NCBI GenBank assembly: GCA_007376125.1
Contig: VMFQ01000003.1
Location: 1-35,208, forward strand
Direction: 5' to 3'
Length of the DNA: 35,208 bases
Origin: Parcubacteria group bacterium Gr01-1014_33
GTDB taxonomy: Bacteria > Patescibacteriota > Minisyncoccia > Sungbacterales > HO2-52-23
Part shown: positions 1 to 35,208 of the stretch, in pieces
Numbering within the stretch: position 1 is the first letter of the stretch
Layout: every line of letters begins with the position of its first letter
Made by a program: the position numbers and the translations under genes
Notes under the pieces: generated by a model
The model's database searches: none
Seen by the model: only the letters and a program-made list of their open reading frames with translations
What the model was told of the DNA's origin: nothing

Positions 1-2
1 TT

Positions 3-497
3 ACCACCGCGCCTTCCGGATTTGCCGAAGGGTTTATATTTACCTACTCCCGCTCTACTGGAGCGCTTACGAGAATTTTAGGCCCTTTTCTTGGGCTTAC
101 CACGACCTGGGCGCCCAACACACCGGTATTCTTTGCTTCGGCAACAAGAGAAGCCGGAAAACGGCTTGGCGCGAGCATACGAGAGGTTCCCGGCAAGTTC
201 CTCTCCGCTTTTCCCGCCACTATTGCCCAAAAATGCGCATGGGCAGACGTAAATCTGATTTATTGCGCGGTGCCACGTAGTATCCCCGAGTCTGTCTCGC
301 TTCCCGACGACTATATGCGCGGCGAATTTAATTCTTCGGATCGCATCATCTCCTTTGATCGCGTAAAAAAAGAAACAAAAGAGGTATTGAACGAAGGAAA
401 TTTTGACATGGAAAACCTCGTTACCACTAAAGACAAAAAATTCCTGTTTTTTGTGAGTAGGATAGATGGAACATTGTGGTCTCTTAAACTGGAATAG
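3..497 (+). CDS. C-terminal fragment of a beta-propeller-like protein (5' end outside the window)
   Basis: The reading frame is open from the first bases of the window to a TAG at 495-497, so the ORF-track start at 270 is only an internal GTG and the gene enters from the left. About 164 residues are visible. They contain alternating hydrophobic beta-like segments with blade-like endings such as FVSRIDGTLWSLKLE and FIFTYSRSTGAL, which suggests the last blades of a WD40/TolB-like propeller. I infer the fold from this pattern only; no catalytic motif is visible. The gene converges on jag, and an inverted repeat fills the gap between them. Function is unknown. Confidence 0.6.
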   Translation, partial: TTAPSGFAEGFIFTYSRSTGALTRILGPFLGLTTTWAPNTPVFFASATREAGKRLGASIREVPGKFLSAFPATIAQKCAWADVNLIYCAVPRSIPESVSLPDDYMRGEFNSSDRIISFDRVKKETKEVLNEGNFDMENLVTTKDKKFLFFVSRIDGTLWSLKLE

Positions 498-571
498 TAG
501 GTTGTAGGAGTTAGATTGTAGTCGCTTAATTTCTAATTTCCTACTACCTACTACCTAATTCCTACAACCTA
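498..571. repeat. Inverted repeat of GTAGG-type heptamers between convergent genes
   Basis: Bases 498-514 (TAGGTTGTAGGAGTTAG) are complementary at 16 of 17 positions to 555-571. The right arm includes the TAG stop of jag. The arms are made of the 7-bp motif family NNGTAGG seen again at 14836-14946 and inside uvrB. No U-run follows, so it is not a classical terminator, although the hairpin could end both converging transcripts. Confidence 0.7.
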
Positions 572-1063
572 AGGGTACGGCTTAATCACCACCCTTCTTT
601 CCGGCTCCACACCAAACGACTCCGTAGCGATATCCGGGTATTCCGCCAACAGGAGATGGACAATCCTTCGCTCAAACGAGCTCATGGGGCGCAGGGGCAC
701 TTCTTTTTTATAGAGCCGCACTTCTTTTGCGGCGTTTTTTACGTTTTGTTTTAGGTCCTCAAGCCGCCTCATGCGATAGTCGTTTATATCCAGCGTAAAT
801 TTTTCTTCATCTTCATGTTTTTTCCATAGTATCCGTTTAAGCATATATTCAAGAGCCGCGAGGTTTGCCCCGCGCTCTCCTATAAGCATATTAGTCTGGG
901 GAACGCGGCTTGCCGGATCAGCATCCGCCGCATAGGTATTTCTAATTCTCACGCTCACACGATTTGCCCCTCCTTCGTGCACCTCAATATCCTCAATATC
1001 GTCAGAAAACCCCATAGAGCCAAGAAGTCCCCGTAATTCAGTTTTAATGCTCTCCATGTTCAT
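569..1063 (-). CDS. jag: Jag/KhpB-like RNA-binding protein (KH + R3H)
   Basis: This is a 164-residue cytoplasmic RNA-binding protein of the Jag (SpoIIIJ-associated, KhpB/EloR) family. A KH-type domain with the GxxG loop IGERGANLAALEYMLKRI lies at about residues 61-79. It is followed by a C-terminal R3H domain, MSSFERRIVHLLLAEYPDI, at about 127-145. The N-terminal Jag_N domain of Firmicutes proteins is absent or much reduced, so the protein is short for the family. It lies downstream of yidC, yidD, rnpA and rpmH in the usual origin-proximal order. A second in-frame ATG occurs two codons after the chosen start. A tandem heptamer array separates it from yidC. Confidence 0.9.
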   Translation of the reverse strand: MNMESIKTELRGLLGSMGFSDDIEDIEVHEGGANRVSVRIRNTYAADADPASRVPQTNMLIGERGANLAALEYMLKRILWKKHEDEEKFTLDINDYRMRRLEDLKQNVKNAAKEVRLYKKEVPLRPMSSFERRIVHLLLAEYPDIATESFGVEPERRVVIKPYP

Positions 1064-1073
1064 AATAACGATC

Positions 1074-1129
1074 CGAAGTACAAAGTACGAAGTACGAAGT
1101 ACGAAGTACGAAGTACGAAGTACGAAGTA
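1074..1129. repeat. Tandem heptamer array, CGAAGTA x8
   Basis: Eight consecutive 7-bp units are present, seven of them exact CGAAGTA and one CAAAGTA (1081-1087). The array lies between the jag start and the yidC stop. Degenerate relatives of the unit continue to about 1215 and encode the last residues of YidC. Confidence 0.95.
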
Positions 1130-1186
1130 CGAATAAATGCAGGATTTTCGCTTTTTCCTTCTTTTCCTTATCGTAATTCGTAATTC

Positions 1187-1915
1187 TTACTTCGCGATTC
1201 GTACTTCGCTCTTTCCAATTCTCCTCACCACCATTTCCTGGACAATACCAATAATATTAAGAACTGTCCAGTACAGAGGCAGGGCCGAGGGGAGACTCCA
1301 TGACCAAAGCAAAATAAGGCCCGGGAAAAGGTAGAGCGCTTGGTTTTGGAGGATTTGGCTGAAATCTCCTTTTGTTTTTGACGGCGGAGTACTGGGAAGT
1401 GTGAGCCGAGTTTGGAAATATTGGGTGAGGGCCGCAACCGCGCCCACCCAGATACTTCCTTTTGAAAGATCAAACACACCAAAACTTAACGGGTTAAGCG
1501 ATCCGGGGTTTTGTATAAACGAATAGAGATAACTAAGCTCGTCCGGGTTAAATCCCTTGTGAAATACCTGAAAAAGCGCGATTAAGACCGGAAGTTGGAT
1601 AATCAACGCGAGGCATCCGGAAAACGGATTTACGCGGTGTTTTGCGTAGAGCTCCATCATTGCGCGGCCCTGTTTTTCCTTGTCGTTTTTGAATGTTTCT
1701 TGGATTTTTTTGATCTCCGGCTGGAGTGCGGCAAGCGCGCGTTGGGCTTTCTGCCCTTTCCACAGAAACGGGGTAAGCGCGACGCGGATAACCATAGTGA
1801 GAAGTATTATTGAGACCCCAAGATCATGCACCGGAAGCGCCGTATAAAAAAAGACAAGCCCGTTAAAAAGAGGGCGATAGAGAAGTTCGATGTAAAGTGA
1901 AGACAAGATAGACAA
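1187..1915 (-). CDS. yidC: YidC/Oxa1 membrane protein insertase (short form)
   Basis: YidC inserts proteins into the cytoplasmic membrane. This 242-residue protein is the Gram-positive/Oxa1-like length, without the large periplasmic P1 domain of E. coli YidC. About five hydrophobic segments are visible, and the conserved positively charged residue of the hydrophilic groove is in VIRVALTPF near residue 45. The cytoplasmic loop KGQKAQRALAALQPEIKKIQ is typical of the family. The start codon is TTG, because 1913-1915 read CAA on the plus strand. No Shine-Dalgarno is visible, because heptamer repeats lie directly upstream. The last residues, SEVRIAK, are encoded by degenerate CGAAGTA-type repeat, so the natural C-terminus may have been replaced. 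The start is less certain than the identity. Confidence 0.9.
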   Translation of the reverse strand: MSILSSLYIELLYRPLFNGLVFFYTALPVHDLGVSIILLTMVIRVALTPFLWKGQKAQRALAALQPEIKKIQETFKNDKEKQGRAMMELYAKHRVNPFSGCLALIIQLPVLIALFQVFHKGFNPDELSYLYSFIQNPGSLNPLSFGVFDLSKGSIWVGAVAALTQYFQTRLTLPSTPPSKTKGDFSQILQNQALYLFPGLILLWSWSLPSALPLYWTVLNIIGIVQEMVVRRIGKSEVRIAK

Positions 1916-1917
1916 CG

Positions 1918-1952
1918 AATTAGGAATTAGGAATTAGGAATTAGGAATTAAG
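1918..1952. repeat. Tandem heptamer array, AATTAGG x5, between yidD and yidC
   Basis: Four exact AATTAGG units and one AATTAAG unit are present. Complementary heptamers (CCTAATT, CTTAATT) continue at 1970-1990 across the 3' end of yidD, so the region can fold into a hairpin. It occupies the place where a yidC ribosome-binding site would be. Confidence 0.9.
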
Positions 1953-1970
1953 AGAAAAGTCTTCCTTTTC

Positions 1971-2252
1971 CTAATTCTTAATTCGTGATTCCTGACTCCT
2001 CTTTTTTATGGGGTCATACCCTCCGGCGCTCCACGGATGACAGCGAAGAATCCTCTTTAAGGAAACCATACTTCCGTCTAATAGTCCATATTGACGGATT
2101 GCCTCCGCGCTATACTCTGAACAAGAAGGGAAAAAACAACAACGCGATCTGCCAAATAGTTGTTTTCCCGCCCCATGATCCGGAGAACAGAGTATTTGAT
2201 AGACACGTATGAGAGCGCGCGCCGTTTCAATTGATAATTTTTTCTTTTGCAT
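1971..2252 (-). CDS. yidD: Membrane protein insertion efficiency factor YidD
   Basis: This is the small cysteine-rich YidD family, which helps YidC insert membrane proteins. Family motifs are [17 protein letters not shown] and [11 protein letters not shown]. The ORF track starts at 2333, but I prefer the ATG at 2252, giving [19 protein letters not shown]. An AAGGA lies 8 nt upstream, and the extra N-terminus reads through the rnpA frame in a shadow way. With this start, yidD overlaps the 3' end of rnpA by 26 bp, as expected in a coupled rpmH-rnpA-yidD-yidC operon. The final residues SQESRIKN are encoded by heptamer repeat sequence, so the C-terminus looks repeat-derived. Confidence 0.9.
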
Positions 2253-2559
2253 TTGTGAGTTCCTTATAGAAATCGTTACGCGGAAGCGCCCACGCGGATT
2301 TCTTAAAAATAAAAGCGACATCCAGAGAAACATCGGTAAGAGGAAAAAATTTGCGTATCCACTCTCGGCTGCGCCTTCTTACCATGTTTCTCTTCACCGC
2401 CCGCTTTTCCGCGCTCTTTGCGGCGATAAAGGCAAACCGCGAATAGAGCAATTTATTTTTTCTTACTATAATGCGGAACGCGGGTGTTTCAATTCTTTTC
2501 CCGGCTTTAAAAAGAAGCTGGAAGTCTTTTTTGCTCCTTAACCTATATATACGCTTCAT
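2227..2559 (-). CDS. rnpA: Ribonuclease P protein component
   Basis: RnpA is the protein subunit of RNase P and binds the 5' leader of precursor tRNAs. The 110-residue protein has the usual length. It shows the family signature: an N-terminal [17 protein letters not shown], a FRIIVRKN strand, and the basic RNR-type helix [18 protein letters not shown] at about residues 52-69. It is preceded by rpmH and overlapped by yidD, the standard arrangement. The catalytic RNA (rnpB) is not recognised in this window. Confidence 0.95.
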
Positions 2560-2653
2560 AGTATCAAGAAACTGTTTGAAAAGTCACCTTCTTGGATGTA
2601 TATAGTTAAAATGCCCCAAGAGAAGATTTCCCATAGGCGCGAAAAAGCTCGGG

Positions 2654-2788
2654 TTATACGGTAAGTTTCTTTCTGTTCTTTCTGCGCCGCCTTGAGAGCA
2701 CGCGTCTGCCCGAAGGACGTTCCATGCGGCTGCGGAATCCGTGCGCCCGCTTCCTTTTTACTTTTGACGGATGATAGGTAAACGACAT
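2654..2788 (-). CDS. rpmH: 50S ribosomal protein L34
   Basis: This gene is too short for the ORF track (44 residues). Read on the minus strand from the ATG at 2788 to the TAA at 2654, it starts [20 protein letters not shown] and ends [12 protein letters not shown]. It is highly basic, with the L34 core pattern HGFRSRM...[11 protein letters not shown]. The N-terminus differs a little from the usual MKRTYQPS. It is the first gene of the minus-strand block leading away from oriC, and rnpA starts 94 bp downstream. Confidence 0.95.
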
Positions 2789-2796
2789 AACAAAAT

Positions 2797-2850
2797 AATT
2801 CCTAATTCCTAATTCCTAATTCCTAATTCCTAATTCCTAATTCCTAATTC
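2797..2850. repeat. Tandem heptamer array, AATTCCT x7, beside the DnaA boxes
   Basis: Seven exact AATTCCT units (2797-2845) are followed by a partial AATTC. This is the complement of the AATTAGG family at 1918-1952. The array ends 2 bp before the first DnaA-box-like site and starts 8 bp upstream of rpmH. It is a low-melting tract placed where an origin unwinding element could be. Confidence 0.95.
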
Positions 2851-2852
2851 GG

Positions 2853-2883
2853 TTATCCCCATATCATCCACATTCTTTCCACA
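2853..2883 (+). promoter_or_regulatory. Candidate oriC: three DnaA-box-like sites at 11-bp spacing
   Basis: TTATCCCCA (2853-2861), TCATCCACA (2864-2872) and CTTTCCACA (2875-2883) each differ from the TTATCCACA consensus at one or two positions. They start exactly 11 bp apart, so they lie on nearly the same face of the helix. They sit in the rpmH-dnaA gap next to an AT-rich heptamer array, which is the classical origin position. The assignment rests on motif and context only. Confidence 0.65.
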
Positions 2884-2913
2884 GTTGCTTTGTTCTATGA
2901 GCGTGCAGGAGTG

Positions 2914-2922
2914 TGCTATACT
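2914..2922 (+). promoter_or_regulatory. Extended -10 promoter candidate for dnaA
   Basis: TGC followed by TATACT forms an extended -10 element about 100 bp upstream of dnaA. No convincing -35 is present. The distance leaves an untranslated leader of about 95 nt, and no Shine-Dalgarno is visible just before the dnaA ATG. Confidence 0.4.
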
Positions 2923-3024
2923 TATTGTATACGTACTCTACGGTTTTTACAAGATAGGGAAGTCAGGCACAACCGCTCAAAACAGCAGTATACCAAAGGG
3001 GATTAGTTAAATTTTATCGCATCT

Positions 3025-4407
3025 ATGGAAAAGGAGGAATTGTGGCACACGGTGCTCGCAAAATTGGAGCTTGATATATCTCGTCCTAATTTCCTGACAT
3101 GGTTCCAGGAAACGGGTATTATGCATTTAGAGGATGGGGTCGCGACAATTTCCGTGCCAAACATATTTGTAAAAGAGTGGCTGCAGAACAAGTACCATAA
3201 AGTTATACTTCATACGCTCCGCGCCATTACCCCCGACGTAAAAGACTTGGTATATAATATTGGGAAGCTTGATGATGCGGCAGGATTCCCGTTTATACGA
3301 CATCACGGGGCGCCGCGAAAAAAGATGTTTTCTCCTCAATTTATCGAGGATGCGCTTGCCATAAAGGACCTTGCGGTAAATCCAATTACCAATCTTAATC
3401 CGCGCTACACGTTTGATTCTTTCATTGTGGGCTCATTTAACGAGCTTGCGCACGCGGCGGCGCAGTCCGTTATCAAGAACCCCGGACTTGCGTATAACCC
3501 CTTTTTCATATACGGGGGAGTGGGCCTTGGGAAAACACATCTTATGCAGGCCGTGGGAAACGAGATATTACGCTATTCCCCTTCGGCAAAAATCCGGTAT
3601 GTCCCATCAGAGCGGTATATGGGCGAGATTGTTGAGGCGCTCAAAACCCAACAGATGAATAAACTAAAGGACAAGTATAGAGAAGTGGATCTTTTGGTTG
3701 TGGACGACATCCAATTTATTGCCCGCACCGAAAAAATGCAGGAGGAGTTTTTCCACACATTTAACACGCTTTACGAACGGAATAAGCAGATTATTATTTC
3801 TTCCGACCGGCCGCCGCATGCGATCTCAACCCTTGAGGAACGGCTTCGCTCACGTTTTGAGGGCGGGATGATCGCAGATATCGGCCTTCCTGATTTTGAA
3901 ACGCGGCTTTTAATTTTAAAAACAAAAATTGACGTTAAGAAAGCGGACGTCCCCGAAGAGGTGCTCCGTTATCTTGCGGAAAAGATAAAAAATAACATCA
4001 GAGAACTTGAGGGGGCGCTCAACCGCGTTATTATTGAATCAAAAGTTTCCAACGCACCCATAACGGTGGACACCGCTAAAAAATCGGTGCTAAGCCATCT
4101 CGCGGCCCCCAAAAAATTTATTTCCGCGAAAAAAATAATAAAAGCGGTTGCGGAGTTTTATGATATGGATGAGCGCGAGCTTCTCCGTCGCTCCCGAAAA
4201 AAAGATGTGGTGAGGCCGAGACAAATCGCGATGTATCTTATGCGCGAAGAATTAAAAAGTTCTTACCCGTCTATCGGAGATAAGTTTGGCGGCAGGGACC
4301 ACACTACCGCGATTCACTCCTGTGAAAAAGTTGCGAAAGACTTGTTGGCAAACCCTGAATTTGAGGAGGAGATCCGCGCGATCCGCGATAAAGTTTTCGC
4401 AAAGTAG
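3025..4407 (+). CDS. dnaA: Chromosomal replication initiator DnaA
   Basis: DnaA binds DnaA boxes and opens the origin in its ATP form. The 460-residue protein has all four domains. Domain I is LWHTVLAKLELDISRPNFLTW at the N-terminus, followed by a short linker. The AAA+ domain has Walker A GGVGLGKTH (about 164-172) and Walker B LLVVDDIQF (about 223-231), with the arginine-rich RLRSRFEGG. Domain IV has the DnaA-box-binding signature GRDHTTAIHSCEKV (about 423-436). It is flanked by box-like sites on both sides, so autoregulation is likely. No obvious Shine-Dalgarno precedes the ATG. Confidence 0.98.
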   Translation: MEKEELWHTVLAKLELDISRPNFLTWFQETGIMHLEDGVATISVPNIFVKEWLQNKYHKVILHTLRAITPDVKDLVYNIGKLDDAAGFPFIRHHGAPRKKMFSPQFIEDALAIKDLAVNPITNLNPRYTFDSFIVGSFNELAHAAAQSVIKNPGLAYNPFFIYGGVGLGKTHLMQAVGNEILRYSPSAKIRYVPSERYMGEIVEALKTQQMNKLKDKYREVDLLVVDDIQFIARTEKMQEEFFHTFNTLYERNKQIIISSDRPPHAISTLEERLRSRFEGGMIADIGLPDFETRLLILKTKIDVKKADVPEEVLRYLAEKIKNNIRELEGALNRVIIESKVSNAPITVDTAKKSVLSHLAAPKKFISAKKIIKAVAEFYDMDERELLRRSRKKDVVRPRQIAMYLMREELKSSYPSIGDKFGGRDHTTAIHSCEKVAKDLLANPEFEEEIRAIRDKVFAK

Positions 4408-4655
4408 TCCGAGTGAGAAAGTTATCTCCATATTTTCACCCGGTTCTTCCTGCATTTTCCGCTTGTTCTCCACAGGTTTTCAGAGTGATTATTGGACAAA
4501 ATGGCTTTACATAAAGCATTTTACTGGGGTGTGTGAAAAGAAGCAGTGGCAGTAATAACAACAATAAGTAAGTATATTAAATTAATTTATTATTGTTATT
4601 GGAGGGTGCACTCTGCGTTATGCGGGCACATCCATAATGGCGTAAAAACAACACT
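4408..4655. other. dnaA-dnaN gap: DnaA-box-like sites and AT-rich inverted repeat
   Basis: TTATCTCCA (4422-4430) and TTCTCCACA (4466-4474) are weak DnaA-box-like sites just after dnaA. An AT-only inverted repeat follows: 4554-4567 pairs with 4587-4600 (13 of 14), with a 19-nt AT-rich loop. This could be a second unwinding region of a bipartite origin or a dnaN regulatory region. No clear dnaN Shine-Dalgarno is visible. Confidence 0.4.
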
Positions 4656-5756
4656 ATGAAGTTTACCTGCCTTAAAAACTCGCTTGAGCGCGCGCTTGCT
4701 ACAGCGGAGAGATTTGCCGGAAAGAATGTGACACTTCCGGTGCTCTCCCACGTGCTTCTTGAGACGGACGCCAACCTCCTGCGCCTGACCGCCACCAATC
4801 TTGAATACGCGGTCCAGCTTGATGTACGTGGGACCGGCGGGTCTCCGGGACGGGCCGCGATCCCTGCAAAAGTGGCAAGCGCGCTCATGCAGTCTATACA
4901 AGAAGACAAAGTGGAGCTTTCTGATAAACAGAAAAATATCATTATAAAAACCGACGCGCGCGAGATACGAATAAACGGAGTGGATCCGGAAGAGTTTCCT
5001 CTGCTCCCAAAAATTAAAAAAACTCTGTCGCTTCGCGTACGCGCAGAGACGCTCTGCCGCGGCATTGAACAAGTGCTTCCCGCCTCTTCACCTTCCGAGT
5101 TTAAACCCGAACTTGCCGGTGTATTTTTTTCAGCCACCCAAGAAGAACTTCGTCTTGCCGCAACCGACACGTTTCGTCTTGCCGAGAAAATAATCCCTTT
5201 GAGCGTAAAAAGAAAAGAAGACGAAGTGTCGTTTATCCTTCCGCACCGCGTCTGCCAAGAAGTGGGGAGGGTATTTAGTGATCGCGATGATGATGTGATA
5301 CTATGGCTCGGAGATAACCAAGCAGTATTTGAAAGCGAAGGCATAACAGTTATTTCGCGCTTAGTTGAGGGAACGTATCCGGACTATGTGCGGATCATCC
5401 CCAAAACATTTGAGACCACGAGTTTTCTTCCGCGCGAAGAGACGCTCCTGGCGGTGCGTGCGTCAAGCATCTTCGCGTCTCGCCTTGAGGAAGTAAGCTT
5501 GCGGTTCCATACCGATGTATTAGAGATAGAATCCGCAAATACGGAAGTGGGGGAACATAAAACAAAAATCAGCGTAAAAAAAACCGGGAACGACAACAAG
5601 GCGAGCTTTAATTATCACTACCTCTTAGACGGGCTTCGCGCGCTTGAAGGGGAAGATTTCTTTATTGGGATCAATAACGAAAACTCTCCTTCGCTTTTAA
5701 AAAACAAAGAAGACACTTCGTTCCTCTACGTGATTATGCCGATACGGATCACTTGA
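4656..5756 (+). CDS. dnaN: DNA polymerase III sliding clamp (beta subunit)
   Basis: DnaN forms the ring-shaped dimer that tethers the replicative polymerase to DNA. The protein has 366 residues, the normal length, and starts MKFTCLKNSLERALATAERF. The usual three-domain landmarks are present: TLPVLSHVLLET near residues 27-38, the FILPHRVCQEV strand in the middle, and the C-terminal clamp ending FLYVIMPIRIT. It follows dnaA in the conserved dnaA-dnaN order. It ends in TGA, which shows that UGA is a stop in this genome. Confidence 0.98.
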   Translation: MKFTCLKNSLERALATAERFAGKNVTLPVLSHVLLETDANLLRLTATNLEYAVQLDVRGTGGSPGRAAIPAKVASALMQSIQEDKVELSDKQKNIIIKTDAREIRINGVDPEEFPLLPKIKKTLSLRVRAETLCRGIEQVLPASSPSEFKPELAGVFFSATQEELRLAATDTFRLAEKIIPLSVKRKEDEVSFILPHRVCQEVGRVFSDRDDDVILWLGDNQAVFESEGITVISRLVEGTYPDYVRIIPKTFETTSFLPREETLLAVRASSIFASRLEEVSLRFHTDVLEIESANTEVGEHKTKISVKKTGNDNKASFNYHYLLDGLRALEGEDFFIGINNENSPSLLKNKEDTSFLYVIMPIRIT

Positions 5757-5796
5757 GTATAGACCTGTTGCGGTAACCCCACACACCCCTTGTTCC

Positions 5797-5844
5797 GTCA
5801 TTGCGATCCAGCACCTTTCGCGAAAGGGGCTGGATCGCAATGAC
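5797..5844. repeat. TCATTGCGA-type palindromic repeat, copy 1
   Basis: The 16-bp arms 5797-5812 (GTCATTGCGATCCAGC) and 5829-5844 are perfectly complementary. The centre (CCTTTCGCGAAAGG) is itself palindromic, so nearly all 48 bases can fold. The outer TCATTGCGA/TCGCAATGA motif recurs at 15717-15821 and 21338-21498. Confidence 0.85.
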
Positions 5845-5860
5845 ATGGCGGTGACGGGTT

Positions 5861-5910
5861 ACCTATTGCACAATAATTTCTGTAACGAAAAGGATTATTG
5901 TGCAATAGGT
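5861..5910. repeat. Hairpin overlapping the end of the PBP gene
   Basis: Perfect 17-bp arms, 5861-5877 and 5894-5910, are separated by a 16-nt loop. The right arm includes the stop codon and last codons (IAQ) of the penicillin-binding protein. No T-run follows on the minus strand, so this is an RNA-end or stability hairpin candidate and not a standard terminator. Confidence 0.75.
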
Positions 5911-8447
5911 TGTATCGTGATTACCCGTTCCGCAACTTCTTTATTCCCCACACTGTCGTATGCGGTTATCCGCAATTGGTGGGTGCCCGGGAGAAGGGAG
6001 TCGCGCACCGGGAACACCATTACTCCCCCGAGAAGCGGGGCAGTTTTTGACTCAACAAGTTCGTCGTCTATAAAAAATGATACTTCGCGCAAAGGGAAAA
6101 AGGACGTAACATTTGCCGGGACATCGGAAAGCGTCGCGATCTCGTTTTCTGCCAGATCAATAGTGATCTTTGGTTTTTTACTTGGGGTATGGACATCGTC
6201 CTCTCCTTCAATGAGTGCCTGTATTGGGGCGGGATGGACGTTCATCCATTGGATAATGCTTTCCTGCCAGTTTTTATATTGTGGATCGTCAAAGGGGTCT
6301 GCGGGCGGCGGGCCCAAAGGATCGTCTTTTTTGATAAACGCGAGTAGGGAGCGCGTCTCGCCTTGGCACACTTCTTCCACGAGCTCGGGCGGAGTGTATT
6401 CGGTTGCGCGTTTTTTTGAAATGCGATCAATGCGAACGGGCGTACCCGCGCAAAGCATCCCGCGGAGCGCGGATTTTTCAGGGAGCGTTTTTTCAGGCGG
6501 AGAAAAGGATTCGGGAGGCGTAGAGGAAATCGCAAAATCCATAAAACTTCGCCATAAAGGCGCCGCAACCATTACCGAAAGTCCGGCTTTATTCATTGCG
6601 GTATTGTTGCTGTTTCCTACCCATACGCCGGCAACGAGCGATGGGGTGTAGCCAATCGTCCATGCGTCGCGGTAGTCCTGTGTGGTGCCAGTTTTTGCCG
6701 CAACCTGGCGGTCCGGGAAATAGAGCGAACTGGTCCGGCTAAATACCGGAACGCGGGATTCGTTGTCTGAAAGCACGTCATTTATTGTTTGGGCGACAGA
6801 AGTGTCCAGCGCCGGAGCGGAAGCATTCTTTGTTTCTTCAAGGACTTGTCCTTGGGAGTTTTCAATACGGAGCACCGCGGTTTTTTGGTGGAGAATGCCT
6901 TCCTGGGCAAATGCGCCAAACGCCGAAGTCATGTCAAGAAGCGTTACCTCCGCTCCTCCAAGAACAAGCGCCAGGCCATAGCGCCCTGGATCATCGGCAA
7001 GAGTGGTAATCCCCATGTCTTTTGCGGTTTGGATAGAATCGGCAATCCCCGCAAGATACAGGAGCTCAACCGAAGGAACGTTGAGCGATTGCGCGAGCGC
7101 TCTTCGCAAAGACACCGGACCGCGAAACGTATTGTCGTAGTTTTTGGGGTGGTAGCACTCTTTTAGATCACGGATGAGAGGTCCCGGGGTCCCGTCAGAA
7201 TTACATCCAGGGTTAAACTCGGTGGGTGCGTCAAAAAGCACGGTTTCCGGCGCGTATCCTTTTTTAAACGCGGTTGCGTACACAAAGGGCTTAAACGCAG
7301 AGCCCGGCTGGCGCGGACGTATTGTCACGTTTACGTGCGGATCAAATTTGCACGTAGCGCCCGCCGTGCAACCCTCCGGGCGCGGTTTGGTAAAATAGTC
7401 GCGCGATCCCACCATGCTTACGATTTCTCCGGTTTTGGGGTCCAGCGCAACAAGAGCGGCGTTATACGCCTGCACGAGCTTTTCATTTTTTTCCGCGCCC
7501 TCCTTGATTATTTTCTCGGCTTGTTCTTGGAGCCGCCAGTCAAGAGTGGTGGTAACCCGAAGTCCGCCGCGCTCCACAAAATCTTCCCCGTATTTTTCAT
7601 TGATATATTCCCGCACATACATTACAAAATGCGGAGCGCGAATGGATTCATGGGGAGGAGTGAACACAAGCACACTTTTTTTCGCCTGCTCCACCTTTTC
7701 CGCGCTTACAAGCCCAAGCGCTCCGACTCTCTCAAGAATGCGGTCTTTTTGAGCAAGGAGCGCGTCTTTATGCGAGCCGTACGGTGAATAGTAGGTGGGC
7801 GCTTTCGGGAGCACGGCAAGCGTCGCCGCTTCGGCGAGGGTAATTTCTTGAATTGGTTTCCCGAAATAGGTTTGCGCGGCCGCGGCAACTCCGTACGAGT
7901 TTGCGCCGTACGGAATCTGGTTTAAATAAAGTTCCAAAATTTCGTCTTTAGAATATTTCCGTTCTATTAAAACCGCAAGAATCGCCTCTTTAAATTTTCT
8001 CGCATACGTTTTTTCTGCGGAGAGGAGCGAATTTTTTACCAATTGCTGGGTAATGGTAGACCCTCCTTGAGAGGCGGCACCACTTTGGATATTGGTAATG
8101 AGCGCGCGGATAACGCCGCGCCAATCAAGGCCCGGGTGTTCGTAAAAATGCGCGTCTTCCGCCGCGATCGCCGCTATGCGCACTTCTTGAGGGATGTCGC
8201 GAAGTGGGACAACGGTTCTTTTTTCTTCTCCATGGATCTCGTACAAAAGCACGGTTCCGGTCCGATCGTATATTTTTGTGGATTCGGCGACCGCGCGGTG
8301 TGTGATACTCTCGGGCCCGGGAAGATTTTTTACGAGCGAGTACGCGCTCCATGCGCCTGCGAAAAATACCGCAAAAAAAACCGTCAAGACAAAAAAAACG
8401 GCGGTGCGCCGCGCTCTGGTGTTTTTCCGAGGGTGTAGGCGTCTCAT
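5895..8447 (-). CDS. Class A penicillin-binding protein (PBP1A-like)
   Basis: This is a bifunctional peptidoglycan synthase anchored in the membrane and acting on the outside. The 850-residue protein has a basic N-terminus and one TM segment at about 16-38. The GT51 glycosyltransferase domain has the catalytic region AAEDAHFYEHPG (E97) and QGGSTITQQLVKN. The transpeptidase has SxxK as PGSAFKPF (S383/K386), SxN as SLN (454-456) and KTGTT (585-589). After about residue 740 there is an Ig-like tail (EVSFFIDDELVES...HQLRITAYDSVGN) not found in the minimal family. The ATG at 8447 lies 6 nt after a consensus -10 box, so translation is probably leaderless. Confidence 0.95.
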   Translation of the reverse strand: MRRLHPRKNTRARRTAVFFVLTVFFAVFFAGAWSAYSLVKNLPGPESITHRAVAESTKIYDRTGTVLLYEIHGEEKRTVVPLRDIPQEVRIAAIAAEDAHFYEHPGLDWRGVIRALITNIQSGAASQGGSTITQQLVKNSLLSAEKTYARKFKEAILAVLIERKYSKDEILELYLNQIPYGANSYGVAAAAQTYFGKPIQEITLAEAATLAVLPKAPTYYSPYGSHKDALLAQKDRILERVGALGLVSAEKVEQAKKSVLVFTPPHESIRAPHFVMYVREYINEKYGEDFVERGGLRVTTTLDWRLQEQAEKIIKEGAEKNEKLVQAYNAALVALDPKTGEIVSMVGSRDYFTKPRPEGCTAGATCKFDPHVNVTIRPRQPGSAFKPFVYATAFKKGYAPETVLFDAPTEFNPGCNSDGTPGPLIRDLKECYHPKNYDNTFRGPVSLRRALAQSLNVPSVELLYLAGIADSIQTAKDMGITTLADDPGRYGLALVLGGAEVTLLDMTSAFGAFAQEGILHQKTAVLRIENSQGQVLEETKNASAPALDTSVAQTINDVLSDNESRVPVFSRTSSLYFPDRQVAAKTGTTQDYRDAWTIGYTPSLVAGVWVGNSNNTAMNKAGLSVMVAAPLWRSFMDFAISSTPPESFSPPEKTLPEKSALRGMLCAGTPVRIDRISKKRATEYTPPELVEEVCQGETRSLLAFIKKDDPLGPPPADPFDDPQYKNWQESIIQWMNVHPAPIQALIEGEDDVHTPSKKPKITIDLAENEIATLSDVPANVTSFFPLREVSFFIDDELVESKTAPLLGGVMVFPVRDSLLPGTHQLRITAYDSVGNKEVAERVITIQPIAQ

Positions 8448-8453
8448 GCCGTT

Positions 8454-8481
8454 ATTATACCAAGAAAGTATGGTTTTTCAA
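8454..8481 (-). promoter_or_regulatory. Sigma-70 promoter of the PBP gene
   Basis: On the minus strand TTGAAA (8476-8481), a 16-bp spacer and TATAAT (8454-8459), preceded by TGG as an extended -10. Only 6 nt (AACGGC) separate the -10 from the ATG, so the transcript would start at or next to the start codon. Confidence 0.75.
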
Positions 8482-8530
8482 GAGAGCCCGAAAACAATTT
8501 GATTGCGCATCAAAAACAACAGCGGGCTGG

Positions 8531-8842
8531 TTAAGCCGCGCGTACGGGTTCCATAAGCTCTAATTTTAACCTCAATGTTTCTTCCAGCGCTATATCCTCA
8601 AAATCAGGAACATTGATTCGTAAAAACTCCATTCGTTCTTTCTCTGACGAATCACGGTTGCCAAAGAGAAGTTCAAACTCTGTCTGTTTTCCTCCATTAA
8701 GCCGCTGTTTTATGCGATCCGCGACTTCCCCCAATACAATAGTTGATACTTTTTCAAGCATCTCTCTTTTCTCGTCTTCCGAAGCATTGGTAAGCCCCAG
8801 AGGGCCTAAGATATCAAATTGAAGAATGGTTTTAAGATCCAT
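8531..8842 (-). CDS. Small unknown protein, possibly DUF5663-like
   Basis: This 103-residue acidic, helical protein has no TM segment. The N-terminal half reads ILGPLGLTNASEDEKREMLE, followed by a helix with IVLGEVADRIKQRLNGGKQ and then a segment rich in FELLFG. This resembles small CPR-type proteins with a short helix-loop fold (I think of DUF5663), but I cannot confirm it. It lies 15 bp after the 8858-9379 gene on the same strand and is probably co-transcribed with it. No Shine-Dalgarno is visible. Function is unknown. Confidence 0.6.
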   Translation of the reverse strand: MDLKTILQFDILGPLGLTNASEDEKREMLEKVSTIVLGEVADRIKQRLNGGKQTEFELLFGNRDSSEKERMEFLRINVPDFEDIALEETLRLKLELMEPVRAA

Positions 8843-8857
8843 TGTGCGAGAACTATT

Positions 8858-9379
8858 TTATTTATGGAAAATAGTCAGAGCTTCTTTTTGGAGCGTTTGC
8901 ATTGATGTTTTAAGTTGCGCCACCAGACTTTTTATTGCGTCTTCGCGCGGCTTGCCTCTTTCATAAAGAGCACGTCCGGCCTTATAGGCAGTTTTCCACT
9001 GCTCCCCAAAAAGCGTATCCATCCCAGACCTGGTGGCTTTTAATCCAAGATAAAGCGATCCGCCCAAGATGCCCGTGAGAGATCCTATAATTGTCTCATT
9101 ATGCCACCGGCGTACCCGTCCATGCACTGACTTTTCCCATTCTGCCGAATGTCCGGGCTTCATTGCTTTCTTAATCATCTGAAGACTGGACATAGCAGGT
9201 CCTCCCACATAATCAGGATTTACTTCACCTAAAAGGCCTGTTGTGATATGACGTTCCCGAGCGCGTTCCCACCTCGCTTTTATCGCATTGGAGAGACGCT
9301 CCTCTTTTTCTTGCAGAGAGTTCCATGCGCCTTCGCCTTTTTCTTTAATTTTTGACCATGCGGCATCCATACCCCTCAT
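8858..9379 (-). CDS. Unknown amphipathic/membrane-associated protein
   Basis: I do not recognise this protein. The ORF track begins at a TTG (9418) inside the -35 box, so I choose the ATG at 9379; a second ATG at 9370 is preceded by AGGGG. The N-terminus is a charged helix (AWSKIKEKGEGAWNSLQEKEERLSNA), possibly a coiled coil. A weak hydrophobic stretch at about residues 95-112 (IIGSLTGILGGSLYLGL in the chosen frame) could be a membrane segment. The C-terminus is helical and charged. It has its own consensus promoter 10 bp upstream, and the 103-residue gene follows. Confidence 0.6.
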   Translation of the reverse strand: MRGMDAAWSKIKEKGEGAWNSLQEKEERLSNAIKARWERARERHITTGLLGEVNPDYVGGPAMSSLQMIKKAMKPGHSAEWEKSVHGRVRRWHNETIIGSLTGILGGSLYLGLKATRSGMDTLFGEQWKTAYKAGRALYERGKPREDAIKSLVAQLKTSMQTLQKEALTIFHK

Positions 9380-9389
9380 AATACTCTTT

Positions 9390-9418
9390 ATTATACCAAA
9401 ACAAAAAAGGGCCGTCAA
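9390..9418 (-). promoter_or_regulatory. Consensus promoter overlapping an upstream terminator
   Basis: On the minus strand TTGACG (9413-9418), a 17-bp spacer and TATAAT (9390-9395). The -35 box lies within the 3' arm of the terminator hairpin at 9409-9433, and the T-tract forms part of the spacer. The predicted transcription start is about at the ATG at 9379. Confidence 0.8.
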
Positions 9419-9433
9419 TAAGATTGACAGCCC
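9403..9433 (-). terminator. Rho-independent terminator of the 11808-9449 operon
   Basis: On the minus strand a hairpin GGGC-(T)-GTCAAT / ATTGAC-(G)-GCCC with a CTT loop (9409-9433) is followed by six T residues (9403-9408). It lies 16 bp after the stop of the 275-residue membrane protein. Confidence 0.85.
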
Positions 9434-9448
9434 GGACTCATAAAAGAT

Positions 9449-10276
9449 CTAAGAAATAAATGTACCCCAAGGGAAATTCTTGAACGCGCGGACAATATAG
9501 TCAATTAGCGCGAAAAGCGGATTTGCATCCCCAAGGATGGGGGCGTGGATGAAATATCCCGCGGCAAAGAGCATCGCGAGCCACACAATCCTTCTCGCGT
9601 AATTATTACTTCTTATCCCAAGGATTTTAAGCGCGGTATAGATGATATAGACGCTCCAGAATAGTATCTGCCACACGTTCATTTTGGCAAATGCGTAAAA
9701 GAGAAGCACAAAACCCTGAAAAGAGAGCCATAGTATGCCAATCATTATTGCCACATATATTCCAAGGCGAAAAATTGTCTTTTGCGCCCGTTCGTTTCCG
9801 GTTGAAGAAGTATAGACAACTCCTCCTATTATTCCGGCGGTAAGGAAAATTCCAACCCATACCCATGGAGGAAGCGAGGGAAAGTCAGCGTGCGGGAGTG
9901 GAGATGTAAATCCTCCCGGTTTTTCTGCTTTCGGATCAGGGCAATGGAGCTCAACAAGCTCCGTCTTTATTGTAAACTCTCCTGTAGTACTTTTAAGTTT
10001 CGTGAATTCTTCGCAAGGGTTTATTGCGCCTTGGTATGACGAGTAGGCAATTATACCTATCACTATAAGCATACCCGCGCGTAATCCTCTTCGTATAAAG
10101 GCATCGCCGATGCGTGGAATAATCTGGAAGAGTCCGACAAAAAACGCTATCGCGATAACTGTGCGTAAGGTGTGGATAATATCAATTGCCCATAGTCCGG
10201 CAAGGATAAGGAGCAAACTTAATGTTATGCCAAACCATCCGGTTGATACCTCTATGGGTGTGTGATCTTCTTGCAT
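9449..10276 (-). CDS. Unknown multi-pass membrane protein
   Basis: This 275-residue protein has about six or seven hydrophobic segments: roughly 14-34, 37-53, 67-82, 137-155, 168-193, 198-215 and 228-245. Between the third and fourth is a soluble loop of about 55 residues with two cysteines (INPCEEF and ELHCPDP) that could form a disulfide outside the membrane. No family motif is recognised. It is the last gene of a three-gene minus-strand operon, 3 bp after the 259-residue membrane protein, and ends before a strong terminator. Confidence 0.75.
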   Translation of the reverse strand: MQEDHTPIEVSTGWFGITLSLLLILAGLWAIDIIHTLRTVIAIAFFVGLFQIIPRIGDAFIRRGLRAGMLIVIGIIAYSSYQGAINPCEEFTKLKSTTGEFTIKTELVELHCPDPKAEKPGGFTSPLPHADFPSLPPWVWVGIFLTAGIIGGVVYTSSTGNERAQKTIFRLGIYVAIMIGILWLSFQGFVLLFYAFAKMNVWQILFWSVYIIYTALKILGIRSNNYARRIVWLAMLFAAGYFIHAPILGDANPLFALIDYIVRAFKNFPWGTFIS

Positions 10277-10279
10277 GGC

Positions 10280-11059
10280 CTACCTCCTTACTAAATGGGC
10301 GAAAAGGTTAATCGCGCCGCCACCCAATTCAAAAAGAAGCTCATTCCAGAATTGCGCTCGCGTAAAATCCCCGTATGTGAGGGGACGATCACGCGATAAC
10401 GGAGCTTGCGCGGGCGCGATTCCCGCCGCTCCCGGGGTTGTTCCTGCCGGTTGATCGGGTAAATTTTCAGCGCCTTCTGTCCGTTCCCGATAACGTATTT
10501 TTGCTCTTTCCACCATGCCGCTAAAATCTCTTCGGAGAAGGTAGATCGCGAACGCAAATGTCCACAAGAGGAAAGCAATCATGCTTTGCCAAGTTACCAC
10601 GCACCACCACACGCTTTGCGCAGGATTTCCATAGGCGCCCGCCTGGTAAAGGATTGTTTTGGTTGTCCGTAAATAGCCGTATCTTGCAAGATTCACATAG
10701 CGTTCAAATTCTTCCGTAAATGAAAACACCGATTGCGGCGCGCCAAAGTCTTTGCAGTGGATTATGTAGATTCCTATTAATAAGAGGGTTATGCCCGCGA
10801 ATGGAAGAAACATGATACTTGGATCATGTCTCAATAAAAACGCATATTTCCAAGACCATCGTATTCCTGACCGGGTTGAGAGGAAAAGCACCAATCCAAA
10901 AGTTGCGAGAGAAAGATATACCGCAAATCCAGGGATAAGCCAGCGCCAGAAAAACACAAACGCGACAATGGTGCCGACGTTAACTACTGTAGGCAAGAAC
11001 CACGATCGAATGTATATCCTCCACCATACTCTTAATTGGATGCGGAGTTGGCGTATCAT
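10280..11059 (-). CDS. Unknown membrane protein with four TM segments
   Basis: This 259-residue protein has a basic amphipathic start (MIRQLRIQLRVWWRIYIRSW) and hydrophobic segments at about 22-40, 42-60, 81-99 and 155-174. These are followed by a proline/alanine-rich linker (PAGTTPGAAGIAPAQAP) and a C-terminal amphipathic helix, NELLFELGGGAINLF. It overlaps the upstream gene by an ATGA (11056-11059) and is followed after 3 bp by the third gene, so the three products are probably made together. I do not recognise the family. Confidence 0.7.
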   Translation of the reverse strand: MIRQLRIQLRVWWRIYIRSWFLPTVVNVGTIVAFVFFWRWLIPGFAVYLSLATFGLVLFLSTRSGIRWSWKYAFLLRHDPSIMFLPFAGITLLLIGIYIIHCKDFGAPQSVFSFTEEFERYVNLARYGYLRTTKTILYQAGAYGNPAQSVWWCVVTWQSMIAFLLWTFAFAIYLLRRDFSGMVERAKIRYRERTEGAENLPDQPAGTTPGAAGIAPAQAPLSRDRPLTYGDFTRAQFWNELLFELGGGAINLFAHLVRR

Positions 11060-11808
11060 GTGTTCCTCCTCCCCATGTGTGTAAAGAGCGTACGCAGCGA
11101 CAAGGATACCGACCTAAACCAGTATGTATATGGCTTGTCGTAAGGTTCTAACTGTTCTAGGGTGAGACGCAGGGAGAGGTCGGGAACTTCAACCGGCAGT
11201 CCGCCCGTGGGAATCCCGGCAAGGACCAATTCTTGAATTCCAAGTTGCGTTCCCACTACCTCAAAGAGAAAGGCGCGCGTTGGATCAGTAAATGGTGGAA
11301 GATCAAAACCCATCCAATCACCGTACGCATCCGTTGTTTCTTCTCTCACAGGAGTTACAGTACCCTTTCTTTTGTCAAATATACGAACCTTAAGACCGCG
11401 AAGAGGGAGCTTCGCGCTACTTGTAATTGATCCCACAATCGCATATTTTCCATTTTCGCCCACTGCGTTCACATTTAACTCGTCAGGCAAAAGAGAAGAT
11501 GTAATTTTAGCGAGGTCCACGCTTCGCTGATATATCGCGGTGTTTGTCCCGATGGTGCGGCGTGCCTCAATAATAGAATTTGCCGTGCCCGCAGGCAGAC
11601 TGCATTCAATAGGTTCTGTATTTCCATATGGATCAGTATCTTTCTGGCCTAAGAAACGGCCGTCTTGGAAAAAGTCAAGCGTTTCTCCTTCCTGCATCTC
11701 GCGTCCGCGTTGGACCGTTGCCCATACGGTTAGCTTCCAACTTCCGTCCGGTAATTGTGTTTTTGTGTGCTTTAATTCTACCCTTACTTGCGGAGTCCCG
11801 GTAGCCAT
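11056..11808 (-). CDS. Unknown protein with tandem Ig-like/carboxypeptidase-regulatory-like beta domains
   Basis: This 250-residue protein has no signal peptide or TM segment. Two beta-rich domains are suggested. Residues 1-90 contain WKLTVWATVQRGREM and a turn DTDPYGNTEP. Residues about 115-190 contain GSITSSAKLPLRGLKVRIFD and ETTDAYGDWMGFDLP, a pattern like carboxypeptidase regulatory-like or transthyretin-fold domains (PLxGxxVxIxD ... TDxxGxF). It has a good Shine-Dalgarno (AAGGAG, 6 nt before the ATG) and is first in the operon with two membrane proteins, so a shared surface or envelope role is possible. Function is unknown. Confidence 0.7.
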   Translation of the reverse strand: MATGTPQVRVELKHTKTQLPDGSWKLTVWATVQRGREMQEGETLDFFQDGRFLGQKDTDPYGNTEPIECSLPAGTANSIIEARRTIGTNTAIYQRSVDLAKITSSLLPDELNVNAVGENGKYAIVGSITSSAKLPLRGLKVRIFDKRKGTVTPVREETTDAYGDWMGFDLPPFTDPTRAFLFEVVGTQLGIQELVLAGIPTGGLPVEVPDLSLRLTLEQLEPYDKPYTYWFRSVSLSLRTLFTHMGRRNT

Positions 11809-11904
11809 ATATTTCTCCTTTTTATTTATTTTTTAATGTACTTTATTGATACATTAGTGCCATAAAACACTTAAAAAGTCAATATCGCTTGGGCGGTTTG
11901 AATA

Positions 11905-11913
11905 TGGTATGAT
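11905..11913 (+). promoter_or_regulatory. Extended -10 promoter of tyrS
   Basis: TGG-TATGAT ends 6 nt before the tyrS ATG, which predicts a leaderless mRNA. No good -35 is seen. Confidence 0.55.
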
Positions 11914-11919
11914 TCTTCC

Positions 11920-13113
11920 ATGGCTAAAATAGATTCTCAATCAGAAGTACTTACGAGAGCGGTGGAAGAGGTAATTATCCGAGAGCACCTTGAACACGCC
12001 CTTGCATCCGGAAAAAAACTGCGGGTGAAATTTGGCATTGACCCGACCGCGCCTGATCTTCACTTGGGGCATACGGTGCCGCTGGGCAAATTACGAGCGT
12101 TTCAAGAGCTCGGCCATCAGGCCGTATTGATCATTGGTGACTTTACCGCAACAGTGGGTGATCCATCGGGAAGAAGCGAGGCGAGGCGTCCTCTCACCGA
12201 AAAAGAGATTAAGGCAAATATGAGGCAGTATCTCACGCAGGTGGGCAAAATTCTTGATGTAAAGAAGGCGGAAGTGCGCTACAACAGCGAGTGGTATAAA
12301 AAAGCGGGCGTGGCATTTCTTTACGATCTTTTATCAAAAGTGACGATCCAACGCGCGCTTGAACGGGATGATTTTCAAAAGCGCATCCGCGAGGAACAAG
12401 ATATAAGCATTCTTGAGGTCGTCTATCCGGTATTGCAAGGATATGATTCGGTGGCGGTCGGCGCGGACGTTGAGATCGGAGGCACGGATCAGAAATTCAA
12501 CCTTCTTATGGGACGCAGGGTACAACGGAAATTCGGGTATAAAGAGCAAGATATCGTAACCACGTGGCTTATTGAAGGACTTGACGGCGGCCGCAAAATG
12601 AGCAAAAGTCTTGGAAATTATATAGGGCTTTTAGAGCCGCCCGATCAAATGTTTGGCAAGATTATGTCTATTCCCGACAGTTTGATCGTTAAATACTTTA
12701 TCGCGCTGACAAGTGGTTCTCTTAAAGAAATTGCGGCGATGGAAAAAGAAATGCGCTTAAATCTTAATCCGCGCGATGCGAAACTTACTCTTGCAAAAAC
12801 AATCGTTGGAGAGTATCACGATGCCACGATTGCGCGCCGGGAATATGAACGGTTTTTGAAGGTATTTTCTAAAAGGGAGCTTCCCGACGATATCGCGGTC
12901 AGGGAAGTTACGGGAGGCAAGAAACGGATCTCGGCGCTTTTGGTTGAAATGCGGTTGGTACGCTCCAAGTCAGAAGGGTTTCGCAAGGTAAAAGAAGGGG
13001 CGGTGGAGATCAATGGCCGCAGAGTGGAAAATCCCAACGAGGAGCAAGAGGCAAAGACGGGTGATATAGTGCGCATGGGAAGGCGGTTCGCCAAGGTGAA
13101 AATCATGGAATAA
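11920..13113 (+). CDS. tyrS: Tyrosyl-tRNA synthetase
   Basis: TyrS charges tRNA-Tyr with tyrosine in the cytoplasm. The 397-residue class I synthetase has the HIGH-like motif DLHLGHT at about 46-52 and KMSKS at about 226-230. The catalytic domain includes KFGIDPTAPD and IGGTDQKFN. A C-terminal S4 RNA-binding domain (VEINGRRVENPNEEQEAKTGDIV) ends the protein. The sequence is of the TyrZ/type II subfamily by these motifs. The start codon lies directly after an extended -10 box, and no Shine-Dalgarno is present. No tRNA gene is seen nearby. Confidence 0.97.
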   Translation: MAKIDSQSEVLTRAVEEVIIREHLEHALASGKKLRVKFGIDPTAPDLHLGHTVPLGKLRAFQELGHQAVLIIGDFTATVGDPSGRSEARRPLTEKEIKANMRQYLTQVGKILDVKKAEVRYNSEWYKKAGVAFLYDLLSKVTIQRALERDDFQKRIREEQDISILEVVYPVLQGYDSVAVGADVEIGGTDQKFNLLMGRRVQRKFGYKEQDIVTTWLIEGLDGGRKMSKSLGNYIGLLEPPDQMFGKIMSIPDSLIVKYFIALTSGSLKEIAAMEKEMRLNLNPRDAKLTLAKTIVGEYHDATIARREYERFLKVFSKRELPDDIAVREVTGGKKRISALLVEMRLVRSKSEGFRKVKEGAVEINGRRVENPNEEQEAKTGDIVRMGRRFAKVKIME

Positions 13114-13183
13114 AATTAGGGAACTATATACAATATCACCCTGAATAGTATAATTTAATTGAAGTATTTTTTAAATCAAGATT

Positions 13184-13759
13184 ATGAAAAACGAGACGCC
13201 CATTCAGCAAGCCCAAATCAGCGCATCCCCACAAGCAACTATTACAGCAAAAGATCAGTTTAGCATTTCACTTCTTGATGTGATTGTCGCTATCGGGGTT
13301 GCTTCCATGATCGGGGGACTAATTTATATTGGTAAAAAATTACAGATTTTAGATACTCTTACTATTACAACCGAAAAAATAAAAACCAATCTTAGTGCCG
13401 TGGCAAATCATATGATTAAGAACTACAAATTTGATCCATCAGAACTTCATACATACAGTCCTGTACAATTAACAGAAGTCGGTAATAATTTTATAAGGAC
13501 TCTTGGCTTTGACAATGTATTTGAGAAAAATAAATCAGATTTCTTTTCATTTATAGATAGTGAGAACCCCAAACTGAAATATGATGTTGAATTAGCGGCT
13601 ATAAAATCTATATCGGTGCTATATGAAAAGGAGTATATAAACTTCTTAAAAGTTTTTTTCTACAATCACCCAGCAAGAAATATTGAAAATACTGCTCCCA
13701 CTCTTGGTATTTATATTAGAGATAAGTATCTTGCTGAACACCCTGAAATTACTCAATAA
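13184..13759 (+). CDS. Unknown protein with one TM segment
   Basis: I do not recognise this 191-residue protein. It has a polar N-terminus, then one TM segment at about 28-49 (SLLDVIVAIGVASMIGGLIY), then a soluble domain of about 140 residues, mostly helical. Codon use is more AT-rich than in tyrS upstream, which may indicate recent transfer. A TATAAT at 13149-13154 lies 29 nt before the ATG. A bidirectional terminator follows 70 bp after the stop. The shape (short tail, TM, long soluble domain) would fit an envelope-anchored accessory protein. Confidence 0.65.
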   Translation: MKNETPIQQAQISASPQATITAKDQFSISLLDVIVAIGVASMIGGLIYIGKKLQILDTLTITTEKIKTNLSAVANHMIKNYKFDPSELHTYSPVQLTEVGNNFIRTLGFDNVFEKNKSDFFSFIDSENPKLKYDVELAAIKSISVLYEKEYINFLKVFFYNHPARNIENTAPTLGIYIRDKYLAEHPEITQ

Positions 13760-13828
13760 TTATAGTTACTATGAAAAAATTTCTGCCAAAATTATATGCG
13801 CGTGTGTGATGTTTAATATGCGCGACAT

Positions 13829-13854
13829 AAAAATCCCGGCATGCCGGGATTTTT
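13829..13854. terminator. Perfect bidirectional terminator palindrome
   Basis: A 26-bp perfect palindrome reads AAAAATCCCGGCA and its complement, centred on GGCATGCC. It gives a GC stem with a T-run in both directions. It can end the 13184-13759 gene on the plus strand and the small acidic gene on the minus strand. Confidence 0.85.
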
Positions 13855-13858
13855 ATGG

Positions 13859-14017
13859 TTATGTCTCTTTGTCGTCATCTTCCGAATCATCATCTTCTTC
13901 AAAGTCCGCGTCTTCCTCTTCTTCGTCCACCATACTCTCTTCCTCGTCGTCTGCCGCAAGGTTGTCTATATAATCGTCCGCCATATTGCGTATTTCAACT
14001 TTTTGTTGATAACTCAT
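13859..14017 (-). CDS. Small highly acidic protein
   Basis: This 52-residue frame is absent from the ORF track. It starts MSYQQKVEIRNMADDYIDNL and continues into an almost uninterrupted Asp/Glu tail ending DSEDDDKET. A terminator palindrome directly after the stop supports a real transcript. No Shine-Dalgarno is evident. Acidic tails of this kind occur in DNA mimics, RNA polymerase delta-like proteins and small chaperone-like proteins, but nothing here decides between them. Confidence 0.5.
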   Translation of the reverse strand: MSYQQKVEIRNMADDYIDNLAADDEEESMVDEEEEDADFEEDDDSEDDDKET

Positions 14018-14071
14018 AGGTTGCCGTATATCAACGTTACTTAACTTTTTACTAAGAACTCGACCTTTTTA

Positions 14072-14312
14072 TCCCGCACCTTCCAGAATACCCTGCGGTC
14101 TCTTGCCCCACCCCTTTTCTACAACTGAACCGCAAGAGATACAATAAGGGTAAATTTAGATATTCCCTTTTCGTATCAACTGGGCTCGCCAGTAGAAAAG
14201 GGGCGGGATGAACCGCAGGGATGGAATGGAGGTATACATCCCGCACTCACTTATGAGTGCGGGATACATCCTTCAACCGCATAGGTGTAATACCCTATGG
14301 TGAAGGTGCTGG
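14072..14312. repeat. Composite palindromic element A (with TAATACCCT hairpin)
   Basis: This fills the 325-bp gap between the acidic gene and ruvC. Outer arms pair: 14091-14099 with 14212-14220, and 14111-14122 with 14192-14203 (CCCCTTTTCTAC/GTAGAAAAGGGG). A second perfect hairpin is at 14238-14249/14254-14265. An imperfect hairpin around TAATACCCT (14288-14296) closes the element. Its left end (ATCCCGCACCTTCCAGAATA) and the TAATACCCT hairpin recur at 29733-29863. No coding frame is convincing here. Confidence 0.7.
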
Positions 14313-14342
14313 ATGTATTGGTGTGTAAAAAGGGGGAAAGTA

Positions 14343-14834
14343 TTACTTGGTGAGTGGAGTGGTAAATCTCTCAAGGAATCCACAGGTAAGGGCGATTGCG
14401 ATTGCGTCAAACACGTCATCCGAAGCGCGAAGCGCGCGTGCGTCCGGGAGAGTAAGCTGGACAATTTTTTTTACCTGCGTTTTATCCGCGCGTCCCTGGC
14501 CCGTAATCGCCTTTTTCACCTCTAAAGGCGTGTACTCAAAGACTTTAATTCCTCGCAAAAGAATTGTCAAGAGGATTGCGCCGCGCGCCTCGCTTACCGC
14601 CATCGCGGTCTTGGTGTTTTTGGTAAAAAAAAGTTTTTCCACCGCGGCCGCGTCCGGATTCCATTTCTCAAGGAGAGAACCAAGATGCGCGTGTATGTCG
14701 CAGAGCCGCTCTCCTGGATCGCGCGATATGACCCTAAGGAGTCCGGCATCAAGCAAGGCGGCATTTTGTTTCTGCCACCGAATGCACGCATACCCGATTG
14801 ATTGAGTTCCGGGATCAATGCCGAGGATGATCAT
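14343..14834 (-). CDS. ruvC: Holliday junction endonuclease RuvC
   Basis: RuvC resolves Holliday junctions as a dimer. The 163-residue protein is of family length. Catalytic acids are visible: D7 in LGIDPGTQSIGYA, E66 in AAAVEKLFF, and the C-terminal pair in ASDDVFDAIAIAL. It lies next to yebC, as in many bacteria, but ruvA and ruvB are elsewhere in the window. Heptamer-type repeats occupy the 5' gap, so no Shine-Dalgarno or promoter could be recognised. Confidence 0.97.
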   Translation of the reverse strand: MIILGIDPGTQSIGYACIRWQKQNAALLDAGLLRVISRDPGERLCDIHAHLGSLLEKWNPDAAAVEKLFFTKNTKTAMAVSEARGAILLTILLRGIKVFEYTPLEVKKAITGQGRADKTQVKKIVQLTLPDARALRASDDVFDAIAIALTCGFLERFTTPLTK

Positions 14835-14835
14835 G

Positions 14836-14946
14836 GGTAGTAAGTTGTAGGTGGTAGGAAGTAGGTAGTAGGAAGATAGGGAGGAGAAAAGAATTTTCTC
14901 TCACTTTAAAACTGTCTCCTCCTACAACCTACCACCTACTTCCTAC
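14836..14946. repeat. Inverted GTAGG heptamer cluster between ruvC and yebC
   Basis: Plus-strand GTAGG motifs at 7-bp spacing (14836-14872) face CCTAC motifs at 14916-14946, with a small GAGAAAA/TTTTCTC hairpin between. It can fold into a long imperfect hairpin. The right arm includes the yebC stop codon. Confidence 0.75.
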
Positions 14947-15671
14947 TCTCCTAAGTTCGTATACACTTCCTCTATGTTGTCGTGTTCTTCAAGCGCGTGC
15001 AATAGGGGTTCAATTTTTCTCGTTACAGTCTCATCTGCGACGATGGGCGTTCGCGAGCGGTACTCGTGTCCGGTTTCTTTGACCACAAACCCGTTCTCTT
15101 CAAGGCTGCGGCGCACGCGGTCGCGCTCTTGAAAATCAGTTTCCACGATCCATGAATCTTTTTCTTCGCCAAAGTCCCGCGCGCCGGATTCTATAATAAG
15201 AAGTTCTTTCTCTTCATGCTCTTGTGTGGTTGCCGACAAGCGCTCTACCTCAATAATTCCGATCTTGTCAAAGTTCCAGAGAAGCGCTCCGGATTCGGCA
15301 AGCCGCGCGCCGCGTTCTGAAAGAATATGCCTCACTTCGGCAAATGTCCTATTTTTATTATCCGTGATGCCTTCAATAATAAGAGAGATGCCTCCGGGCG
15401 CGCTCGCTTCCAGGAGAAATTCGGAAAGAAGCGCGCCCTCTTCTTGGCTTTCAGCCCTTTGGATCGCGCGCTCAATAGTATCTTTGGGAAGTCCCGCGTT
15501 GCGGCCTCGCTCCATCGCGGCGCGCAGGCGCGGATTTGCATCCATCGCGCTCCCTCCTGTTTTTGCGGCAACGGTAATTTCCCGGACAATACGCGAAAAT
15601 AATTTTCCTTTACGCGCGTCCGTAAGGGCTTTTTTATGTTTTATCTGCGACCATTTTGAATGCCCTGACAT
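14943..15671 (-). CDS. yebC: YebC/TACO1-family protein
   Basis: YebC-family proteins associate with ribosomes or DNA and have been linked to translation of proline-rich stretches and to transcription regulation. The real start is the ATG at 15671, giving MSGHSKWSQIKHKKALTDAR, the family's invariant N-terminus. This yields 242 residues, the usual length. The 77 extra residues in the ORF track are translation of a palindromic repeat (VVASGAKQS, KRLLIVCPPRNDADG) and should be dropped. A further family motif is KDTIERAIQRAESQEEGA. It lies beside ruvC, a widely conserved neighbour. Confidence 0.97.
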   Translation of the reverse strand: MSGHSKWSQIKHKKALTDARKGKLFSRIVREITVAAKTGGSAMDANPRLRAAMERGRNAGLPKDTIERAIQRAESQEEGALLSEFLLEASAPGGISLIIEGITDNKNRTFAEVRHILSERGARLAESGALLWNFDKIGIIEVERLSATTQEHEEKELLIIESGARDFGEEKDSWIVETDFQERDRVRRSLEENGFVVKETGHEYRSRTPIVADETVTRKIEPLLHALEEHDNIEEVYTNLGE

Positions 15672-15716
15672 GGAGAAATAAGAGGCGTAGGACTTACGCG
15701 ATTGACCTCCATCCGC

Positions 15717-15821
15717 GTCATTGCGAGGAGGACAAACGATTAGCAATCGTTTGTCCGACAAAGCAATCCCGTGCGCGCGCGGCTTTATTCCTTGAGATTG
15801 CTTCGCTCCGCTCGCAACGAC
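15717..15821. repeat. TCATTGCGA-type palindromic repeat, copy 2
   Basis: Outer arms GTCATTGCGA (15717-15726) and TCGCAACGAC (15812-15821) pair with one mismatch. An inner perfect hairpin GACAAACGAT/ATCGTTTGTC lies at 15731-15755. It occupies the gap between yebC and the PH-domain gene. Confidence 0.85.
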
Positions 15822-15855
15822 AGAAAAACAGTCAAACGCGCAAATCTTAAGTCGG

Positions 15856-16371
15856 TTACATATGAGGGAAGTGATCATGTGAAGGGGTTTTTGCAAGCAC
15901 AAGCTCTTTTATGCGGTTTAATTCCGGAATCTCGTCAATCGTAAACTCGCGTTCGCCGGCAGTTTGAATCCTAATCGTGCCAAAGCGGAGAAATGTCTGG
16001 ATTGGGCCGGTGATTTCAATGGTAACGTCTTGGACGTGAGAAAGGGGAATGTCGGCCACCTCGCGGCTAAAAAGACCCTCTTGCTCAACGTCAATAATCC
16101 GTTCGTTTGAAATAATCCACATATCAAGGTAATAATCAGTCCAGGCGAGAAAGAGAACGAGTATCAGGATGAAAAGTGTGAGCGCGGAAAGAAATTGGGA
16201 GAACGGGAGAATCGCTTCAAAATCAAGTCCGAACGGGAGTGCCGAGGCAAAAAATAAAAGAAACGCAAGCAAAAGAAACGGGATCGCGTAGATGACCATC
16301 TGACGGAGAAGGGAAAACCAGTGTTTATGGACAACGGCAAGGATAGTTTCGTTTTCGTGGAGCGTGATCAT
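15856..16371 (-). CDS. Membrane protein with bacterial PH domain
   Basis: The start is taken at the ATG at 16371 (MITLHENETILAVVHKHW), because the extra 23 residues in the ORF track overlap the neighbouring gene. The protein then has 171 residues. After a short N-terminus come two hydrophobic segments at about 26-46 and 59-77. A bacterial PH (DUF304/bPH_2) domain follows: YLDMWIISNERIIDVEQEGLFSR and IPLSHVQDVTIE. This domain is typical of small membrane proteins of unknown role. The two-TM gene ends 4 bp upstream, so they are probably co-transcribed. Confidence 0.85.
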   Translation of the reverse strand: MITLHENETILAVVHKHWFSLLRQMVIYAIPFLLLAFLLFFASALPFGLDFEAILPFSQFLSALTLFILILVLFLAWTDYYLDMWIISNERIIDVEQEGLFSREVADIPLSHVQDVTIEITGPIQTFLRFGTIRIQTAGEREFTIDEIPELNRIKELVLAKTPSHDHFPHM

Positions 16372-16375
16372 GGAG

Positions 16376-16573
16376 TTACGAATTGACGCGGATAAGAAAA
16401 GAAAAAGCAAGGAGCCAGAAAAGAGCCGCGGTAACGGCAAAAAGCGTTACCGGGAATACAGGGAATGATTCTCCCGGAGGCCGATAGATGCGAAGGTAAT
16501 ATATCGCAATACTGGACGCGAACGCGTATCCGATAGTAGCTATCAGAAAAAGCGAGAGTGCGAAAAGAAGCAT
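16376..16573 (-). CDS. Small two-TM membrane protein
   Basis: This 65-residue protein has two hydrophobic segments (about 2-24 and 38-61) joined by a short loop YYLRIYRPPGESFP. It ends 4 bp before the PH-domain gene on the same strand. This spacing is the best support for the gene, since the sequence has no recognised motif. Repeats lie immediately upstream, and no Shine-Dalgarno is evident. Confidence 0.5.
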   Translation of the reverse strand: MLLFALSLFLIATIGYAFASSIAIYYLRIYRPPGESFPVFPVTLFAVTAALFWLLAFSFLIRVNS

Positions 16574-16583
16574 AGTACGCTAA

Positions 16584-16716
16584 GGAATCACAAATTACAA
16601 ATGACAAATTACAAACAATGCCGAAGCCCTAAATTCAAAATCCTAAACGTTTCGGATTTAGAACATTAGAATTTTGAATTTATTTGTAATTTGGCGCTTG
16701 TGATTTGGAATTTACT
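16584..16716. repeat. Inverted AATTACA-type repeat between the two-TM gene and ruvB
   Basis: Left arm sequence around AAATTACAAATGACAAATTAC and right arm around TTTGTAATTTGGCGCTTGTG are roughly complementary. They are centred near 16650 with shared TTCAAAATCCTAAA/TTTAGAACATTAGAATTTTGAA sections. AATTACA is the same heptamer family that occurs inside the femX gene at 34972. Confidence 0.65.
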
Positions 16717-16733
16717 AAACTTTAGTTTAGTAC

Positions 16734-17759
16734 TTATGACAATAAAGGAGCTTGCGAAGGGATTTTAATTCCTAAATGGCGGTACGCTTGGGGTGTGGCA
16801 ACGCGCCCGCGTGAAGTGCGCTCAAGGAATCCGAGCTGCATAAGATAGGGCTCGTATACTTCCTCAATGGAATCTCCCTCTTCAAATGATGCCGCGGCAA
16901 GCGTCTGGAGTCCTACCGGACCGCCGCCGAATTTCTGGACGATAATTTCAAGGATTCTCCTATCCATCTGCTCAAGCCCTTTTTCGTCAATTTCAAGGAG
17001 CGCGAGCGTGGACGCCGCAACGTCTTTTGTGATTTTCCCATTGCCGTGGACTTGGGCATAGTCGCGCATGCGTTTTAAAAGCCGGTTTGCCACACGCGGG
17101 GTAAAGCGCGAGGATCTGGCAAGAATCGCGTATGCGTCTTCGTCCATGCCGACTCCGAGAATGCGCGCCGAGCGCATGATTATTTTTTGTATGTCATCAA
17201 GCGCGTAAAAATCAAGGCGAAACGTCATGCCAAAGCGCGAACGAAGCGGGCTTGAAAGGAGTCCGGGCCGGGTAGTTGCGGCGATTAACGTAAACGGCGG
17301 AAGTTCAATCTGGAGCGTGCGCGCGGAAGGCCCTTTGCCAATGATAATATCAAGTGTGCGCGCTTCCATCGCCGGATAGAGCACCTCTTCCACAAGTTTA
17401 TTTAATCGGTGAATTTCGTCTATAAAAAGGATGTCGCCCGCAAGAAGGTTGGTAAGGATTGAGGCAAGATCTCCGACTCGTTCAATTGCGGGGCCGGAGG
17501 TAACGCGGACATTTGTGTTCATCTCGCGCCCGATCAAATGTGCCATCGTGGTTTTCCCTAAACCGGCCGGGCCGCTCAAAAGAATATGCTCTACGGGCTC
17601 GTTTCTGCCTTTTGCGGCGCGCAGTAAGATATTGAGGTTCTTTTTTACGTGTTCCTGCCCGATATATTCGTCCCATTTCTGGGGCCGTAGCGTGAGGTCT
17701 AACACCGTGTCTTCTTTTTCTTTTACGGGCGCATGAATGGGTGGATTTGACATATTCAT
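16734..17759 (-). CDS. ruvB: Holliday junction branch migration helicase RuvB
   Basis: RuvB is the hexameric AAA+ motor that drives branch migration with RuvA. The 341-residue protein has Walker [10 protein letters not shown] at about 64-72, Walker [11 protein letters not shown] at about 112-121 and the sensor [17 protein letters not shown]. The C-terminal winged helix includes [13 protein letters not shown] and [17 protein letters not shown]. Two ATGs (17759 and 17753) are possible, and neither has a Shine-Dalgarno. The 5' end overlaps a divergent consensus promoter (17747-17775) that reads into a structured RNA, so the two transcripts may interfere. Confidence 0.97.
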
Positions 17760-17775
17760 TTTATTTTGCTATAAT
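17747..17775 (+). promoter_or_regulatory. Perfect consensus sigma-70 promoter for the structured RNA
   Basis: TTGACA (17747-17752), 17-bp spacer, TATAAT (17770-17775). The predicted start, 7 nt downstream, is G17782, the first base of the GGTAT helix strand of the RNA candidate. No coding gene of matching orientation lies downstream, so this very strong promoter serves a non-coding RNA. The -35/spacer overlaps the ruvB start codons. Confidence 0.85.
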
Positions 17776-17781
17776 GCAAGT

Positions 17782-18048
17782 GGTATAAAGACGATGTGAG
17801 TTGTAATTTCAAAAGAAAGGGGGGAGACCTCTTCTTTTTTGTGTTTTACAATTTTATAAAAAAAGAAAGCGTCTTTAGAGGTCGTGGGCAATTTAAGGTA
17901 TGGGTAATGCCTTAATGGGGATTTTTACACCAGGGCATGCTGGATATTTAAATATTTAATATTTAAACGTTTCTGGTGTGTGCCTGGAAGAAATCCTAAC
18001 CTCCGTGTTCCTGAACCGGAGTAATTGCCCACGGCCTCTGGAGATACC
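17782..18048 (+). ncRNA. Structured non-coding RNA candidate of unknown family
   Basis: I find the following helices by eye. The ends pair, GGTAT (17782-17786) with ATACC (18044-18048). AAAGACG (17787-17793) pairs with CGTCTTT (17870-17876) and encloses a hairpin at 17811-17839. A 17-bp helix with one G-U wobble joins 17877-17893 and 18023-18039 and closes a four-way junction. Within the junction are a 9-bp hairpin (17893-17915), a long arm (17919-17996) with helices GGATTT/AAATCC, ACACCAG/CTGGTGT and an AT hairpin, and a hairpin at 18001-18021. AGAGGTC (17877-17883) could pair instead with GACCTCT (17826-17832), an alternative fold. I see no signature of RNase P RNA, tmRNA, 6S RNA or SRP RNA. 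Confidence 0.7.
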
Positions 18049-18050
18049 AA

Positions 18051-18153
18051 AAGAGTAATCTCGGAATTACAAATCAAACGCAAATATACGAATTTGAAAT
18101 TATTTGTATATTCGTATATTAATCTTAAATTTGTATATCCGCGATTACTCTTA
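18051..18153. repeat. Palindromic element flanking pilB, copy 1 (3' side)
   Basis: The ends AAGAGTAATC and GATTACTCTT pair. A 35-bp block beginning GTAATCTCGGAATTAC (18055-18089) and a 26-bp block (18102-18127) are identical to copy 2 at 19818-19935. The right end contains the pilB stop codon. It also sits just after the RNA candidate and might serve as its 3' hairpin. Confidence 0.85.
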
Positions 18154-19815
18154 TGCTCCCACCACTCGATTGACCTCTTCAAAATCCGTAATCCCGATAA
18201 GAATTTTAAGAAGCCCGTCTTGGCGCATAGTGATTTGATTTTGACGTTCTCCCTCTTTCATTATCTCAAATTCTGACGGTTCGCGAAGCACTAATTGCTC
18301 CACATTTTTATCAACGAGGATAATCTCAAATACTCCGGATCTTCCTTTATATCCCGTATGATTGCAAAGGGGGCATCCGCCGCTGGCGGCGGCAAAAAGC
18401 GTCCAGAGCTGTTGTTCCGGCGTCGGGACTTTTTCAGGGAACGCGGCAAGCTCTTTTTTAATTTTTTCTTCCAATTCTCGCGTGAGGGTAAGAGCCGTTT
18501 TGCAATGTACGCAGAGTTTTCTTATGAGGCGCTGCGCCATGGAAACATTGATCGCGGGCGCAATAATGGAAGGGCGTACGCCCAAATCAAGAAGGCGGGG
18601 AATAGTGCCTGCGGCGTTATTGGTGTGCAGTGTGGAAAATACCAGGTGTCCGGTAAGAGAGGCGTGCATCGCGGTTTCCGCGGTTTCAAGGTCGCGGATC
18701 TCTCCCACTAAAATCACATCCGGGTCCTGGCGCACGATCGCGCGCAGGCCATTTGCAAAGTCGTACCCTTTTTCCGCGTCAACCTGCGTTTGTTCAATCC
18801 CCTCCAGGTGGTACTCAATCGGATCCTCAATGGTGATGATTTTGATCGTCGGCGAGTGTATTTTTTTTAAAAACGTATAGAGGGTGGTGGTTTTTCCGGA
18901 ACCGGTTGGGCCGGTCGTAAGGATCATGCCGTTTGGTTTTTTGAGCTCGGCGTCTATACATTCTGCGACCCAGGGCTGCATGCCAAGCTCTGAAAATTCC
19001 ACGCTTATTGATTTTGGGTTTAAGATCCTCATCACCACGTTTTCGCCGTCAGGTCCGGGAAGCGTGGAAACGCGAACCTCAATTTCAATCGTGCCGGTAC
19101 GTATGGTAAATCTCCCGTCTTGCGCTTTGTCTCGGATATTGAGTTTGAGCTCGGCAACGAGTTTTATGCGCGACAAGAGCAGGGCATAGAGTTTAAGCGG
19201 GACAAGGGCAACGTCCGCGAGTACGCCGTCAAGCCGGAACCGTATGCGCACCGTATCATGGCGCGGCTCTATGTGAATGTCGGAGGCGTCCAAGGCAAGG
19301 GCTCCGGCAAGAATTACCTCAAGCGTGTCGGTGATCCTCGTATGTTGAGTATCTTTGATCCGCGCGCTGATCTCGTCTGCTGTTTTTATCTCGCGCTGGA
19401 TTTGCTCAATTTTTTCGTGACTTACATGGATTGCGCCCGAAGGCGCGCGCGATTCTGCGGCAATTTTTTGATACAGCGCCCAGACGCGAGTAAGTCCTGA
19501 TTGCGATACTAAGAAAAGTTCCGGGATGTAGCGCTTTTCTTTAAGCGCGGCAAGAGTCTTGAGGGTTTCTTTGAAATCCGGATTACGGAGTCCTATTCGT
19601 ATCGTATTGCCGGTTTGCTGGAATATTGCCGTTTGACTCCGGCGCGCAGTCTCTTCCGAGATGATTTTTAACGCGTCCAGTTCAATGGGAAGGATGGTAA
19701 GATCGGCATACGGAAGGTCGTATTTTTGCGAGAGAATTTTGACGCTCTCCTCTTCCTCCTTTTTTCTAAGGGTTTCCAGTTTGCGCTGTGATTTTTCTTC
19801 AGGAAATAAGGGCAT
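18151..19815 (-). CDS. pilB: Type IV pilus assembly ATPase, PilB/GspE family
   Basis: This cytoplasmic hexameric ATPase powers pilus extension (or a type II secretion-like system). The 554-residue protein has an N-terminal GspE_N-like domain. The Walker A motif is GPTGSGKTTTLYTFLK at about residues 295-310. The Asp box and Walker B are QDPDVILVGEIRDLETAE, followed by the His box STLHTNNAAGTIPRLLDLG. A tetracysteine zinc site (CVHC...CPLC) precedes the C-terminal GYKGRSGVFEI. No other pilus gene is adjacent, although a pilin-like domain is encoded at 30253. Two copies of a palindromic element abut its start and stop. Confidence 0.93.
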   Translation of the reverse strand: MPLFPEEKSQRKLETLRKKEEEESVKILSQKYDLPYADLTILPIELDALKIISEETARRSQTAIFQQTGNTIRIGLRNPDFKETLKTLAALKEKRYIPELFLVSQSGLTRVWALYQKIAAESRAPSGAIHVSHEKIEQIQREIKTADEISARIKDTQHTRITDTLEVILAGALALDASDIHIEPRHDTVRIRFRLDGVLADVALVPLKLYALLLSRIKLVAELKLNIRDKAQDGRFTIRTGTIEIEVRVSTLPGPDGENVVMRILNPKSISVEFSELGMQPWVAECIDAELKKPNGMILTTGPTGSGKTTTLYTFLKKIHSPTIKIITIEDPIEYHLEGIEQTQVDAEKGYDFANGLRAIVRQDPDVILVGEIRDLETAETAMHASLTGHLVFSTLHTNNAAGTIPRLLDLGVRPSIIAPAINVSMAQRLIRKLCVHCKTALTLTRELEEKIKKELAAFPEKVPTPEQQLWTLFAAASGGCPLCNHTGYKGRSGVFEIILVDKNVEQLVLREPSEFEIMKEGERQNQITMRQDGLLKILIGITDFEEVNRVVGA

Positions 19816-19817
19816 CG

Positions 19818-19935
19818 GTAGTAATCTCGGAATTACAAATCAAACGCAAATATACAAACATACGAATAAGAATTCTCCTGATTTGTATATTCGTATATTA
19901 ATCTTACATTTCGTAATTCCGAGATTACTCTTATT
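19818..19935. repeat. Palindromic element flanking pilB, copy 2 (5' side)
   Basis: Perfect 17-bp terminal arms (AGTAATCTCGGAATTAC and its complement) enclose an AT-rich centre. It shares 35-bp and 26-bp identical blocks with copy 1, in the same orientation, with different spacing between the blocks. It starts 2 bp upstream of the pilB ATG, leaving no room for a normal leader. Confidence 0.9.
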
Positions 19936-19940
19936 GTAAA

Positions 19941-21062
19941 TCAAAGCGCCTCGCCGAGTAAAGGCGAGAGGTATTCCTCTGCTTCTTGAAAAGTGGCGAA
20001 CGTACGCGTGAGGCGGAATAGGGATGCGGCGTTTTCTCCCTCCGCGCGGGCGCGTATGCGCGTACGGGTTTCTTCGGTTCCTGTGATATCGGCGCGAATT
20101 TTTTTTGTTTCCGGATCCTGCCAGACGAGCGCGATCGCATGGGCAAAGCCAAATTCTTTTTTTATATGCGCGGCGGTAGCCGGAATATCCCGCGAAGAGC
20201 GGTTTGTTTTTTCAAAATCCTCGCGCGTGAGAAAAGACCAGACAATATGTCGGTCGCGGGAGACCTTTGAGCGTACGGACGCGCGGCCGAAAAGTTGGAG
20301 GAGCGTGATGTCGCGTCCGTTGCTTTCTAGCGCGAGCGCTTTTTCATAGTCCGCTCCGTTCTGGAGGAGGGAAGCGGCGCGGGTAAATGTTTCCGGTTGG
20401 AGAGTAATAGCGGAAAACGCATTGGTGTGTTCAAGGATTCCGGCAAGAAGCAGTGTGCTTATATCAGGCGTAAGCTCCTGCGGCCGCCAATCTCGTATCA
20501 CGAGCGATACAATTTCAGACACCGCCGCATGCGCGGTTTCGGTAAGATGTATAGTGCCGTAGCCGGTATTTTCAGGCGAGGAGTCAATATTAATAACCGG
20601 ATTTTGCGCGAAAAAATCAGGATCAAGACCGGTGCTCGCCTTAAGCGGCTCAATGTCGGGTATGCCGATCGCAATCACGGTATCACATTGGGTCTTACCG
20701 GGATGAAATGAGATTGATCCTTCTTGGATGGGGATGGATTTCGGGGAAAGAGTGATATCAATGTGGTCTTCTTGCTTCTCATAGCGGAGCTGGGAGACGG
20801 GTGACTGAATGGTATCAACGGAGATCACAAATTCTTTGGGGAGCGCTTGGGCGGATGCAAGCGCGGTAAAAGGCGTATCCGACATGTGGAAACGAGTAAG
20901 AGTCGGAAGCGGAAGAGGAAATCCGACAATCTTCCCTTGATGCAGAAGAACGCGATTCAGCACCTCTGCGCTTGCGAGTATATCTAATCCGGCGTGTGCG
21001 GGAATGATAATTCCCACATGTTCGCTTTTTTCAAATACATCTATTGCGTTTTGCATGTCCAT
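19941..21062 (-). CDS. DHH-family (NrnA-like) protein with degenerate active site
   Basis: The start is taken at the ATG at 21062; upstream residues in the ORF track are translated repeat. The 373-residue product follows the DHH/DHHA1 layout of NrnA-type oligoribonuclease/pAp-phosphatases. Motif I is PAHAGLDILASAEVL, motif II VIAIGIPDIEPL, motif III VINIDSSPENTGYG, motif IV AGILEHTNAFS, then a DHHA1-like C-terminus. Key residues are changed: the DHH triad is DSS, the motif I His is Pro (PAH) and its first Asp is Gly, and the motif IV Asp is Glu. I infer it no longer hydrolyses phosphodiesters by the family mechanism and may bind nucleotides or RNA. Confidence 0.8.
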   Translation of the reverse strand: MDMQNAIDVFEKSEHVGIIIPAHAGLDILASAEVLNRVLLHQGKIVGFPLPLPTLTRFHMSDTPFTALASAQALPKEFVISVDTIQSPVSQLRYEKQEDHIDITLSPKSIPIQEGSISFHPGKTQCDTVIAIGIPDIEPLKASTGLDPDFFAQNPVINIDSSPENTGYGTIHLTETAHAAVSEIVSLVIRDWRPQELTPDISTLLLAGILEHTNAFSAITLQPETFTRAASLLQNGADYEKALALESNGRDITLLQLFGRASVRSKVSRDRHIVWSFLTREDFEKTNRSSRDIPATAAHIKKEFGFAHAIALVWQDPETKKIRADITGTEETRTRIRARAEGENAASLFRLTRTFATFQEAEEYLSPLLGEAL

Positions 21063-21073
21063 AGTAATACACG

Positions 21074-21148
21074 AACCCCGTAATACAACCTCGACTGTCC
21101 CGCTGAAAGCGGGACAAAAGCGAAGCTTGTCGAGGTTGATATACGGGG
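21074..21148. repeat. Palindromic element upstream of the DHH-like gene
   Basis: Outer 20-bp arms (CCCCGTAATACAACCTCGAC and its near-complement at the right end) enclose a GC hairpin TGTCCCGCT/AGCGGGACA. It lies immediately upstream of the DHH-like start. From 21149 to 21212 a looser series of ACACGAA motifs follows. From there to 21337 I see only the lone DnaA box. Confidence 0.8.
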
Positions 21149-21297
21149 CGAACAGACACGAACCTAAGGAGCACGAACAGCTCAAACAGAAAGACACGAA
21201 CAGACACGAATAATTGCTATTTAAGCTGTTGGTATGCCCGGTGTGTGTCTCATTTACCCATTCGTAGCGCGGGCGCGGGAAAAGTCAACACAAGAAA

Positions 21298-21306
21298 TGT
21301 GGATAA
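21298..21306 (-). promoter_or_regulatory. Lone perfect DnaA box
   Basis: TGTGGATAA is the exact complement of TTATCCACA. It is the only perfect consensus box I noticed, and it lies far from the candidate origin in an intergenic region, so it may be chance or a DnaA-titration or regulatory site. Confidence 0.4.
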
Positions 21307-21337
21307 CTTTTTAATACACTGTAACCCCTCACACCTA

Positions 21338-21498
21338 TCATTGCGAGTCCCGCTGATAAAAACGAGTAACAATCGTTTTTATGGACGCGGCAATCTCATC
21401 CTCGGAATGGTCGATTACTCGGAAGTCAAGATTGCTTCGGAGAAATGATTGGAAAAAATGATTGCCAACCATTTTCTCTCATTTTTCCTCGCAATGAC
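21338..21498. repeat. TCATTGCGA-type palindromic repeat, copy 3
   Basis: The left end TCATTGCGAG and right end CTCGCAATGA are perfectly complementary. The inner part has smaller hairpins (AAAACGA...TCGTTTT). It is the longest of the three copies and lies upstream of the promoter of the lipoprotein-like gene. Confidence 0.8.
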
Positions 21499-21531
21499 GG
21501 ACAGGGCCGTGAGGGGATACAACACGCCCTC

Positions 21532-21560
21532 TTGATTTTTGTATGAATATATTGTATTAT
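21532..21560 (+). promoter_or_regulatory. Promoter of the lipoprotein-like gene
   Basis: TTGATT (21532-21537), 17-bp spacer, TATTAT (21555-21560). The predicted start is about 21567, followed by a leader with a strong Shine-Dalgarno (AAAGGAGAG) before the ATG at 21611. Confidence 0.65.
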
Positions 21561-21610
21561 TTCTTTAGAAAAATTGCAAGAGACGGGCAAAAGCGCGAAA
21601 GGAGAGCGAA

Positions 21611-21956
21611 ATGAGGGAAATAGCTCTTTTTATTGGTATTATATTATTTGTGGGTGTAGGGCAATTTATCGGCGGGTGCGTGGCAGTAGTAAGGGAATAT
21701 CAAGTTCCTGCTGTTCCTCCCGCAGTGCAACAGTACTACTACTCTCCTGATCCTTTCGGATACCCTGGCGGCCTGTCAGTTGATCTATATATATCAGGGC
21801 AAACATGGAAAACACCACAAGAGACACCACTACGGGAAAAAACGGTTTATAGTAATTCCCGTAGTACCTGTTATTCCTCTCTATCCTTATTATGCTCCGC
21901 GAGTGGCTCCTTTACCACGGGTTCTGCTAATGCCGCCTGTTCTGCCAATGCGCTAA
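21611..21956 (+). pseudogene. Frameshifted small lipoprotein-like gene
   Basis: The first part (MREIALFIGIILFVGVGQFIGGC) is a hydrophobic signal with a possible lipobox IGGC, then VPPAVQQYYYSPDPFGYPGG. After the (TA)n run at 21786-21794 the ORF-track frame becomes low-complexity Ser/Cys, while the neighbouring frame gives a natural-looking tail: YQGKHGKHHKRHHYGKKR, then a proline-rich stretch ending MPPVLPMR with stop at 21954-21956. A 2-bp loss of TA (or gain of one base) would explain the break. It has a good promoter and Shine-Dalgarno. It could be a real mutation, phase variation at the TA run, or an assembly error. Confidence 0.6.
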
Positions 21957-22054
21957 TAGTTCTTTTTATCATTCTATTCCGGCAACAAAAAAATGCGTTG
22001 GCGGAATTTTTTAAAAATTAACCTCTCGAAAATCTTTAAGAAATACGTTATTCT

Positions 22055-22567
22055 ATGAGTATGCGGACTATCACGACAAAAACTCCTACCGAGACGAAAA
22101 AGATCGCTTCTCTTCTCGCAAAAACAGCGTTGCATGTATCGGGTCCGCGGCCTCTTGTAATTGCGCTTGTGGGAAATCTTGGAGTCGGGAAAACCGCGTT
22201 TGCGCAAGGATTCGCAAAAGGATGTGGGATTAAGGAAAAAGTGCGAAGCCCCACGTTTGTTCTTATGAAAACGTATCGCATCCGGAAGAATGTTTCTTCT
22301 TCCTTGCGGCAGTTTGCGCGTCTTATCCATATTGATTGCTATCGTCTAAATACGCCGCGCGAGCTTTTGCACATCGGGTTTGCCGAAGTAAAGCGCGACC
22401 AACATGCGATTATTCTTATTGAATGGGCGGACAGGATAAAAAAAATTCTCCCAAAAGATACGGCGTGGATCCGATTCGCCCACGGACAAAAAATAAACGA
22501 GCGGAGTATTGCGATGGAAACTGGAATCTGGGAAAGAGGGAGGAGGGGAATAAGGATAAGAAAGTAA
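22055..22567 (+). CDS. tsaE: tRNA t6A biosynthesis ATPase TsaE
   Basis: TsaE is the small P-loop ATPase that works with TsaB/TsaD to form N6-threonylcarbamoyladenosine at position 37 of ANN-reading tRNAs. The 170-residue protein has Walker A VGNLGVGKTAF at about 39-49, the family motif SPTFVLMKTY, HIDCYRL, and IEWADRI near 126-132. It is followed after 6 bp by the methyltransferase gene, so the two RNA-modification genes probably share a transcript. ATG codons at 22055 and 22061 are both possible starts. Confidence 0.93.
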   Translation: MSMRTITTKTPTETKKIASLLAKTALHVSGPRPLVIALVGNLGVGKTAFAQGFAKGCGIKEKVRSPTFVLMKTYRIRKNVSSSLRQFARLIHIDCYRLNTPRELLHIGFAEVKRDQHAIILIEWADRIKKILPKDTAWIRFAHGQKINERSIAMETGIWERGRRGIRIRK

Positions 22568-22573
22568 AAAGGT

Positions 22574-23593
22574 ATGGATGTGGAAAATAAAATTACAATA
22601 CTTACTCCGGACGGCTGGACTGATTATGCGCTCCTTGACTCGGGTAACGGGAAAAAACTGGAGCGGTTTGGCGCATACACATTTGCGCGTCCGGAGGCGC
22701 AAGCATTATGGCGGCCAAAGATGTCTTTGCGGGAATGGCAAAACGCGGATGGAATTTTTACCGCATCTTCGGAAGAGGGGAACGGAAAATGGGAATTGAA
22801 AACGCGCGTTCCAGCGCGTTGGGAAATGGGCTACGGCAAACTCCGATTTTTCGCGCGGGCGACGCGGTTTCGCCACTTGGGAGTATTTCCGGAACAGGCG
22901 GTGCATTGGAATTGGATATTTTATTTGGTGGCAAAAGAAAAGCGCCCGATAAACCCCCACACCTATTTCCCGCAACAATCTTCAATGGTTCTTTCTGAAC
23001 CGGATACCCATATCCTCGGGAAAGAAAATTTTTCACAGAAAGCCAACCCTCGCCAAAATCAGCGGGAAATAAGTGTGGGGGTAAAAATACTTGATCTTTT
23101 CGGCTATACCGGCATTGCCACACTTTCCGCGGGGCTTGGGGGAGCGGAAGTGACGTATGTGGATGCGTCTCCAAAGGCAATGCAATGGGCGCGGGAAAAT
23201 CAAACGCTTTCGGGACTTGCCAAAAAGCCGATCCGATGGATCGCGGACGATGCGCTTAAATTTATCAAACGTGAAGTAAGGCGTGGGGCGCGCTATGATG
23301 GGTTTATTATTGATCCGCCGAAATTCGGGCGCGGTCCCAAAGGGGAAATCTGGGATTTTTATACATCACTTCCTCCGCTTTTGAATGAATGCCGTTCGCT
23401 TTTTTCAGACAATCTTTTATTTGTCGCGCTTACGAGTTACGCAATGCGCATGTCTTCCGTGAGCATCCGGCAGATGCTTGAAGAAATGGTGCACGCACGC
23501 GGAGGCGAGATTGAATCGGGTGAATTAGCCGTCCAAGAAGAAAATAGGGGAAGGATTTTGTCGCAGGCAATATTTGCGAGATGGACACGGTAG
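22574..23593 (+). CDS. RlmI/RlmK-like class I SAM-dependent rRNA methyltransferase
   Basis: This 339-residue protein has the COG1092-type 23S rRNA cytosine methyltransferase pattern. The SAM-binding motif is ILDLFGYTGIATLSAGLGG and the acidic motif VTYVDASPKA. The catalytic-region motif is IDPPKFGRGPKGE, and the N-terminal part has FPEQAVHWNWI. It lacks an obvious PUA domain. An approximately 43-residue stretch between KEKRP and VKILDLF is encoded by a 130-bp palindromic element and interrupts an otherwise short loop, but the frame is intact. It follows tsaE by 6 bp. The exact target base is not deducible. Confidence 0.88.
   Translation: MDVENKITILTPDGWTDYALLDSGNGKKLERFGAYTFARPEAQALWRPKMSLREWQNADGIFTASSEEGNGKWELKTRVPARWEMGYGKLRFFARATRFRHLGVFPEQAVHWNWIFYLVAKEKRPINPHTYFPQQSSMVLSEPDTHILGKENFSQKANPRQNQREISVGVKILDLFGYTGIATLSAGLGGAEVTYVDASPKAMQWARENQTLSGLAKKPIRWIADDALKFIKREVRRGARYDGFIIDPPKFGRGPKGEIWDFYTSLPPLLNECRSLFSDNLLFVALTSYAMRMSSVSIRQMLEEMVHARGGEIESGELAVQEENRGRILSQAIFARWTR
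22953..23082. repeat. Palindromic element inserted in frame in the methyltransferase gene
   Basis: Arms of 21 bp, 22953-22973 (ACCCCCACACCTATTTCCCGC) and 23062-23082, are complementary at 20 of 21 positions. The interior (88 bp) has smaller hairpins such as GGTTC/GAACC. It encodes about 43 residues just before the SAM-binding motif. The CCCCCACACC end is shared with a hairpin at 29782-29812. Confidence 0.85.
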
Positions 23594-23596
23594 ACG

Positions 23597-23684
23597 TAAC
23601 ACCAACACGCGAACGCGCGCGAACAACGCTAATAATTAAGGAAGTCTATTCGCGTCATTCGCATACATTCGCGTATTGGCGTTA
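23597..23684. repeat. Imperfect inverted ACGCGAA-type repeat upstream of polA
   Basis: The left half (TAACACCAACACGCGAAC...) and right half (...TTCGCGTATTGGCGTTA) are imperfectly complementary over about 38 bp, with ACGCGAA-like units repeated. A TATAAT at 23683-23688 lies at its right end and may be the polA -10. Confidence 0.65.
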
Positions 23685-23710
23685 TAATAATTTGTATTTC
23701 CTGCTAAATT

Positions 23711-26362
23711 ATGAAAAAAGTAATTCTCATTGATGCCCATGCCTTAATCCATCGCGCGTACCATGCGCTTCCGCCTTTGACGAGCGCGGGAGGGGAGATG
23801 GTAAATGCAGTATATGGATTTACTTCCATACTTTTGCGGATTATCCGCGAACTAAAACCCGATTATATCGCGGCGGCGTTTGATTTGCCCGGCCCCACGT
23901 TCCGGCATCTCGCGTACGAGGACTATAAAGCAACTCGCCCGAAAGCGCCGGATGATCTTATCAGCCAGTTTGCGAAAGTAAAAGAAATGACGGCCGCGTT
24001 CCAAATTCCGATTTTTGAAAAAGAAGGGTATGAGGCGGATGACGTGATTGGGACACTTGTAAAAAAACTGGAACGGGAAAAAGACACGGAAACGATTATC
24101 ATTACCGGAGATATGGATGCGCTCCAGCTTGTGGGGCCTCGCGTTCACGTCTATACGATGAAAAAAGGGATCACCGAAACCGCAATCTACGATGAACCAG
24201 CGGTGCGCGCGCGTTACGGGCTTACGCCTTCCCAGATTGCTGATTTGAAAGCGTTTAAGGGCGATGCGTCGGATAACATCAAGGGAGTAAAAGGGATCGG
24301 AGAGAAAACTGCGGCTGATCTTGTGAGCCGGTTCGGATCGGTTGAGGGAGTATACGCGGCATTGCAAAGAGGCGCGAACGATATTTCAGAATCGGTCGCG
24401 GAAAAACTTCGCGCCGGAGAAAAAGACGCATTCTTTTCAAAAGAGCTTGCCACGATCCATTCAGGCGTTCCGCTTGATTTTTCGCTTACTGCGATTGAAT
24501 GGAAAAACGGAAGCGCTACCGAAGAAGTGCGGACGATCCTCCAAAAATTCGGGTTCACAAGTCTTTTGAAGCGCGTAGAAGCCGGAGGGGACGCGGGATC
24601 TCGTCCCGCTCAAAAAAAGGCGAAAAATAAGGCTACATCGTTAGAAAATGCCCAAGGGTCTCTTCTTGATGTTGCTGTGGCCGCTTCTCCTTCGCGCACG
24701 GTGTTGAAAACAATGAGCGATGTGGCGCGCGTTATTGCGGATAAAAAAGGAAAAGAATGGGGGCTTATTCTCTCTTCTCCGGATTCGCTTTTACTCATCT
24801 CTCAAAAAGGAGAAGCGGCAGAAATTGGGCGCGCGCTTTTCAAAGAAAAAAAAGTAAAAAAGTTTTTGGAAGAAAACAGTTTTGCAGTACACGACGGGAA
24901 AACAATAATCCATTTTTTGCGGAAATTTGAAATTCAGTTGGAAGAAATCGCATTTGACAGCATGATTGCGGGACATCTTACAAGCGAAACAACTCTGCGC
25001 GATTTCTCGTATAAGGGAATTATAGAGAGCGCGCGCGCAGGCTCTTTTTCCGCGGGCGCGGGAGACGCATTCAGCCGATTTTTTGAACTTAAAAAAAGTG
25101 TGGAAGCAAAAATCGCGCTTTTTAACCTTCACCGCGTATATTACAAAATAGAACTGCCTTTAATCCGCATTCTTGCGGACATGGAAGAGCGCGGGATTCT
25201 GATTGACGCGCCATTTTTAAAAAAACTTTCAAGAGTCCTTGAAAAAGGTCTTGCCGCGCTCACTCAAGAAATTTATTCTCTTGCGGGCGAGCAGTTTAAC
25301 ATAAATTCTTCCCAACAGCTCTCGCGAATCCTTTTTGACATACTGCAATTAAAAACGCGCGGGCTTCGCAAGACCGAAAAAGGAGGCGTAGTCTCCACGC
25401 GCGAGTCCGAACTTGAGAAATTAAAAAATAGTCACCCGATTATCGTCCCTATTTTAAAATACCGCGAACTTACGAAATTAAAAACAACGTATGTGGATGT
25501 ACTGCCGGAACTCGCGGATTCAAAAACCGGACGGCTCCATACCACGTTTAACCAAATCGGAGCGTCCACCGGACGACTTTCTTCTTCGGATCCCAATCTC
25601 CAAAATATCCCGATACTATCCGAGTATGGGCGCGAGGTAAGAAAAGCGTTTATCGCAGAAAAAGGATTTTTACTCGTGTCGTGCGACTATTCGCAAATAG
25701 AGCTCCGGGTTGCCGCGCATATTGCACACGACGAGAAAATGATACACGCGTTTCAAAACGGGATGGACATTCATAAGATGACAGCGGCGGAAGTCTACAA
25801 TGTCTCGCTTGATAAAGTAACGCCGGAACTTCGGCGCGCGGCGAAAACATTAAACTTCGGCGTGTTATACGGCATGGGGCCGCACGCATTTGCCGAGTCC
25901 ACAGGACTTTCCATGACGGACGCAAAAAAATTTATTGACGAGTATTTCCGTGATTTTTCCGGAATCCGCGCGTATATAGAAAACACCAAACAATTTGCGC
26001 GGGAAAACGGGTATGTGGAAACGCTTTTCGGCAGACGTCGTTATATCCCCGAGATTCTCTCTCCTAATTGGCAGATAAAACGAGAAGCGGAGCGGATGGC
26101 CGTAAACATGCCGATTCAAGGGACGGCAACCGGAGACATTGTAAAAATGGCGATGGTCGCGGTTGATAAATGGATCCGCAAAGAAAAACTCTCTAAAAAC
26201 GTGCGGATGCTTTTGCAAGTCCACGACGAGCTTTTATTTGAGATTAAAGAGCCACTCGCGGAAAGAGTTGTTCCAAAAATAAAAGAAATTATGGAGGGAG
26301 TGAATAAACTTAAAGTCCCGCTTGTGGTGGATGTGAAGATGGGGAAGAGTTGGGATAAGTAG
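23711..26362 (+). CDS. polA: DNA polymerase I
   Basis: Pol I fills gaps and removes RNA primers. The 883-residue protein has an N-terminal 5'-3' exonuclease domain (EGYEADDVIGTLVKK, GDASDNIKGVKGIGEKTA). The middle domain has lost the DxE of exonuclease motif I (KEWGLILSSPDSLLLI), so proofreading is probably absent. The C-terminal polymerase domain has motif A DYSQIELRVAAHIA, the O-helix RRAAKTLNFGVLYGMG and motif C VHDELLFEI. It is a full-length family A polymerase. No Shine-Dalgarno precedes the ATG; a TATAAT lies 22 bp upstream. Confidence 0.97.
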   Translation: MKKVILIDAHALIHRAYHALPPLTSAGGEMVNAVYGFTSILLRIIRELKPDYIAAAFDLPGPTFRHLAYEDYKATRPKAPDDLISQFAKVKEMTAAFQIPIFEKEGYEADDVIGTLVKKLEREKDTETIIITGDMDALQLVGPRVHVYTMKKGITETAIYDEPAVRARYGLTPSQIADLKAFKGDASDNIKGVKGIGEKTAADLVSRFGSVEGVYAALQRGANDISESVAEKLRAGEKDAFFSKELATIHSGVPLDFSLTAIEWKNGSATEEVRTILQKFGFTSLLKRVEAGGDAGSRPAQKKAKNKATSLENAQGSLLDVAVAASPSRTVLKTMSDVARVIADKKGKEWGLILSSPDSLLLISQKGEAAEIGRALFKEKKVKKFLEENSFAVHDGKTIIHFLRKFEIQLEEIAFDSMIAGHLTSETTLRDFSYKGIIESARAGSFSAGAGDAFSRFFELKKSVEAKIALFNLHRVYYKIELPLIRILADMEERGILIDAPFLKKLSRVLEKGLAALTQEIYSLAGEQFNINSSQQLSRILFDILQLKTRGLRKTEKGGVVSTRESELEKLKNSHPIIVPILKYRELTKLKTTYVDVLPELADSKTGRLHTTFNQIGASTGRLSSSDPNLQNIPILSEYGREVRKAFIAEKGFLLVSCDYSQIELRVAAHIAHDEKMIHAFQNGMDIHKMTAAEVYNVSLDKVTPELRRAAKTLNFGVLYGMGPHAFAESTGLSMTDAKKFIDEYFRDFSGIRAYIENTKQFARENGYVETLFGRRRYIPEILSPNWQIKREAERMAVNMPIQGTATGDIVKMAMVAVDKWIRKEKLSKNVRMLLQVHDELLFEIKEPLAERVVPKIKEIMEGVNKLKVPLVVDVKMGKSWDK

Positions 26363-26376
26363 ACACACATTCTTCA

Positions 26377-26406
26377 TTGACTTTAAGGATTTCTATCTGG
26401 TATACT
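26377..26406 (+). promoter_or_regulatory. Promoter of the toxin-antitoxin-like operon
   Basis: TTGACT (26377-26382), 18-bp spacer ending in TGG, TATACT (26401-26406). Only 6 nt separate the -10 from the ATG at 26413, so the mRNA is predicted to be leaderless. Confidence 0.7.
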
Positions 26407-26412
26407 TAAAAT

Positions 26413-26700
26413 ATGACTACTGTGGAGATTGAAAAGAAAATAGCGCGGCTATACCCGCAAGGGAAAAAGTCAATGCAAAGCTTCGTGAAGGAAGCCCTGT
26501 TTTTACAGTTGCAAGAGGTAAATAAAAAAATTGCTCTTTTTGAAGGAAAATATAACAAGCAATTTGAGGAGTTTAAACGTAATTGGGCGAAGCAAAAAGG
26601 TTCTAAAAAATATTCGTATGAAATCGAAAGTGACTTTTTCGACTGGGAGGTGCTTGAAGAACAAAAGCGCGATATTATGAATGTATTACAGTCTCTGTAA
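26413..26700 (+). CDS. TumA-like antitoxin candidate
   Basis: This 95-residue protein has a helical N-terminus, then KKIALFEGKYNKQFEEFKRNW and a C-terminal YEIESDFFDWEVLEEQKRDI. This combination (FExKY...FEEF, then an acidic D-[FY]-x-[DE]-W patch and a final helix) is what I recall of antitoxins that accompany TumE-type toxins. It is the first gene of the cluster, 9 bp upstream of the TumE-like gene, the usual antitoxin-first order. It has its own promoter and a predicted leaderless start. The assignment is from motif pattern and context; a profile search would settle it. Confidence 0.55.
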   Translation: MTTVEIEKKIARLYPQGKKSMQSFVKEALFLQLQEVNKKIALFEGKYNKQFEEFKRNWAKQKGSKKYSYEIESDFFDWEVLEEQKRDIMNVLQSL

Positions 26701-26709
26701 TCATAGTCC

Positions 26710-27072
26710 GTGGACGAACATATCGGGGAAATTAAAAGATATAAGGAACGCTTCTTTGAAAAGGCGCATTTTGTTATTATTGATGAGTCCTCTTTCTCTA
26801 TCAAGATTCGTCTTATAATCGCCAAGGATATATTTGTTGAAATTCGGATCAATATACGAAATAACCGAAAAAGTTATGTGGTAATAAAAGAGGGAAAGAG
26901 AATCGCGGGATTTGATAATTTTGGCGGCTGGCATATCCATCCTTTTGAAAATCCGGAAGCGCATCGCAGCTATACAGTAATTGATTCCTTCGCAACATCG
27001 TGGCATCTTATGTTGAAAGTAACAACTCCGTTTATCTTAAAGTATTCTATGAAAAGGAGAATGTATGAATAA
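26710..27072 (+). CDS. TumE-like (DUF6516-type) toxin candidate
   Basis: This 120-residue protein starts at GTG, 9 bp after the antitoxin-like gene. A central beta meander (FSIKIRLIIAKDIFVEIRINI) is followed by KSYVVIKEGKRIAGFDNF and the histidine-rich IHPFENPEAHRSY. This fits the order seen in TumE family toxins (strands with an acidic LEIRE-like motif, a Y-x-x-x-x-x-x-G-x-x-I-x-x-x-DN motif, then a P-x-H cluster). No Shine-Dalgarno is visible, so translational coupling is likely. The family target is not known to me. Confidence 0.5.
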   Translation: MDEHIGEIKRYKERFFEKAHFVIIDESSFSIKIRLIIAKDIFVEIRINIRNNRKSYVVIKEGKRIAGFDNFGGWHIHPFENPEAHRSYTVIDSFATSWHLMLKVTTPFILKYSMKRRMYE

Positions 27073-27298
27073 GATCGGACGCATTGAAGGATTATCTCCG
27101 CCGCCGGGAGACAATAGCGAGGAGTTGGTGCGGAAACTTTCTCGGACTGTTCTTCATACTGCGGAGCGAGGTCGGCGATCGCTTTTTGAACGAATGACCG
27201 CGGCAAATGCCCAAAAAATAGCAGAGTTGTTGAAAAAGAAACCGCTATTTTACAAGAACGAAAAAGATGCGCCACGCGAAATTCTCCTTATCCGGTGA
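27065..27298 (+). CDS. Unknown small basic protein of the toxin-antitoxin cluster
   Basis: This 77-residue protein is helical and basic (LVRKLSRTVLHTAERGRRSLFERM, IAELLKKK), with no TM segment or recognised motif. It overlaps the TumE-like gene by 8 bp and the kinase-like gene by 4 bp (GTGA), and an AAGGAGA lies just before its ATG. The tight overlaps argue that it is real and translated from the same mRNA. Confidence 0.6.
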   Translation: MNKIGRIEGLSPPPGDNSEELVRKLSRTVLHTAERGRRSLFERMTAANAQKIAELLKKKPLFYKNEKDAPREILLIR

Positions 27299-28395
27299 TC
27301 GCAGATATGTTGCCTGATGAGTTCTTTGAAAATCCTACCAAATGGATTGAATCACAAAGGAATATAGAGAGGGGGTATGAAAATGAAACGGTACTCCTAC
27401 CAGGAGAGAAAATAGGGGAATTATTTGATTTCCCTTATGATGTTTCAAAAGTAAAGGAGCTTACATTTGATACGGGCGAGAAAAAGATTAAAATGGTTTC
27501 AAAGCGGCTTAACCCTAAGGAGAGCGGAGAAATAGCGCTTGCTCGCAAAGCGTGGGAGGCGGGGATTCCTACCGCAAAGGTATTGGGAGAGATTTTGGAT
27601 AGAGACAATCTTTACGCATTTTTTGAAAAAATTAACGGTATTAATCTTGAAGCGGCTCTCATAAGAAAAGAGTTGGAGCACTTGCCGGGTATTCCACCAG
27701 TAGGCGGGTCTAAGAAAGAATTTTTTGATGGACTTTCTGATACGGGACTTTATCCCTATTCATCGTATCTTTCCAATAGGGCGAGACAGGAAATAGAGAA
27801 ATGGTATAAAAAAGTTCATCTTATTGAAACAAGGCATAAAATAGTTGCTGATTTATATTCTGTTGTGTATAATACCGAAAGGGACGCAAGGATTGCGGCA
27901 ATGAGGAGCGACTCTATCCGCATTTCCTCATATGTTGAACGCGATATGCAGACGTTACGCGCTACACATCCTCGTACAATTCTCACGCGGGTTCTTCGGA
28001 GGTATGGGTGTGATACCTTGAATTCGTTTCTTGATGTGCTCATTGAGAAAGGTAAGACGCGTGACTGGGACTTTTTTAATCAACTTTTAGAAAAGTTTGA
28101 TTCAGAACGATATATGCTACGCCAAAGGATTGCGGCGCGAAAATATGAGTTTAATCTACTGGTATATCAAGATATTTTAGGCATGGATCCATTTAAAACA
28201 CGTGACGAATTTGAAGAATTATTGGGGCGGAAAGGAGTTGAACATAAAGATCTTGCGTATCGGAATATTATAATTGAATGAGACTTTGAAAAAGATGTGC
28301 CTATACGCGGAGAAGATGGTAAGGCAAAATTATGTTTGATCGACTGGGAACCGAAACCAAGAACCCCGCCAAGTAAACAAGAGGAAACCACTTAA
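27295..28395 (+). pseudogene. Kinase-like (RIO/LPS-kinase-type) gene interrupted by TGA
   Basis: The frame starts at GTG 27295 (or ATG 27307) and has an N-lobe with KKIKMVSKRL and ALARKAWEAGIPTAKVLGE. A long insert follows, then a catalytic loop HKDLAYRN (HxDxxxxN) near residue 317. A TGA at 28279-28281 stops the ORF there. The same frame continues for 37 more codons and contains KLCLIDWE, the expected metal-binding (DFG-like) motif, before a TAA at 28393-28395. So the full gene would be about 366 residues, and the TGA separates two essential motifs. TGA is a stop elsewhere in this genome, so this is a nonsense mutation, a sequencing error or readthrough. Confidence 0.7.
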
Positions 28396-28411
28396 GGATT
28401 ATGAAAATTAG

Positions 28412-28441
28412 TATCGCAACTTCTTGTTGCGATATGTTTTT
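28412..28441 (+). terminator. Rho-independent terminator after the kinase-like gene
   Basis: A perfect 9-bp stem TATCGCAAC/GTTGCGATA with a TTCTT loop (28412-28434) is followed by TGTTTTT. It closes the 26413-28395 cluster 16 bp after the last TAA. Confidence 0.85.
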
Positions 28442-28541
28442 AAGAGAAAGTAAGTTGTAATATGCCTGAATTTCTTGTATGCACTCCTTCCAGTTGCTCC
28501 ACGGAAACGAAGGCGGACATTACTGTATACGCAACGTGTAT

Positions 28542-29456
28542 ATGATTTACTTTCTCCACGGTCCCGATACTTATCGGAGCCGGAAAAAACTAAATGAGAT
28601 TATCGGAGAATACCGCAAGAAAGCCGGGTCACATTTAAATATGTATCGGCTTGATGCGGAAAGGGACGATTTGCGAACGCTCAAAAACCTTTGTGAGATA
28701 CAGTCGCTCTTTTCCTCTAAAAAACTGATTGTTATTGAAAATGCACTTTCGGCAGGAAAAGATCTTGAGTTTCTCGCAGATGTCTTTTCGCGTGTAAGAG
28801 AGTCCCAAGATATGGTCGTGCTCTTATGGGATGGTGAATTGAATACTGCGGTAAAAAAGGGGCTTTCTCACATCGAGAAAATCGCATCCAAAATCCAGGA
28901 ATTCAAAATTCTCCAGGGTGAGGATTTACGCGAATGGATTCGTTTTGAAGCGCACGAGCGAAATGTCGCACTTTCTCCTTCGGAACTTTTGTGGCTTGCC
29001 TCTTTTGGCGGCGATGTATGGAAAATTACAAACGAACTTGAGAAACTGCTACTCACTGGAAAAAGTTCTGCGGGAGCACAGGAGAAAGAGCTTACCATAT
29101 TTAATCTTGGCGATTCATTTTTTATATCAAAAAAAGATGCGCTTCATACGTTCCACCGGTTGATTGACTCGGGGCAGGATGAATTTGGCATTTTTTCATA
29201 CCTTGCAAACCATCTTCGCACGCTCTATACGATAAAATTTTATTCAGAGAGAAATCGTCCTATTCCCTCAAGTCAGAAAATCCATCCTTTTGTGGTAAAG
29301 AAAGCGTCCGCGCTTGTGCGCTCACTTTCATTAAAGCGTCTCGCTCGTCTGATGACTAATTTTTTTGAGGAAGACGTAAAAATAAAAATCGGGCTTTCCC
29401 GCCCGAAAGATTCTCTCGTACGCATTCTTTTTGAAGGAAACGAGCGAAAAGAGTAG
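28542..29456 (+). CDS. holA: DNA polymerase III delta subunit (HolA)
   Basis: HolA opens and loads the sliding clamp in the clamp loader. The start is taken at the ATG at 28542 (MIYFLHGPDTYRSRKKLNEI), because the earlier residues in the ORF track are not family-like. This gives 304 residues. The N-terminal domain has FLHGPDTY and DMVVLLWDGEL. The linker and collar domain includes DVWKITNELEKLLL, GDSFFISKKDALHTFHRLI and IFSYLANHLRTLYTIK. No Shine-Dalgarno is evident. It is preceded by a terminator, so its promoter is probably in the 100 bp between. Confidence 0.88.
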   Translation: MIYFLHGPDTYRSRKKLNEIIGEYRKKAGSHLNMYRLDAERDDLRTLKNLCEIQSLFSSKKLIVIENALSAGKDLEFLADVFSRVRESQDMVVLLWDGELNTAVKKGLSHIEKIASKIQEFKILQGEDLREWIRFEAHERNVALSPSELLWLASFGGDVWKITNELEKLLLTGKSSAGAQEKELTIFNLGDSFFISKKDALHTFHRLIDSGQDEFGIFSYLANHLRTLYTIKFYSERNRPIPSSQKIHPFVVKKASALVRSLSLKRLARLMTNFFEEDVKIKIGLSRPKDSLVRILFEGNERKE

Positions 29457-29605
29457 TGCTATTTTCCTCCGAGCGGCGACATGGACGATTAAAATGGCGT
29501 ACAGTAAGGGTGGAGGCGTGGTGTGTTGAATATGGAAATCCAGTTTTGGCGCTAAAAGATCAACTCACCGTTTTTGCTCACAGGTCCTCCCCTATCTCCC
29601 AATAG

Positions 29606-29653
29606 AAAAATTCTTACATTTGTATGCGATCGCATACAAATGTAAGAATTTTT
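29606..29653. repeat. Perfect 48-bp palindrome
   Basis: 24-bp arms (29606-29629 and 29630-29653) are perfectly complementary with no loop, centred on GCGATCGC. Both ends are A/T runs, so it could act as a bidirectional terminator, a cruciform or a dimer-binding site. From 29457 to 29605, after holA, I recognise nothing. Confidence 0.9.
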
Positions 29654-29732
29654 TTGAAGGATGAAGATGATTATTATCTCGTGTATACAACAGCCGCATA
29701 GCCCGCATAGGCGTAAGGAAAGATGCGGAGAG

Positions 29733-29863
29733 TTTATCCCGCACCTTTCCAGAATACTCCGCAGTCGGCTCTCGGGGATGAACCCCCACACCAAAACTTT
29801 TGGTGTGGGGGTGAATGGATTCAGAGCAATCCTTCCTGCGGGGTCTAATACCCTGCAGGAAGG
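29733..29863. repeat. Composite palindromic element B (with TAATACCCT hairpin)
   Basis: The left end (TTTATCCCGCACCTTTCC) resembles element A at 14072. It contains a perfect 15-bp hairpin with a 1-nt centre, 29782-29796/29798-29812 (CCCCCACACCAAAA), and a hairpin around TAATACCCT (29831-29843/29851-29863). It lies between holA and the rpsT 3' end. Confidence 0.75.
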
Positions 29864-29871
29864 TGTGGGAT

Positions 29872-30138
29872 TTACCGGGCGGCTTTGGAAAGAAGTTGAG
29901 TAAGGTGCGATTTTAAGCGGCTTGCTTTGTTGGGTGTAATAACGTTTGTTTTGGCGGCTTTATCAAGCGCTTTGTAGAGTGTGGGCACGAGCGCACGCGC
30001 TTCGTCTAATTTTGCGTCTGCCGCAAATTTCCGCACGTTTTTCACCGCGCTTTTATACGCCTCTTTTCTTTTGATATTTTGCGCGCGCCGCCGCACGGAC
30101 TGACGCAGCGCTTTTTTTGCTGATTTGGTGATGGGCAT
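29872..30138 (-). CDS. rpsT: 30S ribosomal protein S20
   Basis: S20 is a primary binder of 16S rRNA. The start is the ATG at 30138, MPITKSAKKALRQSVRRRAQN, which is typical; the 12 extra residues of the ORF track read through the promoter. The 88-residue length is normal. The three-helix basic pattern ends KASRLKSHLTQLLSKAA. The ATG lies 7 nt after a -10 box, so the mRNA is predicted to be leaderless. Element B lies directly after the stop. Confidence 0.96.
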   Translation of the reverse strand: MPITKSAKKALRQSVRRRAQNIKRKEAYKSAVKNVRKFAADAKLDEARALVPTLYKALDKAAKTNVITPNKASRLKSHLTQLLSKAAR

Positions 30139-30145
30139 AGTTGGT

Positions 30146-30174
30146 AATTTAGCAAAAGAAGCGCTATTTGTCAA
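30146..30174 (-). promoter_or_regulatory. Promoter of rpsT
   Basis: On the minus strand TTGACA (30169-30174), 17-bp spacer, TAAATT (30146-30151). Seven nt separate the -10 from the ATG at 30138. Confidence 0.75.
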
Positions 30175-30252
30175 CGATGATTTAATTGCGGGTGTGTGTG
30201 TACCGTGGTAGTATGAATATATCCCCCCTGAGGGAAGATATCGAAAAATAAA

Positions 30253-30924
30253 ATGAAGAGGATAGCAACTACAACAGGTAAAGTTATTTCAGTTTTTATA
30301 GGCGCTCCATTTGTTTTCGCGGTAGCTACTTATATTTCAATACTGCTTGGGCAGGTTTTCTTGCGGGCATTTTCTGGCGATATTATATTGCCCGACTGGG
30401 CAATAATAGGTGTGTGGCTTGTCTTGTCTTTAGTCCCTACACTTTTATTTATACATTTATTGTGGCGATACTTTGGGGAAAGATGGTATATTACTGTTTC
30501 CGGGCTCCTAGGAGTTGTGATATTAGTAGGAGGAGCTATTCTTCTTTCAAGCTTGAATTCGGGGCCGCATCGTCCTAATAGAGATACGCGGCGTATTGTT
30601 GATATCAAGCAGATGCAGCTTGCACTTGAGCTTTATTCTGATGGAGACGGCAAAGGCGGATATCCTCCATTGTCGGAAACTTGTCAAGACGCTTCTATTC
30701 TTCAAAATCATCTCTTTCCTAAGTATATTCCAATCATTCCACGAGATCGTCTGGCAGATAGCGGACATCCAAACTATCAGATTGCAGTTTCTTCTGATAG
30801 ACAACAGTATGTGCTTCAAGCGGTACTGGAGGACAAGAAGAGTAGCGTTTTACAATTTCTAGATATTGACGGACAAGTACTTGGCTGTGAGTGTGATGAC
30901 CCTATCTATTGCGCAACACCCTGA
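30253..30924 (+). CDS. Three-TM membrane protein with a type II/IV pilin-like domain
   Basis: Residues 1-105 hold three hydrophobic segments (about 12-38, 47-69, 80-101). After the third comes RDTRRIVDIKQMQLALELY, which matches the N-terminal helix of CPR pseudopilins. A soluble GspG-like part follows: a YPPL turn, IPIIPRDRL, YVLQAVLE and two cysteines near the end (CECDDPIYC). No prepilin-peptidase GFTLIE motif is present, so it is probably a membrane-anchored pilin-like protein and not a processed pilin. It converges on uvrB. A TTGCGG-N17-TAGTAT promoter lies upstream. Confidence 0.75.
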   Translation: MKRIATTTGKVISVFIGAPFVFAVATYISILLGQVFLRAFSGDIILPDWAIIGVWLVLSLVPTLLFIHLLWRYFGERWYITVSGLLGVVILVGGAILLSSLNSGPHRPNRDTRRIVDIKQMQLALELYSDGDGKGGYPPLSETCQDASILQNHLFPKYIPIIPRDRLADSGHPNYQIAVSSDRQQYVLQAVLEDKKSSVLQFLDIDGQVLGCECDDPIYCATP

Positions 30925-30985
30925 TATTTCTTAATCCGATCTCTTATCTTCGCTGTCAATTCGAAATTCATTTCTTTGGCGGTTT
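30906..30985 (-). other. Out-of-frame extra UVR motif after uvrB
   Basis: Directly after the uvrB stop, the neighbouring minus-strand frame reads KTAKEMNFELTAKIRDRIKKYQ and stops at 30906-30908. It copies the final UVR motif of UvrB (KAVKELNFELAAKIRDRIKTYQ) with mostly synonymous differences. A small indel in the A-rich junction near 30986 would join it to uvrB. It overlaps the end of the convergent pilin-like gene by 19 bp. Confidence 0.7.
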
Positions 30986-32941
30986 TTATTTCTTTTGGTA
31001 GGTCTTGATACGATCGCGGATTTTTGCAGCGAGCTCAAAATTAAGCTCCTTAACAGCTTTTTTCATTTCCCGCTCAAGTTCTTTTACAATTTCTTTTGCG
31101 GGGCCTTCCGGGAGGAGGTTTTCTTCTTCGGACGCATCGCCAAGAATTGATTTACGGATTTCTTTTTGAATTTGCGTGGGTGTGATGCCGTGCGCGCGGT
31201 TGTATTGTTCCTGAATTTTTCTGCGCCGGTTGGTTTCGTTGATTGCCGCCTTCATAGAGCCAGTGATGGTGTCGGCATACATAATTACTTTTCCTTGAAT
31301 GTTTCGCGCGGCGCGGCCAATGATTTGTAAAAGCGTAGTCTCGTTTCGCAGAAATCCTTCTTTGTCCGCGTCCAAGATCGCGATAAACGAAACTTCGGGA
31401 AGATCAAGACCTTCGCGCAAAAGATTGATTCCCACAATCACATCGTGTTGCCCGGTGCGGAGTTTTTTTAATACCTCGGGACGCTCAAGCGTTTTTATTT
31501 CCGAATGCATGTATTCGGCGTTAATCCCCGCTTCCTTTAGATATTCCGAAATATCCTCGGCAAGCCGTTTGGTGAGCGCAAGTACAAGAGAACGTTCTTT
31601 TTTTGCAACTCGGTTTTTTATCTCACTAATCACGTCCTGCATTTGATTTTTCGCCGGGCGGATTTCAGTTTCAGGATCAAGGATCCCGGTCGGGCGCACT
31701 AATTGCTCTACAATATATTCTCCTGATTCGCGCAGTTCATACGGTCCCGGAGTCGCAGACACGTAGACGCGGCGGTGTATCCGATCATTAAATTCTTCAA
31801 ATTTCAATGGTCTGTTATCGATTGCGGACGGCAAACGAAATCCGTAATCCACTAACACATTTTTTCGCGCAAAATCCCCGTTATACATCCCGCGGATCTG
31901 GGGAATGGTAACGTGCGACTCGTCAATAAAAACAAGAAAATCATCTCCGTGGGCATAACGGAAATAATCAATCAATGTGTGCGGCGGAGATCCTGTGGCG
32001 CGAAACGATAACTGTCGCGAATAGTTTTCAATGCCATTTACATAGCCGGTGTGCTCAAGCATCTCCATATCAAATTCGGTGCGCTGTTTCAACCGCGCGG
32101 CTTCTAAAATTTTCCCTTCTTTGTTGAGCGCCTCCACCCGTTCTTTTAATTCTTGTTTTATGTTGGCGATTGCGAGCGCAAGGGTATCTTTGGGAGTTAC
32201 AAAATGTTTGGCCGGGAAAACGCGAACAGTTTGTAGGTTGTAGGTTGTAGGTTGTAGGTTTCTTGCTTCGCGGCGCTCAATTGAAGTGATTATACCGCCT
32301 CCTATTGAAACAGCGATTATTTCTTCGCCGTTGGGAAGATAAATTTCAACCGTATTTTCCCGAATCCGAAAATGGCCTTGGCGCGGATCAAGAGGATTCC
32401 GGACATACTGGAGAAGCACGAGATTTTTGGTGAGTTCTTTTTGTGAAATTTTCTGCCCGACGGTAAGTTCAATGGAAACCTTCTCATATTCTTCCGGATC
32501 GCCAACGCCATAGATGCAGGAAACGGACGCGACAATAATCACATCTTTTCGCGTAAGGAGAGATGCGGTGGAGGCGTGGCGCAACGCATCAATTATCTCG
32601 TTTATTTTCGCGTCTTTTTCAATATAGGTGTCGGTTTGGGGGATATATGCTTCGGGCTGGTAGTAGTCGTAGTAAGAGACAAAGTAGTGCACCGCCGCAT
32701 CCGGAAAAAATTCTTTGAACTCTTGGTAGAGCTGGGCGCAAAGCGTTTTATTGGGGGAGATTATAAGCGCCGGCTTTTGCATACGCTCAATCACGTTTGA
32801 CATCGTAAATGTTTTTCCACTGCCGGTAACTCCCAAAAGCGTTTGTTCCATCACTCCCGCACGCAAATTTTCTGCAAGCTGATCTATTGCCTGCGGCTGG
32901 TCGCCGGTAGGGGCGTATTGACTTTTAAGGTGAAATTGCAT
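30986..32941 (-). CDS. uvrB: Excinuclease ABC subunit UvrB
   Basis: UvrB is the damage-verification helicase of nucleotide excision repair. The start is the ATG at 32941 (MQFHLKSQYAPTGDQPQAI); 6 residues of the ORF track are dropped, giving 651. Walker A is GVTGSGKTFT, the beta-hairpin YYDYYQPEAYIPQTDTYIEK, Walker B-like IDESHVT, motif VI QIIGRAARN, and the C-terminal UVR motif ELNFELAAKIRDRI. About 10 residues (NLQPTTYNLQ) in a loop before VRVFPAKHFVTP are encoded by four TTGTAGG heptamers. An additional UVR motif follows out of frame. Confidence 0.96.
   Translation of the reverse strand: MQFHLKSQYAPTGDQPQAIDQLAENLRAGVMEQTLLGVTGSGKTFTMSNVIERMQKPALIISPNKTLCAQLYQEFKEFFPDAAVHYFVSYYDYYQPEAYIPQTDTYIEKDAKINEIIDALRHASTASLLTRKDVIIVASVSCIYGVGDPEEYEKVSIELTVGQKISQKELTKNLVLLQYVRNPLDPRQGHFRIRENTVEIYLPNGEEIIAVSIGGGIITSIERREARNLQPTTYNLQTVRVFPAKHFVTPKDTLALAIANIKQELKERVEALNKEGKILEAARLKQRTEFDMEMLEHTGYVNGIENYSRQLSFRATGSPPHTLIDYFRYAHGDDFLVFIDESHVTIPQIRGMYNGDFARKNVLVDYGFRLPSAIDNRPLKFEEFNDRIHRRVYVSATPGPYELRESGEYIVEQLVRPTGILDPETEIRPAKNQMQDVISEIKNRVAKKERSLVLALTKRLAEDISEYLKEAGINAEYMHSEIKTLERPEVLKKLRTGQHDVIVGINLLREGLDLPEVSFIAILDADKEGFLRNETTLLQIIGRAARNIQGKVIMYADTITGSMKAAINETNRRRKIQEQYNRAHGITPTQIQKEIRKSILGDASEEENLLPEGPAKEIVKELEREMKKAVKELNFELAAKIRDRIKTYQKK
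32231..32258. repeat. TTGTAGG x4 heptamer array inside uvrB
   Basis: Four exact 7-bp units (28 bp) lie in the coding sequence, read on the minus strand as CCTACAA. They encode the NLQPTTYNLQ loop. The same GTAGG-type heptamers occur at 498-571 and 14836-14946. Confidence 0.95.
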
Positions 32942-32988
32942 AAATTTATAGAAAAGCACTTTATATTTACAAATAGGGGAGGAAGAGT

Positions 32989-33351
32989 ATGCCTACAGTG
33001 AGGCGAGTCTATATTGGCTCTTGCGGCAAGTGTCCGGCAGAATACATAAGTGATACAAAAGAGGATGCGTGTCGGCGCGCGCAAGAATGTGAATCAAAAA
33101 AAGAAATGTTTGATTATCAACCGGGGCAATTGGTATTCGTATGCGCGGGATATACCGAGCCTCCCGGAGGTGGATGGCTTGGTGCGATATACTATGCGCG
33201 AGTAAGAATTATTTCAGTTCGTTACGAGAAAGGCTCACATTTTCCCGTATATACGGTTGAGGAGTTTCCCCAAGAGGGGCGGAGTAAAACAATCCTTTAC
33301 CCCTTCGAGGTGAATGGCTATGGCATACGGTTATCACCGAAACTTTCATAG
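32989..33351 (+). CDS. Unknown small cysteine-containing protein
   Basis: I do not recognise this 120-residue protein. The N-terminus has IGSCGKCPAEYI and, after DACRRAQEC, a second cysteine pair, so C12/C15/C28/C34 could bind a metal. The C-terminal half is beta-rich (YQPGQLVFVCAGY, ARVRIISVRYE, FPVYTVEEF), possibly an SH3-like barrel. A good Shine-Dalgarno (AGGAAGAG) precedes the ATG. A terminator follows immediately. It is divergent from uvrB with only 47 bp between the starts. Confidence 0.7.
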   Translation: MPTVRRVYIGSCGKCPAEYISDTKEDACRRAQECESKKEMFDYQPGQLVFVCAGYTEPPGGGWLGAIYYARVRIISVRYEKGSHFPVYTVEEFPQEGRSKTILYPFEVNGYGIRLSPKLS

Positions 33352-33386
33352 AGCTGCCAATACTATACAGTAAGGGTAGCTTTTTT
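33352..33386 (+). terminator. Terminator of the 32989 gene
   Basis: AGCTGCC (33352-33358) pairs with GGTAGCT (33375-33381), including one G-U, with a 16-nt loop and a run of six T. It starts at the base after the stop codon. Confidence 0.7.
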
Positions 33387-33401
33387 CTTTATCAAAAGAA
33401 A

Positions 33402-33410
33402 TGGTATCAT
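33402..33410 (+). promoter_or_regulatory. Extended -10 promoter upstream of ruvA
   Basis: TGG-TATCAT, with an ATG 6 nt downstream (33417) in the same register as the leaderless genes. That ATG opens only a three-codon frame ending in TGA. The ruvA ATG is 55 nt further on, after a heptamer array. Confidence 0.45.
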
Positions 33411-33431
33411 ACATCTATGGAATCTTGATCC

Positions 33432-33466
33432 ATTCATAATTCTTAATTCATGATTCCTGATTCAAG
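33432..33466. repeat. ATTCNNN x5 heptamer array before ruvA
   Basis: Five 7-bp units, ATTCATA, ATTCTTA, ATTCATG, ATTCCTG and ATTCAAG, end 5 bp before the ruvA ATG. They are degenerate relatives of the AATTCCT family near the origin and leave no Shine-Dalgarno. Confidence 0.85.
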
Positions 33467-33471
33467 TACTT

Positions 33472-34053
33472 ATGATTACTATCTTAGAGGGTACAATAGA
33501 ATTCAAAAGTGAAAAGTTTGCGGTAATTAACGTAAGCGGAGTCGGTTATAAAGTATTTGTAAGCAGTGATACGCTCGCAAAAATACCAGAAAAAAACTCA
33601 CCTGTCAAACTCTGGACGCACCAGCATGTGCGGGATGATGCGCTGGAACTTTACGGATTTTTGCACTACGGTGAGTTGGAACTTTTTGAAATGCTGATTT
33701 CCGTTTCCGGAGTGGGGCCAAAGAGCGCGCTCGGAGTGTTGGCAATCGCGCCGGCGGATAGTTTGAAAAAAGCGATTGCCGCGGGAGATTCTTCATATCT
33801 TACGCGCGTATCCGGCATCGGCAGGAAAACCGCCGCAAAAATCGTGATTGAACTGAAAGAGAAAATGGCCGGACGCGGAGTTTCAGTTTCCGCGCCCGAG
33901 CTTAAAGAAGAGGCAGACGCAATAGATGCGCTTGTAGCGCTTGGCTATTCTCCGCGCGAGGCGCGCGAAGCGCTCAATAATGTTTTGCCCGAAATAACAA
34001 GCGTTCAGGAAAAAATTAAGGAGGCGTTAAAAAGGGTAGGGGAAAAGAAATGA
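33472..34053 (+). CDS. ruvA: Holliday junction DNA helicase subunit RuvA
   Basis: RuvA binds Holliday junctions as a tetramer and recruits RuvB. The 193-residue protein has the N-terminal OB fold (MITILEGTIEFKSEKFAVINVSGVGYKV). Two helix-hairpin-helix motifs follow (LISVSGVGPKSALGVL and TRVSGIGRKTAAKIVIELKEKM). The C-terminal domain (ALGYSPREAREALNNV) regulates RuvB. It stands alone here, about 16 kb from ruvB. The stop is TGA. Confidence 0.97.
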   Translation: MITILEGTIEFKSEKFAVINVSGVGYKVFVSSDTLAKIPEKNSPVKLWTHQHVRDDALELYGFLHYGELELFEMLISVSGVGPKSALGVLAIAPADSLKKAIAAGDSSYLTRVSGIGRKTAAKIVIELKEKMAGRGVSVSAPELKEEADAIDALVALGYSPREAREALNNVLPEITSVQEKIKEALKRVGEKK

Positions 34054-34075
34054 CCCACCCAAAGGCAGGTCGTTT

Positions 34076-34507
34076 TCAGGGGGTATAAAAGATTACTTCT
34101 TGTTCTTGAAGGTCAATCAATTCCAGAATGGCAAGAAGAATGCCGCAAAGTTTTCTATAAAAATTGGAATACACATCTGGATGAGATTGCATTGTAATAA
34201 ATTCCGGGTATCTGTCATTAAGCTCATCTTTCAAAATGAGCAGTCTATTGAAAATTGCAATAGTAATATTACTGTGAGCGGTAGAGTTCCAAAGTACCTG
34301 AAGCGCGCGGGTTCGCTCCGCTAACGAATATTCTGTTGATCCAAGAATATACATAAAAGCCAAGATCGCTTCACGAGCCGGTATCTGAAAAATTTTATCT
34401 TCGGGGCGCGTGAACGGCGGCGAAGGTCTTTTGTCCATTGTGATATCGCCTTTTCGGAGGAACTCAAGGGCAAATGCGAGAATATTCGTTGCGGTACATT
34501 CATTCAT
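34076..34507 (-). CDS. Unknown helical protein
   Basis: I do not recognise this 143-residue protein. It is mostly helical with hydrophobic faces (ATNILAFALEFLRKG, EAILAFMYILG, SNFYRKLCGILLAILELIDL) but has no clear TM segment. A strong Shine-Dalgarno (GAGGAGGGAG) lies before the ATG. Its start is only 20 bp from the divergent femX start, so the promoters of the two genes must overlap each other's coding ends. It converges on ruvA with a 22-bp gap. Confidence 0.65.
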   Translation of the reverse strand: MNECTATNILAFALEFLRKGDITMDKRPSPPFTRPEDKIFQIPAREAILAFMYILGSTEYSLAERTRALQVLWNSTAHSNITIAIFNRLLILKDELNDRYPEFITMQSHPDVYSNFYRKLCGILLAILELIDLQEQEVIFYTP

Positions 34508-34527
34508 CTCTTCTCCCTCCTCGTATT

Positions 34528-35208
34528 ATGGATGTAAAAGACCAAAATTATAACTATACTACTACAGCGCGTTCATTCCTGCAATCTCCGGAATGGGAAT
34601 CATTCCAGCATTCTTTGGGGCGGGAGGCACGGCGGATTGCGGGCACGCTTCTGATACGCCATCCCTTGCCCCGCGGCTTCCATTATCTATATTGTCCCCA
34701 TCCCGAATTTCAAGAGGGCGGGCACGCACGCAAATTTTTTAGAGAAGCGGAACAATACGCGCGCAAAGAAAAAAGTATTTTTTTGAAAATTGATCCGAGG
34801 GACGAATTGCGGATTCCGGCGAATTATGAATATAAAAAATCGGATTCTCTTCAGCCAAGAAAAACGGCGCTTCTTGACGTAAAAAAATCGGAAGACGAGA
34901 TTCTCGCATGCATGCATCCGAAAACGCGCTACAATATCCGGCTGGCGGAGAAAAGAGGGGCAACGATAACGAATTACAAATTACAAATTGTGAATTACGA
35001 TACTGGACAAAAAAATCCATTTGAAACATTTTGGAAGTTACTGCAAGAAACCGCAAAACGGGATACATTCCATACTCACGAAAAACGCTACTACGAAAAA
35101 CTTCTGGCGATACATGCGCCGAATTTTTCCAACGAACTTTTCTTTGCAGAGTCTGAAGGGCGGATTCTTGCCGCGGCGCTGATTAATTTTTACCATGCCC
35201 AAAAGGGA
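34528..35208 (+). CDS. FemX/FemAB-family peptidoglycan interpeptide transferase (3' end outside the window)
   Basis: The gene is absent from the ORF track because it runs off the right edge. It starts at ATG 34528 (MDVKDQNYNYTTTARSFLQS) and gives 227 residues. The FemAB fold is indicated by SPEWESFQHSLGREARRIAG, HYLYCPHPEF, the CoA-fold-like helix HPKTRYNIRLAEKRG, and ELFFAESEGRILAAALINFY. Such enzymes add amino acids from aminoacyl-tRNA to the peptidoglycan stem peptide. The stretch ITNYKLQIVNYD after KRGAT is encoded by four heptamers and probably lengthens a loop. Confidence 0.85.
   Translation, partial: MDVKDQNYNYTTTARSFLQSPEWESFQHSLGREARRIAGTLLIRHPLPRGFHYLYCPHPEFQEGGHARKFFREAEQYARKEKSIFLKIDPRDELRIPANYEYKKSDSLQPRKTALLDVKKSEDEILACMHPKTRYNIRLAEKRGATITNYKLQIVNYDTGQKNPFETFWKLLQETAKRDTFHTHEKRYYEKLLAIHAPNFSNELFFAESEGRILAAALINFYHAQKG
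34972..34999. repeat. AATTACA-type heptamers (x4) inside femX
   Basis: Units AATTACA, AATTACA, AATTGTG and AATTACG lie in the coding frame and encode ITNYKLQIVNYD. AATTACA also forms the arms at 16584-16716. Confidence 0.9.

Follow-up and report, generated by a model that had tools for sequence, protein, structure and literature searches.

The COG1092-like methyltransferase gene at 22574-23593 of the window (the whole 35,208-nucleotide stretch analysed here) is interrupted in frame by a 128-bp palindrome that is absent from its homologues. We consider it likely, with a probability of about 0.85 for the reading as a whole, that this insert is one copy of a non-autonomous, MITE-like family of mobile palindromes in Patescibacteria. 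The mobility of the element and the 4-bp target duplications that it makes are shown by comparison among copies; the enzyme that would move it and the translation of the inserted codons are inferred. The features of the interrupted gene are as follows.

22574-23593, + strand: host gene, COG1092-like SAM-dependent methyltransferase, 339 aa, interrupted in frame (ORF; PF10672, 1.5e-07; PDB 2igt, 4.6e-87)
22950-22953, + strand: left TAAA, 4-nt direct repeat (target duplication), read from the sequence
22952-23083, + strand: 44 extra codons, residues 127-170 (in the relatives and 2igt, RP-[VL] is joined directly to K/E-[IV]-L)
22954-23081, no strand assigned: palindromic element, 128 bp (arms; covariance model R1, E 1.2e-23, this copy being itself among the model sequences)
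22954-22973, + strand: left arm, CCCCCACACCTATTTCCCGC, which codes for PHTYFPQ after N
22974-23061, + strand: variable interior, 88 bp, open in the host frame
23062-23081, + strand: right arm, GCGGGAAATAAGTGTGGGGG, which codes for REISVGV
23082-23085, + strand: right TAAA copy

The palindrome arms lie at 22953-22973 and 23062-23082; they are 21 nt long, 95% complementary and separated by 88 nt, and the direct repeat TAAA (22950-22953 and 23082-23085) flanks the element. Because the outermost A/T pair of the 21-nt arms is part of this repeat, the element proper was taken as 22954-23081, that is, 128 bp with 20-bp arms. Together with one TAAA it amounts to 132 bp, or 44 codons. A search of the whole window with the arm-core pattern, allowing up to 3 mismatches, returned only the two arms, against 0.07 matches expected. 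The RNA fold of 22954-23081 was predicted at -50.5 kcal/mol, compared with a shuffled mean of -26.4 (z -8.4; none of 200 shuffles was as low). The host frame remains open from 22574 to 23593, palindrome included. The first-pass annotation had described near-perfect 21-bp arms about 88 bp apart, an addition of about 43 residues between KEKRP and VKILDLFGYTG, and a frame that stays open; all of this held in substance, with the element trimmed by one pair and the exact count corrected to 44 codons.

Searches of 55 genomes, including the genome under study, identified the methyltransferase in five relatives, all without the insert. The matches were split around the insert in all five, and the two pieces abut in the DNA in four. 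The insertion edges were aligned for three of these relatives, L006 and L007 having been left out when the motif filter missed them: the interrupted protein reads KRP-I-[insert]-KILDLFGYTG, compared with RPVKVLNLFGYTG, RPVEVLNLFGHTG and RPVKILNLFGYTG in the relatives. Around the insertion point the relatives have RP-V-KVLNLFGYTG (L003), RP-V-EVLNLFGHTG (L004) and RP-V-KILNLFGYTG (L005), and removal of the element and one TAAA (44 codons) from our sequence leaves RP-I-KILDLFGYTG. The sharpest edge was obtained with PDB 2igt (4.6e-87), which matches two stretches of the protein, 5-126 and 170-338, and whose residue 155 aligns with residue 126 and again with residue 170. The palindrome is therefore real and is an insertion in the methyltransferase. 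It places 44 codons just before the first SAM-binding motif; their position and open frame are shown, and their translation, the loop they would form and the retention of activity are inferred. The first-pass annotation had suggested aligning homologues and searching the genome for further copies, and had stated that homologues with the same residues and no palindrome would refute it. Both checks were positive: the five relatives and 2igt lack the inserted residues, no refuting homologue was seen, and related copies were found in other genes and outside recognised genes.

Further copies in the same genome were located with the arm-core pattern. Covariance model R1, which was built from five of the genome's copies and counts these among its matches, identified 11 places at E < 1e-3, 10 of them full length. 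Five full-length copies lie in frame inside unrelated genes and five outside recognised genes, one of the latter (C14) in a 125-codon open frame of unknown status. The in-frame hosts are the window methyltransferase (MT) and genes for a CHASE2-adenylate cyclase (C8; PF05226, PF00211), MsrB (C66; SelR), a GT4-type glycosyltransferase (C13) and a GT39/PMT-type glycosyltransferase (C42; PF13231). In MsrB, the target duplication is visible in the protein: the GIY that closes residues 1-48 and the GIY that opens residues 90-173 align to a single GIY of 2k8d. For the GT4-type enzyme, the five nearest relatives match from residues 2-3 to 108-116 and resume at about 145-157, the two matches being no more than 15 nt apart in the DNA; judged from sequence alone, this fits a 35-residue insert absent from all five. 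For the GT39-type enzyme, nine relatives match to about residue 59 and then from about 105, with a gap of at most 15 nt in eight of the nine, leaving about 47 residues missing; the insertion measures 138 bp, or 46 codons, and consists of a 133-bp core and a 5-nt repeat, TCAAA. Four of four CHASE2 relatives lack roughly 47-57 residues, in a variable loop with soft edges. Homologues without the insert thus exist for all five genes, the CHASE2 case being the softest.

None of the five genic copies interrupts or shifts the frame of its host gene, each adding a multiple of three nucleotides, and no out-of-frame copies were seen in recognised genes. For a copy outside genes, the probability of being both in frame and open averages 0.075 (80 copies); five of five would be unexpected at this rate unless an open frame matters. 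We infer, in the absence of expression data, that such a frame filter speaks for translation of the inserts and against their being bypassed.

The mobility of the family is supported by its flanks. For this analysis, copies were chosen by their arms and not by repeats. The set contained 85 rows, of which L067 proved to be a second view of L173, leaving 84 Patescibacteria copies to be tested; 11 of these, full-length only, come from the genome under study and include C15 (R1 E 0.65), and C42 was scored as 139 bp because of its 5-nt repeat. Exact 4-nt direct repeats bound 55 of the 84 copies, against a shuffled mean of 5.6, and none of 10,000 shuffles reached 55. The other 29, including this genome's C13, C81a and C15, have no exact 4-nt repeat. 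By subset, a direct repeat of at least 4 nt was present at the ends of 10 of 18 palindromes in this genome (other subfamilies included), and a 4-nt repeat at 31 of 41 copies from three other genomes. The commonest duplicated sites, counted on either strand, were CTTG (14), TTTA (13), TATA (11) and TTGA (8).

Arm pairing was assessed in 25 aligned copies from this genome and the GTDB scan. Across 19 arm pairs, 96.8% were standard pairs; eight pairs had changed on both sides, and the covariation score was 0.364 compared with 0.119 after shuffling. Slid arm pairings were at most 57% paired, with scores of at most 0.14. Selection by arms favours pairing in the conserved part, CCCCRCACYTAYTTT; the search pattern does not reach the variable pairs 16-19, and the positions adjoining the conserved part vary among copies yet still pair. 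The interiors are mostly unalike, apart from some subfamilies (MT/C8, C59/C14 and one set in Nomurabacteria). At L066, two copies in opposite orientation within one genome are similar over the whole element.

An exact arm-pattern scan of 84,980 GTDB species returned 29 stretches, found only in Patescibacteria (Kaiserbacteria, Yonathbacteria, Nomurabacteria and other Parcubacteria), Desulfonatronospira and Planctomycetota. With model R2, 21 of 237 genomes of the class, including the genome under study, gave matches at E <= 1e-5. This genome had the most, and only one other genome of its family had any, with a single copy; the spread across the class is thus patchy. Class relatives G085 and G135 correspond to loci L048 and L066, their elements and flanks being identical; both are named Patescibacteria or Parcubacteria, and the window is assigned to that group accordingly. 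Nearly all copies in other genomes lie outside protein genes. The exception is a 63-bp member in frame (PHTYF...VGEG) within an EamA-transporter/glycosidase ORF (G098, L182:1097-1159); no homologues covering this insertion spot were found, and it was not counted as a genic gain. None of the 12 distinct arm-matching copies in Desulfonatronospira and Planctomycetota carries a 4-nt duplication, and we note only that this set has the arm pattern in common, without claiming it for the same family. Desulfonatronospira CSSed11_143 (G069) alone has 309 + 312 arm-pattern matches, many of them hairpins of about 60 bp, which constitute a high-copy palindrome family. Viral contigs gave no arm-pattern matches, plasmids gave no matches to the element DNA, and, in the loci searched, Rfam assigned the element to no family.

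Some members lie in or beside RNA genes. One copy in G098 (L119:1502-1637) is inside 23S rRNA, with its hairpin at LSU model position 583, which we take to be helix 25, and a near-identical copy (L119:2491-2626) is found immediately 5′ of the 23S match; neither has a 4-nt duplication. In Phycisphaerae, an arm-matching palindrome (L072:4577-4684) lies within RNase P RNA, although it belongs to the group without duplications. Two Desulfonatronospira loci (L050 and L062) have RNase P-like flanks that were not confirmed by Rfam. Helices 9, 25 and 45 are common sites of intervening sequences, whose origin has been called unclear (PMC4990558), and Rickettsia palindromic elements (RPE) have been reported in tmRNA and RNase P RNA (PMC2229807). 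On a bolder reading, the intergenic hairpins of Patescibacteria, their in-frame protein segments and their 23S rRNA intervening sequences would all derive from one family of palindromes that is mobilised in trans and makes 4-bp target duplications. We would not quite back this reading at present. If it were true, the long-debated rRNA intervening sequences would acquire a transposon origin, and ultra-small, streamlined genomes would gain protein segments by transposition.

Other repeats were observed in the window and the genome. Two features near rpsT carry the same motif or are nested within it:

29737-29870, no strand assigned: related composite palindrome beside rpsT, outer arms TCCCGCACCTTTCC / GGAAGGTGTGGGA, TTTA on both sides; same motif, different subfamily
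29783-29811, no strand assigned: 29-bp hairpin, CCCCCACACC..GGTGTGGGGG, nested in the composite, TGAA on both sides

The window also contains a GTCATTGCGA-type repeat at 5797-5844, 15717-15821 and 21337-21498 (eight matches with at most 1 mismatch, against 2.45 expected), and 5797-5844 forms a near-perfect 48-bp palindrome of this type. Elsewhere in the genome, on C10, a weak tRNA match (L113:708-772; 39.5 bits) lies between CCCCGTACCTTTTT and CAAAAGGTGTGGGG, as though the tRNA were the palindrome interior. Hairpins of 36 bp with related ends (C8:3265-3300, C77:11537-11572 and C42:11152-11187) are flanked by GTCATTGCGAGGA-like and GCGGCAATCTC-like sequences and are apparently nested in another repeat.

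In the mechanism we propose, an unidentified transposase, whose existence is inferred, would recognise the conserved ends. It would have to act in trans, because the 88-bp interior cannot encode one. A staggered 4-nt cut, preferring sites such as TTTA, CTTG, TATA and TTGA, would produce the 4-bp duplication, the length of which suggests, by inference, a DDE-type enzyme. As the ends are inverted repeats, the peptide in the commonest frame would have PHTYF at one end and VGV at the opposite end whichever way the element had inserted. Genic copies would survive only when the combined length of element and duplication is divisible by three and one frame is free of stops; in the methyltransferase, the 44 extra codons would then be translated as a hydrophilic loop ahead of the first SAM-binding motif.

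No longer element with the same ends and no transposase with them was found in the draft genome, in which all arm matches with at most 2 mismatches were listed. These numbered 38 + 35, against 19 + 17 for a reversed control, which indicates that many weak arm matches are due to chance. Arm-pattern searches of four other genomes likewise revealed no transposase or longer element with these ends. In this genome and those four, most arms face each other in pairs with a spacing of tens to about 140 bp; no pair was seen at insertion-sequence distance. Mobilisation by a Y1/RAYT enzyme was considered and judged unlikely: the hairpins carried by the genome's two Y1_Tnp genes are different ones, and the 4-nt duplications also speak against it, since Y1 enzymes are not expected to duplicate their target. 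These two genes (C2 and C22) are each bracketed by a hairpin of their own, and in each the transposase ORF itself contains a third copy of that hairpin, at a similar position:

L107:1207-1231, 1751-1775 and 1959-1983: Y1_Tnp hairpins
L108:1221-1244, 1740-1762 and 1951-1974: Y1_Tnp hairpins

As a separate observation, a DnaA-box-like TTATCCACA is present at the junction in 5 of 85 copies (C81b (L038), L065, L163, L184 and L189); for comparison, the loci as a whole contain 11 such boxes over 274,962 bases. Such junctions possibly hint at targeting and at a link to replication.

The peptides encoded by the inserts appear to be tolerated rather than functional, an inference that rests on sequence comparison alone. 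Those of MT, C8 and C66 are more hydrophilic than their host proteins, and those of C42 and C13 are near the host average. Interior changes between MT and C8 fall at codon positions 1/2/3 in the ratio 14/16/11, so no selection on the peptide is visible. The methyltransferase, used as a query, picks up C8 and C66 at 40-44% identity; for MT and C8, protein similarity is about equal in different frames (z 4.5, 4.3 and 4.2). Nothing here demonstrates that the protein is produced or active with its insert.

Among the alternatives, exaptation survives best, though we regard it as unlikely. It holds that the inserts are a useful new segment, such as a binding loop or a regulatory one, kept by selection. 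In its favour, five of the 10 full-length copies are genic and every one is open, and three inserts of equal length resemble one another at their ends and, to some extent, as proteins when read in the host frame. Against it, changes are spread evenly across codon positions, the host genes are unrelated, and the MT/C8 similarity is about as high in other frames, as shared DNA ancestry alone predicts.

It is very unlikely that the element is an ordinary hairpin (a terminator, a REP or an RNA-stability element) shared by chance and not mobile. Many copies in other genomes are indeed intergenic, and the high-copy short palindromes of Desulfonatronospira (309 + 312 arms in one genome) have similar ends. 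However, the target-duplication signal excludes a non-mobile origin for most copies, five genes show a precise gain relative to homologues, and the oppositely oriented pair at L066 is similar over the whole element. Translational bypass, in which the ribosome would skip the hairpin as in the byps of Magnusiomyces mitochondria (a case mentioned in PMC6649704), is equally hard to sustain: the mRNA hairpin is strong (fold z -8.4), but byps are untranslated and bypass requires neither a length in threes nor an open frame, whereas all five genic inserts have both. An assembly or binning artefact is all but excluded, since the same family with the same flank rule occurs in complete or long contigs of other genomes and genes are intact on either side, even though this is a draft metagenome assembly of 86 contigs without reads in which contig C81 ends at a copy whose right half is carried by two further contigs. 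The copy that these contigs (C37, C57 and C81) have in common at their ends might suggest a recent duplication; an assembly branch fits equally well, and it was not used as evidence.

Having set these alternatives aside, we compare the mobile palindrome with known systems. REP/REPIN sequences mobilised by RAYT (Y1) are likewise short palindromes in many copies; a Y1 gene flanked by the same palindrome was not seen here, the two Y1_Tnp genes carrying other hairpins. The intervening sequences of 23S rRNA resemble our family in being palindromic inserts at helix 25, the site of one Patescibacteria member, and this member ties the palindromes to a class of insert of unclear origin (PMC4990558). 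They differ in that the window copy lies in a protein gene (mRNA) and not at an rRNA helix tip, and the 23S copy has no target duplication. Bacterial MITEs (Correia/NEMIS, ERIC and RUP) are similarly non-autonomous, with terminal inverted repeats, target duplication and some ORFs fused in frame (PMC2229807). The element satisfies the MITE criteria of terminal inverted repeats, a target-site duplication and an 88-bp interior without a transposase, although those MITEs have TA at their termini, whereas our element has a varied 4-nt duplication and no parent insertion sequence was found in the draft genome or in the four others searched. No description of palindromic elements, MITE or REP in CPR/Patescibacteria was found in the literature searched, most subscription journals lying outside it; within that scope, the first-pass statement that no CPR example was described held.

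The closest parallel is with RPE and their Wolbachia equivalent, which are about 105-150 bp long, have inverted-repeat ends, and lie in frame in unrelated genes, in intergenic DNA and in RNA genes such as RNase P RNA and tmRNA (PMC2229807, PMC10969869). At 128 bp with 20-bp arms, the element meets the RPE size and end criterion (range 100-150 bp). Its end sequence and phylum are different, and its 4-nt target duplication is clear, whereas that of RPE is entered as '?' in PMC2229807. The scan of 84,980 GTDB species gave no record in Rickettsia or Wolbachia, although it covered exact arms only and RPE sequences themselves were not compared. The first-pass likening to RPE therefore held for behaviour (in frame, translatable, about 130 bp, also outside genes and, for related copies, in RNA genes) and failed for family identity; its term 'selfish' remains an inference and is not shown. 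Rickettsia and Wolbachia have so far supplied most descriptions of protein-coding mobile palindromes, whose mode of movement is still open. A family with unrelated ends, in a different phylum and with sharp 4-nt duplications in a set of >80 copies, allows direct tests of the rule of insertion, of the filtering by frame and of what becomes of the inserted peptide. Overall, the element acts like RPE and has the anatomy of a MITE, and by the arm test it is not RPE.
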